A program made the translations under genes and the position numbers. A stretch of 64,000 nucleotides of DNA from Billgrantia pellis (lineage in GTDB: Bacteria; Pseudomonadota; Gammaproteobacteria; Pseudomonadales; Halomonadaceae): positions 1-64,000 of the forward strand of contig NZ_VTPY01000003.1 in assembly GCF_008297955.1 (NCBI RefSeq), written 5' to 3'. This document shows positions 1 through 64,000 of this stretch, piece after piece. Under the pieces are notes generated by a model. It did no database searches and was not told the DNA's origin. It saw only the letters and a program-made list of their open reading frames with translations. Within the stretch, counting starts at the first letter, position 1. Every line of letters starts with the position of its first letter.

Positions 1-318
1 GTGGCGTTGTCGGCATCGAAGGCCAGCGTGGCTGGCGACCGCCGAAAGCCCGCGTGGCTTTCGATATCGAGTGGCGCGCATTCTACCGAATCCGCCGTGG
101 GCGTCAAGCGAGGATTTAGCGAAGCGAGTCGAAAAATCCAAACCAGGACAACCACTTACCTCTCCTCCTACCGCCGGTGACGTTGCCCGTCGCCGGCAGC
201 GGATGCGTACTTTACGGATAAACCACCAAGGCTGCAACCCTTCATCCAAAAAATATAGAACATAGTGACCAACTCAGCCATGGCCCTTTCAAATTTCTCA
301 TCCCACGTTCAGAGCGAA
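1..318. other. Gene-free left edge with hairpins
   Basis: I see no convincing coding region between the window edge and the 3' end of prpD. Two short perfect inverted repeats lie near the edge: 6-bp arms at 22-27 and 31-36, and 8-bp arms at 43-50 and 56-63. Both have GCGTG in or beside the loop. They would lie in the 5' leader of a transcript leaving the window leftward from the promoter at 80-107. Confidence 0.5.
80..107 (-). promoter_or_regulatory. Leftward sigma70-type promoter with GC-rich discriminator
   Basis: On the minus strand TTGACG (107-102) is followed after 16 bases by TAGAAT (85-80) and then at once by GCGCGCC. The hexamers are close to the sigma70 consensus. A GC-rich discriminator is typical of stringently controlled promoters for stable RNA and translation genes. 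The transcribed gene lies outside the window, so its identity is unknown. Confidence 0.5.
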
Positions 319-1803
319 TCAAATCACGAACAGATCCATGAAGCGGTGAACCGGCATGGCTTCAAGCTGCGTCTGATCCTCGCACAGAGCGAAGATGCGC
401 TCGCAACGCCCGGTAGGGAAACGTGTCGCCAGGTTGTGCTTGAACTTCTCTTCGAGGATCGGGATTCCCTCGTCACGTCGACGGCGGTGGCCAATGGGAT
501 ACGCCACTTCGACACACTCCGTGGCGCTGCCATCGCGAAAGATCACCTGGATGGCGTTGGCGATGGAGCGTTTGTCGGCGGCCAGATAGTCCTGGGTATA
601 GCGGGGCTCCTCCCTCACCTCCATCTTGTCCCGCAGCGTATCGATGAGCGGGTGCTGACGATGAAAATCATCTTCGTAATGCTCGGCCGTGAGATCACCG
701 AAGATAAGCGGTACGGCCACCATGTACTGCAGGCAATGATCGCGATCCGCCGGGTTGGCCAGCTCTCCCTCTTTCGAAATGATGCGAATCGCCGACTCAT
801 GGGTGGTGATAACGATACGCTCGATCTCTTCCAGGCGATCCTTCACCTGCGGATGGAGCCGTACCGCTGCCTCGCAGGCGGTCTGGGCATGGAATTCAGC
901 GGGAAAGGCGATCTTGAACAGGATATTCTCCATCACGAAGGTGCCGAACTCACGCTGGAAGCGAAATGCCCTCTCCCCTTCGGGCTTGAGCTTTTGGTCC
1001 TTATTGGTCTTGGAGAAGAGCACGTCGTAGAAACCCCACTGGGGCGCGCTGAGTACGCCGGGGATGCCCATCTCGCCGCGCAGGCCGATATCGGCCAGAC
1101 GCACGCCGCGAGAGGTAGCGTCTCCCGCGGCCCAGCTCTTGCGCGAGCCGGCATTGGGCGCATGGCGATAGGTGCGCAAACTCTGCCCGTCGACCCAGGC
1201 GTGCGACAGCGCCGACAGTAGCTGCTCCCGACTCGCCCCCATCAAGTGGGCGGCTACCGCCGTGGATGCCACCTTGACCAGTACCACATGATCCAGCCCG
1301 ACCCGGTTGAAGGCGTTCTCGAGCGCCAGAACCCCCTGGATCTCGTGAGCCTTGATCATGGCCTCGAGCACGTCACGCATGGTCAGCGGCGCCTCGCCCT
1401 GGGCGACTCGCTTTTGCGAAAGATGATCCGCCACGGCGAGAATGGCACCCAGATTGTCGGAGGGGTGCCCCCACTCGGCAGCAAGCCAGGTGTCGTTGTA
1501 ATCGAGCCAGCGAATCGCGCAGCCGATATCCCAGGCCGCCTTGACGGGGTCCAGGCGGAAGGACGTGCCCGGCACCCGGGCGCCATGGGGTACCACGGTC
1601 CCCTCGACCAGCGGCCCCAAGTGCTTGGTGCATTCGGGGAAGCGCAGCGCGAGAAGGCCGCAGCCCAGGGTATCGATCAAGCAATTTCGTGCAGTATCCA
1701 GCGCTTCGTCACTCTCGATACGGTAATCGAGCACGTAGTCGGCGATCCTCTGCAGCTCGGGGTCGTAGTCGGGTCGGACGTTGCGTTCGACGGTGGCGCT
1801 CAT
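319..1803 (-). CDS. prpD: 2-methylcitrate dehydratase PrpD
   Basis: MmgE/PrpD-family enzyme of 494 residues, close to the family's usual length. It dehydrates 2-methylcitrate to 2-methylaconitate in cytosolic propionate catabolism without an Fe-S cluster. Family-typical stretches include the YNDTW segment, the WGHPSDN segment and the [13 protein letters not shown] segment. The start at 1803 is chosen because AGGAGGGAG sits just upstream; an in-frame ATG at 1842 has no such site. It is the last gene of the prp cluster and is separated from prpF by a terminator-like hairpin. Its role overlaps that of AcnD plus PrpF in the same cluster. Confidence 0.95.
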
Positions 1804-1841
1804 GCTCCCTCCTGTCGCAGGCTCGCTGTTGTCTCCCTTCA

Positions 1842-1877
1842 CTATAGAAAACGCCCCGAGCCTTGCGACTCAGGGCG
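1842..1877 (-). terminator. Intrinsic terminator between prpF and prpD
   Basis: Reading leftward, a 9-bp stem (1877-1869 with 1860-1852, one G-U pair) and an 8-base loop are followed by TTTTCTATAG. This has the form of a rho-independent terminator just after the prpF stop codon and about 50 bases before prpD, so it should reduce prpD expression from the upstream promoter. Confidence 0.65.
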
Positions 1878-1899
1878 CAAAACTCCGGCCAGAAAGACC

Positions 1900-3078
1900 C
1901 TAGAAGGCGTCACCGGGAATACGCACCCAGCCTTCCATAAGCACCCGGGCGCTACGACTCATTACCGCTTTGGTCGCTGTCCACTGACTCTCGACTAGCG
2001 AAGCCTCCGCCCCCACTCGCAGGGTGCCGGAGGGATGGCCAAAATGCACCGAGTTGCGCTCACCGCCACCGGCGGCCAGATTGACCAGGGTACCGGGCAC
2101 CGCCGCCGCCGTCGCGATGGCCACTGCCGCCGTCCCCATCATGGCGTGGTGCAGTTTGCCCATGGAGAGCGCGCGCACGACCAGGTCGATGTCAGAGGCC
2201 TTGATGGCCTTGCCGCTGGAAGCGACATAATCGGCTGGCGGGGCAACGAAGGCCACCTTGGGCGTGTGCTGACGCTCGGCTGCCTCGCTGACTTCCCGGA
2301 TCAGCCCCATGCGTAGGGCGGCATGGGCGCGGATCGACTCGAACATCGCCAGCGCCTTGGTATCACCGTTGATCGCCTCCTGCAGCTCGGTGCCGCTATA
2401 GCCGATCGCTCCCGCATTGACGAACACCGTGGGGATGCCGGCATTGATCATGGTGGCCTCAAGGGTCCCCACACCGGGCACCTCGAGCGGGTCGACCACA
2501 TTGCCGGTGGGAAACATGGCACCTTCGCCGTCGGCCGGGTCCATGAACTCGACCGCCACCTCGGCGGCCGGAAAGGTCACACCGTCGAGCGCGAAGTCGC
2601 CGGTCTCCTGCACCTTTCCGTTGGTGATCGGCACACGGGAGACGATGGTCTTGCCAATGTTGGCCTGCCAGACCCGCACCGTGGCGACGCCGTTCTCGGG
2701 AATGCGCGAGGGATCCACCAGACCGTTGCTGATGGCGAAAGGCCCCACGGCAGCGGAAAGGTTGCCGCAGTTGCCGCTCCAGTCGACGAAAGGCTTATCG
2801 ATGGAGACTTGGCCGAACAGGTAGTCGACGTCATGGTCGGGACTTCCGCTCTTCGACAGGATTACCGTCTTGCTGGTACTGGAGGTAGCCCCGCCCATGC
2901 CGTCGATCTGTTTCTGGTAAGGGTCGGGGCTTCCGATCACTCGCAGCAGCAGCGCATCGCGGGCCGGACCGGGCTGCCGGGCGGCCTCGGGGAGGTCATC
3001 CAGGCGGAAGAAGACGCCTTTGCTGGTACCGCCACGCATGTAGGTGGCGGGAATCTTGATTTGGGGAACCTGGCTCAT
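1900..3078 (-). CDS. prpF: 2-methylaconitate isomerase PrpF
   Basis: PrpF-family protein of 392 residues. It isomerises the 2-methylaconitate made by AcnD to the cis form used by aconitase in the methylcitrate cycle. The N-terminal MRGGTSKGVFF segment, the GSPDPYQKQIDGMGG segment and the later GNCGNLSAAVGPFA segment, whose Cys is characteristic, mark the family. The ATG at 3078 overlaps the acnD stop codon in an ATGA arrangement, so the two are translationally coupled. The reading frame stays open far upstream on the same strand, but that part is acnD read out of frame. Confidence 0.95.
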   Translation of the reverse strand: MSQVPQIKIPATYMRGGTSKGVFFRLDDLPEAARQPGPARDALLLRVIGSPDPYQKQIDGMGGATSSTSKTVILSKSGSPDHDVDYLFGQVSIDKPFVDWSGNCGNLSAAVGPFAISNGLVDPSRIPENGVATVRVWQANIGKTIVSRVPITNGKVQETGDFALDGVTFPAAEVAVEFMDPADGEGAMFPTGNVVDPLEVPGVGTLEATMINAGIPTVFVNAGAIGYSGTELQEAINGDTKALAMFESIRAHAALRMGLIREVSEAAERQHTPKVAFVAPPADYVASSGKAIKASDIDLVVRALSMGKLHHAMMGTAAVAIATAAAVPGTLVNLAAGGGERNSVHFGHPSGTLRVGAEASLVESQWTATKAVMSRSARVLMEGWVRIPGDAF

Positions 3079-5690
3079 GCGCTGACCGCCTCCTCCGATT
3101 CGAGGAAGTCCTGGGCGAAGCGCTGCAGTACGCCACCGGCGGAGTAAACGGAGACCTCCTCGGCGGTATCCAGGCGGCAGACGACCGGCACGCGCAGGGT
3201 GTCGCCATCGGCACGATAAATGACCAATGTCAGGGTGGCCCCCGGCGCCGGCTTGCCTTCCACATCGTAGGTTTCGGTGCCGTCGAGCTTCAGCGTGTGG
3301 CGCGTGGTGCCCGCCTGGAACTGCAGTGGCATTACGCCCATGCCCACCAAGTTGGTGCGGTGAATGCGCTCGAAGCCCTCGGCAACAATGGCCTCCACGC
3401 CGGCCAGTGCCACGCCCTTGGCCGCCCAGTCGCGCGAGCTGCCCTGGCCATAATCGGCCCCGGCAATGACGATCAGCGGTTGGCCGCGCTCCATGTAGGT
3501 TTCGATGGCCTCCCACATGCGCGTCACCTTGCCCTCCGGCTCGATACGCGCCAGCGAGCCCTGGATCACCTCGCCGTTCTCGTCGCACACCATCTCGTTG
3601 AACAGCTTGGGGTTGGCCAGCGTGGCGCGTTGCGCGGTGAGGTGGTCGCCGCGGTGGGTGGCGTAGGAGTTGAAGTCCTCCTCCGGCAGGCCCATCTTGG
3701 CCAGGTACTCGCCCGCCGCGCTGTCCGCGAGGATGGCGTTGGAGGGCGACAGGTGGTCGGTGGTGATGTTGTCCGGCAGGATCGCCAGCGGCCGCATGCC
3801 CTTGAGGCCACGCTTCTGCGCCATGTTGCCCTCCCAGTAGGGCGGCCGACGAATGTAGGTGCTCTGCGGACGCCAGTCGTAGAGCGGGCTCTTGGCCCGT
3901 TCCACCTCGTCGAGGTTGAACATCGGGATGTAGACCTGCTTGAACTGCTCGGGCCTGACGTACTCGCCGACGATGGCATCGATCTCCTCGTCGGAAGGCC
4001 ACAGCTCCTTGAGGGCGACGGGGTTGCCCTCTTTGTCGTAGCCCAGCGCATCCTTCTCGATGTCGAAGCGTACGGTGCCGGCGATGGCGTAGGCCACCAC
4101 CAGCGGTGGCGAGGCCAGGAAGGCCTGCTTGGCAAAGGGATGGATGCGCCCGTCAAAGTTGCGATTGCCGGAGAGCACCGCGGTGGCGTAGAGATCGCGG
4201 TCGATGATTTCCTGCTGAATCTCCGGCCGCAGCGCACCGGACATGCCATTGCAGGTGGTGCAGGCGTAGGCGACGATACCGAAGCCGAGCTTCTCGAGTT
4301 CGGGCAGCAGTCCGGCCTCCTCAAGGTACAGGCGAGCGACTTTCGATCCAGGCGCGAACGACGACTTCACCCAGGGCTTGCGTACTAGACCCAGTTCGTT
4401 GGCTTTCTTGGCCAACAGCCCCGCGGCCACCACGTTGCGGGGGTTGGAAGTGTTGGTACAGCTGGTGATGGCGGCGATGATCACCGCACCATCGGGCATC
4501 CTGCCGGCCCTCTCCTCGGCCAGCGCCTGCTCCAGGTTGGCAGCAATGCCGCGCTCGGCCAGCGCCGAGGTGGGCAGGCGACGGTGCGGGTTGGAGGGCC
4601 CGGCGAGGTTGCGTTCGACGGTGGAAAGATCGAACGTCAACACACGCTCGTACTCGGCGCGCTTGAGACTGTCAGCCCATAGCCCCACGGTCTTGGCGTA
4701 GTTTTCCACCAACGCCACCTGCTCCGGCTCGCGCCCGGTGATGGTCAGATAGTCGAGGGTCTGCTGGTCAATGTAGAACATCGCCGCGGTAGCGCCGTAC
4801 TCCGGCGTCATGTTGGAAATGGTGGCGCGGTCGCCGATGGTCAGGCTCTCGGCCCCTTCGCCGAAGAACTCCAAATAGGCGCCTACCACCCGCTCCTGGC
4901 GCAGGAACTCGGTGATGGCCAGCACGATGTCGGTAGCGGTGATGCCGGGCTGACGCTTGCCGGTCAGCTCCACACCGATGATGTCGGGCAGGCGCATCAT
5001 CGAGGGGCGGCCGAGCATCACGGTTTCGGCCTCGAGGCCGCCGACGCCGATGGCGATGACGCCCAGGCAGTCGATGTGCGGGGTGTGACTGTCGGTGCCC
5101 ACGCAGGTATCCGGGTAGGCCACGTCGTCGCGGACCTGGATCACCGGCGACATCTTCTCCAGGTTGATCTGGTGCATGATGCCGTTGCCGGCGGGGATCA
5201 CGTCGACGTTCTCGAACGCGGTGCGCGTCCAGTCGATGAAGTGGAAGCGATCCTCGTTGCGGCGATCCTCGATGGCGCGGTTCTTGTCGAACGCCTGGGG
5301 ATCGTCGCCGCCGCATTCGACGGCCAGCGAGTGGTCGACGATCAACTGAGTCGGCACCACCGGGTTGACCTTGGCCGGGTCGCCGCCCTTCTCGGCGATG
5401 GCGTCGCGCAGGCCGGCCAGGTCGACCAGTGCCGTCTGGCCGAGGATGTCATGGCAGACTACCCGCGCCGGGTACCACGGGAAATCCAGATCGCGGCGAC
5501 GCTCGATCAGTTGCTTGAGCGCATCGGCGAGCAGCGCCGGCTCGCAGCGGCGCACCAACTGCTCGGCCAGTACGCGGGACGTATAAGGCAGGGTATCGTA
5601 GGCACCGGACTGGATCGCCTCGACGGCCTCACGCACGTCGAAGTAGTCCAGCTCGGTGCCGGGAAGCGGTTTACGATAGTGAGTATTCAT
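3075..5690 (-). CDS. acnD: Fe-S 2-methylcitrate dehydratase AcnD
   Basis: Aconitase-family protein of 871 residues, the normal length for AcnD. It dehydrates 2-methylcitrate and works together with PrpF. The three cluster-binding cysteines are visible in the TSCTNTSNPRN and CTTCNGMSG motifs, and the swivel domain with GADYGQGSSRDWAAKG is complete at the C-terminus. The start at 5690 (MNTHYRKPLPGT) agrees with relatives; the open frame runs 60 codons further upstream without family similarity. A perfect 8-bp hairpin (5732-5751) lies between prpC and acnD. Confidence 0.95.
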   Translation of the reverse strand: MNTHYRKPLPGTELDYFDVREAVEAIQSGAYDTLPYTSRVLAEQLVRRCEPALLADALKQLIERRRDLDFPWYPARVVCHDILGQTALVDLAGLRDAIAEKGGDPAKVNPVVPTQLIVDHSLAVECGGDDPQAFDKNRAIEDRRNEDRFHFIDWTRTAFENVDVIPAGNGIMHQINLEKMSPVIQVRDDVAYPDTCVGTDSHTPHIDCLGVIAIGVGGLEAETVMLGRPSMMRLPDIIGVELTGKRQPGITATDIVLAITEFLRQERVVGAYLEFFGEGAESLTIGDRATISNMTPEYGATAAMFYIDQQTLDYLTITGREPEQVALVENYAKTVGLWADSLKRAEYERVLTFDLSTVERNLAGPSNPHRRLPTSALAERGIAANLEQALAEERAGRMPDGAVIIAAITSCTNTSNPRNVVAAGLLAKKANELGLVRKPWVKSSFAPGSKVARLYLEEAGLLPELEKLGFGIVAYACTTCNGMSGALRPEIQQEIIDRDLYATAVLSGNRNFDGRIHPFAKQAFLASPPLVVAYAIAGTVRFDIEKDALGYDKEGNPVALKELWPSDEEIDAIVGEYVRPEQFKQVYIPMFNLDEVERAKSPLYDWRPQSTYIRRPPYWEGNMAQKRGLKGMRPLAILPDNITTDHLSPSNAILADSAAGEYLAKMGLPEEDFNSYATHRGDHLTAQRATLANPKLFNEMVCDENGEVIQGSLARIEPEGKVTRMWEAIETYMERGQPLIVIAGADYGQGSSRDWAAKGVALAGVEAIVAEGFERIHRTNLVGMGVMPLQFQAGTTRHTLKLDGTETYDVEGKPAPGATLTLVIYRADGDTLRVPVVCRLDTAEEVSVYSAGGVLQRFAQDFLESEEAVSA

Positions 5691-5731
5691 GAGTCGACGG
5701 TCTTCGCGTGGTGTGGGAGCGGGTAAGGGAG

Positions 5732-5751
5732 AGGCGGCCCGAAGGCCGCCT
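5732..5751 (-). other. Hairpin between prpC and acnD
   Basis: A perfect 8-bp stem with a 4-base loop lies in the 73-base gap. There is no T-run after it in the direction of transcription, so it is more likely a stability or processing element of the operon mRNA than a terminator. Confidence 0.35.
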
Positions 5752-5763
5752 GTACGTACAGGT

Positions 5764-6891
5764 TCAGTCACGCTCCTCGATCGGCACCCATTGGCTCTTC
5801 TCCGGGCCGATGTAGTCGGCGCTGGGGCGAATGATACGGTTATTGGCGCGCTGCTCGAAAACATGGGCACACCAGCCGGTAACGCGCGAGCAGACGAAGA
5901 TCGGCGTGAACAGCTTGGTGGGAATGTCCATGAAATGGTAGGCGCTGGCGTGGAAGAAGTCGGCGTTGCAGAACAGTTTCTTCTCGCGCCACATCACCTC
6001 CTCGACGCGCTCGGACACCGGATACAGGACCGTGTCATCCACGTCCTCGGCCAGCTTCTTCGACCAACCCTTGATGATGGCGTTGCGCGGGTCGGACTCG
6101 CGATAGATCGCATGCCCAAAGCCCATGATCTTCTCTTTGCGCTCAAGCATGCCCATGATCTCGCGCTCGGCCTCTTCCGGCGACGTCCAGTTCTCGATCA
6201 TGTCCATGGCCGCCTCGTTGGCGCCGCCATGCAGCGGGCCGCGTAGCGAACCGATGGCGCCGGTGACGCAGGAATGCATGTCGGAAAGGGTCGAGGCACA
6301 CACGCGCGCGGTGAAGGTCGAGGCGTTGAATTCATGCTCGGCGTAGAGGATCAGCGAGACGTTCATCACCCGGGCGTGCAGCTCGGAGGGCGCGTCGCCG
6401 CGCAGCAGGTGCAAAAAGTGAGCGCCCACCGACTCGTCGTCAGTCTCGGTCTCGATGCGTACGCCGTCATGGCTGTAGCGGTACCAATAGCAGATGATCG
6501 AAGGTAGCACGGCGAGCAGGCGGTCGGAGACGTCCTGCTGCTCCTCGAAGCTCTCCTCGGTCTCGAGGTTGCCGAGCATGGAGGCCCCGGTGCGCATCAC
6601 GTCCATGGGGTGGGCGCTGGCCGGAATCTGCTCGAGCACGGTCTTGAGCGCTGCCGGCAGGCCGCGCAGCCCCTTGAGCTTGCCGATGTAGGCGTCGAGC
6701 TCGACTTGGTTGGGCAGCTTGCCCTTGAGCAACAGGTAGGCGACTTCTTCGAATTTCGCCTTCTCGGCCAGTTCTTTGATATCGAAGCCGCGATAGGTCA
6801 GACCGGAGCCGGTCTTGCCGACGGTGCACAGGGCCGTGCTACCTGCGCTTTGACCCCGCAGGCCGGCGCCAGCGTTAGGTTTATCTGCCAT
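5764..6891 (-). CDS. prpC: 2-methylcitrate synthase PrpC
   Basis: Citrate synthase-fold enzyme of 375 residues that condenses propionyl-CoA with oxaloacetate to 2-methylcitrate. The catalytic triad is visible as His221 (GPLHGGANE), His260 (GFGHAIYR) and Asp311 (CNADFFHAS). The short length and missing N-terminal extension separate it from the roughly 430-residue GltA. It lies between prpB and acnD in the operon, so methylcitrate synthase is much more likely than a second citrate synthase. Confidence 0.95.
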   Translation of the reverse strand: MADKPNAGAGLRGQSAGSTALCTVGKTGSGLTYRGFDIKELAEKAKFEEVAYLLLKGKLPNQVELDAYIGKLKGLRGLPAALKTVLEQIPASAHPMDVMRTGASMLGNLETEESFEEQQDVSDRLLAVLPSIICYWYRYSHDGVRIETETDDESVGAHFLHLLRGDAPSELHARVMNVSLILYAEHEFNASTFTARVCASTLSDMHSCVTGAIGSLRGPLHGGANEAAMDMIENWTSPEEAEREIMGMLERKEKIMGFGHAIYRESDPRNAIIKGWSKKLAEDVDDTVLYPVSERVEEVMWREKKLFCNADFFHASAYHFMDIPTKLFTPIFVCSRVTGWCAHVFEQRANNRIIRPSADYIGPEKSQWVPIEERD

Positions 6892-6939
6892 GTCGTGTCT
6901 CCTTGAGCTATCGTTTTCTTGTCGTCGTAACGAGAAGGC

Positions 6940-7845
6940 TCAGGCGCCCGAGCCTTTCCCGCCCAGCGGGTTTTCCGCGAACAGCGCATCGAGCTTCTGC
7001 TCGAAGGCGTGGTAGTTGAGGAAATCGTAAAGCTCGTCACGAGTCTGCATCAGCTCGACCACGTCACGCTGATGCCCCTTGTCGTGAATGCTCTGATAGA
7101 CCTTCAATGCGGCCGCGTTCATGGCGCGGAAGGCCGACAGCGGGTAGAGCACCATGCGGCAGCCCACTTCGGCGAGCTCCTGCTGGCTGAACAGCGGCGT
7201 GGCGCCGAATTCGGTGATGTTGGCCAGGATCGGCGCGTCGACGCGATGGCAGAAGGCCCGGTAATCGTCGAGGGTATGCACCGCCTCGGCGAAGATGGCA
7301 TCGGCCCCGGCCTCGATGCAGGCGCTGGCGCGGTCGATGGCGGCATCCAGCCCTTCCTTCTGGAAGGCGTCGGTGCGCGCGATCAGGGTGAAGTCGGGAT
7401 CGATACGTGCGTCGGCGGCGGCCTTGATGCGATCGACCATCTCCTGCTTCGAGACAATCTCCTTGTTGGGACGATGCCCGCAGCGCTTCTGCGCGACCTG
7501 ATCCTCAAGATGCACGGCGGCCACCCCGGCGCGCTGCATTTCCTTGACAGTGCGAGCTATGTTGAAGGCCCCGCCCCAACCGGTATCGATGTCCACCAGT
7601 AGCGGCAGGTCGGTGGCGCCACAGATGCGATGAGCATCCTGCACCACATCGTTCATGGTGGTCATGCCCAGGTCGGGCAGGCCGAACGAGGCATTGGCCA
7701 CACCACCGCCGGAAAGATAGATGGCCTGGTGGCCGACCCGCTCGGCCATGATGGCGGTATAGGCGTTGATGGTACCGACGATGGGCAGCGGCCGATTGGC
7801 TTCGAGGGCGGCACGGAAACGAGCGCCGGGCGTGGATTGCGTCAT
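6940..7845 (-). CDS. prpB: 2-methylisocitrate lyase PrpB
   Basis: Isocitrate lyase/PEP mutase superfamily enzyme of 301 residues that cleaves 2-methylisocitrate to pyruvate and succinate. The signature KRCGH is at residues 120-124, with Cys122 as catalytic residue. The metal-binding DIDTGWGG segment is near residue 85. It follows the regulator gene by 33 bases and precedes prpC, so it is co-transcribed. All residues expected for an active enzyme are present. Confidence 0.95.
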
Positions 7846-7878
7846 GGATAGACTCCTGTGTGAACGTTCGAACCGGCC

Positions 7879-8604
7879 TCAGGCAGTGGCCTCGGCCTGC
7901 TCCTTGAGAATCTCGGCGTAGCGGTCGGCCACGTTGGCCCGCGAGGCGCTGACGTGGCGGCGCATCAGCAGTTCGGCCAGCTCGGCATCGCCCGCTTCGA
8001 TGGCGTCCACGATGCGATGGTGTTCGACGAAGGCACGCTGGGGCCGGGCGCCGCTGGCACTGAACTGAGTCCGGTAGAGCCTCACCAGGTAATAGAGATC
8101 GTCGCATAGCATGGTCATCAACATGCGATTGTGGCTGCCCTGGACGATACGGTAGTGAAAATCGAGATCGCCTTCGCGCTGGTAGTAAGCCTCACCGCTC
8201 TGCAGATCCTCCTGGCGCTCGTGCAATGCCAGCACCTCGCGCAGCCCGGCGATCTCCTCGCGGGTCATGTTCTCGGCGGCAAGCCTTGCGGCCATGCTCT
8301 CCAGGGCTTCGCGGACGTCGAACAGCTCGAGCAGCTCCTTCATCGACAGCTTGACTACCCGGGCCCCGACGTGGGGAACCCGCTCGATCAGGCGATGGGC
8401 TTCCAGGCGACGCATGGCCTCGCGCAATGGCCCCCGGGAAATGCCGTAGGCCTTGGACAACCCCGGCTCGGTGATCTTGCTTCCCGGTGCCAGCTCGCCG
8501 CGGACGATGGCATCCTGCAACTCGTGAAAGACCCGCTCCGCCAGGGTGCGAACTTCGGGCGGGGTGTGATCTGGAGCGATTGAGTTCATGGGAATTGTCG
8601 ACAA
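7879..8604 (-). CDS. GntR (FCD) regulator of the prp operon
   Basis: FadR-subfamily transcription factor of 241 residues, with an N-terminal winged helix (residues about 20-85, SKAYGISRGPLREAMRRLE) and a C-terminal all-helical FCD ligand domain. It is the first gene of the prp operon, so it very probably controls it in response to a methylcitrate-cycle intermediate. The start is uncertain. TTG at 8604 falls at the end of a perfect operator palindrome, and ATG at 8589 (236 residues) is the better codon; neither has a clear ribosome site. Three similar palindromes suggest autoregulation. Confidence 0.9.
   Translation of the reverse strand: MSTIPMNSIAPDHTPPEVRTLAERVFHELQDAIVRGELAPGSKITEPGLSKAYGISRGPLREAMRRLEAHRLIERVPHVGARVVKLSMKELLELFDVREALESMAARLAAENMTREEIAGLREVLALHERQEDLQSGEAYYQREGDLDFHYRIVQGSHNRMLMTMLCDDLYYLVRLYRTQFSASGARPQRAFVEHHRIVDAIEAGDAELAELLMRRHVSASRANVADRYAEILKEQAEATA
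8593..8604. promoter_or_regulatory. GntR operator 1 (ATTGTCGACAAT)
   Basis: This is a perfect 12-bp palindrome. It lies about 10-20 bases downstream of the predicted transcription start of the prp operon and overlaps the candidate TTG start of the regulator. Two related sites lie upstream. The position fits repression by blocking the polymerase. Confidence 0.6.
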
Positions 8605-8619
8605 TCAAATGGTTCGATG

Positions 8620-8648
8620 ACTTTAGACATTGCCCTCCTTATGGTCAA
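8620..8648 (-). promoter_or_regulatory. prp operon promoter
   Basis: On the minus strand TTGACC (8648-8643) and TAAAGT (8625-8620) are 17 bases apart. The expected transcription start is near 8613, just upstream of operator 1 and the regulator gene. Confidence 0.6.
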
Positions 8649-8680
8649 CCTCTCGCTTGGCGCCATTCGCTACGCCTTTG

Positions 8681-8692
8681 GTTGTAGACAAC
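8681..8692. promoter_or_regulatory. GntR operator 2 (GTTGTAGACAAC)
   Basis: A second near-perfect palindrome of the same type, upstream of the -35 box of the prp promoter and within the intergenic region shared with pabB. Confidence 0.5.
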
Positions 8693-8710
8693 GTAGGGAG
8701 CGAGAGTCAT

Positions 8711-8722
8711 GCTGTCGACAAT
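8711..8722. promoter_or_regulatory. GntR operator 3 (half-conserved)
   Basis: GCTGTCGACAAT keeps the TGTCGACA core and differs from operator 1 at its left end. It lies about 100 bases upstream of pabB and upstream of the prp promoter, so looping or an effect on pabB are both possible. Confidence 0.45.
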
Positions 8723-8822
8723 CCGCTCTGCATGTCGGTAACTTTCCGGCATCAGCGACGCGGCTAGGACAAAACCCGCCTGCCCCTCTAAAATGGGTCG
8801 CCTGTACCGAAAGGCCCCTTTC

Positions 8823-10181
8823 ATGACTGCACGACTCGAGACTTACCCACTCCCCTATCGAGACGACCCGCTCGCCTACTTCGATGTTCTGCGCCGACGA
8901 CCCGGTGCCGTCCTGTTAGACAGTGGCCGCCCTGTCGCGCCAGGTGGACGCTACGATATCCTCAGCTGCGATCCCGTGTCGGTCATCATCACCGATGCAA
9001 GGGGACGAGTCTCGGTGGATGGCATACCGGTCGCCGACGGCGATCCTTTCGCCGCTCAGCAGCGCCTGATCGATAGCGTGGCGATGCCGCTTCCGGACAG
9101 CGAACTGCCTTTTCTCGGCGGCCTGATCGGCTACTGGGCCTACGATCTGGGCCGCTCGTTGGAGCCCGTGGGAGAGTCGGCGCGCCAAGTCGTCTCGCTA
9201 CCCGCCAGTCGGGTCGGACTGTATGACTGGGCGCTGATACAGGATCACGAGGCCCGCGAGAGCTGGCTGGTGGCCAGCGCCGAGCGACGCCTTCAAGTGC
9301 TGGGCTGGCTGCAATCGGCCCCGCCCACGGCCACATCCTTCCACCTGCTGGCTCCTTTCGCGAGCGAAATGGATCGCGATGGCTATGCTCGACGCTTCGC
9401 TGCCATCCAGCACTACATTCGTGCCGGCGATTGCTATCAGATCAATCTTGCCCAACGCTTCAGCGCTCCCTTCGAGGGCGATCTGTGGTCGGCCTACCTT
9501 CGGCTGCGCCGGGCCACGCCGACTCCGTTTTCCGGCTACATGGCCTGGAGCGCAGGCCATCGAGAGCAGGCTATTCTCTCGCTCTCTCCGGAGCGTTTCC
9601 TGCGATGCCATGCCGACGGTCGCGTGGAGACCCGTCCGATCAAGGGCACACGGCCCCGCGGCACCACGCCTGAAGAGGATCGACGGCTGGCCAGCGAGCT
9701 TTCGGCCAGCCTTAAGGATCGCGCCGAGAACGTGATGATCGTCGACCTCTTGCGCAATGACCTCGGACGAACCTGCCGGCCAGGCAGCGTACGAGTACCG
9801 CAACTGTGCGGGCTGGAGAGCTACGCCAACGTCCACCACTTGGTCAGCGTCGTATGCGGTGAGCTGGCGAAGGGAAAACGGCCGCTTGATCTGCTGGCCG
9901 CCGCCTTTCCTGGCGGTTCGATTACCGGCGCCCCCAAGATTCGCGCGATGCAGATCATCGACGAGCTGGAACTGAGCTGTCGAAGCGTTTATTGCGGCAG
10001 CCTGGGCTATATCGATCTGCGCGGGCGAATGGATACCTCCATCGCCATTCGCACCGCCGTAGCCGATGCCGGGCAGCTCCACCTCTGGGGTGGCGGTGGG
10101 CTGGTGGCCGACTCCGAGGTCGAGGCGGAATACACCGAGACGCTGGACAAGATTCGCCATTTGATGCAGGCACTGGCATAG
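8823..10181 (+). CDS. pabB: Aminodeoxychorismate synthase component I
   Basis: Chorismate-binding enzyme of 452 residues that makes 4-amino-4-deoxychorismate for folate synthesis with a glutamine amidotransferase partner. The C-terminal half carries the family motifs: DCYQINLAQRF, the PIKGTRPRG segment, the ENVMIVDLLRNDLGR segment and the FPGGSITGAPK segment. The PIKG Lys marks PabB, whereas TrpE has PIAG, as in the trpE of this window. ATG 8823 has GAAAGG upstream. It stands alone, so it presumably shares the TrpG amidotransferase. A -10-like TAAAAT is at 8789-8794. Confidence 0.93.
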   Translation: MTARLETYPLPYRDDPLAYFDVLRRRPGAVLLDSGRPVAPGGRYDILSCDPVSVIITDARGRVSVDGIPVADGDPFAAQQRLIDSVAMPLPDSELPFLGGLIGYWAYDLGRSLEPVGESARQVVSLPASRVGLYDWALIQDHEARESWLVASAERRLQVLGWLQSAPPTATSFHLLAPFASEMDRDGYARRFAAIQHYIRAGDCYQINLAQRFSAPFEGDLWSAYLRLRRATPTPFSGYMAWSAGHREQAILSLSPERFLRCHADGRVETRPIKGTRPRGTTPEEDRRLASELSASLKDRAENVMIVDLLRNDLGRTCRPGSVRVPQLCGLESYANVHHLVSVVCGELAKGKRPLDLLAAAFPGGSITGAPKIRAMQIIDELELSCRSVYCGSLGYIDLRGRMDTSIAIRTAVADAGQLHLWGGGGLVADSEVEAEYTETLDKIRHLMQALA

Positions 10182-10199
10182 GCGAAGGCACGCAGGAGA

Positions 10200-10260
10200 G
10201 AATAAGAAAACTTTTTTTATTAACCAATAGATATATCAATCCAAGGAAATGGTATTGGGG
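10200..10260 (+). promoter_or_regulatory. AT-rich upstream region of cysH, possible CysB site
   Basis: This is a conspicuous A/T-rich stretch (a T-run followed by ATTAACC and ATATATC) in a GC-rich genome, about 60-110 bases before cysH. A similar block precedes sbp. CysB, encoded next door, activates such genes by binding AT-rich sites. I cannot define exact boxes. Confidence 0.35.
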
Positions 10261-10317
10261 CGCGCCGGGTGGGCTTTGCTAGGGTAGGCGCATCGCCAAC
10301 ACAACCTTGGACCCCCC

Positions 10318-10938
10318 ATGGAACTCTCACTCGATGCCGTCAACCGTGATTTGGGCAGTGACCCAGAAGCCCTTGTCCGCTGGGCTCTGGAGCAAGGCGT
10401 ACGTCCCATCTGCACGACCAATTTTCGTCCTTTCGAGGCCGTCATCCTGCACATGGTGACGCGTCAGCGGCCGGACATCCCGGTCGTTTGGATGGATCAC
10501 GGTTACAACACGCCGGCGACGTATCGCTTCGCCGATGCCGTCACCGAACGTCTCGGGCTCAACCTGATCACCTACCTTCCTCGCCGCTCCCGGGCGCATC
10601 GTGAGGCCGTCGACGGAGCCATGCCAGGCATCGACGACCCACGGCATGAGAGATTCACACGAGAGGTGAAGCTCGAACCCTTCGAGCGTGCGCTACGCGA
10701 AATGGCACCGGACGTATGGTTCACCGCCTTGCGTGCCGAAGACACACCCGAGCGTGCCCGAATGGCCCCAGTGAGCCGCAACGCCGACGGCCTGCTGAAG
10801 GTATCGCCGCTGCTGTACTGGAGCGCCCGCGATATGTACCAGTATCTGCAAGCCCATGGCCTGCCCAACGAATTCGACTATTTCGACCCCACCAAGGTGG
10901 AGGAGAAACGTGAGTGCGGCCTTCACCTGCAGCACTGA
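10318..10938 (+). CDS. cysH: Phosphoadenylylsulfate reductase-family protein CysH
   Basis: PAPS/APS reductase-family protein of 206 residues, shorter than the roughly 240 of E. coli CysH. It reduces activated sulfate to sulfite with thioredoxin. The catalytic KRECGLH motif is almost at the C-terminus. No paired Cys-Cys motifs of 4Fe-4S APS reductases are seen, which points to the PAPS type. The N-terminal P-loop-like segment is CTTNFRPFEAV instead of the usual SSFG form, and the linker before ECGLH is short. Its neighbour cysB and nearby trxA fit sulfur assimilation. Confidence 0.85.
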   Translation: MELSLDAVNRDLGSDPEALVRWALEQGVRPICTTNFRPFEAVILHMVTRQRPDIPVVWMDHGYNTPATYRFADAVTERLGLNLITYLPRRSRAHREAVDGAMPGIDDPRHERFTREVKLEPFERALREMAPDVWFTALRAEDTPERARMAPVSRNADGLLKVSPLLYWSARDMYQYLQAHGLPNEFDYFDPTKVEEKRECGLHLQH

Positions 10939-10951
10939 ATCCGCTCGGTTA

Positions 10952-12006
<1,055 letters not shown>

Positions 12007-12181
12007 AAATAGCATAAACACAAAACGGGTGCGCGGGCTATCGAAACGCCAGCGAACGCCAATGTCGAGATGCTGGCCCATTTGCCAGGGAACCGGTCGA
12101 CCGCTAACATCAGCCGACCGGACATGCCTTGGCATGTCACAACGATCCGCTCGATGAAGCGCAACGTAACTGGAGATTCAC

Positions 12182-12505
12182 ATGGCCAACAACGTCGATG
12201 TCACCAATGCCAACTTCGAGCAGGAAGTACTGAAGGCAGACCAGCCCGTGCTGCTCAAGTTCTGGGCTCCGTGGTGCGGCCCCTGCAAGGTCATGGCCCC
12301 GGTAATCGATGAGGTTGCCGAGGAGCGTTCCGGCAGCCTCAAGGTCGTTAGCATCAACGTGGATGACGCGCCGGAAATTGCCGCCGAGCAGGGCGTACGC
12401 GGCGTTCCTACCGTGATGTTGTTCAAGTCGGGCTCGAAGGTCGCCTCGCTGGTCGGTGCGCAGTCCAAGTCGCAGCTGGTGCAGTTCATCGACCAGAACG
12501 CCTGA
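12182..12505 (+). CDS. trxA: Thioredoxin 1
   Basis: Classical thioredoxin of 107 residues with the redox motif WCGPC at residues 31-35, the cis-proline segment GVPTVMLF near residue 75, and no signal peptide, so it is cytosolic. It reduces protein disulfides and serves as electron donor to PAPS reductase, among others, which fits its position close to cysH. GGAG lies 7-10 bases before the ATG. An intrinsic terminator follows directly. Confidence 0.96.
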   Translation: MANNVDVTNANFEQEVLKADQPVLLKFWAPWCGPCKVMAPVIDEVAEERSGSLKVVSINVDDAPEIAAEQGVRGVPTVMLFKSGSKVASLVGAQSKSQLVQFIDQNA

Positions 12506-12510
12506 GCCCC

Positions 12511-13674
12511 TCAGCGATGCCCTTCTCGCCCCGGCTTCGGCCGGGGCGTTTGCATTTCGGATCGGCTCGACGCTTTGCTTTCACGCGCATTGCGCGTATC
12601 GCTCGGCGGGGTGACGGTATCTGCGATGCGTCGCTTGCCCGGCCCCAGCATATGGGCGATCCAACGCGTCTGAGGATGACTGTCCAAGGCGATCTTGAGC
12701 GTCATCGTCAGCACCACCGAGAGCAGCATGCCAACCACGCCCAGCATCCAGCCCCAGACGACCAGCGAGAGAAAGGCGACGAAGGCGGACAACCCCAGTG
12801 CGCGCCCCATCAGGCGTGGCTCGACCAAGTTGCCGAGCACGAAATTGATGACCAAGTAGGCCATGGCCAGCCCGAAGGACGGAACCAGGCCGCCGTCACG
12901 GGACACCAGCAGCAGTAGTACCGGCGGCAACGCGGCGATCGCCGAACCGATGTTGGGGATGTAATTGAGAGCGAAGGCCAGCACCCCCCACAGCAGCGGA
13001 AAGTCGACGCCGACAAACACGCAGGCCAACCAGGCCATGACACCGGTCAGCAGGCTCACCAGCGTCTTGACCGCCAGGTAGCGCTTCAGCGTCAGGCTGA
13101 ATTCATGGAAACGCTGCAGGCTGGCTGCCGGATCGTCGAGCGCGAAGGAGACCTTGTCACGGAAATTCAGGGTTTCGAAGAGCATGAAGATCACCAAGAG
13201 CGCCACGACCGTACTCTGCACCAGCAAATTGCCAAGCCCTCCCAGTAGCGTGGACAACCAGCCGCTCTCGTCCTCCACCTCGACCAGGCCTGCCAACAGG
13301 TCGGGGTCGATAGCCAGGCCCATGGAGGCCATGCTGTCGAGCAGGTTGAGGTACTGCTCGTAGAGACGCTCCTCGATGCCCGGCAATGCCTGGATGAACG
13401 TGCCGAAGGTATTGACCACCAGCAACCCCACCAGCGAGAGGAAGGCACCGATCACCAGCAGCGTGACCAGAACCGCAAGGCGCAGGCTCAAGCCCAGCCG
13501 GTGTAGCCAGTTCACCGGCGAGGTGCAAATCACGGCAATGAAGAGTGCCAGAAGAAGGGGAATGATCAGATCCGCGCCGGCGCGAATGCCACCCACGATG
13601 ACCACCAGCGCCGCCAGCGCCAGCGTCAAGGTAAGCGGAAAACCGTAACGTACGTTATCGTCCCGATGAAGCAT
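12511..13674 (-). CDS. AI-2E family (PerM-like) membrane protein
   Basis: Integral membrane protein of about 387 residues with roughly eight hydrophobic segments, including an N-terminal pair (FPLTLTLALAALVVIVGG) and the C-terminal block with NYIPNIGSAIAALPP. It belongs to the AI-2E transporter/UPF0118 family, whose members include PerM and TqsA; substrates are mostly unknown, although one relative is a Na+/H+ antiporter in halophiles. The start at 13674 is chosen because the protein then begins just before the first membrane segment; an ATG at 13710 is possible. The hydrophilic, Arg-rich tail overlaps the trxA terminator. Confidence 0.8.
   Translation of the reverse strand: MLHRDDNVRYGFPLTLTLALAALVVIVGGIRAGADLIIPLLLALFIAVICTSPVNWLHRLGLSLRLAVLVTLLVIGAFLSLVGLLVVNTFGTFIQALPGIEERLYEQYLNLLDSMASMGLAIDPDLLAGLVEVEDESGWLSTLLGGLGNLLVQSTVVALLVIFMLFETLNFRDKVSFALDDPAASLQRFHEFSLTLKRYLAVKTLVSLLTGVMAWLACVFVGVDFPLLWGVLAFALNYIPNIGSAIAALPPVLLLLVSRDGGLVPSFGLAMAYLVINFVLGNLVEPRLMGRALGLSAFVAFLSLVVWGWMLGVVGMLLSVVLTMTLKIALDSHPQTRWIAHMLGPGKRRIADTVTPPSDTRNARESKASSRSEMQTPRPKPGREGHR
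12527..12556 (+). terminator. Terminator of trxA
   Basis: An 8-bp GC-rich stem with a CTTCGG loop (12527-12548) is followed by TTTGCATTT. It lies inside the last codons of the convergent AI-2E gene, so the two transcripts overlap at their ends. Confidence 0.7.
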
Positions 13675-13839
13675 GCCCTCTATCCCTGTTCGGCGTGTCC
13701 TGCTTATCATGACCCGTGCGTGGCGGGTACACAAACCGAACCGCCCGCACAACGCCTGGGTGGATCGGCGAGCCGACACGGCAGGCCCGATTCCCCCGTC
13801 TCATGATGCGGCTTGCCCCGCCCCTGCAAGGAGGCCACC

Positions 13840-16609
<2,770 letters not shown>

Positions 16610-17611
16610 ATGATGATGAACCGCAACAAGACCTCTGTTTTATCTAGCGTCCTGCTAGCCGGAGCTCTCACCTTTTCTGCGCAATCCCAAGCCACCACTT
16701 CTCTTCGCCTAGGTTGGACAACGGCGGACAGCGAGGTGGATCCATACGCAATCACTGCACATTACTTCGTTGAAGAGCTTGAGAAGGCAGCCCCGGGGGA
16801 GTTCGACGTCACGTTTTTCCCCAACCATCAGCTAGGCGACGATACAGAGATGCTTCAGGGCATGCAGCTGGGGATACTGGATGCCGGCGTCATCACCGGC
16901 ACCCAGATCAGCACTATCGATAATAGCTTCCAGCTCAATGACCTCCCGTTCCTTTTCGCTGACAGCGAGCAGGCTCACGAGATACTCGATGGCGAAATTG
17001 GCCAAGAGCTTATGCAGCGTCTCGAGCCGCATGGCATCGTGGGTCTAGGATTCGCCGAGGCTGGCTTCCGCAACACCATCAACAACGTCAGGCCGATCAG
17101 CACCCCCGAAGACTTTCGCGGCATTAAGTTGCGTGTTCAACCTAGCGATCTATTTCTTGCCAGCTTCCGCGCTCTAGGCGCCAATCCAGCTCCCATGGCA
17201 TGGAGCGAAGCCTTTACTGCGGTTCAACAGGGTACAGTCGACGGCTTGGAAATTCCTCTTCCTGTGATTTATGCCAATAAATACCCGGAAGTGACAGAAC
17301 ATCTTTCCCTTACACGCCACACCTACAATGCTTTAGGCTTGCTTATTTCTAAGCAAGCCATGGATAAGATGTCCCCAGAAATGCAAGCCACCGTGCGTGA
17401 GGCTGCTGAGAAGGCAATCCAGCGGCAACGCGAAACTGTTGCGGCTAATGACATGGAAATCCTGACCCAGATCGAGGAACAGGGCATGTCGATCAACGAG
17501 ATCGAAGACGTCGCTGCCTTTCGGGAAAGCGTTGCCACTGTCTATGACGAATACCGCGACAAGATCGGAGGTGACCTGATCGACAGAACCTTACAGCTCA
17601 TCTCCAAGTAA
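16610..17611 (+). CDS. TRAP transporter substrate-binding protein DctP
   Basis: Periplasmic binding protein of 333 residues with a signal peptide (residues 1-28, cleavage near QSQA). It captures an organic acid for the DctQM permease encoded next. The DctP-family region FRGIKLRVQPS carries the conserved Arg that contacts the substrate carboxylate, followed by the segment AWSEAFTAVQQGTVDGLE. GAGGG lies upstream of the ATG triplet. Codon use is visibly less GC-rich than in surrounding housekeeping genes, suggesting acquisition. The substrate is unknown. Confidence 0.92.
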   Translation: MMMNRNKTSVLSSVLLAGALTFSAQSQATTSLRLGWTTADSEVDPYAITAHYFVEELEKAAPGEFDVTFFPNHQLGDDTEMLQGMQLGILDAGVITGTQISTIDNSFQLNDLPFLFADSEQAHEILDGEIGQELMQRLEPHGIVGLGFAEAGFRNTINNVRPISTPEDFRGIKLRVQPSDLFLASFRALGANPAPMAWSEAFTAVQQGTVDGLEIPLPVIYANKYPEVTEHLSLTRHTYNALGLLISKQAMDKMSPEMQATVREAAEKAIQRQRETVAANDMEILTQIEEQGMSINEIEDVAAFRESVATVYDEYRDKIGGDLIDRTLQLISK

Positions 17612-17615
17612 CCCC

Positions 17616-17638
17616 TTGCCCGGCCTCGCGCCGGGCAA
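17616..17638 (+). other. Hairpin between dctP and dctQ
   Basis: A perfect 9-bp stem (17616-17624 with 17630-17638) and 5-base loop directly follow dctP. It has only a weak T-tract. Such hairpins commonly protect or partially terminate the transcript so that binding protein is made in excess of permease. Confidence 0.5.
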
Positions 17639-17658
17639 TCGTTTAGTTGGGGAACATC

Positions 17659-18159
17659 ATGTATCGCTATCTGGATGCCTTAAGCCAGCGGCTGGCTATG
17701 CTTAGCCATTGCCTAGGCGCTCTGTCCGCCTTGGTAATGGTCGGCACTTTGCTGCTGGGCGTTTTCTACCGCTATGCCCTACAAAACTCCCTTTCGTGGT
17801 CTGACGAAGTGGCGCTACTCGCTGCTTCCTGGACGATTTTCTTGTTTTCAAGCGCGCTTGTACGACGCATGGAACACGTCAGAGTCACGCTTGCCCTGTC
17901 ATTGCTACCAGAGGCCCTTGCCGGACTCCTCGAACGCATAAACGTCTTTCTCATTTTCCTGTTTGGCTTGGCTATGGTATGGACAGGTTATGGATTCATG
18001 GATTTTACCTGGAATCAAGTTTCACCAGCGATCCGCTACCCATTATGGATGAAAAATGCTGCACTTCCCGTTGGTGGAGTGGTTATCTGCATTCATGCCA
18101 TAACACTATTGATAAGGCCTAGTTCGCTCAACGAATTAAGGAAACAAGATAATGGATGA
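17659..18159 (+). CDS. TRAP transporter small permease DctQ
   Basis: Small membrane subunit of 166 residues with four predicted transmembrane helices (near residues 17-35, 50-65, 90-110 and 130-150) and the typical WSDEVALLAASWTIFL segment. It pairs with DctM to form the sodium-driven TRAP permease. The ATG at 17659 follows GGGGA; an in-frame TTG lies four codons earlier. The 3' end overlaps dctM by 8 bases. Confidence 0.9.
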   Translation: MYRYLDALSQRLAMLSHCLGALSALVMVGTLLLGVFYRYALQNSLSWSDEVALLAASWTIFLFSSALVRRMEHVRVTLALSLLPEALAGLLERINVFLIFLFGLAMVWTGYGFMDFTWNQVSPAIRYPLWMKNAALPVGGVVICIHAITLLIRPSSLNELRKQDNG

Positions 18160-19432
18160 CACGGGCCTTGTACTCATCCTTGGCCTCTTCGGCCTGCTCA
18201 TTATCGGTACGCCCATTGCCATCGCCCTTGGCTTACTGACGCTGGTCGGCATCTGGATGGCCGACCTCAACCTGCTAATCGCCGCTCAACGCTTCATTGC
18301 CGGCAGTAGCTCAACTACCCTACTCGCCATTCCGGGGTTCATTCTTGCCGGTGAGCTCATGGGAGCCGGAGGGCTTTCACGTCGCCTGGTCAGGCTAGCT
18401 TCTACCTTCATTGGACATCTACCCGGCGGCCTGTCGATGTCGACCGTCGGTGCAGGCACCTTCTTCGGAGCCATCTCGGGCTCTGCACCGGCCACCACTG
18501 CGGCGATCGGCTCGATCATGATTAACGAGCTCGAGACTCGTGGCTACCAGCGTGGATATGCGGCTGCCTTATCAACGGCCGTCGGTCCACTAGGCCAGAT
18601 GATCCCCCCGTCAATTCCCATGGTAATTTGGGGTGTGCTGGCAGAAGAGTCAATTTCCAAGCTTTTTTTGGCCGGGGTGATACCGGGCCTTCTTGCTGCA
18701 GCAGGCTTCTGCGTCGTCAGTGTCATTTATGCCAAACGGCAAGGAGTCGTTAGCGAGTCCCGTGCTTCTGGTACCGATATCATCGCGGCGCTACGGGAAG
18801 GCCTATGGGCGCTTCTCGCCCCCGTCGTCATCCTTGGCGGTATCTATGGGGGGATCTTTACACCGACAGAAGCGGCCATGGTAGGCGCCTTCTACAGCGC
18901 TTTGATTGGACTGTTCGTTTATCGAGATCTGCATTGGCGTCAACTCCCAGGCATACTGATCAATGCGATGCGGACCACAGCCGTCATCATGTTCATCATC
19001 GTGACCGCTTCCGGGTTCGCCTGGGTCATCGCAAGCGAACAATTACCCACGAAGATCACCGAGTTGATCCTTGGCGTCACCACCAACCCGCTATTGTTGT
19101 TGCTATTCATCAATCTGCTTCTCCTGGTGCTCGGAGCTGTGATGGATAACATTTCTGCGATGGTGATCATGAGTGGCGTGCTGATCGGGATCGGCGCGCA
19201 GATTGGGCTGGACCCCATTCAATTGGGCGCCATGGTGGTTATCAATTTTGCCGTCGGCATGGTCACTCCCCCGCTTGGTTATTCGATTTTCGTGGCCTCA
19301 TCGATTAGCGGCATGAGTATCGAGCGTATCGCAAAGCATCTGTTGCCGTTCCTCGGGGTGTTGCTGCTAGTGGTGGGCTTAATTGCCTATGTTCCCGCAA
19401 TCACGCTATGGCTTCCGGGTATGCTCGGATGA
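18152..19432 (+). CDS. TRAP transporter large permease DctM
   Basis: Large membrane subunit of 426 residues with about 12 hydrophobic segments, the transport channel of the TRAP system. Family-typical stretches include SGSAPATTAAIGSIMI, QMIPPSIPMVIWG, GIFTPTEAA and FAVGMVTPPLGYSIFV. Overlaps with dctQ (8 bases) and with the GntR gene (ATGA) show one transcription unit. No truncation is visible. Confidence 0.94.
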   Translation: MDDTGLVLILGLFGLLIIGTPIAIALGLLTLVGIWMADLNLLIAAQRFIAGSSSTTLLAIPGFILAGELMGAGGLSRRLVRLASTFIGHLPGGLSMSTVGAGTFFGAISGSAPATTAAIGSIMINELETRGYQRGYAAALSTAVGPLGQMIPPSIPMVIWGVLAEESISKLFLAGVIPGLLAAAGFCVVSVIYAKRQGVVSESRASGTDIIAALREGLWALLAPVVILGGIYGGIFTPTEAAMVGAFYSALIGLFVYRDLHWRQLPGILINAMRTTAVIMFIIVTASGFAWVIASEQLPTKITELILGVTTNPLLLLLFINLLLLVLGAVMDNISAMVIMSGVLIGIGAQIGLDPIQLGAMVVINFAVGMVTPPLGYSIFVASSISGMSIERIAKHLLPFLGVLLLVVGLIAYVPAITLWLPGMLG

Positions 19433-20172
19433 TATCGCACAAACAACGACCCAGGCCTACCCTCGCGCGTGGTCGCCGCCTCTCGGCTGAAGCCGCAGCG
19501 ACGCTGGAAAGGGAAATACGCGAGGGAATTTATCCACCCAATTCGAAGTTGCCAACAGAGTCAGGGCTGATGGAGCGCTTCGGCATGAGTCGAGCGGTCA
19601 TCCGTGAGGCCATTGCCGAGCTGCGGCGTGCCAATCTGGTTTACACGCAGCAGGGTAGCGGAACGTACATTACCGCCACGCTACCCGAGAGGCCCGTGTT
19701 CGCACTCAGCGCAGACCAGCTTGATCATCACGAGCTGCGCCTTATATATGAAATGCGTCGTGAAGTCGAAGCTGGCGCTGCAGCATTGGCAGCCATTCAC
19801 GCTAGCCAGTCCCAGCGCCGGGACATAGCCGTGGCGCTTGACAACCTCGCCACGAATCTTGCGCTAAAGAAGGATAGTGTTAGGCACGATCTGGCGCTTC
19901 ATCAAGCCATTGCCATAGCCACTGGCAATCACTTTTTCTGCGACTTCATCGAGTTTTTTTACAACCGCATGTCCATGGCTATCAGTACTGCCCGACACAA
20001 CTCATCTCGAGACGCTCAGCTCGAGCGAATCGTGCAGGTTGAGCACCAAAACATCGTCGAGAGCATTCTCAACGCCGAACCGGAAGAGGCACGTGCCGCG
20101 ATGCGCTTGCATCTGTCCAATGCCGCACGACGCCTTGGCCTGAAGGCAACTGCATCGAAGGAAGCAACATGA
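19429..20172 (+). CDS. GntR (FCD) regulator of the TRAP operon
   Basis: FadR-subfamily regulator of 247 residues. The winged helix includes LPTESGLMERFGMSRAVIREAIAELRR-type sequence, and the tail of the DNA-binding domain carries the usual QQGSGTYI; the FCD ligand domain begins near residue 100. The ATG overlaps the dctM stop, so it is made with the transporter. By position it should control this operon, with the transported compound or its product as likely effector. It is distinct from the prp regulator. Confidence 0.88.
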   Translation: MISHKQRPRPTLARGRRLSAEAAATLEREIREGIYPPNSKLPTESGLMERFGMSRAVIREAIAELRRANLVYTQQGSGTYITATLPERPVFALSADQLDHHELRLIYEMRREVEAGAAALAAIHASQSQRRDIAVALDNLATNLALKKDSVRHDLALHQAIAIATGNHFFCDFIEFFYNRMSMAISTARHNSSRDAQLERIVQVEHQNIVESILNAEPEEARAAMRLHLSNAARRLGLKATASKEAT

Positions 20173-21044
20173 CCATCCCCGATATTCCCGCTCCCGATCC
20201 AAACCCACGGCGCCCCATCCGCTCACTTCCCAAGAACGCGTGCGATTGCCATGCGCACATATTCGGCCCGGCCAGCCGCTATTCCTATCATCCAGACCGA
20301 GGTTATACCCCACCAAACGCAAGCGTTGAGGCTTATCAACATATGCTGTCCGTGCTGGGATTCGATCGGGCTGTGCTGGTTCAGCCCAGCGTTTACGGCA
20401 CGGATAACAAGCGTCTTATAGATGGACTACTTCAAGCCCGTGAACAGCACCTGGATTGGCGAGGCGTAGCAGTGCTTGATCCCGGCGTCACTGATGATGA
20501 GATAGCCCATCTACATGCGTTGGGGGTTCGTGGTATCCGTATCAACCTGCTGTTTCCAGGTGGTGTGGACTTTAACGCTATCACCACACTAAGCGAGCGA
20601 ATCGAGCCTTGGGGATGGCACGTCCAGTGCCTTATCGACGTGTCCGATTTTCATGATCTGAGTGGTACTCTCGATCGCCTACCCTTGCCCAAGGTTATCG
20701 ACCATATGGGACATATTCCTGTCTTTAAAGGGGTCAATCATCCCGGCTTTCAACACCTCCTGAATCGTATCGATGGAGGCGATACGTGGGTCAAGCTCTC
20801 CGGACCCAATCGCATGACGGCCCGAGTGCGCTCACCCTATTGTGACGTCGACCCCTTCGCTTCTGCCCTGATAAGCCGTAACGCGGATCGCTGTGTCTTT
20901 GGCACAGATTGGCCGCATGTGAAGCTTCCCAATACTATGCCAAATGATGGCGACCTGGTGGATGAACTTCTTCGCCTGGTGGAAGACGACACGACGCTTG
21001 AGAAGATACTTGTCCACAATCCTACTCAGCTCTATGGCTTTTAA
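20169..21044 (+). CDS. LigI-like amidohydrolase/lactonase
   Basis: Amidohydrolase-2 family protein (COG3618 group) of 291 residues, cytosolic, related to 2-pyrone-4,6-dicarboxylate lactonase LigI and sugar-acid lactonases. The first-strand motif DCHAHIFGP (near residue 26), the VIDHMGHIP motif mid-protein, and the eighth-strand Asp in VFGTDWPH are visible. ATGA overlap with the regulator gene puts it in the TRAP operon, so it probably hydrolyses the lactone or cyclic acid taken up by DctPQM. The exact substrate cannot be read from sequence. Confidence 0.8.
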   Translation: MTIPDIPAPDPNPRRPIRSLPKNACDCHAHIFGPASRYSYHPDRGYTPPNASVEAYQHMLSVLGFDRAVLVQPSVYGTDNKRLIDGLLQAREQHLDWRGVAVLDPGVTDDEIAHLHALGVRGIRINLLFPGGVDFNAITTLSERIEPWGWHVQCLIDVSDFHDLSGTLDRLPLPKVIDHMGHIPVFKGVNHPGFQHLLNRIDGGDTWVKLSGPNRMTARVRSPYCDVDPFASALISRNADRCVFGTDWPHVKLPNTMPNDGDLVDELLRLVEDDTTLEKILVHNPTQLYGF

Positions 21045-21130
21045 GCCTCGCCCAACCAAAGCGATGCCCGTGCTACAGTATACGGTGCGTGTTTGCATAC
21101 ACACCTCGCTACCTTGACGTAGGAAAAGGC

Positions 21131-24100
21131 ATGATTTCGCGCCTGACGCCTCCCCCCAGTCTCTCAGCTCCCTATCGTTCGTTTCTTGAGGCCTTGCGAG
21201 AGGCCGGCTTCGAGGGCGAGATCGCCCCCGATTACGCCAACCGCACGGTACTGGCTACCGACAACTCGATCTACCAGCGCCTGCCCCAGGCCGCGTTGTT
21301 CCCTCGCCACGCCGCCGATCTCGAGTGCATCGCCCGGCTCGCCGCTGAACCTGGGCATCGCCACGTAGTGCTCACGCCCCGTGGTGGCGGTACCGGCACC
21401 AACGGTCAGTCACTTACCGACGGCCTGGTAGTGGACGTTTCGCGGCACATGAATCGGATTCTGGATATCGACGTGGAGAATCGCCGGGTGAGGGTACAGG
21501 CCGGCGTGGTCAAGGATCAGCTCAATGCCGCGCTGAGGCCTCATGGGTTGTTCTTCGCACCCGATCTCTCCACTTCCAACCGTGCCACGATTGGCGGGAT
21601 GATCTCCACCGATGCCAGCGGCCAAGGCAGTTGCGAGTATGGCAAGACTCGCGACCACGTGCTCGAGCTCGATACCGTGCTGCTCGGCGGCGAGCATATG
21701 GTCAGCCATCCCGTCGACGATGCCGAGCTCGAGTCGCTGTGCCATCACAGCGGTATCATCGGCAACGCCTACCGCACCGCCCGGAAGATCGCCGACACCC
21801 AGCGCGAGCTGATCGCGGCCAAGTTTCCGCCCCTCAACCGCTGCCTGACCGGCTACGATCTGGCCCACCTCCGGGATAGCCGAGGCCGCCTCGACATCAA
21901 TAGCCTGCTGTGCGGTTCGGAAGGCTCGCTGGGCCTGCTCAACGAAGCGGTGCTCAACGTGCTGCCGATCCCGCAGCATTCGCTTCTGGTCAACGTGCGC
22001 TACGCCGGTTTCATGGACGCCCTGCGCGATGCCAAGGCGCTGATGGGCTCTGTGCAAGACCCGCCGCAGGCGCTTGATGCCTCCCCCACCTCCATCGAGA
22101 CGGTGGACGACAAGGTGCTGCTGCTGGCCATGGAGGATTTCGTCTGGGACAGCGTGGCGGAGTTCTTTCCCAGCAAAGCGACCGCAGCCGAGGGCGACGC
22201 ACCGGCGGCCGAGTGTCAGGCCGTGGCCATACGTGGCATCAACCTCGTCGAATTCAATGACGACGACCCGCAGCGGCTCACTGCGCGGGTCGAGGCCTTC
22301 TGCCGCCATCTAGAATGTGACGATAGCGTCGAGCGCCTCGGCTATACGCTGGCGAAGGGCCGCGCCCAAATCCAGCGAATCTATGGCATGCGCAAGCGCG
22401 CCGTGGGCCTGCTCGGAAATGCCAAGGGCGAGAAGCGCCCGATTCCTTTCGTCGAGGACACTGCGGTGCCGCCGGAGCATCTCGCCGATTTCATCGCCGA
22501 ATTTCGCGCTGCCCTGGATGCCCGCGGCCTCGATTACGGCATGTTCGGCCACGTCGATGCGGGAGTGCTCCATGTACGCCCCGCGATCGACATGAAGGAT
22601 CCTGAACAGGAGCGGCTGATTCGCGAGGTCTCCGACGAAGTCGCCGAGCTGACCCAGCGTTACGGCGGCCTGCTGTGGGGTGAGCACGGCAAGGGCGTGC
22701 GCTCCGAGTATGCGCCCAAGTTTTTCGGCGAACTCTACCCCAGCCTGCAGCGAGTCAAGGCGGCCTTCGATCCGCACAACCAGCTGAATCCGGGCAAGAT
22801 CGCAACGCCCATCCCGCGCGAAGCCGCGGGAGCTGCCTCGCAGGAAGACGCCGTCAAGCTGGTCGATCCGGGCCTGCTGACCATCGACGGCGTGCCCACC
22901 CGCGGCCAGCTCGACCGTCAGATCGACGAGCGTGTATGGCAGGCCCATGCCGCCACGGTCTACTGCAACGGCAACGGCGCCTGCTACAACTACGATCCGA
23001 ACGACGCCATGTGCCCGTCGTGGAAGGCGACACGCGATCGCATCCACTCGCCCAAGGGCCGCGCCAGCCTGATCCGTGAATGGCTGCGGCTTCAGGGCCA
23101 TGCCGGCATCGACTTGATAGAGGAGTCGCGAAAGAAGAAGACCGAGGGCATGTGGGGCTTTATCAAGAGTTTCCCTCGTCGTGCGCGCAATACCTACCGC
23201 CGCCGCGACGAAGCCGATTTTTCCCACGAGGTCTACGACGCCATGGCGGGGTGTCTCGCCTGCAAGTCGTGCGCCGGGCAGTGCCCCGTGAAGGTCAACG
23301 TGCCGGAATCTCGCTCGCAGTTTCTCGAGGTCTATCACGGTCGCTACCTGCGCCCCGTTCGCGACTATCTGGTGGGCGGCATGGAGTTCTTCCTGCCCGC
23401 ACTGTCCCGCATCGCCCCGCTCTATAATGCTGCCTTGGGCAATCGTCTGGTCGATCGGCTGCTGGCCGGCCCGATCGGGCTGGTCGACAGCCCGCGTCTC
23501 TCGCGTACCCGCCTGCAACGACAGCTTCGCGCTTGGGGCGTGACCGAGGCCACGCCGATCTCGTTGGGCCTGCTCACCGAAGCACAGAAGGCCAGGAGCG
23601 TAGTCCTCGTACAGGATGCCTTCACCAGCCACTTCGAGGCCGAGCTGGTGATGGACATCGTCGAACTACTCACCCGGCTCGACGTGCGGGTATTCGTCGC
23701 GCCCTATTCGCCCAATGGCAAGCCGCTCAATGTACAGGGCTTTCTCGGCGCCTTCGAGCGCACTGCCGAAAGACAGGCCCGCCGGCTACGCACACTGGCC
23801 GAGTTCGATGTGCCGCTGGTAGGCATCGATCCGGCCATGACCCTGACCTACCGTCAGGAATACGTGAAGGCGCTGGGTCCCGACGCCATGCCCGAGGTCC
23901 TGATGCTACAGGAGTGGCTGGTGGCGCAGGGGCAGCGCCTGATCCCGCCGGCCCTCGCCCCCCAACTCGAGTCGCTGCGTGATCCCGGCTTTCGCCTGCT
24001 GTCACACTGCACCGAGAAGACCACCGCCCCCGGCAGCCCCAAGGCATGGCAGCAGATATTTGCCGCCTTCGGCTTCGAGCTTGAGCTCGTCGCCACGGGC

Positions 24101-24325
24101 TGTTGCGGCATGTCCGGCACTTACGGCCACGAGGCGCGCAATCTCGAGACCTCAAGGACCATCTACGCCCAGTCGTGGCAGCCGGTGATCGAGGGTACCG
24201 AGGATACCGAACGCCTGCTGGCGACGGGCTACTCCTGCCGCAGCCAGGTCAGCCGCTTCTCCGAACGGGCATTGTCGCATCCGCTGCAAGGTCTGCTATC
24301 TCACCTGCGCCAGCTAAGCTGGTGA
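21131..24325 (+). CDS. ydiJ: YdiJ-type FAD/Fe-S oxidoreductase
   Basis: Large cytosolic or membrane-associated flavoprotein of 1064 residues, close to E. coli YdiJ, a D-2-hydroxyglutarate dehydrogenase. In order it has a PCMH FAD-binding domain (about 40-270, TPRGGGTGTNGQSL), an FAD-oxidase C-terminal domain (to about 560, with RYGGLLWGEHGKG), a ferredoxin-like segment with CLACKSCAGQCPV near 706, and a CCG-type domain (GCCGMSG near 990). The start at 21131 follows AGGAAAAGG. It is a single-gene unit ending at a hairpin. Specificity for D-2-hydroxyglutarate is by homology only. Confidence 0.85.
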   Translation: MISRLTPPPSLSAPYRSFLEALREAGFEGEIAPDYANRTVLATDNSIYQRLPQAALFPRHAADLECIARLAAEPGHRHVVLTPRGGGTGTNGQSLTDGLVVDVSRHMNRILDIDVENRRVRVQAGVVKDQLNAALRPHGLFFAPDLSTSNRATIGGMISTDASGQGSCEYGKTRDHVLELDTVLLGGEHMVSHPVDDAELESLCHHSGIIGNAYRTARKIADTQRELIAAKFPPLNRCLTGYDLAHLRDSRGRLDINSLLCGSEGSLGLLNEAVLNVLPIPQHSLLVNVRYAGFMDALRDAKALMGSVQDPPQALDASPTSIETVDDKVLLLAMEDFVWDSVAEFFPSKATAAEGDAPAAECQAVAIRGINLVEFNDDDPQRLTARVEAFCRHLECDDSVERLGYTLAKGRAQIQRIYGMRKRAVGLLGNAKGEKRPIPFVEDTAVPPEHLADFIAEFRAALDARGLDYGMFGHVDAGVLHVRPAIDMKDPEQERLIREVSDEVAELTQRYGGLLWGEHGKGVRSEYAPKFFGELYPSLQRVKAAFDPHNQLNPGKIATPIPREAAGAASQEDAVKLVDPGLLTIDGVPTRGQLDRQIDERVWQAHAATVYCNGNGACYNYDPNDAMCPSWKATRDRIHSPKGRASLIREWLRLQGHAGIDLIEESRKKKTEGMWGFIKSFPRRARNTYRRRDEADFSHEVYDAMAGCLACKSCAGQCPVKVNVPESRSQFLEVYHGRYLRPVRDYLVGGMEFFLPALSRIAPLYNAALGNRLVDRLLAGPIGLVDSPRLSRTRLQRQLRAWGVTEATPISLGLLTEAQKARSVVLVQDAFTSHFEAELVMDIVELLTRLDVRVFVAPYSPNGKPLNVQGFLGAFERTAERQARRLRTLAEFDVPLVGIDPAMTLTYRQEYVKALGPDAMPEVLMLQEWLVAQGQRLIPPALAPQLESLRDPGFRLLSHCTEKTTAPGSPKAWQQIFAAFGFELELVATGCCGMSGTYGHEARNLETSRTIYAQSWQPVIEGTEDTERLLATGYSCRSQVSRFSERALSHPLQGLLSHLRQLSW

Positions 24326-24333
24326 ACGAAGAA

Positions 24334-24352
24334 GGCCGGCGGGATGCCGGCC
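24334..24352 (+). terminator. Hairpin after ydiJ
   Basis: A perfect 7-bp GC stem with a 5-base loop starts 8 bases after the stop codon. The T-tract is weak, so the efficiency is uncertain. Confidence 0.5.
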
Positions 24353-24410
24353 TTGCGGTCCAAACAAGTCGCTCTCGCAGGAAGAACACGCTAGAAGAAC
24401 AAGAGGCTGG

Positions 24411-24611
24411 ATGTCACGCACCCTGATCGCCATCGGCCTGTGTCTCGTTGCCATGGGGCTGTTCTGGCCGTGGCTCTCCAAGCTGCCTCTCGGCCAGTTG
24501 CCGGGGGATATCGCCATTCGCCGCGAGAACGTCTCGTTCTACTTGCCGATCACTACCATGATCCTGCTGAGCCTGCTCGTTAGCGGGCTGTTGTGGCTGC
24601 TCAACCGCTGA
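24411..24611 (+). CDS. DUF2905 membrane protein
   Basis: Small protein of 66 residues with two transmembrane helices separated by the segment GQLPGDIAIRRENVSFYLP, which is diagnostic of the DUF2905 family. Function is unknown. AAGAGG precedes the ATG. It lies alone between the ydiJ terminator and the PQQ-type dehydrogenase gene. The downstream 259 bases (24612-24870) hold no gene that I can support. Confidence 0.85.
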   Translation: MSRTLIAIGLCLVAMGLFWPWLSKLPLGQLPGDIAIRRENVSFYLPITTMILLSLLVSGLLWLLNR

Positions 24612-24870
24612 GACTCCTTCCCCCGAAACACGCCGAACAGGCGGCCAAAGGGCCGGGCTGCCGCCTGACTTGGCTTGGCGGTAGGCGCGTGCACAAGCGC
24701 TGAAGCGCAGCGCGACGTGACGATGCACAAGGCGGCTGCGCGTCAGGCAATAGAAAAAATATATCGGTTAGACGGCAAACGAACCTCTAGGCTGAGGATG
24801 GCACGCCTCGCTTGGCTGTGGTGCATGCCGACAACAAACGAAAAATGCAAACAAGAACAAGGAGCCAACG

Positions 24871-26121
24871 ATGTCTCCCATCCCCCTGCAGCGCTTCGTC
24901 CTGTCCGTCGCCAGTGCTGGCCTTCTTGGCGCCGTCTCTCTCGCTGCGCTGGGCGACGAACAGGAACCCGCCTGGGCACAGGGCCGCGCCGCCGAACTGG
25001 GCAATTCGCCCCTCTCGCCTCACGCTGCCCCGCTAACGGTCACGCCCGAAGAGGATATCCCCCTCGATCACCTGCGCATGCCGGACGGTTTCAGTGCCGA
25101 GATCTGGGCGCATGGCATGCCGGGCGCACGCATGATGACCCTCGGCGACGAAGGCACGCTGTTCGTCGGTACACGCAGCATCGGGCGGGTCTATGCGGTA
25201 CGCGACAACGGCAATGAGCGCGAACACGTCATCGTCGCCGAGGGCCTGACCCAGCCCAACGGCGTCGCCTTCAAGGATGGCAGCCTTTACGTGGCCGCCA
25301 TCAACCGAGTCTTCCGCTACGACGATATCGAATCGCACCTGGCCAATGGCGGTGACATTCCCGAGCCCGAGGAGTTGACCGATGCTTTCGGCCTGCCCGA
25401 CGACGAGCACCATGGCTGGAAATTCCTCGCCTTCGGACCGGACGATCGGCTCTATATCCCCGTCGGGGCGCCCTGTAATGGTTGCGAAGTCGATGAGGAT
25501 ACCCACGCCACCATCCATAGCTTCGAGCCGGACGGGAGCGACATGCGTATCGAGGCGCGTGGCGTGCGCAACAGCGTCGGCTTCGATTTTCACCCCGACA
25601 CCGGCGAACTGTGGTTCACCGACAATAACCAGGACTGGATCGGTGAACACGGCCCCGGCGACGAACTCAATCGCCTGGGCGAGTCCGGCGAACACTTCGG
25701 ATTCCCGGTCTGTCACAGCGTCGGCATCGTCGATCCCGATCTGGGCGACACCGACGCCTGCGAGGACAAGACGCTGCCTGCTGCGGTCACCGATCCTCAC
25801 AGCGCACCGCTGGGCATGCGTTTCTATACTGGGGACATGTTCCCCGAGGAGTACCGCAACGCCATCTTCATCGCCCGCCGCGGCTCTTGGAATCGCACCC
25901 TGAGCGTGGGCTACGACGTGCTGGTGGCCAAGCTCTCCGAGGATGGGATGCGCGCCGACCTTTCGCCTTTCATGGTGGGCCTGCTCGATCCGCGCGAGAA
26001 TGCCTTCTCGGGGCGGCCGGTCGACGTTCTACCGATGCCGGACGGCGCTCTGCTGGTTTCCGACGAGCAGAACGGCGCGATCTACCGTATCAGCTACGAC
26101 ACTCCCGACTATGTGGAGTGA
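24871..26121 (+). CDS. PQQ-dependent sugar/sorbosone dehydrogenase-like protein
   Basis: Exported beta-propeller protein of 416 residues with a signal peptide (residues 1-28). It belongs to the soluble glucose/sorbosone dehydrogenase family that uses PQQ. Family landmarks are the LRMPDGFSAEIWA start of the propeller, the HGWKFLAFGPDDRLYIPVG segment, and the RGVRNSVGFDFHP and WFTDNNQDW segments. AAGGAG lies before the ATG. The next gene, a dihaem cytochrome c, is 4 bases away and is the likely electron acceptor. The sugar or alcohol substrate is unknown, and no PQQ-synthesis genes are in the window. Confidence 0.8.
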   Translation: MSPIPLQRFVLSVASAGLLGAVSLAALGDEQEPAWAQGRAAELGNSPLSPHAAPLTVTPEEDIPLDHLRMPDGFSAEIWAHGMPGARMMTLGDEGTLFVGTRSIGRVYAVRDNGNEREHVIVAEGLTQPNGVAFKDGSLYVAAINRVFRYDDIESHLANGGDIPEPEELTDAFGLPDDEHHGWKFLAFGPDDRLYIPVGAPCNGCEVDEDTHATIHSFEPDGSDMRIEARGVRNSVGFDFHPDTGELWFTDNNQDWIGEHGPGDELNRLGESGEHFGFPVCHSVGIVDPDLGDTDACEDKTLPAAVTDPHSAPLGMRFYTGDMFPEEYRNAIFIARRGSWNRTLSVGYDVLVAKLSEDGMRADLSPFMVGLLDPRENAFSGRPVDVLPMPDGALLVSDEQNGAIYRISYDTPDYVE

Positions 26122-26125
26122 GGCC

Positions 26126-26746
26126 ATGTGTCGCCATGCATGCGCGCCTGGACGGCGCGCACTCGTTCTGTCATGGCTCTGTAGCGGCCTGCTGGCCGCA
26201 GAGGCCAAATCGCAGGAGGGCCCGGCGGCGGGTCTGCCACTGGAGGAACAGGTCCAGGTCTGCGGAGCTTGCCACGGCGAGAATGGCAACGCCGTCGAGG
26301 CAGGCGTCCCCTCTCTGGCCGGACAACCCGCGCTCGCTTTCACCAATCAGCTAATCTATTTTCGTGAACGCCTGAGACGCAGCGAGATCATGACCCCCCA
26401 GGCCCAAGGGCTCTCCGACGAAGAGATCCAGGCGCTCGCCAAGCATTACGCCACACGCCCGTTATCGCCGCCCGACGGGAAACCGGACGAGGCGTTGGTG
26501 GAGCGGGGCCGCGAGCTCGCCCACGAGCATCGCTGCGCCAGCTGTCACCGCTCCGACTTCTCGGGCCAGGAGCAGATGCCGCGTCTCGCTCATCAGCGTG
26601 AAGACTACCTGGCCCAGGCCATGCGCGATTACCGGGAGCGCACTCGTGGCGGGCCGGATACCACGATGGTCGAGATCCTGCGTAACGTCGATGACGAGGA
26701 GATCGATGCCCTGGCACATTTTCTCGCTCACTTCGAACGCGGCTAG
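26126..26746 (+). CDS. Dihaem cytochrome c
   Basis: Periplasmic cytochrome of 206 residues with a signal peptide and two haem-binding CxxCH motifs, CGACH (near residue 47) and CASCH (near residue 137), giving two cytochrome c domains like cytochrome c4. It starts 4 bases after the PQQ-type dehydrogenase, so the two are co-transcribed, and it probably passes electrons from that enzyme to the respiratory chain. GTGAGG just upstream may serve as a weak ribosome site. A hairpin follows. Confidence 0.85.
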   Translation: MCRHACAPGRRALVLSWLCSGLLAAEAKSQEGPAAGLPLEEQVQVCGACHGENGNAVEAGVPSLAGQPALAFTNQLIYFRERLRRSEIMTPQAQGLSDEEIQALAKHYATRPLSPPDGKPDEALVERGRELAHEHRCASCHRSDFSGQEQMPRLAHQREDYLAQAMRDYRERTRGGPDTTMVEILRNVDDEEIDALAHFLAHFERG

Positions 26747-26771
26747 CCTGATTCGTCTCGTGCAAGCAGGT

Positions 26772-26798
26772 GCCGCAGGCAACCTAGGCTCCTGCGGC
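26772..26798. terminator. Hairpin between cytochrome c and trpC
   Basis: A perfect 8-bp stem (26772-26779 with 26791-26798) and an 11-base loop lie between the convergent cytochrome and trpC genes. It may act for both strands, but no T-run follows on either side. Confidence 0.45.
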
Positions 26799-26820
26799 GT
26801 GGAAGATCGGCAGGGGTCGC

Positions 26821-27627
26821 TCAGTAAAACAGACGCCGCAGGGCTTCGCCCGGCTCGGCCTCGCGCATGAAGGCCTCGCCGACCAGGAAGCCGTGCACGT
26901 CGTGCTCGCGCATGCGCAGCACATCGGCCTGGCTGTGGATGCCGGATTCGGTCACCACGGTGACGTCGGCGGGAATTCGCGGCAGCAGTTCCAGCGTGGT
27001 CTCCAGCCGAGTCTCGAAGGTGTGCAGGTTGCGGTTGTTGATACCCACCAGGCCGATGTCGAGCTTGAGCGCGCGCTCGAGTTCCAAGGCGTCATGCACC
27101 TCGACCAGCACGTCCATGCCCAGCGCGGTAGCCTGCTGATACAGGTCGGCCATGCGTGCATCATCCAGCGCGGCGACGATCAGCAGGATGCAGTCGGCAC
27201 CGATGGCATGGGCCTCGCTAACCTGATAGCCATGCACAATAAAATCCTTGCGGATCACCGGCAGGTCGCACGCCTCGCGGGCGGCGATAAGAAAATCCTC
27301 GTGGCCTTGGAAGAAGTCGACGTCGGTCAGCACCGAGAGGCAAGCGGCGCCTCCGGCTGCGTAGTTCTCGGCAATCTCGGCAGGGCGGAAATCCTCGCGA
27401 ATCACCCCCTTGGAGGGCGAGGCCTTCTTGATCTCGGCGATCACCGCCGGGTCGCCCTCGGCGATACGTCGGTCAAGGGCCGCGATGAAACCGCGCGGGG
27501 CGCTCTGGCGCTGAGCCAGTTCCAGCAGCTCGGCTTCGGACACGGCGCGGCTGCGCTCGGCGACTTCCTCGTCCTTGCGGGCCAGGATGCGGGTGAGAAT
27601 GGTCGGGGCGTCCTGGGTCGGGCTCAT
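26821..27627 (-). CDS. trpC: Indole-3-glycerol phosphate synthase
   Basis: TIM-barrel enzyme of 268 residues, a stand-alone TrpC without the TrpF domain of enterics. It closes the indole ring in tryptophan synthesis. Landmarks are the N-terminal helix [25 protein letters not shown] with catalytic Lys, [16 protein letters not shown] and VTESGIHS. It is the last gene of trpGDC. Confidence 0.96.
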
Positions 27628-27669
27628 GGTCTATGTCTCGATACGGGCGGCAGCGGCCGCGAATGGGGG

Positions 27670-28689
27670 TCAGGAAACCAGTACCCGGGTAAAATCGGCC
27701 AGTTCCTTCATTTTTTCCAGCGGCAGCTTGGAGGCCTGGGCGTCCTGGGCCATCATCACGCCTTCCTTCAGCGTGTCGGCGATCCCTGCGCAGTAGAGCG
27801 CACCACCGGCATTGAGGGCCACGATATCGGCCGCCAGGCCTTCACCCACCAGCGCTTCACGCACCAGGCGCAGGCTATCCTCGGCACTGACGACCTTGAG
27901 CGGTGCCAGCTCGTGCCGCTCGATGCCAAAGTCCTCCGGCGTGATGGTGTAGCAACGAATCTCGCCATCCTTGAGCTCGGCGACCCGGGTGGGCGCGGCC
28001 AGGGATATCTCATCCAGGCCATCTTCGGCATGCACCACCATGACGTGACGGCTGCCGAGCTGGCGCAGCACCTCGGCCATCAGCGGCACCAGCTCCACCG
28101 AATAAACGCCCAGCAGCTGATTGGGCGCCCCGGCCGGATTGGTCAGCGGGCCGAGGATGTTGAACAGGGTGCGAACGCCCATTTCACGGCGCGGCCCGAT
28201 GGCGTAGCGCATCGCCGGATGATGGTTGGGCGCGAACATGAAGCCGACCCCTACCTGCTCGATACAGCGCGCCACCTGTTCCGGCCTGAGGTCGAGCTGG
28301 ATGCCCGCCATGTCGAACAGATCGGCGCTACCCGAGGAGGACGAGACGCTACGGTTACCATGCTTGGCCACGTGCGCACCCGCCGCCGCGGCGACGAAAC
28401 TGGAGGCGGTGGAGACATTGAACAGGTTGGCGCCGTCGCCACCGGTGCCGACGATGTCCACCACGTTGTCGGCGACGACTTCGACCCGCCTCATCAGTTC
28501 GCGCATCACCTGGGCCGCGGCTCCGATCTCCTCGGCACTCTCTCCCTTCATGGCCAGACCGACCAGCAGGCCGCCGATCTGGGCGTCGCTGGCCTCGCCG
28601 GTCATGATCTGGTGCATCACCGAGTGGGTCTCGTCGAAGCTCAGATTCGCGCGGCGCATCACCGCGGCAATAGCGTCTCGCATCTGCAT
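27670..28689 (-). CDS. trpD: Anthranilate phosphoribosyltransferase
   Basis: Enzyme of 339 residues that transfers phosphoribose from PRPP to anthranilate. The glycine-rich PRPP loop VDIVGTGGDGANLFNVST is near residue 77, and KHGNRSVSSSSGSADL follows. It is separate from TrpG, as in pseudomonads, not fused as in E. coli. GAGGAG lies upstream of ATG 28689. It follows trpG by 26 bases and precedes trpC by 42. Confidence 0.96.
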   Translation of the reverse strand: MQMRDAIAAVMRRANLSFDETHSVMHQIMTGEASDAQIGGLLVGLAMKGESAEEIGAAAQVMRELMRRVEVVADNVVDIVGTGGDGANLFNVSTASSFVAAAAGAHVAKHGNRSVSSSSGSADLFDMAGIQLDLRPEQVARCIEQVGVGFMFAPNHHPAMRYAIGPRREMGVRTLFNILGPLTNPAGAPNQLLGVYSVELVPLMAEVLRQLGSRHVMVVHAEDGLDEISLAAPTRVAELKDGEIRCYTITPEDFGIERHELAPLKVVSAEDSLRLVREALVGEGLAADIVALNAGGALYCAGIADTLKEGVMMAQDAQASKLPLEKMKELADFTRVLVS

Positions 28690-28715
28690 GGGCAGAACTC
28701 CTCTGTCGGTGCGGC

Positions 28716-29300
28716 TCAGCGGCGCTGCAGGAAATTGGCCAGTAGCTCATGCCCTTGACGGGTCAGGATCGACTCCGGGTGGAACTGCACCCCTTCGATG
28801 TCCAACTCGCGGTGGCGCAGCCCCATGACCAGACCGGGGGTCACATCGTCATCATCGGTCCAGGCGGTGATCTCGAGGCAGGCGGGTAGGGTCTCGGCTT
28901 CGACCACCAGCGAATGGTAGCGGGTCACCTCGAGCGGATCCTCGAGCCCGGCGAATACCCCCTGGCCGCGATGGCGGACGCGCGAGGTCTTGCCATGCAT
29001 CACTTGAGGGGCTCGTATCACGCGTCCGCCGAAGACCTGACCGATCGCCTGATGCCCCAGGCAAATCCCCAGGATCGGCAGCCGACCGGCGAAGTGGCGG
29101 ATCGCCGCCAGCGAGATACCTGCCTCGTTGGGAGTACAAGGGCCCGGGGATATGACCAGATGACTCGGCGCCAAGACTTCGATCTTCTCCAGAGTGATGG
29201 CATCGTTGCGGAAGGTCGCCACGTCGGCTCCCAGTTCGCCCAGGTACTGCACCACGTTGAAGGTGAAGCTGTCGTAATTGTCGATCATCAGCACGGACAT
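28716..29300 (-). CDS. trpG: Anthranilate synthase glutamine amidotransferase
   Basis: Class I amidotransferase of 194 residues that supplies ammonia to TrpE. The catalytic Cys is in [11 protein letters not shown] (near residue 80) and the His-Glu pair in [10 protein letters not shown] near the end. No second amidotransferase is next to pabB, so this protein probably also serves PabB in folate synthesis, as amphibolic TrpG/PabA does elsewhere. It is preceded by a leader peptide with Trp-Trp and an attenuator. Confidence 0.95.
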
Positions 29301-29379
29301 GACGTTAGGTCCCGTTCCACAAGCTTTCTTGGCAATGTTTCATGCGTCTCGGCCAGCCGTGCGGGTCTCCTTCGGGCAC

Positions 29380-29402
29380 AAAAAAGCCGCCCAGACGGCG
29401 GC
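29380..29402 (-). terminator. trp attenuator (terminator hairpin)
   Basis: Reading leftward, GCCGCC (29402-29397), a 5-base loop and GGCGGC (29391-29386) are followed by six T residues (29385-29380). This is an intrinsic terminator 80 bases before trpG. An upstream GGCGGCA segment (29429-29423) can pair with the first arm plus one base (29403-29397), which gives the mutually exclusive antiterminator needed for attenuation. Confidence 0.8.
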
Positions 29403-29435
29403 ATCTTCTTCACTCGTCGGCGTGCCGCCCCTCGC

Positions 29436-29486
29436 TCAGGAGCGCCACCACTGGATCGAGCATGACAAAGAGACGAAAATATTCAT
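29436..29486 (-). CDS. trpL: trp operon leader peptide (Trp-Trp)
   Basis: A 16-residue open frame, MNIFVSLSCSIQWWRS, has two adjacent Trp codons two codons before its last residue. It sits 34 bases before the attenuator hairpin of trpGDC. In trp attenuation, stalling at Trp codons when charged tRNA-Trp is scarce favours the antiterminator. No strong ribosome site precedes the ATG, and the predicted transcription start falls almost on it, so translation may be leaderless or the promoter assignment slightly off. Confidence 0.75.
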   Translation of the reverse strand: MNIFVSLSCSIQWWRS

Positions 29487-29493
29487 GCCGCTA

Positions 29494-29523
29494 ATAGTGC
29501 CGTCGCGCGCCCTGCGCTGTCAA
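29494..29523 (-). promoter_or_regulatory. Promoter of trpL-trpGDC
   Basis: A consensus TTGACA (29523-29518) is followed after 18 bases by CACTAT (29499-29494) on the minus strand. It directly precedes the leader peptide. The divergent binding-protein gene starts about 130 bases away. Confidence 0.6.
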
Positions 29524-29652
29524 CGCATGTTCGCGCGGAAGCCCCATGCCGGCCCTCTCATGACCGAAACGGTGCGCCGCCGCGGGTGGCTGGTCAGGCC
29601 AACGCTCAACCTCTATCATCGGGCATGCGCAACCGCGAAAAGGAGATTGACG

Positions 29653-30609
29653 ATGCGCTCGACCCGCCGTGCCCATTGCTGGCTGGCATTCCCCCTCGCT
29701 GCCATGGTTGGCGGGGTCCCGGCTGCCTCAGCCACACCCAAGGTGGTCGCCACCTTCTCGGTACTGGGTGACTTGGTCAATCAGGTCGGCGGTAGCGACA
29801 TCGAACTGGTGGTACTGACCCCCACCGGCGCCGAGGTGCACGAGTGGGAGCTGACCCCGAACAACTTCATCGCTCTGGAAGATGCCGACCTGGTCTTCTA
29901 CAACGGCTATCAGCTCGAGCAATGGATGCGTCAGGTGTATGCCACCGTGGGCAACCGAGCACCTCTGATCGCCGTGGCGGAAAAATCCGAATACCAGACG
30001 CGCCCGATCATCACCGGAGAGTACACGGGCGACCCCGACCCGCACCTATGGATGGATCCGCGTGCTACGGCCGCTTTCCTCGAGGTGATCGCCGATACGC
30101 TGGCCGAGATCCATCCCGACGCCGCCGATGACTACCGGGCACGCGCCGAAGCGGCCAGCGAGACTCTTGCCTCGCTGCACGAAGAAATCGGCGAGCTGCT
30201 GGCCGGCGTTCCTGAAGAGCAACGGCTGCTGATCACGACCGAAGCGGCCTTCGGCTACTTTGCTGACACCTATGACTTTCGCCATGACGGGGTATGGGGC
30301 AACAATGCCGAGACCGAGGGCTCACCCCAGCAGATCATGCGCATCGTCGACCTCATCGAAGAGCACCGTCCACGAGCCCTGTTCTGGGAAAGCACGCTCA
30401 CGGATCGCTACGTGAGTAGCATTGCCGCCGACACCGGCCTCGCTGTGGCTGGCCCTCTCTATGTCGATTCACTGAGCGAACCCGATGGAGACGCGTCCAA
30501 CTACGTCGCATTGATGCGTCACAATGCCCTGCTGATTCGCAACGCCCTGCTTGGCGAAGAAAAGAACGGCGAATCAACGTCCGGCGAAAAGCAGAACGAG
30601 GAACAATAA
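29653..30609 (+). CDS. Orphan metal ABC transporter substrate-binding protein (Mn type)
   Basis: TroA/PsaA-family periplasmic protein of 318 residues with a signal peptide (cleavage near PAASA). Metal ligands can be assigned by position as His63 (EVHEWEL), His131 (DPHLWMD), Glu197 (TTEAAFGYF) and Asp272 (YVDSLS). The His-His-Glu-Asp set is that of manganese or iron binders such as PsaA, not the three-His zinc set. GGAG lies upstream of the ATG. No permease or ATPase gene is adjacent. The C-terminus ends in a charged, low-complexity tail (GEEKNGESTSGEKQNEEQ). Confidence 0.85.
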   Translation: MRSTRRAHCWLAFPLAAMVGGVPAASATPKVVATFSVLGDLVNQVGGSDIELVVLTPTGAEVHEWELTPNNFIALEDADLVFYNGYQLEQWMRQVYATVGNRAPLIAVAEKSEYQTRPIITGEYTGDPDPHLWMDPRATAAFLEVIADTLAEIHPDAADDYRARAEAASETLASLHEEIGELLAGVPEEQRLLITTEAAFGYFADTYDFRHDGVWGNNAETEGSPQQIMRIVDLIEEHRPRALFWESTLTDRYVSSIAADTGLAVAGPLYVDSLSEPDGDASNYVALMRHNALLIRNALLGEEKNGESTSGEKQNEEQ

Positions 30610-30616
30610 GGCCGAG

Positions 30617-30649
30617 CCACGGGGCGTCCAAAAGCGTCGCCCCTTGTGG
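30617..30649. terminator. Hairpin between binding-protein gene and trpE
   Basis: CCACGGGGCG (30617-30626) pairs with CGCCCC plus GTGG (30638-30649, two-base bulge) between the two convergent genes. No T-run is seen. Confidence 0.4.
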
Positions 30650-30687
30650 CATCGGTAGCGAGGGGCGAAAAGGGGCACCTGCCAAGA

Positions 30688-32184
30688 CTAGAGGTTATCG
30701 AGCCCTTTCTCGGCCATGGCCACGGCGCGAAAGATAGCGCGCCCTTTGTTGAGCGTCTCCTGCCATTCGAGCTCGGGCACGGAGTCGGCGACCACTCCCG
30801 CCCCGGCCTGAACATGCAATTCTCCGTCTTTGATCACCGCGGTGCGAATGGCAATGGCGGTATCCATGTTGCCGTGCCAGGAAAGATAGCCCACCGCACC
30901 GGAGTATATGCCGCGCTTGACCGGCTCCAGTTCGTCGATGATTTCCATCGCTCGGATCTTGGGCGCCCCCGACAGCGTGCCCGCCGGAAAGGTAGCCCGC
31001 AGCACGTCCATGGCGGAAAGCCCCGGCTTTAGCCTTCCGGTAACGTTGGACACGATATGCATCACATGGGAATAGCGCTCCACAGCCATCTGGTCGGTGA
31101 CCTTCACCGAGCCGGTCTCGCTGATTCGCCCCACGTCGTTGCGCCCCAAATCGATCAACATCAGGTGCTCGGCCACCTCCTTTGGATCGGCCAGCAGATC
31201 GGCCTCAAGTGCCATGTCCTCGGCTTCGGTCTTGCCTCGCACCCGGGTGCCGGCAATCGGCCGTACCGTGATTTCACCCTCCTCGAGCCGTGCGAGAATC
31301 TCTGGCGACGAGCCCACCACATGGTGATCGTCGAGGTTGAAGAAGAACATATAGGGCGAAGGATTGAGGCTGCGTAGCGCGCGATAAAGGTCGAGTGGCG
31401 AGGCCCGGTAAGGGATCGACATGCGCTGCGAAGGCACGCACTGCATCACGTCGCCGGCCAGTACGTACTGCTTGATGGTTTCCACCGCTGCCTTGAACCC
31501 CGCTTCGGTAAAACCCGAGGTGAAGTGCCCCTCCTCCACCGCGCTGCGGCCGGTGCCGGGGCTACCGGCCAGCACGCTGGCACTGCGCAGCCGCTTCTCC
31601 AGCCTCGCCAATCGATCGATGGCCGCCTCGTAGGCGTTCGCTGAAGCCGGGTCGGCATGCGTCCACAGCGTCAGACGTCCCGAAAGGTTGTCGAATACGA
31701 CCAGCTCGTCGCAGACCATCAGCAGGATATCGGGCACGTCCAAAGGATCGGGCTTCGCCGCGACGTGCGAGCCGCGCAGGCGCGGTTCGATGTAGCGGAT
31801 GGTGTCGTAACCGAAATAACCGACCAGACCGCCATCGAAGCGCGGCTGATCGTCCAACCGCGGCACGCGAAAATCCGCTTGGAAGCGCTCGATCCAGGCG
31901 AGTGGATCCTCGACCTCGTCGCGTGCCACGCACTCACCATGGCGGAAGTGGCTCACGCGGTGACCGCGAACTTCGATCCGCTCATGGCTGGGCAGCCCGA
32001 TGATCGAATATCGCCCCCACTTCTCGCCACCCTGTACCGACTCGAGCAGGAAGCTCCAAGGTTCATCGGCCAGCTTCAGGTAAGTGGACAGCGGCGTGTC
32101 GAGATCGGCCAGTACCTCACGGGTGACCGGGATACGGTTGTAGCCGGCGCGGGCCAGCTCATGGAAACGTTCGGGAGACATCAT
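30688..32184 (-). CDS. trpE: Anthranilate synthase component I
   Basis: Chorismate-utilising enzyme of 498 residues that makes anthranilate with TrpG. The N-terminal feedback-site region has [15 protein letters not shown], and the C-terminal half has [22 protein letters not shown] and [14 protein letters not shown] 32184 (tandem ATG) follows GAGGAA. It lies downstream of gph, is separated from trpGDC by an opposite-strand gene, and I find no Trp-codon leader in its own 250-base upstream region, so it may be regulated differently from trpGDC. Confidence 0.96.
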
Positions 32185-32390
32185 GCCCGATTCCTCGAAG
32201 GGTCGACGGTGACGTGATGGGTGCAATCGCTATGACGGAGTGAAAGCGAGCGTCACCATCGCCAACCGTCGGCTCCGGCAAACGGCATCGGCGAGCGGAC
32301 GGCAGTCGGGAAGCGACTGTCTCGGGAGAGGGCGGAGTCATCCAGCATCATGCGGCTGTCCATCGAAGCGTGTCCCGCGGAGATAGGCAA

Positions 32391-32406
32391 TCGGAATGAA
32401 TTCCGA
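32391..32406. promoter_or_regulatory. Palindrome between gph and trpE
   Basis: CGGAATGAATTCCG (about 32392-32405) is a 14-base dyad with 6-bp arms in the gap upstream of trpE. It could be an operator or a small hairpin. No other copy was noticed. Confidence 0.3.
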
Positions 32407-32432
32407 ATCGTCGATAGGAAGTGAAAATCACC

Positions 32433-33098
32433 CTAAACGAGTTCCGCCAGCGATTCAACCATGCCATCGGGCCGGCTATCGCGCACCGGCTCGCCATGGT
32501 TGTAACCGTAGGGAACCGCCAGGGTGCGAAAGCCTGCCGCCCGTCCCGCTTCGACGTCATGACGCGAGTCGCCAACCATCAGGCAAGCGGAGACCGGCTG
32601 CCCGAAACGCTCGGCCACGTGCCATAGCGGTGCCGGATCGGGCTTTTTCTGCGGCAAGCTATCGCCGCCCAGGCACAGCGCGAAATGGTCATCGAGGCCG
32701 AACGCCGACAGGATCGGCTGGATCAGGGCGAACGGCTTGTTGGTGACCACGGCAAGGATCCGACCTTCTTCGCGCAAGGCATCGAGGGCTTCGCGCACGC
32801 CGGGATAAAGCCGGGTGCGAGCGGTAGGATCGCAGCCGTAGTGCTGCAGGAATCGCGCGTGGCCAAGCTCCAGCCGCTCCAACGATGGCGGCGTCCCCAT
32901 GGCATCAGCTAGCGCGCGCTCGACCAGCTTGCGCGAGCCATTGCCCACCCAGTCTCTCACCTTGGCCTCGCCCGCGGGTGGCAGTTCGAAGTCAGCCAGC
33001 ACGGCGTCCACTGCCGCCGAGAGGTCGGGCACGGAATCGACAAGCGTGCCGTCCAGGTCGAAACAGATCAGGCGAATGTCGGCCAGCATCGGGTGCAT
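32433..33098 (-). CDS. gph: Phosphoglycolate phosphatase
   Basis: HAD-superfamily phosphatase of 221 residues. The nucleophile motif FDLDGTLVDS is near residue 13, the Lys motif is in PQKKPDPAP, and the acidic motif is MVGDSRHDVEAG. It removes phosphate from 2-phosphoglycolate formed by DNA repair or oxygenase side reactions. ATG 33098 has GAGG upstream. It precedes trpE on the same strand, a linkage common in pseudomonads and relatives. Confidence 0.92.
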   Translation of the reverse strand: MHPMLADIRLICFDLDGTLVDSVPDLSAAVDAVLADFELPPAGEAKVRDWVGNGSRKLVERALADAMGTPPSLERLELGHARFLQHYGCDPTARTRLYPGVREALDALREEGRILAVVTNKPFALIQPILSAFGLDDHFALCLGGDSLPQKKPDPAPLWHVAERFGQPVSACLMVGDSRHDVEAGRAAGFRTLAVPYGYNHGEPVRDSRPDGMVESLAELV

Positions 33099-33204
33099 CG
33101 GAATAGCCTCGCGTTCATCGTGTTCCCATTGTGCCGCAAACGCCGTAGGCAGGAAACGCCACACCGCTTATGCTGGGGGCCGCATAACTTCTTGAGGAGC
33201 GGGT

Positions 33205-34503
33205 ATGAACAAACAGCGGATCGTGGTGATCGGCGGCGGCGCCGGCGGTCTAGAACTGGTGACGCGCCTGGGACGCCGACTGGGGCGTCGCGGCCGAGCC
33301 GAGGTGACACTGATCGATCGCAACCCGACGCACATCTGGAAACCGCTGCTACATGAGGTAGCCACCGGAGCGCTGGATTCAGGGCTCGATGAAATTTCCT
33401 ACCAGGGCCATGCCCGGGACAATGGCTACCGCTTTCAACGTGGCACGCTCGAAGCGCTGGACCGGGAACGGCGTCAGCTGCGCCTCGCCCCCGTCATCGA
33501 TGAACATGGCGACGAGGTGCTGCCGGCCCGTTCCATCGACTACGACCTGCTGGTGCTGTCGCTGGGCAGCGTCAGCAACGATTTCGGCACTCCAGGGGTC
33601 GCCGAACATTGCCATTTTCTCGATAGCCCCGCCCAGGCGGAAGCCTTCCGACGTGACATGCTCAACACCTTTCTGCGCTTCAGCGACGCCGAACGGCGTA
33701 GTCATCCCCGACTCACCGTGGGCATCGTGGGAGCCGGAGCCACCGGCGTGGAGCTGGCGGCGGAGCTCTACGACGCATCTCGCATGCTGCATAGCTACGG
33801 CTTCACCGACATGGACAGCGGACAGCTCGAGGTTCACCTGATCGAGGCGGCGCCGGACGTGCTGCCGGCCCTGCCCGAGCGAATCCGTACCGCCGTGCGC
33901 AAGGAACTGGAGCGACTGGGCGTGTCGGTGCATACCGGCACACGAGTGGTATGCGTCGATCAGGATGGCATCATGACCGCCGACGAGCGGCGCATCGACA
34001 CCAACCTCAACGTCTGGGCGGCCGGCATCAAGGCCCCCGATGTGCTCGCCGACCTCGGGCTGACTCTCGACCGCAACCAGCGCATCCGGGTCGAGCCCAA
34101 CCTCCAAAGCGTCGACGATCCGCATATCTTCGCCTTCGGCGACTGTGCCAGCTGCCCGCAGCCGGACGGCACGCCGGTGCCGCCGCGCGCCCAGGCCGCC
34201 CACCAGCAGGCCCAGCGACTCTATCGCAACCTGCTCGCCCGTCTCGAAGGTGGTGAACTCAAGCCGTTTCGCTACCGCGACCGTGGCTCGCTCATCTCGC
34301 TGGCGCACTTCGAAGCGATCGGCAGCTTGATGCGCGGCGCCTCGGCGCGCAGCCTGTTCGTCGAAGGCCAGCTCGCCAAATTCTTCTATGCTTCGCTCTA
34401 CCGCATGCACCAACGCGCCGTTCACGGTACCGTCAAGACCGGTCTGATCCTGCTGGCGGATGGCCTGAATCGCTTCATTCGCCCGCGCATGAAACTCCAT
34501 TGA
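33205..34503 (+). CDS. ndh: Type II NADH dehydrogenase
   Basis: Single-subunit, non-proton-pumping NADH:quinone oxidoreductase of 432 residues. The N-terminal FAD site is VVIGGGAGGLE, the NADH-binding Rossmann motif is VGIVGAGATGVELAAEL near residue 172, and the C-terminal region with FAFGDCASC holds the second FAD motif. The hydrophobic C-terminus likely anchors it to the membrane. GAGGAG lies before the ATG. It is transcribed opposite to gph and rpe, which flank it. Confidence 0.93.
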   Translation: MNKQRIVVIGGGAGGLELVTRLGRRLGRRGRAEVTLIDRNPTHIWKPLLHEVATGALDSGLDEISYQGHARDNGYRFQRGTLEALDRERRQLRLAPVIDEHGDEVLPARSIDYDLLVLSLGSVSNDFGTPGVAEHCHFLDSPAQAEAFRRDMLNTFLRFSDAERRSHPRLTVGIVGAGATGVELAAELYDASRMLHSYGFTDMDSGQLEVHLIEAAPDVLPALPERIRTAVRKELERLGVSVHTGTRVVCVDQDGIMTADERRIDTNLNVWAAGIKAPDVLADLGLTLDRNQRIRVEPNLQSVDDPHIFAFGDCASCPQPDGTPVPPRAQAAHQQAQRLYRNLLARLEGGELKPFRYRDRGSLISLAHFEAIGSLMRGASARSLFVEGQLAKFFYASLYRMHQRAVHGTVKTGLILLADGLNRFIRPRMKLH

Positions 34504-34507
34504 GGGC

Positions 34508-34786
34508 TTATTGGCGGGCTTGGACGCCGCGTTGCGTCAACCAGGCCCGCTTGCGTGGCGCCGATAGTCGCTTGAGTTCGGCCTCCAGGCGCAGCGCTTG
34601 TCCATGGCTACCCACCAGCTCGTGATGCACCAGTGTCAGCGGCCCGCGCCCGCGCAATGCCTTGGCACCGCGGCCGGCGCGGTGCTCGGCGAAGCGCCGC
34701 TCGACATTCGTGGTAATGCCGGTATAGAGGGCGCCGCGGGCCGTCTCGATCATGTAGAGATGCCACAGCGGGGCCGCACCACTCAC
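34508..34786 (-). CDS. GIY-YIG domain protein (YhbQ-like)
   Basis: Small protein of 92 residues of the GIY-YIG nuclease superfamily, like E. coli YhbQ (UPF0213). The paired strands are WHLYMIET and [17 protein letters not shown], with the conserved Arg in the following helix. The GTG start at 34786 overlaps the rpe stop (GTGA), so it is coupled to rpe. Its physiological substrate is unknown; relatives have DNA-nicking activity. Confidence 0.85.
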
Positions 34787-35496
34787 GGCTCACCGACCTC
34801 CACCGTGGCAAGCTGCTCACGAAAGGCGCGCAGCACACTGTCGTAACGGTGCGGGTCGGCTTCGCTCGTCGCACCGAATACGGCCGAGCCGGCGACGAAG
34901 GTATCGGCGCCGGCCCGCGCGATCTCGGCGATGTTGTCGACCTTTACCCCGCCATCGATCTCGAGGCGAATCTCGTATCCCGAGGCGTCGATGCGGCGAC
35001 GGGCTTCACGCAGCTTGTCCAGCGTCCCCGGAATGAAGGCTTGCCCACCGAACCCGGGGTTGACGCTCATCAGCAGGATCATGTCGACCTTGTCCATCAC
35101 GTAATCGAGGTAGGAGAGCGGCGTGGCCGGATTGAATACCAACCCCGCCTTGCAACCACCGGCACGGATCAGTTGCAGCGAGCGATCGATATGCTCGGAG
35201 GCCTCCGGGTGGAAGGTAATGTAGGTGGCTCCCGCCTCGATGAAATCATCGATCAACCGATCTACCGGCTTGACCATCAGATGGGCATCGATCGGTGCGG
35301 TGACACCATGCTTGCGTAGCGCCTGGCAGACCATCGGTCCGATGGTCAGGTTGGGCACGTAGTGGTTGTCCATAACGTCGAAGTGGACGATATCGGCGCC
35401 GGAGGCCAGCACGTTGTCCACCTCTTCACCCAGGCGGGCGAAATCGGCGGAGAGGATCGAAGGGGCAATCAGGAAGTCTCGGCGCGTGTCGCTCAT
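34783..35496 (-). CDS. rpe: Ribulose-phosphate 3-epimerase
   Basis: TIM-barrel epimerase of 237 residues interconverting ribulose- and xylulose-5-phosphate. Landmarks are [46 protein letters not shown] and [10 protein letters not shown], which carry the metal-binding His/Asp residues. The start at 35496 fits the family; an upstream ATG would add a hydrophobic, non-conserved stretch. It is probably the remnant head of an rpe-gph-trpE arrangement, now split by ndh. Confidence 0.95.
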
Positions 35497-35589
35497 TGGA
35501 GGTACCAACCATGGCACGGAAAGAAGAAGCGACATGTTACCAGACCGGCCTGCCCCGGGCAGACACTGCTTTCACCACCAAACGACACA

Positions 35590-35645
35590 TAGATTAAAAA
35601 AGAATAAAAATACGGATTGTAATTCCACAATAGCAACCTTACTCT
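35590..35645 (+). promoter_or_regulatory. AT-rich upstream region of sbp, possible CysB site
   Basis: A strongly A/T-rich block (runs of A, then ATTGT-N6-ACAAT at 35616-35631) lies 30-90 bases before sbp. It resembles the AT-rich block before cysH and may be where CysB activates the sulfate transporter operon. Confidence 0.35.
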
Positions 35646-35677
35646 TGTGATCAAGTTCCCTTCGTCGGAGACATCGA

Positions 35678-36685
35678 ATGCGATTCCATACCCTTCGTCG
35701 CACCCTGATTGCCACTGCTCTGGGCATCGGCCTGGCGACACCGGCGCTGGCTGCCGATCGCGAACTGCTCAACTCCTCCTATGACATCGCCCGCGAGCTG
35801 TTCGCCGCGATCAATCCTGAGTTCATCGCCCACTGGCAGGCAGAGAATGGCGAGGAGATCGAGATCCAGCAATCCCATGGCGGCTCCTCGGCCCAGGCCC
35901 GCGCGATCCTGCAGGGGCTGCGCGCTGACGTCGTCACTTACAACCAGGTCACCGACGTGCAGGTGCTGGCCGATGCCGGCCTGGTCGCAGAGGACTGGCA
36001 ACAGCAATTACCGAACAACGCCTCGCCCTACTACTCCACCACTGCCTTCCTGGTACGCAAGGACAACCCGAAGGGCATCGAGAGCTGGGACGACCTGGTG
36101 CGTGAAGACGTCAAGATGGTCTTCCCCAACCCCAAGACCTCCGGCAACGGACGCTATACCTACCTCGCCGCATGGGGCTTCGCCGACCAGCAGTTCGATG
36201 GCGACGAAGAACAGGTTCACGATTTCATGCGCACCTTCTTGCGCAACGTGGCGGTATTCGACACCGGCGGCCGCGGCGCTACCACCAGTTTCATCGAGCG
36301 CGGCATCGGCGACGTGCTGATCAGCTTCGAGTCGGAGGTCAACAACATTCGCCAGGAGTACGGCAGCGACGACTATGAAGTGATCGTGCCACCGGTCAGC
36401 GTCCTGGCGGAGTTCCCGGTCGCCATGGTCGAGGCCAATGCCGAACGCAACGGCAACCAGGACCTAGCCAGAGCCTACCTGGAATATCTCTATAGCGAGG
36501 AGGCGCAGCGTATGCTGGCCGGCTTCAACTACCGCGTGCACCACGAGGCGGTCGTCGAGGAATTTGCCGACCGCTTTCCCGAGACCGAGCTGCTGACCGT
36601 CGAGGAGATCGGCGGTAGCTGGGACGAAGTGATGGACGTGCACTTCGGCAGTGGCGGTTTGCTCGATGAGCTGCAGCGCCGCTGA
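35678..36685 (+). CDS. sbp: Sulfate/thiosulfate-binding protein
   Basis: Periplasmic binding protein of 335 residues with a signal peptide (cleavage after PALAA). The sulfate-binding family signatures are [26 protein letters not shown] and the [20 protein letters not shown] segment. It delivers sulfate or thiosulfate to CysTWA, encoded directly downstream. Sbp and CysP are hard to separate by sequence alone, so the symbol is a best guess. Confidence 0.93.
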
Positions 36686-36725
36686 TGGCCACAGCGGCCG
36701 AGATACACGCCAAGAGCGAGGCTTC

Positions 36726-37589
36726 ATGAGCACCCGTTCCTTCGCCATCGGCCTTGGCAGCACCCCCAAGCGGGTGCTGCCGGGTTTCGGTTTGTCACTC
36801 GGCATCAGCTTGACCTTCGTTTCGCTGATGCTGTTGCTGCCGCTGACCGGCCTGTTCGGTCAACTGGCGGGACTCAGCCTGGCCGAGTACTGGACCATCG
36901 TCACCGACGAACGGGTAGTGGCAAGCTATGGAGTGACCATTGGCGCCGCCGCCGTGGCGGCCATCGTCAATGCCGCCTTCGGCCTGTTGCTAGCGTGGGT
37001 GCTGGTACGTTACGAGTTTCCGGGCAAGCGCTTGCTCGATGCGCTGATGGACCTGCCCTTCGCTCTGCCCACCGCGGTGGCGGGCATTACCTTGGCCACG
37101 CTCTACTCCAGCAACGGCTGGATGGGGCAGTTGCTCGAACCGCTGGGCTTCCAGGTGGCCTACACCTGGGTCGGCATCGCCCTGGCCATGGCCTTCACCA
37201 GCATTCCCTTCGTGGTACGCACGGTGCAGCCGGTGCTCGAGGACATGCCTCACGAGATGGACGAGGCGGCCCTGACGCTTGGCGCGTCGGATGTCACCGG
37301 CTTTCGCCGAGTGATTCTGCCGCACCTGTGGCCGGCGCTAATGACCGGCACCGGCCTTGCCTTCGTGCGCTCGCTTGGCGAGTTCGGCGCGATCATTTTC
37401 ATCGCCGGCAATATGCCCTACGAGACCGAAATCACCGCGCTGATGATCTTCGTGCGGCTGCAGGAGTATGACTATGTCGGCGCTTCGGCCATCGCCTCGG
37501 TGGTACTGTTCGCTTCGCTTGCCTTGCTGCTCGTCATCAATATCTGGCAAGGCCGCTTCATCAAGCGCCTGCATGGAGGAAACGGCTGA
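36726..37589 (+). CDS. cysT: Sulfate ABC transporter permease CysT
   Basis: Membrane permease of 287 residues with six transmembrane helices. The EAA loop that contacts the ATPase reads EMDEAALTLGASDVTGFRRVILP. It forms the channel with CysW. The ATG at 36726 is 40 bases after sbp, and the stop overlaps the cysW start (TGATG). Also known as cysU. Confidence 0.95.
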   Translation: MSTRSFAIGLGSTPKRVLPGFGLSLGISLTFVSLMLLLPLTGLFGQLAGLSLAEYWTIVTDERVVASYGVTIGAAAVAAIVNAAFGLLLAWVLVRYEFPGKRLLDALMDLPFALPTAVAGITLATLYSSNGWMGQLLEPLGFQVAYTWVGIALAMAFTSIPFVVRTVQPVLEDMPHEMDEAALTLGASDVTGFRRVILPHLWPALMTGTGLAFVRSLGEFGAIIFIAGNMPYETEITALMIFVRLQEYDYVGASAIASVVLFASLALLLVINIWQGRFIKRLHGGNG

Positions 37590-38416
37590 TGCAGCGAATC
37601 GGTGACGCTCCCACCGTCAGGCGCCTGTTGATCGCTGCCGCCGTGCTGCTAGCGGCACTGTTCCTGCTGCTGCCGCTGGTGGCCATCTTCCTCCAGGCCT
37701 TTGCGCGTGGCGTCGACGTGTTCTGGGCCAATATTTCCAACCAGTACACGCTGGCAGCGATCCAACTGACGCTGTTTATTGCCGTGCTGACGATTCCTGT
37801 GTGCCTGGTATTCGGCGTGGCGCTGGCCTGGCTGGTGACCCGCTTCCGCTTCCCGGGACGGCGCATCCTGCAGACACTGATCGACATCCCCTTCGCTGTC
37901 TCTCCGGTGGTGGCGGGCCTGGTTTACCTGCTGCTCTACGGACGCAACGGCTGGCTCGGGAGTTGGCTCGACAGCTACGACATCCAACTGATGTTCGCCT
38001 GGCCCGGCATCCTGCTGGTCACCATCTTCGTCACCTGCCCCTTCGTCGCCCGCGAGCTGATTCCGCTGATGCAGGCCCAGGGTTCCCGCGAGGAGGAGGC
38101 GGCCGTGACCCTTGGCGCCCCCGGCTGGACCATCTTTCGTCGGGTGACGCTGCCCAACATCCGCTGGGCACTGCTCTACGGTGTGATCCTGACCAACGCC
38201 AGGGCAGTGGGCGAATTCGGCGCCGTCTCGGTGGTCTCCGGCGCCATTCGCGGACAGACCAACACCTTGCCGCTGCACCTCGAGCAGCTCTACCAGGACT
38301 ACAACACCGTGGGCGCCTTCGCCAGCGCATCGCTGCTGGCCCTCATCGCCCTGCTCACGCTGGCCGCCAAGGCCAGCCTGGAATGGCGCGCCGCGCGCCG
38401 GGAGGTTCACGCATGA
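37589..38416 (+). CDS. cysW: Sulfate ABC transporter permease CysW
   Basis: Second permease subunit, 275 residues, six transmembrane helices, with the coupling motif [22 protein letters not shown]. Start and stop overlap the neighbouring genes by one and four bases, so translation is coupled through the whole operon. Confidence 0.95.
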
Positions 38417-39510
38417 GCATCCGCCTTCAACATATCGGCAAGCACTTCGGCAGGACCCAAGCGCTGGAGCCGGTCGATCTGGACATCGCCGAAGGCGAGC
38501 TGGTGGGGCTGCTCGGCCCTTCGGGTTCCGGCAAGACCACCCTGCTGCGTATCATTGCCGGACTGGAGACGGCCGATCGCGAGCCCGGCGGGCGCATCCT
38601 GTTCGGCGACCGCGACGTGACCCACCTGCACGTGCGCGATCGACGTATCGGCTTCGTGTTCCAGCACTACGCGCTGTTCCGTCACATGACGGTGTTCGAC
38701 AACGTGGCCTTCGGCCTCACCGTGCTGCCGCGCAAGCAGCGCCCCTCTAGCGGCGAGATTCGCCGCCGGGTGCATCGCCTGCTGGAGATGGTCAAGCTCG
38801 AGCATATGGCCCAGCGCTACCCGGCCCAGCTCTCCGGCGGTCAGCAGCAGCGCGTCTCCCTGGCGCGTGCCCTGGCCCTGCGCCCCGACGTGCTGCTGCT
38901 CGATGAGCCCTTCGGCGCGCTCGACGCCAAGGTGCGCCAGGAGCTGCGCCGCTGGCTACGCCACCTGCACGACGAACTCCACTTCACCAGCCTGTTCGTC
39001 ACGCATGACCAAGAGGAGGCGCTGGAACTCTCTGATCGCGTGGTGGTGATGAGCAATGGACGCATCGAGCAGATCGATACTCCCCATGAGCTCTATCGCC
39101 ACCCAGCCAACCGCTTTGTGTTCGAGTTTCTGGGCGACGTCAACCATCTTGAAGGTACGGTGCGCGATGGCGTGCTGACTTGCGGCAATGCGCACTTGGC
39201 GGTGGATCTGACCGATGGCCCCGAAGAATTGCTACTGCGGCCCCATGAGATCGAGCTGGCGGAGCGCCCCAGGCACGGCGCTCAGCTGCCGGTCACCGTA
39301 ACGGCCATATCGCCGGTGGGTGCCGAGGTGCGTGTGGAACTGGAGGCCGACTGGCTGGGCGAGCCCTGGCTCGCCACGGTGAGCCATGCCGATTACGAGC
39401 GGCTGGCGCTCACCCGCGGCGCGGGCCTTTACGTCCTGCCCCGCCGCTGGCACCGTTTTCCCGCCGAGCGGGACAGGCTGCCATCGAGAACGGCAGAGTC
39501 CGTGAGTTGA
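38413..39510 (+). CDS. cysA: Sulfate ABC transporter ATPase CysA
   Basis: ATPase subunit of 365 residues. Walker A is GPSGSGKTT (near residue 35), the signature is [15 protein letters not shown], Walker B is [11 protein letters not shown], and the switch His follows in [12 protein letters not shown]-terminal regulatory TOBE-like domain (residues about 240-350) follows. The ATGA overlap with cysW fixes the start; the open frame extends upstream without meaning. Imports sulfate/thiosulfate with CysT, CysW and Sbp. Confidence 0.96.
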
Positions 39511-39522
39511 GCGGGCGCTCGG

Positions 39523-39975
39523 CTACGCCTGGCCCGCTGCGCCTTCCTGCCGCTGCGCCCAAAGCATCAGAGTTTCGTTCTCGCCGCTGAGTGGTTCCAA
39601 TCGCTCCTCCACGACCTGGAACCCCAGGCGTCGGTAGAAGGAGACGGCACGCACATTACGGGAATAGACGCACAGCGTGATACGCTCGCGCAGCTTCATC
39701 GCATGCGCCATCAGATGGGTGCCATGACCGAAACTCTGGACCTCGGGGTCGATGAACAGCGCCTCCAGATGATCCTCGTTGAGTGCGGCGAAGCCGATCA
39801 TCCGCTCGGCGACCTCGAGCACATGGATCTCGGCACTCGGCAGATATCGCTGAGCCATGTCCTGGGCCCGCGCCCGCCAGAAATCGGCGGGAATGAAGTC
39901 GTGGGCCAGCATCGAGGCGCGCAGCCAGATATCGACGAGCTGAGGAATGTCGTTCGGGTTGGCGGTTCGTATCAT
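39523..39975 (-). CDS. GNAT-family N-acetyltransferase
   Basis: Acetyltransferase-fold protein of 150 residues, similar to E. coli YjaB-type enzymes. The acetyl-CoA-binding turn is FGHGTHLMAHAM and the C-terminal strand has RNVRAVSFYRRLGFQ. GGGAG lies upstream of ATG 39975. Substrate is unknown. It is convergent with cysA, 12 bases apart, and a weak hairpin spans the junction. Confidence 0.85.
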   Translation of the reverse strand: MIRTANPNDIPQLVDIWLRASMLAHDFIPADFWRARAQDMAQRYLPSAEIHVLEVAERMIGFAALNEDHLEALFIDPEVQSFGHGTHLMAHAMKLRERITLCVYSRNVRAVSFYRRLGFQVVEERLEPLSGENETLMLWAQRQEGAAGQA

Positions 39976-40142
39976 GTGGCGTCTCCCGTGCGTAGAGTTC
40001 GATTGTAACCGCTCGCGTCGGTTTCGGCGCAACGCTGTCGCCACCCGCCGGCAGCCGATATACTGGCCTCGGCCGCAAGCAGGCGCCCAGGGTGCCGCAT
40101 CGCATGCCGCCAACAGCTCGTATACGCCTTTGGGGAAACAGA

Positions 40143-40733
40143 ATGAATCGACGCCATGTCCTGTGTGCCGGTGCCGTCCTGCTCGCCGCCAGCCTGCTGG
40201 CCGGCTGCGCCAGCCCTCACTACCTGCAGCTCAACCCTCAGCGCAGCACACCGGTCGATCAATTCGGCAATGGCGAGGCCGTTACCGTGGCGGCCACCGA
40301 TGAGCGCGATGACGACGTCATCGGTACTCGCAGCGGCAGCGCCATGTCCACCGCGGTCATTACCGTCAATGCCCACGAGCTGGTACCGCAACTGCAGCGC
40401 GAAGCCGAGCGCGCCGTGCGCGACATGGGCTTCTCGCCCATCGTCGAACCCGCCAATGGCCGCCCCAGCCTGACCGTATCCCTACTGCACCTGGGCTATG
40501 AGCGTGGAGAGAGCCGTCCGGTCATCGATGAAGCCCGCCTCAAGGCGATTCTCGAGGTCAAGGTGGTCAACCAGGGCACCACCTACACCGGCACCTACAC
40601 GTCGCGCCGCACCCAGAGCTATGCGGTACGCCCCGATCGCGACGCGAACACGCGCATGCTCAACGACCTGATCAGCGACGCCCTGGACCGCGCCTTCAGC
40701 GATCCGGAGCTGGGACGACTGCTGGCCCGCTGA
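40143..40733 (+). CDS. YajG-family lipoprotein
   Basis: Lipoprotein of 196 residues with lipobox LLAGC (Cys22), so it is predicted to be lipid-anchored, probably in the outer membrane. The sequence matches the YajG family of uncharacterised lipoproteins (YLQLNPQRS after the Cys, long alpha/beta domain). An ATG at 40143 fits the signal peptide length. Function is unknown. Confidence 0.85.
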   Translation: MNRRHVLCAGAVLLAASLLAGCASPHYLQLNPQRSTPVDQFGNGEAVTVAATDERDDDVIGTRSGSAMSTAVITVNAHELVPQLQREAERAVRDMGFSPIVEPANGRPSLTVSLLHLGYERGESRPVIDEARLKAILEVKVVNQGTTYTGTYTSRRTQSYAVRPDRDANTRMLNDLISDALDRAFSDPELGRLLAR

Positions 40734-40807
40734 ACCGTGCCAACGGCGTGATGGACCGCCGAGCCGGGACGCGCCACAAGCAAGAGCGAGACGAACGCAG
40801 GCGCGGC

Positions 40808-41449
40808 TCAGGTCGATGGCCCTCGGCGCACCATGGCCCAGATGCTCTCACGAAAGCCGCTCTCCCCCTCCGCTTCGTCATCCTCCAGGTGGGTGAGCTG
40901 AAAATTGGGTTCGAACAGCTCGCGCACCTCCTCGGCCGGCACATGGAAGGGTGGCCCCGCCGCCTCATCGCCAGGCGCCCGGGTTAGCGCAACCACTAGC
41001 CCCCTGGCACCGGGAGGCGTCAGTTGGGCTAGATGGAAAGCGTAGCGCTGGCGTGTCGCAGGCGGCAGCGCGATTAGCGCCGCCCGATCGTAGAAGGCCC
41101 CGATCTCGGCGGCTTGATCGATGTGGAAGTGGAAGAAGTCACCATGCCAAAGCTCCACGCTGCCTTGTCGGCAAACCTCGAATGGCCCTTGCCGGTAACG
41201 CGAGACGCTGCCCCCCCCTTCGGCAACGAACTGCTCGATCGCTTCTTCCGCCAGCTCGATGCCGAGCACCGGATGGTCGTGGCTCGCTAGCCAGCGCATG
41301 TCAAGGCTCTTGCCGCAAAGCGGTACGAGCACCTTGGTTCCGGCCCGCACGCCGAGCTGCGGCCAGTAACGGACCAAAGCCGGATGCGCCTCGGGACGAT
41401 GAAAGCCAATGCGCCCTTCCCGCCAGCGGTCGAGCCATTCATGCACCAT
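40808..41449 (-). CDS. tpm: Thiopurine S-methyltransferase
   Basis: SAM-dependent methyltransferase of 213 residues of the bacterial TPMT family, which methylates thiopurines and, in pseudomonads, selenium and tellurium oxyanions. Landmarks are the WLDRWREGRIGFH N-terminus, LVPLCGKSLDMRWLA with the SAM-binding loop, and IELAEEAIEQF. GGAGG is 5 bases before the ATG. It is 11 bases downstream of the SH3-domain gene on the same strand, so they may be co-transcribed. Confidence 0.93.
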   Translation of the reverse strand: MVHEWLDRWREGRIGFHRPEAHPALVRYWPQLGVRAGTKVLVPLCGKSLDMRWLASHDHPVLGIELAEEAIEQFVAEGGGSVSRYRQGPFEVCRQGSVELWHGDFFHFHIDQAAEIGAFYDRAALIALPPATRQRYAFHLAQLTPPGARGLVVALTRAPGDEAAGPPFHVPAEEVRELFEPNFQLTHLEDDEAEGESGFRESIWAMVRRGPST

Positions 41450-41460
41450 GCAGGCCTCCG

Positions 41461-42090
41461 TCAGAACCAGCGGTCGCGCTTGCGCTTCCGGCGCGGCAAA
41501 TGAGGAATGATCAACCCCACCAGCAGGCCGGCACCGGCCACACCGCCGCCATACATAAAATAGCGCATCAACAGGTCTTCCTCCTGCGTATCCAGGCGTG
41601 CCTGCAACTGGCGTATGGTGCGTTGCGACTGGTCGGCCTCGCTGTCGAGCTGATGATTACGCTCTTCCAGTTCGGCGATACGCCGTTCACGCGCTTCGAG
41701 CGTCTCGGTCATGGCCGAGACCCGCCCTTCCCAGGTCTCGTTAATGCCGTCCAGTTCCGCTTCCAGCTCGGCCACCTGGTTCTGCAAGCGCGGTAACTGC
41801 TCGCGGGCGCTGGGGGTCTCCTGCAGTTCGTCGCTGAGCACCCACACCCGATCGCCCTCGGCATCCTCGACCCGGCTGTAGTCGCCGCTCACCTCGAGCA
41901 CCGTCACCGGCTCACCGGCGGTCAGTGTGCCCACGATGCGGTAACCGTCGGTCGGCCCGCTGCGCACATAAGTGGTCAGCTCTTCGGAGACCCAATGAGT
42001 GTTGTCGCCACTCTGCTGGGCGTGAAGCGGCAGGGCCATGAGGCCCAGCGACACGCCTGCCAAGATAAATTTGATCCGATGCATCGTCAT
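41461..42090 (-). CDS. TIGR04211-type SH3-domain membrane protein
   Basis: Protein of 209 residues with a signal peptide (cleavage near LHAQQ), a bacterial SH3 domain (residues about 28-90), a coiled coil rich in Glu/Arg (about 95-175), and a C-terminal transmembrane helix followed by a basic tail (RRKRKRDRW). This layout defines the TIGR04211 (YgiM-like) family. Function is not established. ATG 42090 has AGGA upstream; ATG 42084 is also possible. Confidence 0.82.
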   Translation of the reverse strand: MTMHRIKFILAGVSLGLMALPLHAQQSGDNTHWVSEELTTYVRSGPTDGYRIVGTLTAGEPVTVLEVSGDYSRVEDAEGDRVWVLSDELQETPSAREQLPRLQNQVAELEAELDGINETWEGRVSAMTETLEARERRIAELEERNHQLDSEADQSQRTIRQLQARLDTQEEDLLMRYFMYGGGVAGAGLLVGLIIPHLPRRKRKRDRWF

Positions 42091-42141
42091 GCCGTTGTCC
42101 TGGCTGTTGATCCACGCGCGACACTCTCGCATGCCGCACTG

Positions 42142-42187
42142 CGCTGACGTTGACGTTCAGCGGCCTATCCACAGCTTCTGTGGATAA
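42142..42187. promoter_or_regulatory. Paired DnaA-box-like sites and hairpin
   Basis: TATCCACAG (42166-42174) and CTGTGGATA (42178-42186) are perfect inverted arms 3 bases apart. The right arm with the next base gives TGTGGATAA, a perfect match to the DnaA box; the left arm gives CTATCCACA, eight of nine. A second hairpin (CGCTGA/TCAGCG) is at 42142-42162. They may bind DnaA or end the DUF1820 transcript. Confidence 0.45.
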
Positions 42188-42291
42188 GCCCCGGGAAAAC
42201 CGCTGGAAAGGCGCCGCCGTGAGAGGCCCGATGCGGGCTCGTGTCGGGTGGTCGCTTCCTGACCAGATCGTGAGCGCCGATCGGTGCCCGC

Positions 42292-42621
42292 TCAGCGCTC
42301 GCTCTTCGGGGGCGGCATCGGGCCGCGCGGAAACTCGGCCACGCGCCCTTCGCTCTTCACAGCACGCGCCGGCCCCTCGCGCTCCACCTCATCGATGCGA
42401 ACGATGGCATTGAGAGGCAGATAGCTGCGCTTAACGCCATCGAAGGTATGCCGCAGCCTGTCGGCCGACGGGTCGACGACCAGCTTCGATCCATCCTCGA
42501 AGACGAATTCCTCGACCTCGATGAAGCCCCAGAGTTCACTTTGGAAGATCTCACGGGCGTAGAGCTCCCAGACTTCGCCCTGCTGATGGAATACCACCCG
42601 ATAGATTGGCTTGGCCGCCAT
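42292..42621 (-). CDS. DUF1820 family protein
   Basis: Protein of 109 residues of the DUF1820 family, found mainly in gammaproteobacteria; function unknown. It begins with the conserved PIYRVVFHQQGEVWELYAR strand pair and contains FGxVE-like FIEVEEFVFE. No signal peptide or membrane segment. An ATG at 42633 is possible, but its ribosome site would be too close. Confidence 0.82.
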   Translation of the reverse strand: MAAKPIYRVVFHQQGEVWELYAREIFQSELWGFIEVEEFVFEDGSKLVVDPSADRLRHTFDGVKRSYLPLNAIVRIDEVEREGPARAVKSEGRVAEFPRGPMPPPKSER

Positions 42622-42748
42622 AAGGCCTGACATCCTCAACGTTCGATTGCCTACTCGCCGCTCCGACCGGAGCGCACGCCAGGGAGCAAGCGTATCACAG
42701 TCCACACCGGGCGCGACGCCCCCACTGGCCCCATCGCATGCGCTTCCG

Positions 42749-42754
42749 TATAAT
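42749..42754 (+). promoter_or_regulatory. -10 box upstream of miaB
   Basis: A consensus TATAAT lies 90 bases before miaB. I do not see a convincing -35, so it may be a partial promoter of the miaB cluster. Confidence 0.45.
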
Positions 42755-42844
42755 GTCGTGATCTTCGAGAACGGCTACGAGAGCCCATTCCCGCGACACT
42801 CCACTCACCGGTGACGCACGCGTCGGACGACCGACCCTATCCTT

Positions 42845-44188
42845 ATGGCGAAGAAACTCTTCATCAAGACTCATGGCTGCCAGATGAACGAGTACGACTC
42901 CGCCCGCATGGCGGATCTGCTCGGCGAATCGCACCAGCTCGAGTTGACCGATGACGAAGGCGATGCCGACGTCATCCTGCTCAACACCTGCTCGATTCGT
43001 GAAAAGGCGCAAGAGAAAGTCTTCCACCAGCTCGGCCGCTGGAAGAAGCTCAAGGAAGCCAACCCCGATCTGGTGATCGGCGTAGGAGGCTGTGTGGCCA
43101 GCCAGGAGGGCGAGGCGCTGCGCAAGCGCGCCCCCTACGTGGATATGGTCTTCGGCCCGCAGACCCTGCACCGGGTGCCGGCGATGCTCGACGCCCGTCG
43201 CCAGGATCAGATTTCGGTCGTCGATGTCACGTTTCCCGAGATCGAGAAGTTCGATCACCTCCCCAAGCCGAGTTCCGACGGCGCCACTGCTTTCGTCTCG
43301 GTGATGGAGGGCTGCTCAAAGTACTGCACGTTCTGCGTGGTACCGTACACTCGCGGCGAGGAGGTCTCGCGCCCCTTCGAGGCGGTAATGGACGAAGTGA
43401 TCCATCTGGCCGGGCAGGGCGTGCGCGAAATCAATCTGCTGGGGCAGAACGTCAATGCCTATCGCGGCGAGAACCGGCTGGGCGACGAAATCGACCTTGC
43501 CGAGCTGATCGCCTGCGTGGCAGCGGTCGAGGGAATCGACCGCATTCGCTTCACCACTTCGCACCCCGTGGAATTCTCCGACAGCCTGATCGAAGCCTTC
43601 GGCGAGATCCCCGAGTTGGTCAGCCATCTCCACCTGCCGGTGCAATCCGGCTCCGACCGGATCCTGGCAGCCATGAAGCGTGGCCACACCGCCGAAGAAT
43701 ACGTGGCGAAGATGGAACGCATCCGCGCGCTGCGCCCCGACATCAGCTTCTCTTCGGATTTCATCGTCGGCTTTCCCGGCGAGTCGCAGGAGGACTTCGA
43801 AGCGACCATGGATCTGATTCATCGCATCGGCTTCGACCACTCGTTCAGCTTCGTCTATTCGGCACGCCCCGGGACACCCGCCTCCGCACTGGAAGACATC
43901 ACCCCGGAGAGCGTCAAGAAGCAACGCCTGGCGATCCTGCAGGAGCGCATCAACCAACAGGCGATGCAGATCTCACGACGCATGGTGGGAACCACCCAGC
44001 GCATCCTGGTCACCGGCTTCGCTCCCAAGGATCCGGGACAGCTGTCGGGACGTACCGAGAACAACCGCGTGGTCAACTTCCGCGCCGCCAACCCCACCGA
44101 GCTGATCGGCCACTTCGTCGACGTGACCGTCACCGAGGCACTGCCCAATTCGCTACGCGGCGAGCTGGCCGCACCAGCGCTACACTGA
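42845..44188 (+). CDS. miaB: tRNA methylthiotransferase MiaB
   Basis: Radical-SAM enzyme of 447 residues that adds a methylthio group to i6A37 of tRNAs. Order: UPF0004 domain with the three auxiliary-cluster cysteines ([22 protein letters not shown]), radical-SAM motif GCSKYCTFC near residue 157, and a C-terminal TRAM domain (about 380-440). It is first in the miaB-ybeZ-ybeY-corC-lnt cluster but is followed by a terminator. Confidence 0.96.
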
Positions 44189-44253
44189 GGGCAAGAGACG
44201 CCAGGCGACCGATGGGCCCTTTGCCAACGGGCGTAGCGCGGCGCTGGAAGGAT

Positions 44254-44275
44254 TGCCCCGCCAGGAGGCGGGGCA
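44254..44275 (+). terminator. Hairpin after miaB
   Basis: A perfect 9-bp GC-rich stem with an AGGA loop is followed by TTAAG. It separates miaB from the ybeZ operon. Confidence 0.55.
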
Positions 44276-44318
44276 TTAAGCTGAGTGCCCATACACGCAA
44301 CGCAGGGATTTCGCCACT

Positions 44319-45395
44319 TTGAGTCAGCACGCCTCACAGGCCAACCGCATCATCACATTGAGCCTCGAGCCCAATGATCCACAGCGTCTCGCCAACCTCT
44401 GCGGCCAGCGGGACGAGCACCTCAAGCTGGTCGAGTCGCGGCTCGGCGTCACCCTGCGCAACCGCGGCAACGTCTTTCAGTTGGCCGGTCCCGGTCACCG
44501 GGTCAAGGCGGCGGCCAACGTGCTGGAGCATCTCTATCGCGAGGCCGAGGCCAGCGACCTGTCCCCGGATACCGTGCATCTCTTTTTGCAAGAGTCGGGC
44601 CGCGAGGCGCTTGACGAGGAGGAGGGCCCAGGTGACGACGAGGTACTGCTGCGCACCCCAAAGGTGTTGATCAAGCCGCGCGGGCAGAACCAGCAGAACT
44701 ACGTCACCAGCATTCGCCAGCACGATATCAACTTCGGCATCGGACCGGCCGGTACCGGCAAGACCTACCTGGCCGTGGCCGCCGCAGTGGAAGCGCTCAA
44801 TCAGCAGGAGGTACGTCGCATCCTGCTGGTACGCCCCGCCGTGGAGGCCGGCGAAAAGCTCGGTTTCCTGCCCGGCGACCTGGCACAGAAGATCGACCCC
44901 TATCTGCGCCCGCTCTACGACGCTCTCTATGAGATGCTCGGCTTCGAGCAGGTCGGCAAGCTAATCGAGCGCCAGGTCATTGAGATCGCCCCACTGGCCT
45001 ACATGCGTGGGCGCACCCTGAACAACGCTTTCATCATCCTCGACGAGAGCCAGAACACCACGCGCGAGCAGATGAAGATGTTCCTGACCCGCATCGGTTT
45101 CGGTTCCACGGCGGTGATCACCGGCGACGTCACCCAGGTGGATCTACCCCGCGGCCAGAGCTCCGGCCTGATTCAGGTTCTCGAGGTGCTCCGCGGCACT
45201 CCCGGCATCGGCGTGACCCACTTCGCCGCAAAGGACGTGGTGCGCCACCCACTGGTACAGCGCATCATCGAGGCCTACGAGAGCTTCGAGGCCGAGCAGG
45301 AAGTGCAGGAGCGAGCCCGTCGCGAGGCCCGTGAACGCGAGCGTGAAGCCCTGCGTCAGGAGCGGGAGCGCCATCGGGGCGACAGCGAGACATGA
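44319..45395 (+). CDS. ybeZ: PhoH-like ATPase YbeZ
   Basis: P-loop ATPase of 358 residues of the PhoH family, linked to RNA metabolism and co-encoded with YbeY. Walker A GPAGTGKT is near residue 142 and Walker B AFIILDESQN near residue 237; an N-terminal KH-like region precedes. The start is a TTG at 44319, with AGGGA upstream; no ATG is near. The C-terminal 35 residues are a charged Arg/Glu helix. Stop overlaps ybeY (ATGA). Confidence 0.93.
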   Translation: MSQHASQANRIITLSLEPNDPQRLANLCGQRDEHLKLVESRLGVTLRNRGNVFQLAGPGHRVKAAANVLEHLYREAEASDLSPDTVHLFLQESGREALDEEEGPGDDEVLLRTPKVLIKPRGQNQQNYVTSIRQHDINFGIGPAGTGKTYLAVAAAVEALNQQEVRRILLVRPAVEAGEKLGFLPGDLAQKIDPYLRPLYDALYEMLGFEQVGKLIERQVIEIAPLAYMRGRTLNNAFIILDESQNTTREQMKMFLTRIGFGSTAVITGDVTQVDLPRGQSSGLIQVLEVLRGTPGIGVTHFAAKDVVRHPLVQRIIEAYESFEAEQEVQERARREAREREREALRQERERHRGDSET

Positions 45396-45910
45396 AGGCG
45401 GCCGCCGAGATAGACCGACAGGTGGCCTGTGAGGCCACCGACCTGCCGAGCCGGGCCGATCTCGAGGCTTGGGTGGTCGCCGTACTGGCACGCTTCCCCG
45501 AGGAGACACGCCACGAGATCACCGTACGCTTCGTCGATACCGAAGAGGGCCAGGCGCTCAATCGCGACTACCGTGGCCGTGATCGTCCCACCAATGTGCT
45601 CTCCTTCCCCTTCGACGGCCCGCCGGGTATCGCGCTACCGCTCCTGGGCGACCTGGTTCTGTGTCATCCCGTGATTGTGCGTGAGGCAAGGGAACAGGAT
45701 AAGCACCTGCAGGACCATTACGCTCATCTCGTCGTGCATGGCACCCTGCATCTGCTCGGCTACGATCATCTGGAGGAGGACGAAGCGGATACCATGGAAC
45801 AGCTCGAACGCGAGATCCTGACGGATTTCGCCATCGCCGACCCCTACGCGCCGCTCACGGGTGACGCCGACGTACAAGAAAACCATCAGGACGAGAGACG
45901 CGATCCATGA
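45392..45910 (+). CDS. ybeY: Endoribonuclease YbeY
   Basis: Zinc-dependent RNase of 172 residues involved in 16S rRNA 3' maturation and ribosome quality control. The metal motif HGTLHLLGYDH (three His) is near residue 115, and NRDYRGRDRPTNVLSFPF is the other conserved block. Both ends overlap the neighbouring genes in ATGA arrangements. Confidence 0.95.
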   Translation: MKAAAEIDRQVACEATDLPSRADLEAWVVAVLARFPEETRHEITVRFVDTEEGQALNRDYRGRDRPTNVLSFPFDGPPGIALPLLGDLVLCHPVIVREAREQDKHLQDHYAHLVVHGTLHLLGYDHLEEDEADTMEQLEREILTDFAIADPYAPLTGDADVQENHQDERRDP

Positions 45911-46782
45911 GTGACGACCGAACGACCAGCCAGGGCAGCAGGTCCTGGCTCGACAAGCTGCTCGGCGCCCTCTCGGGTGACACCGATAGCCCCAGCTCGC
46001 GGGAAGAACTCATGGAGTTCCTGCGTGAAGCGGCAACGCGTCTCAAGCTGGAACAGGACGCCATCATGATCATCGAGGGCGCCCTGCAAATCAGCGACCA
46101 GCAAGTTCGCGAAGTCCTGATCCCACGCTCCCAGGTGGCCGCCATCGCCGTCGACCAGCCCCCCGAAGAGTATCTGGCTCTGATCCATGAAACCGGTCAC
46201 TCCCGCTACCCCGTGATCGGCGAGAACCTGGACGAGGTCAAGGGCCTGCTGTTGGTCAAGGATCTGCTGCAATTGCTCAATCGCCCCGCCGAGGAGCGCG
46301 AGCGCTTTCGCCTCGAGGATGTCCTTCGCCCGGCGATGTTCGTTCCCGAATCCAAGCGTCTCAACAGCCTGCTCAAGGAGTTTCGCGACACCCACAACCA
46401 TATGGCGGTGGTGGTCGACGAGTACGGCGGCACGGCGGGCATCGTCACCATCGAGGATATCCTCGAGCAGATCGTTGGCGACATCGAGGACGAGCATGAC
46501 ACCGAAGAAGACGACGATATTCGCGACCTGGGCGAAGGTCGTTATGCCATCCGCGCCCTGACGCCGATCGAGGATTTCAATGAGCGCTTCGACACGCGCT
46601 TCTCCGATGAGGAGTTCGATACCGTCGGCGGTCTCGTGATGCAGCGCTTCGGTCACCTGCCCGGTCGCGGCGAACATACGGAACTCGGCGGCTGGCGGTT
46701 CACCGTACTAAACGCCGACAATCGGCGAATCCGGTTGCTCGAAGCCACCCCCTCCGACGCATCGCTCCCGCACGACGATTGA
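45907..46782 (+). CDS. corC: CorC/HlyC-family CBS-domain protein
   Basis: Cytosolic protein of 291 residues with two CBS domains (about 70-190) and a C-terminal CorC_HlyC domain (about 205-285), without membrane segments. It is related to the magnesium/cobalt efflux factor CorC. HMAVVVDEYGGTAGIVTIEDILEQIVG is the diagnostic stretch, best quoted in part as VVDEYGGTAGIVT. Conserved position between ybeY and lnt. Confidence 0.93.
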   Translation: MSDDRTTSQGSRSWLDKLLGALSGDTDSPSSREELMEFLREAATRLKLEQDAIMIIEGALQISDQQVREVLIPRSQVAAIAVDQPPEEYLALIHETGHSRYPVIGENLDEVKGLLLVKDLLQLLNRPAEERERFRLEDVLRPAMFVPESKRLNSLLKEFRDTHNHMAVVVDEYGGTAGIVTIEDILEQIVGDIEDEHDTEEDDDIRDLGEGRYAIRALTPIEDFNERFDTRFSDEEFDTVGGLVMQRFGHLPGRGEHTELGGWRFTVLNADNRRIRLLEATPSDASLPHDD

Positions 46783-46812
46783 ACGAAGCGTCAGCGCAAG
46801 GAAACGGCAAGC

Positions 46813-48309
46813 ATGACTCAGCCCCCCATCTCCCCGGCCATCGGCTATCTGACCGCGCTGGTTGCCGGAGTGCTCACTACGCTGACCGCGTCACCCTACG
46901 AGCTGTGGTGGCTGGGGCCGCTGGCGGCGGGGCTGATCTATTGGGTCGTGCAGTCTCTCTCGCCTCGTCAGGCGATGCTGCTGGGCTGGTGCTATGGCGT
47001 CGGGCTGTTCGGTTCCGGCGCCTCTTGGGTTTACGTCTCGATTCACGATTATGGCTATACCGGCGTTCCCTTGGCGGTGTTCCTGACCGGCCTGTTCGTC
47101 TGCGCCATGGCGCTCTTCATGGCCGCCACGCTGTGGCTCTATCGCCTGGTGTGCGGCCCACGCCTGGCCTTTCTCACCTTCGCCGGCGCCTGGGTGCTGG
47201 GCGAATGGCTGCGCACCTGGCTGTTCACCGGTTTCCCCTGGCTGCTGCTGGGTAGCGCTCATGTCGATTCGCCGCTTGCCGCGTGGGCGCCCATCGGTGG
47301 CGTATATGCGTTGTCGTTGATCATCGTGCTCTCGGGTACGCTGGGGGTGGAGTTCCTGCGGCGTCGTTGGTGGACGGCGGCTCCGGTAGCAGCCCTCTGG
47401 CTGGCCCCCCTGGCGTTACCTGGGAACTGGACCCAGCCAGCGGGCGATCCGCTGCGCGTGACGCTACTGCAAGGCGACCTGCCGCAATTGATCAAGTGGA
47501 CCCCTGAAGGCCAGCGAACCGCCGCCAATACCTATCTGGAAATGACCCGTGAACACGCCGAAGGCGCCGATCTGATCGTCTGGCCGGAGGCCGCCCTGCC
47601 GATGTTCGAGGATGAGGCCGAGCCGCTGCTGGCCAGGGCTCAGGCCCACCTCGAGCCGGATGGCGCCCTGCTCACCGGAATCCTGCAACGCGAAGGACGA
47701 GGTCTCTATTACAACAGCGTGATCGGACTGGGCAACGCCGAAGGCGGATACCGCAAGGCGCACTTGGTACCCTTCGGCGAGTACCTCCCTCTTGAGCGCT
47801 GGCTGCGCGGCACCATCGCCTTCTTCGACCTGCCGATGCCGGCCATGACGCCAGGGCCCTCGGGTCAGCCGCCGATTCACGCCGCCGGCATCCCTATCGG
47901 CAATGCCATCTGCTACGAGATCATCTATGCCGACCTGGTAGCCGAACGGGCGCGCAAGGCCGAGCTGCTGCTGACGGTGTCCAACGACACTTGGTTCGGC
48001 GAGTCGATCGGACCGCTGCAGCACTTGCAGATGGCACGCCTACGTGCCTTGGAGAACGGTCGCTACGTAATTCGCGCCACCAACAACGGCGTCACCGCGG
48101 TCATCGATCCCCAAGGCCGCATCGTCGCTCGCGCCCCACAATTCGAGACCGTGGCCCTACGCGCCGAGGCCGTGCCGATGCAAGGCTTGACTCCTTTTAC
48201 TCGTACCGGCAGCTGGCCCGTCTGGCTGCTCGCCGGTCTGCTGCTGCTGCCCGGCCTGCGCTCGCCTCGGCGGCGCCGGGCTCTGGCCGGCGACGACGCC
48301 CCGCCCTGA
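46813..48309 (+). CDS. lnt: Apolipoprotein N-acyltransferase
   Basis: Inner-membrane enzyme of 498 residues that N-acylates the lipoprotein Cys. Six or so N-terminal transmembrane helices (to about residue 210) are followed by a periplasmic nitrilase domain. The catalytic Glu is in WPEAALP, the Lys in YRKAHLVPFGEYLP and the Cys in NAICYEIIY. A final transmembrane helix closes the protein. It ends the ybeZ-ybeY-corC-lnt operon before a strong hairpin. Confidence 0.96.
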   Translation: MTQPPISPAIGYLTALVAGVLTTLTASPYELWWLGPLAAGLIYWVVQSLSPRQAMLLGWCYGVGLFGSGASWVYVSIHDYGYTGVPLAVFLTGLFVCAMALFMAATLWLYRLVCGPRLAFLTFAGAWVLGEWLRTWLFTGFPWLLLGSAHVDSPLAAWAPIGGVYALSLIIVLSGTLGVEFLRRRWWTAAPVAALWLAPLALPGNWTQPAGDPLRVTLLQGDLPQLIKWTPEGQRTAANTYLEMTREHAEGADLIVWPEAALPMFEDEAEPLLARAQAHLEPDGALLTGILQREGRGLYYNSVIGLGNAEGGYRKAHLVPFGEYLPLERWLRGTIAFFDLPMPAMTPGPSGQPPIHAAGIPIGNAICYEIIYADLVAERARKAELLLTVSNDTWFGESIGPLQHLQMARLRALENGRYVIRATNNGVTAVIDPQGRIVARAPQFETVALRAEAVPMQGLTPFTRTGSWPVWLLAGLLLLPGLRSPRRRRALAGDDAPP

Positions 48310-48321
48310 CTCACGACGCAA

Positions 48322-48345
48322 CGAGGCCCGCATCGGCGGGCCTCG
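48322..48345. terminator. Hairpin between lnt and phaC
   Basis: A perfect 10-bp GC-rich stem and 4-base loop lie between the convergent lnt and phaC genes and may serve both. There is no long T-run. Confidence 0.55.
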
Positions 48346-48368
48346 ACGTACTCGTACGGAAGGAGGCT

Positions 48369-50207
48369 TCAACTCACCTTTGCCACCACCTCGCCCAGCA
48401 CTTCGGGGATGGTCATGCGTACGTAGCGCCCCGGTGCCTCTTCCAGCCGTGGCAGCTCCCCTTCTCCCGGTTGACGGGCGGGCACCATCCTGCCGGTATC
48501 GGCGTACCCTCCTTCGGTCATCCAGCGCTGCCAGTGCGGCCACCATGAGCCGTCGTGGAATTCGGCACCTTCCAACCACGCCTCGTGATCTTCCGGCAAC
48601 TTATCATTGGTCCAGTAGCCATACTTGTTCTTGTGCGGCGGGTTGACGATGCCGGCGATATGGCCGGATCCACCGAGCACGAAGGTCACCGGCCCCTTGG
48701 GCAGCAAGGCCCCGTAGTAGGTGCTGTTCCACTTGGCGATATGGTCCTCGCGGGTGGAGACGAAGTAGCTCGGGGTCGAGATCTTGCGCAGATCGATCCT
48801 GACGCCATCGAGCTCGATGCCGCCGGGCTCCACCAGACGATTCTCCAGATACATGTGACGCAGATACCAGCCATGAGTGCCGGCCGGCAGGTTGGTACCG
48901 TCGGTGTTCCAGTAAAGCAGATCGAAGGCGGCCGGGTTCTCGCCCTTCAGGTAGTTATTGACGTAGAACGACCAGAACAGATCGTTCTCGCGCAGCAGGT
49001 TGAAGGTATAGGCCATCGAGCGACCGTCCAGGTAGCCGTCCTGCTCCATCCGGGCCTCGATGCCCTGCAGGATCGGTTCGCTGAGCAGTACGCCGAGCTC
49101 GCCAGGATCGCGAAAGTCCTGCAGCGTGGCCATGTAGGTCACCGACCTGACCTTGCGACCGCGACGTGTGCTGGTGAGATAGGCCATGGTGGAAGCCGCC
49201 AGGGTCCCGCCGATGCAATAGCTGACCAGGTTCACGGACTTCTCGCCGCAGGCCTGCTCGACGACCTCCATGGCGGCGATCGGGCCCATCTGCATGTAAT
49301 CGGCCCAAGTCAGGTCACGTTGCTCGGGGCCGGGGTTGCGCCAGGAGATCAGGAAGACGGTATGTCCTTGGTCCACCAGCCACTTGACGAAGGAATTGTC
49401 CTGACGAAGATCGAGTATGTAGTACTTGTTGATCCACGGCGGCACGATGAGCAGGGGCGTCTTGTACACTTTCTCGGTGGTCGGCGTGTACTGGATCAGT
49501 TGGATGAGTTCGTTTTCATAGATCACGTAGCCGGGGGTGACGGCGATGTTGCGTCCTACTTCGAAGACGCTGCGATCGGTCATGGCCACGTTGAGGCCAT
49601 CGGCGGAATTCGCCAGGTCGCGACGCAGTTGAGCCAGCCCCTCGATCAGGTTCTGGCCGCGGGTCTCCAGGGTTCGACGCATGACCTCGGGGTTGGTGGC
49701 GATGAAGTTGGTCGGTGCCATGGCGTTGACCCATTGCCGGGCGTAGAACCCCAGGTTGCGCTTCTGCTGCTCGGGTAGCCCCTCCAGCCGATCGATCAGT
49801 TCCTCCACCGCCCCGGCGAATAGCAGGTACTGCTGCATGATGGCCCGATAATAGGGCTCCTCCTGCCAAGCCTCGTCCTTGAAGCGGCGGTCACCCTTGG
49901 CGGCTTTCACCAAGGGTTCGATCGTCTCGCCCGCCATGGCGCTCAGCCCCTGCTGCCAGAGTTGGTATTGATCCTGGATCAGCCGCGCCTGGGTCTGCCA
50001 GAGCAATTGCGGGTTGCGCATCAATGCCTCGGCGCCGGCCTGGAAGGCCTCTCGCATGTCGGCCTGGATAGAGTCGGCAGCCGCATCGGGTGCCATGCGT
50101 TCGAGCAATTCTTGCAGCAGGGCCTGATAATGCTGGCCGATCTCCTGAAGCTGCTCGTTCCATTCGTCCAGTTCGACCTGGGACAGACCCTCGACCCCTG
50201 ACTGCAT
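48369..50207 (-). CDS. phaC: Class I polyhydroxyalkanoate synthase PhaC
   Basis: PHA synthase of 612 residues that polymerises hydroxyacyl-CoA into storage granules. The PhaC N-terminal domain (about 80-250) precedes the alpha/beta-hydrolase core. The lipase-like box SYCIGGT, with nucleophile Cys near residue 330, the Asp in STREDHIAKW (about 486) and the His in GGSGHIAG (about 513) form the triad. GGAGAGGGG precedes ATG 50207. It follows the phasin gene, separated by a terminator-like hairpin; phaA and phaB are not in the window. Confidence 0.95.
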   Translation of the reverse strand: MQSGVEGLSQVELDEWNEQLQEIGQHYQALLQELLERMAPDAAADSIQADMREAFQAGAEALMRNPQLLWQTQARLIQDQYQLWQQGLSAMAGETIEPLVKAAKGDRRFKDEAWQEEPYYRAIMQQYLLFAGAVEELIDRLEGLPEQQKRNLGFYARQWVNAMAPTNFIATNPEVMRRTLETRGQNLIEGLAQLRRDLANSADGLNVAMTDRSVFEVGRNIAVTPGYVIYENELIQLIQYTPTTEKVYKTPLLIVPPWINKYYILDLRQDNSFVKWLVDQGHTVFLISWRNPGPEQRDLTWADYMQMGPIAAMEVVEQACGEKSVNLVSYCIGGTLAASTMAYLTSTRRGRKVRSVTYMATLQDFRDPGELGVLLSEPILQGIEARMEQDGYLDGRSMAYTFNLLRENDLFWSFYVNNYLKGENPAAFDLLYWNTDGTNLPAGTHGWYLRHMYLENRLVEPGGIELDGVRIDLRKISTPSYFVSTREDHIAKWNSTYYGALLPKGPVTFVLGGSGHIAGIVNPPHKNKYGYWTNDKLPEDHEAWLEGAEFHDGSWWPHWQRWMTEGGYADTGRMVPARQPGEGELPRLEEAPGRYVRMTIPEVLGEVVAKVS

Positions 50208-50292
50208 TGGCCCCTCTCCTCTTCTGCGATTCGTCGCGGCAATCAACCCACCGCCGCCACGAGACTCGACACGAGCCCGTGGCGACGGTCAT

Positions 50293-50310
50293 GCCCGCCG
50301 GTTGGCGGGC
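50293..50310 (-). terminator. Hairpin between phasin gene and phaC
   Basis: A perfect 7-bp GC stem with a 4-base loop directly follows the phasin gene on the minus strand. The next bases are GCATGACC, so it lacks a T-run. It may cause partial termination or stabilise phasin mRNA, consistent with phasin being needed in excess over synthase. Confidence 0.45.
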
Positions 50311-50317
50311 GCTTTGC

Positions 50318-50773
50318 TCAGCTCTTGCGCGACGCCTGGCTAGTGGCCTTGGCCGGCGCCTCGGTCTTGGTTGCCGGTGACTCGGCCGTCGCCGCGGTTG
50401 TCTTGGCCGCCTCGCCGGCCTCCTGGGTCCGCTCGGTGATCTGTTGGCTGACTTCACCGAACAGCTGTTCCAGCTCGGTACGGAACTGTTGGCTCATCTC
50501 GCCCAGTGCCTGGGCGTCCTCCATCATCTGTCGCGAGAGTTCGCTCATCATCTCGGCCTGCTTCGCCCCGAAGGCCTGCAAGTCACGAGCGTCCTGGATC
50601 TCCGCAGCGCGACGCATGCGTTCGGCGCCCATCTGGCTATAGCGCTTCATCGCCTCGAGCTGGTACTCGGTCATCTTTTCCATGTTGCCTAGCATCAGCG
50701 AGTTCAGCTTGCGCATCGGTTCGAAGAACTGGCGCGTCTGCTGGTTGAAGCTGTCGAGCATATTGTCCTGCAT
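50318..50773 (-). CDS. phaP: Phasin
   Basis: Granule-surface protein of 151 residues, nearly all amphipathic helix, of the TIGR01841 phasin type (DSFNQQTRQFFEPMRKLN start, FGAKQAEMMSELSRQMMED mid-part). The last 35 residues form an Ala/Thr/Lys-rich tail like those of PHA-binding proteins. AGGAGGT is ideally placed before the ATG, predicting high expression. It covers PHA granules and lies directly upstream of phaC. Confidence 0.9.
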   Translation of the reverse strand: MQDNMLDSFNQQTRQFFEPMRKLNSLMLGNMEKMTEYQLEAMKRYSQMGAERMRRAAEIQDARDLQAFGAKQAEMMSELSRQMMEDAQALGEMSQQFRTELEQLFGEVSQQITERTQEAGEAAKTTAATAESPATKTEAPAKATSQASRKS

Positions 50774-50857
50774 GGGGTTGACCTCCTTTGGACCGGGAAC
50801 ATGCGGGCGCAGGGCGCCGCGCGGCCGTGTGCGCGACCCGTATGCTGCACCGCACAA

Positions 50858-50886
50858 AGCGTAGCCTGCACAGGCTCGCCCTGCAA
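50858..50886 (-). promoter_or_regulatory. Phasin promoter
   Basis: On the minus strand TTGCAG (50886-50881) and TACGCT (50863-50858) are 17 bases apart, about 85 bases before the phasin start. The following TTTGTGCGGTGCAGCA has a partial dyad of the TGC/GCA kind seen in PhaR operators; this part is speculative. Confidence 0.45.
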
Positions 50887-50923
50887 TGTTCTTTCACCCA
50901 GGCAAGGTGGCGCCCGATACCGT

Positions 50924-51319
50924 TCATTCGCCTCGCTGTGAGCGTGAACGCGCGCTGGCCGCTCGAGTCGGGTTCTCCGACTTCGCCCGGCTTCCCGACA
51001 CCTCCTCCGATGCGCCGGTTTCGTCCGACTCCCGAGGCTTGCCCATCCGGCTGCCGGCCTGACGCAGCATATCCAGCATCATCTGCTGATAGGTGCCGAA
51101 GCTGGCCAGCCCCTGTGAAAGCCCCTGGCTCATCCCCTGGGGCAGGCCCTGCTGCAGAAAAGGCTGCATCAGGCTCATGGGGTCGTACCCCTCCACTCCG
51201 GACTCCATCTGCTTCTGAATGCGGTTCAGCAACTCCTGCTGGAACGCCTCGATATCGGGCAGGCCCAGCGAACGGCGGAACTCCTCGGGTGTCAGGTCGA
51301 ACTCGACGTTGATCTTCAT
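50924..51319 (-). CDS. DUF6489-type protein next to PHA genes
   Basis: Protein of 131 residues. The N-terminal part MKINVEFDLTPEEFRRSLGLP matches the DUF6489 family (my recognition, not a search). The middle is a Gln/Met/Gly-rich, helix-like region (FLQQGLPQGMSQGLSQGL), and the tail is charged and probably disordered. No catalytic motif is visible. It sits directly upstream of the phasin-phaC unit, so a granule-associated role can be guessed. AGG is upstream of ATG 51319. Confidence 0.7.
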   Translation of the reverse strand: MKINVEFDLTPEEFRRSLGLPDIEAFQQELLNRIQKQMESGVEGYDPMSLMQPFLQQGLPQGMSQGLSQGLASFGTYQQMMLDMLRQAGSRMGKPRESDETGASEEVSGSRAKSENPTRAASARSRSQRGE

Positions 51320-51369
51320 GGCGATACCTAGCTTGAGTGTCCCTTCAGTGTAGCAATTCGGCACCAGTC

Positions 51370-52455
51370 TCAACGCAGCATTGGCGTATCCACATGCACA
51401 TCCGGATTCTGCGCCCGATGGCGTAACAGGTGGTCCATCAGTGTCAGCGCCATCATCGCTTCGGCGATCGGCGTGGCTCGAATGCCCACGCAGGGATCGT
51501 GACGCCCCTTGGTGATGACTTCGACCGGATTCCCGCGGACATCGATGCTGCGCCCGGGAATGGTGATGCTGGATGTGGGCTTGAGCGCCAGATGGGCGAT
51601 CAGCGGTTGGCCGGAAGAGATGCCGCCGAGCACGCCGCCGGCGTGGTTGGAAAGGAAACCCTCCGGCGTCATCTCGTCGCGATGCTCGCTACCGCGACTT
51701 GCCACCGCGGCGAAGCCGTCGCCGATCTCCACGCCCTTGACCGCATTGATGCTCATCAGGCCGTGGGCCAGGTCGGCGTCGAGACGATCGAACACCGGCT
51801 CCCCCAGCCCCGGCGGAAGCCCTTCGGCGACCACCGTGATCTTCGCGCCCACCGAATCCTGGTCACGGCGCAGCCGGTCCATGAAGGCCTCGAGTTCCGG
51901 GACGCGCTCCGGATCGGGGCAGAAGAAGGCGTTATCGTCCACCGCCGCCCAGCTCTTGAAGTCGATCTCGAGCGGACCGAGCTGACTCATGTAGCCGCGC
52001 ACCCGAATGCCCTGGGTGGCCAGGTACTGCTTGGCGATGGCGCCGGCGGCCACTCGCATGGCGGTTTCACGGGCGCTGGAGCGGCCTCCGCCGCGATAGT
52101 CGCGAAGCCCATACTTGTGGTGATAGGTGTAATCGGCATGCGCGGGACGAAAGCGATCCTTGATCTCGGAATAATCCTTGGAGCGCTGGTCGGTGTTCTC
52201 GATCAGCAGACCGATGGCCGTGCCGGTGGTCACCCCTTCGAAGACACCGGAAAGAATGCGTACCTGGTCGGGTTCGCGCCGTTGGGTCGTATGACGCGAG
52301 GTCCCGGGACGGCGGCGATCCAGATCGCGCTGAAGCTCCGCCTCGCTGAGCGCCAACCCCGGCGGACAGCCGTCGACGATGGCACCAAGCGCCGGACCGT
52401 GACTCTCGCCGAAGGTGGTAACGGTGAACAGTTTGCCGAACGTATTGCCGGACAT
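51370..52455 (-). CDS. aroC: Chorismate synthase
   Basis: Enzyme of 361 residues that makes chorismate, the last shikimate-pathway step, using reduced FMN. The N-terminal [20 protein letters not shown] and [16 protein letters not shown], and the three family signatures ([34 protein letters not shown]), are intact. It starts 33 bases after prmB. Its product feeds trpE and pabB of this window. Confidence 0.96.
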
Positions 52456-52488
52456 GGGCGTGCCTCCTGATGGGTATCGGTTCGAGAA

Positions 52489-53442
52489 TCAGGCGAAGGA
52501 CGCCGCATGGGCGTCGAGTTCCGTGGCGGTCAGAGCGAACACGCCCTGGCCGCCACGCTCGAAGTCGAGCCACAGGAACGGCACCTCGGGAAAAGCGGCC
52601 TCCAAGTGGCGGTCGGAGTTTCCCACCTCGACAATCAGCACGCCGTCGTCGGTGAGATGGTCGCGGGCCTCACGCAGGATGCGACGCACGATATCCAGGC
52701 CGTCCGCTCCGGCTCCCAGCGCCAGCTCGGGCTCGTGGCGGTACTCGGCCGGCATGGTGGCGAGATCGCGGGCATCCACGTAGGGCGGGTTGGAGACGAT
52801 CAGGTCGTAGCGCTGCCCCGCCAGGCCTGCGAACAGGTCGGAGAGCACCGCCCGCACCCGGAGGCCGACGTCGTGTCGCTGGATGTTCTGCTTCGCCACC
52901 GCCAGGGCGTCGGCGCTGATATCGGCGAGATCCACCTCGCCACCGGACAGGTACAGTGCCGTGGCGATGCCGATGCAGCCCGAGCCCGTGCACAGGTCGA
53001 GCACTCGTGCCGGCGGTTCCTCGGGGAACCAGGCGACGAATCCCGTCTCGACCAGCTCGGCGATGGGCGAGCGCGGAATTAGCACGCGCTCGTCGACATC
53101 GAACGGAAAACCGGCGAAGAACGCCTCGCCCAGCAGATACGGCAACGGCCGCCGGGTGGTGATACGCTCGCGCACCAACGCAACGATGCGCGCCCGTTCC
53201 ATGGGAAGCAGCCTGGCATCGAGCACCGCCGGATCGACATCCCACGGCAGATGCAAGGCGCCCAGTGTGAGGGCGACCGCCTCATCCCAGGGCGAGTCGG
53301 TACCATGGCCATGAGACAGGCCCGCCTGGTGGAATTCGCTGGCGGCCCAGCGCAGGAGGTCGCGCAGTGTGATGAGATCGCGACATAACGCCTCGTCATC
53401 GAGAATCAGCGTCGAGCGGGAAACGGGAGCGGAGTTGGCCAC
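52489..53442 (-). CDS. prmB: 50S L3 glutamine methyltransferase PrmB
   Basis: SAM-dependent methyltransferase of 317 residues that methylates ribosomal protein L3 on a glutamine. The SAM loop is [14 protein letters not shown] and the catalytic motif is SNPPYVD. The start is assigned to the GTG at 53442, preceded by AGGA; the upstream ATG at 53520 would overlap the promoter region of the divergent Smr gene. The prmB-aroC pairing is common in gammaproteobacteria. PrmC is the alternative, but neighbour aroC and length favour PrmB. Confidence 0.92.
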
Positions 53443-53525
53443 GGGAGTCCTGCGGAGTCGGTTACGAAACGGTATCCTAGATTGTACCCGCGGCGGCAGG
53501 CGGTTCACAGCCACGCCCATATCGC

Positions 53526-53531
53526 TATACT
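53526..53531 (+). promoter_or_regulatory. -10 box of the Smr gene
   Basis: TATACT lies 30 bases before the Smr-protein start in the divergent gap with prmB. No clear -35 is assigned. Confidence 0.4.
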
Positions 53532-53561
53532 GGCCGCTCGACCCTAGCGCATGAGCCCTGC

Positions 53562-54140
53562 ATGAACCGACGCCGCCCGCCCGACGACACCGATGACGAC
53601 GTCAACGCCTTTCGCCGGGCGCTGCGTGAGGCCGGTGTGCGTCCCATCGCCGTCAATCGCGCCGACCCCGGGCGGTCTCGCCGCCGCGACCCTGCGGCAG
53701 CGGAGCGGCGCGCAGCGGCAGTCGCCGCCGATGGTGCCGATACCTCCAGTCGCACCAGCGACGGGCGGGTCGAACCGGTACGGCCTTCCGAATTCCTCGA
53801 TTTCGCCCTGCCCGACCTGCCCTACCGTGCCCGCAGCCAGCTAAAGCGCGGCCAGATCGCCTGGGAGGCGGGCCTCGATCTGCATGGCCATACCCTCGAT
53901 GAGGCACGCCTGGAACTCGAGCGTTTCCTGCATGAAGCCGCTGCCAGTCGCATGCGCTGCGTGCTGGTGGTGCATGGCAAGGCATGGGGCAGCACGGCGG
54001 ACTATCCGGTGATCAAGAGCCATGTCAACGCCTGGCTGCGGGAGTGGCCCATGGTGCTGGCCTTTTGCTCGGCCCAAGAGTTCGACGGCGGCACCGGCGC
54101 CGTCTACGTGCTGCTGCGTCGACGCGGGCTGAACGCCTAG
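53562..54140 (+). CDS. Smr-domain protein
   Basis: Protein of 192 residues with a disordered, Arg-rich N-terminal third and a C-terminal Smr domain. The domain shows [12 protein letters not shown], the core motif HGKAWGS (usually HGKG) and [13 protein letters not shown]. It is similar to SmrA/SmrB nucleases; SmrB cleaves mRNA at collided ribosomes. Its last four bases overlap the convergent patatin gene. Confidence 0.85.
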
Positions 54141-55183
54141 TCCTCGCCCGAATTGCGCTCGGCCGGCATTTGTGGAGGCTCGGCTATCGACGCTCCGCTG
54201 CCGCCGCCACCGCTGTGGCTGCGTCCTTCGTAGCGATCCAGCGCTTCCATGGCGAGATGCCGCCCCAGGCGAATCAACGCGTCGGCACGGTGGAACTCGA
54301 AGGCGCCACAGACCGTCTTGGGCACCTCGACCAGAATATCGGGAGGGTACCCCGCAATCTTGTACTTGGCGAGCGACGCCTGGGTGATATCGAACGAGGC
54401 CAGGATCATGTCCAGCCGCCCCCAGGCCCGTCGGCTGCCGGCCGGCCTCACGGGGTTGCCGGCGTCGCTGGCATCGCCGCTTCCGAACCCTTCCCACAAT
54501 CTGCGGGTGGCCCCGCGGACATCCATCCAGCTCCCCCTCGGTTCTGCCTCGTCACTGTCCGGCTCCCGCTCGTCGTCGGGCAGCAAATCGTTCAACGCCA
54601 CCGGATGAGCACTATGGGCCGTCACATTGACCGCCAGCACGAGGTCGGCGTGCGACGAGACGGTCGGCGTGATCGGCAGCGGGTTCAGCAAGCCGCCATC
54701 CACCAGGGTCTGCTCGCCGATATGCACCGGGGTGATGACTCCCGGAATGGCGATGGAAGCGCGGATCGCGCGCAGCAGCGGGCCTGACTGGAACCATACC
54801 TCGCGCTGGCGGGCCAGGTCGGTGGCAACGGCCGTCAAGGGAATCGGCAGATCCTCGATGAGGACATTGCCGATCAGTTCCTCCAACTTGCTCATCACCT
54901 TGCTCGCGCGAATGGCTCCCATCGGGCTCCAGGTGACGTCGACCAGCTTGAGCACGTCGAGATAGGCGAGCCGACAGACCCAGTCGCGGTAAGCCTCGAG
55001 CTGACCCGCGGCGTAGACACCTCCGATAACGGAACCCATCGAACAACCGGAGATGGCGACGATCTCGTAGCCCCGCGCCTCCAGCACTTCGATCACGCCG
55101 ATATGGGCATAGCCGCGCGCCCCGCCGCTCCCCAACGTCAGCGCCACGCGCTTGCCCCGTTCCCTCGCCCGTTTGTCGCTCAT
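54137..55183 (-). CDS. RssA-like patatin phospholipase
   Basis: Patatin-family protein of 348 residues. The oxyanion loop GSGGARGYAHIGV is at residue 18, the nucleophile Ser in SGCSMGSVIGG at about 47, and the Asp in the LVDGGLLNPLP motif near 190. The domain is that of RssA/NTE-type phospholipases; the C-terminal 120 residues are less conserved. It is the last gene of a three-gene hydrolase operon (9-base gap to the previous gene). Confidence 0.88.
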   Translation of the reverse strand: MSDKRARERGKRVALTLGSGGARGYAHIGVIEVLEARGYEIVAISGCSMGSVIGGVYAAGQLEAYRDWVCRLAYLDVLKLVDVTWSPMGAIRASKVMSKLEELIGNVLIEDLPIPLTAVATDLARQREVWFQSGPLLRAIRASIAIPGVITPVHIGEQTLVDGGLLNPLPITPTVSSHADLVLAVNVTAHSAHPVALNDLLPDDEREPDSDEAEPRGSWMDVRGATRRLWEGFGSGDASDAGNPVRPAGSRRAWGRLDMILASFDITQASLAKYKIAGYPPDILVEVPKTVCGAFEFHRADALIRLGRHLAMEALDRYEGRSHSGGGGSGASIAEPPQMPAERNSGED

Positions 55184-55192
55184 GCCGTCTCC

Positions 55193-56059
55193 TCAGTGCT
55201 GCGCCGACTTCGTCCAGGCGACGATCGCTTCCGCCACCGCCGCCGCCCCGTTCGGCTCCAGATGCACATGATGCCCGCCCGGCAGCACTCGGCGCGACAG
55301 GTCCGATACCGCTGCCCGGGCGGCGCGTGCCCTGTCGCGTTCGCCCAGGATACCGTCCTCCCCCTCGATCAGCAGCGCCGGAGCACGGATGGCGCCCAAT
55401 AGCGCCAGGGCCTGCTCCGGTGTCAGCCGTACCGGCGACGGCCACAGCAAGCGGCCATCGGTACGCAGCCTCACATGCCCGTCGGCTTCGTACAGCAGAT
55501 TGCGCTCTACCAGCGGCGTTGCGGTCGCCGCATCGATAGGTGTCACCCCGCCCGCCACGCGAGCGGCCACGGCGGTGTTGCCATCGGGATAGCGCGGCGC
55601 CGACGAGCGCCGACGACGCGCCGCGCGCAGGCCCTTGCGCAGCTGCTCAGCGCTCTCCTCGGCCGGGGTGGTGACGGCCCCCAGGCCGTCGATCAGCACC
55701 AGCCTCGCGATCCGCTCCGGCAGGGCCGCCGCGGTCAGGCACGCCACTCCTGCGCCCATGGAGTGAGCCAACAGCGACGCCCTTTCGAGGCCCAGCTCAT
55801 CGGCAGCATCGAGCAAATCATGGCAGTAATCCCATAGTGCGTAGTCGCCTTCGCGATGGGCGGAATGGCCATGCCCGGCAAAGTCGATGGCCACGATTCG
55901 GATGTCGAGGCGATCGACGAGCAACGGCGCCAATCGGGTGAAGCTCGCCGCATTGTCCAGCCAGCCGTGAAGCGCCAGCCAGGTCGGTGCCCTCTCCTCG
56001 CCCCAGGCGAGCGCCGCCAGGCGCCCCCCGGCCAGTGACAGCGCACGCGCTTCGCTCAT
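55193..56059 (-). CDS. Alpha/beta hydrolase
   Basis: Alpha/beta-hydrolase of 288 residues with LHGWLDNAASF oxyanion region, nucleophile motif LLAHSMGAG (Ser near residue 98, AHSMG in place of GHSMG), and a C-terminal GGHHVHLE catalytic His. No signal peptide. Substrate is unknown. ATG overlaps the stop of the upstream hydrolase gene (ATGA). Confidence 0.85.
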   Translation of the reverse strand: MSEARALSLAGGRLAALAWGEERAPTWLALHGWLDNAASFTRLAPLLVDRLDIRIVAIDFAGHGHSAHREGDYALWDYCHDLLDAADELGLERASLLAHSMGAGVACLTAAALPERIARLVLIDGLGAVTTPAEESAEQLRKGLRAARRRRSSAPRYPDGNTAVAARVAGGVTPIDAATATPLVERNLLYEADGHVRLRTDGRLLWPSPVRLTPEQALALLGAIRAPALLIEGEDGILGERDRARAARAAVSDLSRRVLPGGHHVHLEPNGAAAVAEAIVAWTKSAQH

Positions 56060-56871
56060 GGCTTGCCCTCCAGCAGGTCATCGAGCATGTCCAGCAGGGC
56101 CTGGCGTGTCGCCTCGGGGTGCTCCATGGGAAACATGTGGGTGCCCGGCACCAATGCCAGCGGAATGCCGTGGGCGGCCAGGCGCCGGCGCCGTTTTGCC
56201 GTGATCAGGTCGGAGTCGCTGCCGGCCAGCACGCCGAACGGTACGCGCAAGCGTCGCGGCAGCCGGGTCAAGTGATCGGGCAGGTGGCGGAATATCTCGG
56301 TTTCGATCGCTGGGTCGTAGATCAGCTCGGCGGTGCCATCGTCGCGCAGCCGGGTCCCGCCCTCGACGTAGTCGTGTAAAGCCTCGGGAGTAAAGCGGCG
56401 AAACAGACCCCGTCGGCGCAGGTGGTTGGCCATGGCATCGCGGTCGGGCCACGCCGCGCGCCGCCTCTTGCTCTTGCCTGCCGGGGTCACCCGATCCACG
56501 AAGCCACATCGCTTGGCCACCTTCATGCTCCAGGCATCGAGACCCAGCATCAGCGGCGGATCGAGCATCACCACACAGCGGAACCGATGCGGGGCGTGTT
56601 CCGCCGCCATGGCCATCAGCACGCCGCCCATGGAGTGCCCGACGCCGATGACTGGCCCCTCGTCACTCGTCACGTACTCGAGCAGCTCGTCGCGAAGCGC
56701 CAGCCAGTTGGGGCCGACGGGATAGTCGGGGTGATGGCCCAACCGATCGAGCGGGTAGATGTCGAAGCGTTCGTGCAGCGGGGCCAGGAGGCTGCGATAG
56801 CTCATGCCAGGGAAGCCGTTGGCATGGGCGAAAACGAGTCGCGGTCGTCGAAGAGTCGCACTGTCGTTCAT
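56056..56871 (-). CDS. Alpha/beta hydrolase
   Basis: Alpha/beta-hydrolase of 271 residues, a second, more distant member in the same operon. The nucleophile motif is GVGHSMGGVL (Ser near residue 80), the C-terminal His is in PGTHMFPMEHP, and the N-terminus FAHANGFPGMSY is typical of a subgroup of uncharacterised hydrolases. Co-translated with the next gene through a 4-base overlap. Confidence 0.85.
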   Translation of the reverse strand: MNDSATLRRPRLVFAHANGFPGMSYRSLLAPLHERFDIYPLDRLGHHPDYPVGPNWLALRDELLEYVTSDEGPVIGVGHSMGGVLMAMAAEHAPHRFRCVVMLDPPLMLGLDAWSMKVAKRCGFVDRVTPAGKSKRRRAAWPDRDAMANHLRRRGLFRRFTPEALHDYVEGGTRLRDDGTAELIYDPAIETEIFRHLPDHLTRLPRRLRVPFGVLAGSDSDLITAKRRRRLAAHGIPLALVPGTHMFPMEHPEATRQALLDMLDDLLEGKP

Positions 56872-56991
56872 GACGGGATTCCGGTTGAGGGCGAGGCGGC
56901 TCGCCAGTGGCGATAGCAGGCTAACGGGTTTACCCTATTTCGCCAAGTCGACCTCCGGCCCATGCCGGTCGCTTCATTCTGGAGTCCTGAC

Positions 56992-57087
56992 ATGCCTCAT
57001 TCCCCCCGCGACACGCGCATGCGCAACCGCCTCTTCTGGACCACTGTGTTAGCCGCGATCATCGTCGGCCTATGGTTGGCCCGCTGA
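56992..57087 (+). CDS. 31-residue membrane peptide upstream of AEC permease
   Basis: A short frame encodes a basic N-terminus (MPHSPRDTRMRNRL) and one hydrophobic helix (LAAIIVGLWLA), ending in Arg. GGAGTC precedes its ATG at a good distance. Its stop is one base before the AEC start, which has no ribosome site of its own, so the two look translationally coupled. It is missed by length cut-offs. Function is unknown. Confidence 0.6.
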   Translation: MPHSPRDTRMRNRLFWTTVLAAIIVGLWLAR

Positions 57088-57088
57088 C

Positions 57089-58036
57089 ATGGGCCTATAC
57101 GACCTCTTTCTCGGCACCCTGGAAATCACCCTGCCGGTCTTCGCCATGGTCTTCCTCGGATTGGCGCTCAAGCGGCTGGGCTGGATCGACCAGGCGTTCA
57201 TTGCCACCGCTTCGAGCCTGGTCTTCAAGGCGACCATGCCGACACTGATCTTCCTCAGCATCATCCAGGCCGACCTTGATGCCACGTTGAACCCCGCCCT
57301 GCTCCTGTTCTTCGCCCTGGCCACGCTGGGCAGCTTCCTGACGGCGTGGGGCTGGGCGATCCTGCGCGTGCCCAGAGCCGACCGCGGCGTCTACGTGCAG
57401 GGTGCCTTTCGCGGCAACTGCGGTATCGTCGGGCTGGCATTGGCCGCCGGCATGTACGGCGACTACGGCCTTTCCGCCGGCGGCCTGCTTCTCGGCGTGG
57501 TGATCCTGACCTATAACGTCTTTTCGGTGATTGCGCTGGCCACCTACCGGGAAGGCCAGCGTACCAACTGGCGCAGCATTATCGTCCACATTGCCCGAAA
57601 CCCCCTGATTCTGGCCGTTGTGGCTGCCGTACCCGTCGCTGCCCTAGCGCTGCGCCTGCCCGGCTGGCTGATGACTTCCGGCGAATATTTCGCCTCGCTG
57701 ACATTGCCGCTGGCGTTGATCTGCATCGGGGCCACCCTGTCGCTCGGCTCGATCAAGGCGTCCGGAAGGCTGGCCACCGGTGCCAGTCTGATGAAAATGG
57801 TCACCCTACCGCTACTGGCCACGCTGGCTGCCCGGCTGGTCGGTTTCGAGGGGCGTGAGCTGGGGGTGTTGTTCCTGTTCTTCGCCAGCCCCACGGCAGC
57901 GGCCAGCTTCGTGATGGCCAAGGCGATGGGCGGCAATGCGACCCTCACCGCCAACATCATTGCCTTGACCACGTTGCTGGCCAGCCTGACCGTTACCCTG
58001 GGCGTATTTCTGCTTCGTGTCGTGGGTTGGATCTAG
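57089..58036 (+). CDS. AEC-family permease
   Basis: Membrane protein of 315 residues with about ten transmembrane helices, of the auxin efflux carrier (AEC) family, which includes malate and amino-acid-type exporters or importers. Landmarks are the paired repeats LPVFAMVFLGLALKRLG and QGAFRGNCGIVGLALA. It has no own ribosome site and follows the small peptide gene by one base. Substrate is unknown. Confidence 0.85.
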   Translation: MGLYDLFLGTLEITLPVFAMVFLGLALKRLGWIDQAFIATASSLVFKATMPTLIFLSIIQADLDATLNPALLLFFALATLGSFLTAWGWAILRVPRADRGVYVQGAFRGNCGIVGLALAAGMYGDYGLSAGGLLLGVVILTYNVFSVIALATYREGQRTNWRSIIVHIARNPLILAVVAAVPVAALALRLPGWLMTSGEYFASLTLPLALICIGATLSLGSIKASGRLATGASLMKMVTLPLLATLAARLVGFEGRELGVLFLFFASPTAAASFVMAKAMGGNATLTANIIALTTLLASLTVTLGVFLLRVVGWI

Positions 58037-58049
58037 GCCACGGCCTTGC

Positions 58050-58523
58050 CTAGCAGCGGATGTCGTGTGGTGCGACCAAACGTAGCAGCGTAGCGCAGCC
58101 CGCCGCCCAGACGTCGCTCTCGAGCTCGGCTATCCCCGCAGTGGGAAAACCCGGGCCACGGTCGGCGCGTCCTTCGACGAGCAGGCCGGTCAGCGCGCCG
58201 ACCAGCGGCATATGGCTAACCAGGATCAAGGGCTCGCTGGTTTCGTCCGCCAACAGCCAATCGACCACAATGGCCGGCGAGTCGTCGGGCGTCACGCAGG
58301 CCAGCGTTTCCACCGTGCCACCGAAAGCCGCAGCCACGTGCTCGGCCGTCTGCCTGGCGCGCCGATAAGGGCTCGACAGCAGGCGCCCCCTCCCCGGCAC
58401 CTGCGTTCGGAGCCAGTCGGCCATGCGTCCCGTTTCGGCATGCCCGCGCGGGGTCAGCTCACGCTCGTGATCGGGGAAACCGGGCGCGGCGTCTCCGTGG
58501 CGCATGATCAGCAGGCGATTCAT
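58050..58523 (-). CDS. sixA: Phosphohistidine phosphatase SixA
   Basis: Histidine-phosphatase (RHG) family protein of 157 residues, matching SixA, which removes phosphate from histidine in phosphorelay or PTS proteins. The catalytic RHG is at residues 8-10, the second His is in [11 protein letters not shown], and [12 protein letters not shown] completes the site. Overlaps the gpsA end by four bases. Confidence 0.88.
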
Positions 58524-59587
58524 TTGCGCCGCGCCTCGACGCGGCGATGGGCCTGCTGAACATCCTCGCGCGACAGCAGAAACTCGACGTCGCTGCTCTG
58601 CTCGCCGCGCATCAGCATGTGCGCCATTTCGCGTACCGGCACGCCCTCGAACAGCACCTGGTAAAGCCCCTCGGCCAGCGGCATGTAGACTCCCGCCCGA
58701 TGCGCCTTGTCGCGCACCAGGCGTACCGTATTAACCCCTTCGGCTACCTGGCCCAACGCCGCCACGGCCTCATCGAGGGGCTTGCCTTCCCCCAAGGCGA
58801 ACCCCACCCGATAGTTCCTCGACAGCCGCGACGAGCAGGTCACGATCAAATCGCCCACGCCGGCGAGCCCCAGGAAGGTCATGGGATTGGCCCCCAGGCT
58901 CACGGCAAAACGGCCCATCTCGGCCAGCGCACGGGTCATCAGCATACTGCGGGTGTTCTCGCCCATGCCGAGGGCGGCGGCCATGCCGGCGGCGATGGCA
59001 TAGATGTTCTTCAGTGCCCCGCCCAGCTCGACGCCATAGCGGTCGTTGCTGGCATAAACGCGGAAATAATCGCAGCCCAACGCCTGCTGGACCCGGGTGC
59101 GGGTCAACGGATCGTCGCTGGCCACTACGGTCGCGGTGAGCTGCTTCTGGGCGATTTCGGTCGCCAGGTTGGGCCCCGAGATCACGCCGATGTGCGCGAA
59201 GCCGGTCTCCTCCTCGAGGATCTGGCTCATCAGCTTGAAGCCTTCCTCCTGGATCCCCTTGGTGGTGCTTGCCAGAATCTGGTCCGGGTTGAGCCAGGGG
59301 CGCGCCTGGCGCACCACCTCACGAAAGGCCTGGGAGGGAATCGCCACCAGTACCAGGTCGGCCCCGGCGAGCACCGCCTGCATGTCGCTCAAAGCGCGCA
59401 CCGCCGGGTTGATGGCAAAGTCCGGCAGGTAGCGGGGGTTGCAATGCTCGCGGTTGATCTGGTCCGCCAGCTCGGGGTCGCGCAGCCATTGGCGCACCTC
59501 GGCCCCGTTATCGGCGGCGATACTGGCGAGCGCAGTGCCGAAGCTGCCGCCGCCAAGCACCACTACTCGCATGGGTGGTTCTGACAT
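58520..59587 (-). CDS. gpsA: Glycerol-3-phosphate dehydrogenase [NAD(P)+]
   Basis: Enzyme of 355 residues that reduces dihydroxyacetone phosphate to sn-glycerol-3-phosphate for phospholipid synthesis. The nucleotide-binding [10 protein letters not shown] is near residue 11, and catalytic Lys is in [13 protein letters not shown]. The start at 59587 follows GGGG; ATG 59572 is a shorter option. The open frame upstream has no family similarity. Forms a unit with sixA. Confidence 0.95.
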
Positions 59588-59641
59588 GTCTTGCCCCGCG
59601 AATCGGTAGAAGGAACGCAAGAGAACGAGAAGAGTGTAACC

Positions 59642-59663
59642 AAAAAAGGCCCCCGAAGGGGCC
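59642..59663 (-). terminator. Terminator after pntB
   Basis: On the minus strand a GC-rich stem (59663-59648) with a TTCG-type loop is followed by six T residues (59647-59642). This is a clear intrinsic terminator that ends pntAB before gpsA. Confidence 0.75.
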
Positions 59664-59708
59664 CGTTCGAGAGGAGGGGCACGCTGCCGATGGCGCGCCC
59701 GCGAGACC

Positions 59709-61151
59709 TCAATCGATTTGCGACAGCAGCGAGTCGATGCTCTGCCGGGCATCGCCGTAGAACATGCGCGTATTGTCCTTGAAAAACAGGGGGTTCTCGA
59801 TGCCCGAGTAACCGGTGCCTTGGCCCCGCTTGCAGACGAAGACCTGTTTGGCCTCCCATACCCTCAGCACCGGCATACCGGCGATGGGGCTGTTGGGATC
59901 CTCCTGCGCGGCAGGATTGACGATGTCGTTGGAGCCGATGACGATCACCACGTCGGTGCTGGCGAAGTCGTCGTTGATCTCATCCATCTCCAATACGATA
60001 TCGTAGGGTACCTTGGCTTCGGCCAGCAGCACGTTCATGTGCCCGGGCAGGCGCCCCGCCACCGGGTGAATACCGAAGCGCACCTGCTTGCCGGCGGCTC
60101 GCAGCTTGCGCACCAGCTCGCTCACGGCGTTCTGGGCCTGCGCCACGGCCATGCCGTAGCCCGGCACGATGATCACGCTGTCGGCATCGTTGAGCGCACT
60201 CGCCACGCCGCCCGCGTCGATCGCCACCTGCTCGCCCTCGATCTCGGCCGCCGGACCCTGGCTGCCACCGAAGCCACCCAGGATGACGTTGACGAAGTTG
60301 CGGTTCATCGCCTTGCACATGATGTACGACAGGATGGCACCGGAGGAGCCCACCAGGGCACCGGTGACGATCAACAGGTCGTTGGAGAGGGTGAAGCCAA
60401 TGGCCGCCGCGGCCCAGCCCGAATAGCTGTTGAGCATCGATACCACCACCGGCATGTCGGCACCGCCGATGCCCATGATCAAGTGGTAGCCGATGAAGAA
60501 GGCCAGTGCGGCAATCAGCAGCAGCGTCCAGAAGCCGGCACCGTTGAGGTAGAGAATGGCCAGCAGCAGCGACAGTGCCGCGGCGCCCGCGTTGAGCAGG
60601 TGCCCGCCGGGCAGTTGCTTCGGCTTGCCGTCCACCTTGCCGGCCAGCTTGCCGAAGGCGATCACCGAACCGGTGAAGGTCACCGCCCCGATGAACACCC
60701 CCAGGACCACCTCGATTTGCAGGAACATCAGCTCGTCCGGCGCCTTGGTGGCCACCAGGGCGGCGAAGGCCGAGAACTGTTCGGTGCCCGCATCGAGGGC
60801 CCGGGCCGCCAGCACGCGCCGCCGCTCGAGGTCGGCGCTCCAGGCTACGAACACCGCCGCCAGGCCAACGAAACTGTGCAGAGCCGCCACCAGCTGTGGC
60901 ATTTCGGTCATGTCGACCTTTTTGGCCACGTAGGCGCCGATCACCGCGCCGACAAGCATCATCGGAATCATCACCCAATAGGCGCCGATGCCCGGCCCGA
61001 AGGCAGTGAAGAACACTGCCACGGCCATGCCGATGATGCCGTACCATACCGCCCGCTTGGCCTTCTCCTGATTGCTCAATCCTCCCAGTGAGAGAATGAA
61101 CAGTACGCTTGCCGCTATCGCTGCGGCAGACACGAATCCTTGACTCAGCAT
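59709..61151 (-). CDS. pntB: NAD(P) transhydrogenase subunit beta
   Basis: Membrane subunit of 480 residues of the proton-translocating transhydrogenase. About nine transmembrane helices span residues 1-270 and are followed by the NADP-binding domain III with [15 protein letters not shown] and the [12 protein letters not shown] segment. GGAG precedes the ATG. It lies 16 bases after pntA. Confidence 0.96.
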
Positions 61152-61167
61152 GTGTTGTCTCCGCCGC

Positions 61168-62739
61168 TCACGATTTCTGGAACATGGCCAGCATCCGGCG
61201 TGTCACCAGGAAGCCGCCCACGATATTGATGGTGGCGATCAGCACCGAGATGGCCGCCATGAACACCACCAGGCCGTTGCCCGAGCCGATCTGCAGGATC
61301 GCCCCCAGAATGATGATTCCCGAGATGGCGTTGGTCACCGCCATCAGCGGCGTATGCAGCGAGTGGCTGACATTCCAGATCACCTGGAAACCGACGAAGC
61401 AGGCCAGGACGAAGACGATGAAGTGTTGCATGAAGGAAGCGGGCGCCACCTGACCAAGCAGCAGCATCAACAGGCCGCCGGCGCCGAGCAGGATCGCCTG
61501 ACGCTTGGTCTGGGCCTTGAAAGCGGCATGCTCGGCGGCCCGCCTCTCCTCGGGGGTGGGCTCCTTCTCCTTGGGCTTCGGCTTCGCCGCGGCGATCGCC
61601 TTCACCTTGGGCGGCGGGGGCGGAAAGGTGATCTCGCCCTGGTGGGCCACCGTCGCGCCACGGATGACGTCATCCTCCATGTCGTGAACGATCACGCCGT
61701 CCTTCTCGGGCGTGAGATCGGTGAGCATGTGACGGATGTTGGTGGCGTAGAGCAGGGAGGCCTGCGTGGCCATGCGCGACGGGAAATCCGTGTAGCCCAC
61801 GACCACCACGCCGTTGTCGGTGACGATCCGCTCATCGGGGCGTGTCAGGTCGCAGTTGCCGCCCTTCTCGGCGGCCAGGTCGATGATCACCGAGCCGGGT
61901 TTCATCGCCTTGACCATGTCCTCGAGCCACAGCTTGGGCGCAGGACGACCCGGGATCAGGGCGGTGGTGATGACGATGTCGATCTCGGGCGCCTGCTCGC
62001 GGAACAGCGCCAGCTGCTTCTCGCGAAACTCGGGGCTCGACGGTGCTGCATAACCGCCGCTCTCGGAGCCGTCCTGGCTATCCTCGAAGTCGAGGAACAG
62101 AAACTCGGCGCCCATGGACTCGATCTGCTCGGCGACTTCAGGGCGCACGTCGAAGGCGCGTACTACTGCACCGAGACTGGTCGCGGTACCGATGGCGGCA
62201 AGCCCCGCCACGCCGGCCCCGATCACGAGCACCTTGGCCGGCGGCACCTTGCCGGCAGCGGTTACCTGGCCGGTAAAGAAGCGCCCGAAGTTGTTGCCCG
62301 CCTCGATCACCGCCCGGTAGCCGGCAATGTTGGCCATCGAGGAGAGCGCATCCATCTTTTGCGCCCGGGAGATGCGCGGCACCATGTCCATGGCCACCAC
62401 GGTGGCGCCCTTGGCCCGGCATTTCTCGAGCAGCGCCTCGTTCTGGGCCGGCCAGAAGAAACTGATCAGCGTATGGCCATCGCGCAGCCGAGCGGCTTCC
62501 TCATCGCTAGGCTCGCGCACCTTGATCACGACCTCGGCCTCTTGCCAGAGCGCCTCGGCGCTCTCCACCACCGTGGCGCCGGCCGCGCGATAGGCGTCGT
62601 CATCGAAGCCGGCAGCCGTGCCGGCGCCGGTCTCAACCAGGCATTCGTGTCCAAGCTTCTGGATGAACTGCGCACTGTCGGGGGTCAGCGCGACACGCGC
62701 CTCTCCTTTGGCGAGCTCCTTGGGTGCACCAATCTTCAC
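61168..62739 (-). CDS. pntA: NAD(P) transhydrogenase subunit alpha
   Basis: Fused alpha subunit of 523 residues. The N-terminal NAD-binding domain I (residues about 1-380, [35 protein letters not shown]) is followed by a Pro/Lys-rich linker and four transmembrane helices of domain II. In some bacteria these are two proteins, PntAA and PntAB. The start is GTG at 62739, preceded by GGGAG. With PntB it couples proton entry to NADPH formation. Confidence 0.96.
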
Positions 62740-62887
62740 GTTGGATCTCCCTTATGGTTATAGAAAGTCGAATCGGGCAAACAGTTATTCATACCTGAGC
62801 ATGCCGCAATGCACAACCGCAGCGCGGCCTTTCGGCTACCCTTGAATGTAACACTATGCAGCTGAAATTTCGGAAAAAAACCAAAGG

Positions 62888-62901
62888 TGACGTTAACGTC
62901 A
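62888..62901. promoter_or_regulatory. 14-bp palindrome upstream of pntA
   Basis: TGACGTTAACGTCA is a perfect palindrome about 150 bases before pntA. It is similar in shape to operators of some MerR-family regulators of acyl-CoA or amino-acid catabolism (for example LiuR). The regulator is not in this window. Confidence 0.4.
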
Positions 62902-62934
62902 AAGGCAGAAAGAGGCGGCGCAAATGGACAAGAG

Positions 62935-63007
62935 CAAGCCGCCCGTAGGCGGCTTGAGAACGCTGGCAAGCAACTTCCGCGAAGCATGAGCGTCGCTGCT
63001 GCGACGC
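62935..63007 (-). terminator. Two hairpins after htpG
   Basis: A 7-bp stem (62990-62996 with 63001-63007) and a 9-bp stem (62935-62943 with 62948-62956) follow the htpG stop. Neither is followed by a good T-run, so they are weak terminator candidates. Confidence 0.4.
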
Positions 63008-63020
63008 CCGTCGCGAAGGT

Positions 63021-64000
63021 CTAGGTCGTCAGCAGGGCATTGAGGCGACGCACGTACGCCGCCGGATCATCGAGATGGCCGCCCTCGGCAATGATCGCCT
63101 GATCGAGCAGCACCTGGGCCAAATCGTCGAAGCGCTCGCCTTCGGCCCCTTCGAGCCGTGCCACCAGCGCATGCGCCGGGTTGAGCTCCAGGATCGGCTT
63201 GACCTCGGGCATCTTCTGGCCCGCGGCTTCCATGATACGGCGCATCTGGTAGCCCATCTCGTGCTCGGGCAGCACCACGCAGGCCGGCGAATCGGTCAGG
63301 CGATGGGTCACCTTGACCTCCTGCACCGCCTCGCCCAGTGCCTCCTTGACCCGCTTGACCAGGTCCTCCTTGGCCTTGGCGGTTTCCTCCTGGGCCTTCT
63401 TCTCTTCCTCGCCCTCGATCTCGCCGAGGTCGAGCTCACCCTTGGCCACGTCGACGAAGCGCTTGCCCTCGAATTCGCTGAGGTGGCTCATCAGCCACTC
63501 GTCGATCCGATCATGCAGCAGCAGCACCTCGATGCCCTTCTTGCGGAAGATCTCCAGGTGCGGGCTCGATTTCGCCGCGTTGAAGCCGTCGGCAACGATG
63601 TAGTAGATCTTCTCCTGACCCTCCTTCATGCGCGAGACGTAGTCGGCCAGCGACTGGTCCTGGGTGGCGCTGTCGGTGTGGGTGGAGGAGAAGCGCAGCA
63701 GACCGGCGATCTTCTCGCGATTGGCGAAGTCCTCGGCGGGACCTTCCTTGAGCACACTGCCGAAGGTGTTCCAGAAGGTCTGGTAGGCCTCCTTGTCCTT
63801 GGTCAGTTTCTTGAGCATGTCCAGCGCGCGCTTGGTCAGCGCGCCCTTGATCTTCTCGACCTTCGGGTCCTGCTGCAGCAGCTCGCGAGAGACGTTGAGC
63901 GACAACTCGCGGGTATCGAGCACGCCCTTGATGAAGCGCAGGTAGAGCGGCAGGAACTGCTCGGCGTCGTCCATGATGAAGACGCGCTGAACGTAGAGCT
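63021..64000 (-). CDS. htpG: Chaperone HtpG (C-terminal half, partial)
   Basis: The frame is open to the right window edge, so the N-terminus with the ATPase domain lies outside. The visible 325 or so residues are the middle and C-terminal dimerisation domains of bacterial Hsp90 ([50 protein letters not shown]). It folds and remodels client proteins in the cytosol. An internal ATG at 63974 is not the true start. Confidence 0.93.

Follow-up and report, generated by a model that had tools for sequence, protein, structure and literature searches.

The window analysed here, a stretch of 64,000 nucleotides of Billgrantia pellis DNA, carries its trp genes on the minus strand in two separate places:

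26821..27627, minus strand: trpC (NF001373, 398 bits)
27670..28689, minus strand: trpD (TIGR01245, 417 bits)
28716..29300, minus strand: trpG (TIGR00566 trpG_papA, 285 bits, over the cut-off)
30688..32184, minus strand: trpE (TIGR00564, 567 bits)

The trpE gene is located approximately 1390 nt upstream of trpG and is separated from it by a gene on the plus strand, the product of which resembles metal-binding components of ABC transporters at scores below the curated cut-offs. The best named match to trpG in the collection compared is that of Billgrantia kenyensis, which is 91 % identical.

A complete set of attenuator parts can be read directly on the minus strand before trpG, from 29486 to 29380, and a predicted promoter lies immediately upstream:

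29518..29523, minus strand: -35 box TTGACA of the predicted trpGDC promoter, 37 nt before the leader ATG
29493..29499, minus strand: -10 region CACTAT/ACTATT, with +1 predicted from the spacing at 29486-29487, that is, at the leader ATG
29436..29486, minus strand: leader peptide frame MNIFVSLSCSIQWWRS plus stop, 16 codons, ATG at 29486 and TGA at 29438-29436
29445..29450, minus strand: TGGTGG, the pair of Trp control codons, forming part of strand 1, the 5' arm of the leader hairpin
29423..29431, minus strand: strand 2, GGGGCGGCA, the antiterminator 5' arm, containing GGCGGCA at 29429-29423
29397..29403, minus strand: strand 3, TGCCGCC, both the antiterminator 3' arm and the terminator 5' arm
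29380..29402, minus strand: intrinsic terminator GCCGCC-GTCTG-GGCGGC-T6 (strands 3:4), from a terminator scan and folding

The leader peptide ends in Gln-Trp-Trp-Arg-Ser (WWRS), and the terminator consists of the arms GCCGCC (29402-29397) and GGCGGC (29391-29386) followed by T6 (29385-29380). A sequence-only reading of this DNA had listed the 16-codon frame with its adjacent Trp codons, the terminator with six T residues and the GGCGGCA arm, and all of these are present as described, on the minus strand, which that reading did not name. Scanning positions 29000-29900 for terminators returned two sites, where shuffled sequence would be expected to give 0.6; the two are one and the same hairpin before trpG, read on either strand, with the T6 run on the minus strand. 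A search of Rfam with the trpG upstream region gave only sub-threshold matches, with E-values of 3.9 and 4.3.

Occurrence and promoter spacing of the trpG leader

We sought trpG in 201 genomes of the family, the window's own included, and found it in 200. The upstream DNA was examined in 120 genomes, made up of the 30 best matches, 60 chosen by hand and 30 added for missing genera, using a scan that ignores the promoter and requires a frame of 10-26 codons that starts with ATG and contains Trp, and an intrinsic terminator starting no more than 70 nt downstream. A leader with its terminator precedes trpG in 63 of these 120 Halomonadaceae genomes, representing 14 genera, although the genomes are related and such counts are not independent events. 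Since the same set of parts recurs before the same gene, its presence in the window is beyond chance. Loss of the adjacent Trp codons or of the paired arms in close relatives, which the sequence-only reading had held to speak against attenuation, is found in part: the leader is kept in these 63 genomes, the Trp run is a single codon in six of the 63, and no leader was detected in the other 57. The leaders with one Trp codon (L128, L130, L133, L134, L157 and L162) end in sequences such as QWRLYD and SWRLH, with Tyr following in some; these might respond through a single codon, or to a different amino acid. The codon after the Trp run is CGC in 57 of the 63.

The layout of the operon predicts the presence of the leader. 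Where trpE ends 175 nt or less before trpG no trpG leader was found (0 of 38 genomes), whereas 63 of the 82 other genomes have one. The 57 genomes lacking a detected leader are accordingly these 38 and a further 19. Genera g3 and g11 account for 14 of the 19, and two more, G009 and G016, have a WW leader with TTGAC at 36 nt and yet failed the terminator rule. Of 11 named relatives taken from a different collection (L009-L019), Billgrantia kenyensis, Salinicola salarius and Salinicola avicenniae have a WW leader with the same promoter spacing, and Modicisalibacter tunisiensis has a version with one Trp codon; the remaining seven, two Vreelandella species included, have no WW frame starting with ATG, GTG or TTG within 450 nt of trpG. 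In a further 69 named loci (L020-L088), some WW frame lies within 450 nt of trpG in five (L031, L032, L057, L065 and L084).

The position of the promoter is constant among the 63 leaders. In every one a TTGAC starts 35-37 nt before the in-frame leader ATG (35 nt in 15, 36 nt in 34 and 37 nt in 14), whereas in E. coli TTGACA lies 62 nt before trpL. With the usual sigma-70 spacing, a TTGAC at this distance places +1 on the ATG itself, and we therefore predict that transcription starts there. Pairing of the anti-Shine-Dalgarno sequence with the stretch before the leader ATG is at the level of shuffled sequence, with a median of -1.7 kcal/mol against -1.9 kcal/mol in shuffles, and values of -4.4 kcal/mol or better in six of the 63 leaders, close to the shuffled rate (26 of 315). 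The trpE start by comparison pairs at -5.9 kcal/mol (-4.4 kcal/mol or better in 113 of 120 genomes), and the trpG start at -4.4 kcal/mol (that or better in 62 of 120). This absence of a Shine-Dalgarno sequence before the leader AUG is as in a leaderless leader mRNA of the Sinorhizobium meliloti trpL type. Together, the spacing and the Shine-Dalgarno results suggest that the trpG leader is probably leaderless throughout these 14 genera, with the 5' end being predicted from promoter spacing. The suspicion of leaderless translation, raised earlier for the window from its predicted transcription start, is thereby strongly supported, at the level of predicted 5' ends, by the spacing in all 63 leaders. 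The same attenuator could instead be transcribed from a start further upstream and carry a short untranslated region that is read without a Shine-Dalgarno sequence, and the poor -10 box (CACTAT in the window) means that the actual start may differ from the forecast one; nevertheless, with TTGAC 35-37 nt from the ATG in all 63 leaders, +1 would fall on the ATG, and pairing is no better than in shuffles, so that we consider an untranslated region improbable.

A wider search for the pattern of a leaderless WW leader matched 20 of 369 genomes at the level of the class and 12 of 145 at the level of the order, although a reversed control pattern also matched some. Besides the window, two of the matches were inspected, in G003 and G607, and both look like Trp leaders. 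The G003 locus (L353) has what appears to be an old WWW leader, a terminator and the start of trpG, followed, where the remainder of trpG would be expected, by a frame that by eye resembles a tyrosine integrase; the trpG of this genome is located elsewhere, behind another leader with one Trp codon (L162), and perhaps a mobile element has inserted at trpG. The G607 locus (L358) belongs to another family of the order. Its WW leader frame, with a TTGACA 37 nt ahead of the ATG, precedes a frame resembling, also by eye, anthranilate synthase component I. Judging from this locus, leaderless Trp leaders may reach beyond the Halomonadaceae.

Folding and proposed mode of action of the trpG leader

When the RNA is folded before strand 4 has been made, strands 2 and 3 stay paired, at -13.9 kcal/mol, if the ribosome sits on the first Trp codon, whereas only -4.9 kcal/mol is left if it sits at the stop codon; the terminator alone is worth -12.5 kcal/mol. 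The E. coli trp leader, treated in the same way as a control, gives -15.6, -4.4 and -13.4 kcal/mol respectively. In 51 of the 63 leaders the pairing of strands 2 and 3 is stronger than in 95 % of mononucleotide shuffles, and in the other 12 it does not exceed the shuffles. Folding of the full RNA at equilibrium proved uninformative as a test of the switch: the terminator has a probability above 0.5 in 61 of 63 leaders stalled on the first Trp codon and in 63 of 63 with the ribosome at the stop, and the two ribosome states are separated neither in the Halomonadaceae leaders nor in the E. coli control. Since the terminator wins at equilibrium in every state, in E. coli too, the argument for a switch rests on the order of events during transcription. 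Compensatory changes lend it little support because the core of the terminator stem is nearly invariant among the 63 relatives.

The leader shares with the E. coli trpL type a short frame that contains neighbouring Trp codons and precedes a trp gene, an intrinsic terminator between that frame and the gene, and an antiterminator (2:3) that is favoured, by the partial-RNA energies, when the ribosome is stalled on the Trp codons. We believe it very probable that trpGDC is controlled by ribosome-mediated attenuation of this type, acting on a leader mRNA that has no 5' untranslated region. The proposal of attenuation made from the sequence alone is supported by the anatomy, the E. coli folding control and the relatives. 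Transcription would start at the A of the leader AUG, or within one or two bases of it, and the ribosome would have to begin on an AUG at the very 5' end, with no Shine-Dalgarno sequence to guide it. Under a shortage of charged tRNA-Trp this ribosome would stall on UGG-UGG, strands 2 and 3 would pair and the polymerase would continue into trpGDC; when Trp is plentiful it would reach the stop codon and cover strand 2, the 3:4 form would arise and transcription would end at T6. Given the layout of trpE and trpG and the lack of a Shine-Dalgarno sequence, the leader would sense Trp only on RNA made from its own promoter.

The hairpin could also be a plain terminator or insulator beside a WW frame that is never translated, as might be read from the terminator being formed at equilibrium in every simulated state. 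That it would be preceded, relative after relative, by Trp codons in the same place and by a strand 2 able to pair with strand 3 makes this very improbable, as does the failure to find any leader in the 38 genomes in which trpE abuts trpG.

A different Trp-codon leader before trpE

The sequence-only reading placed the control on trpGDC and not on trpE, whose upstream region was said to show no such leader. It is the case that no WW frame with a terminator precedes trpE, but a conserved W-R-W-stop frame does, so that trpE has a different Trp-codon leader of its own and the placing of control on trpGDC only is not supported. The features of this region are:

32430..32458, minus strand: TTGAAT-17-TAGGGT, probably the promoter of trpE, located where gph ends (3' end); many relatives also have TTGAATCG upstream
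32253..32363, minus strand: second Trp-codon leader frame, before trpE, MDSRMMLDDSALSRDSRFPTAVRSPMPFAGADGWRW plus stop, with an inferred start codon
32253..32264, minus strand: TGG CGA TGG TGA, core of the trpE leader, conserved among relatives
32205..32214, minus strand: CGTCACCGTC, predicted to pair with GATGGTGACG of the leader core

The probable promoter falls within the final codons of gph and extends over the gph stop codon. In a sample of 120 genomes, each offering 250 nt or more of DNA upstream of trpE, the W-R-W codons are present in 93 and absent from 27, and TGGCGATGGTG is identical in 89 genomes of 12 genera. The Arg codon of the 93 is CGA in 90 and CGC in three, and one of the 93 frames continues past the usual stop. 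CGA accounts for 25 of the 280 Arg codons in eight genes of the window, and is a slowly read codon. In the 44 genomes with Arg before W-R-W, changes in the preceding codons number 999, 711 and 2010 at codon positions one, two and three (counted over 654 non-independent pairs), and this predominance of third-position changes indicates constraint on the leader peptide at the protein level; its commonest residues are L-M-R-D-V-K-R, followed by W-R-W. The other 48 genomes show no bias between positions (367, 352 and 347), and there only W-R-W seems to matter.

An intrinsic terminator of the E. coli type was rejected at trpE, since one follows the W-R-W frame in only 5 of 93 genomes, against 3.45 expected by shuffling, and the trpE upstream region has no match in Rfam up to an E-value of 5. 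Two other modes of action can be considered, each of which we regard as possible but rather unlikely. The first is translation attenuation, in which a ribosome held on the Trp codons would open a hairpin beside the trpE start. In the window's genome the pairing of CGTCACCGTC with GATGGTGACG is matched in strength by 1 of 200 shuffles, and in 20 of 46 genomes of the window's genus the core pairs with RNA upstream of trpE beyond 95 % of shuffles, the pairing stretch ending 22-25 nt before trpE in 17 of these 20 and, in the remaining three, to which the window belongs, 15 nt before it. In other genera, however, such pairing exceeds the shuffles in just 1 of 43 genomes, and outside the window's genus we reject pairing with downstream RNA as the general cause of the invariance of the core. 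In 10 of 13 genera the trpE Shine-Dalgarno sequence is on average less accessible behind the real upstream part than behind a shuffled one, but genome by genome this is so in only 49 of 92, a weak showing for sequestration by the upstream part.

The second, equally doubtful, is that the leader controls Rho-dependent termination, with a ribosome held beside the stop codon keeping Rho off the RNA. The lack of intrinsic terminators above chance is in its favour, as is the composition after the leader stop, where C exceeds G in several genera (in the window's genus, 41 % against 25 %), whereas genera g2, g10, g21 and g23 have no C excess there.

A short pattern of the trpE leader core matched 137 of 369 genomes of the class and was too common for use. 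The stricter KRWRW-stop pattern, which does not cover the G-W-R-W type of the window itself, matched 5 of 145 genomes at the level of the order and 7 of 369 at the level of the class, and among the 12 loci only that of G015, a member of the family, is at trpE.

Known Trp leaders and meaning for the family

The trpG leader resembles E. coli trpL in having WWR near the leader end, strands 1-4, a terminator with a T run and matching folding energies, and differs in the shorter distance from TTGACA to the leader ATG and in preceding trpGDC, where that of E. coli precedes trpE. Attenuation of trpE and trpGDC in Pseudomonas putida was reportedly the subject of a study by Olekhnovich and Gussin in 2001, and to judge by its title alone the likeness lies in attenuation acting on trpGDC. 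For Pseudomonas aeruginosa, the available part of a report on azithromycin-treated biofilms describes transcripts of the trpGDC leader with premature 3' ends, next to what may be an upstream frame, which starts with GTG and not, as in the window, with ATG; it mentions neither a response to Trp nor a leaderless start (PMC8297930). In Sinorhizobium meliloti the 5' end of the Trp attenuator RNA of trpL (rnTrpL/peTrpL) coincides with the leader ATG, as is predicted for the window, but according to the portion of the paper available trpL there precedes trpE(G), and the released RNA and peptide act in trans (PMC7298713). The trpL1 of Streptomyces lividans is likewise leaderless, a Trp leader that has hairpins and a stretch rich in U, although, as far as the accessible text goes, this is in an actinobacterium and before a monocistronic trpE (PMC8079986). 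No Halomonadaceae Trp leader was among the matches listed in a literature search covering titles and the openings of abstracts, with few subscription papers.

The trpG leader represents an established form of control at a new site, the unusual aspects being the predicted absence of an untranslated leader in all 63 cases and the presence of a second, terminator-free Trp-codon leader on trpE. We suggest only tentatively, as a reading somewhat less likely than not, that Halomonadaceae with split trp genes use two different Trp leaders, a leaderless attenuator that tunes trpG on transcripts from its own promoter only, and a terminator-free W-CGA-W-stop leader that tunes trpE and depends on CGA. 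If this is true, the two subunits of anthranilate synthase would be tuned by two different Trp-reading leaders, and RNA reading through from trpE would be terminated at the trpG leader whatever the level of Trp. The conserved W-R-W-stop leader of trpE offers a specific and cheap experimental target. For trpG, leaderless Trp leaders appear to be the rule in 14 genera of one gammaproteobacterial family, and in these relatives of E. coli ribosome and polymerase would thus have to be coupled on a message that begins with its AUG.
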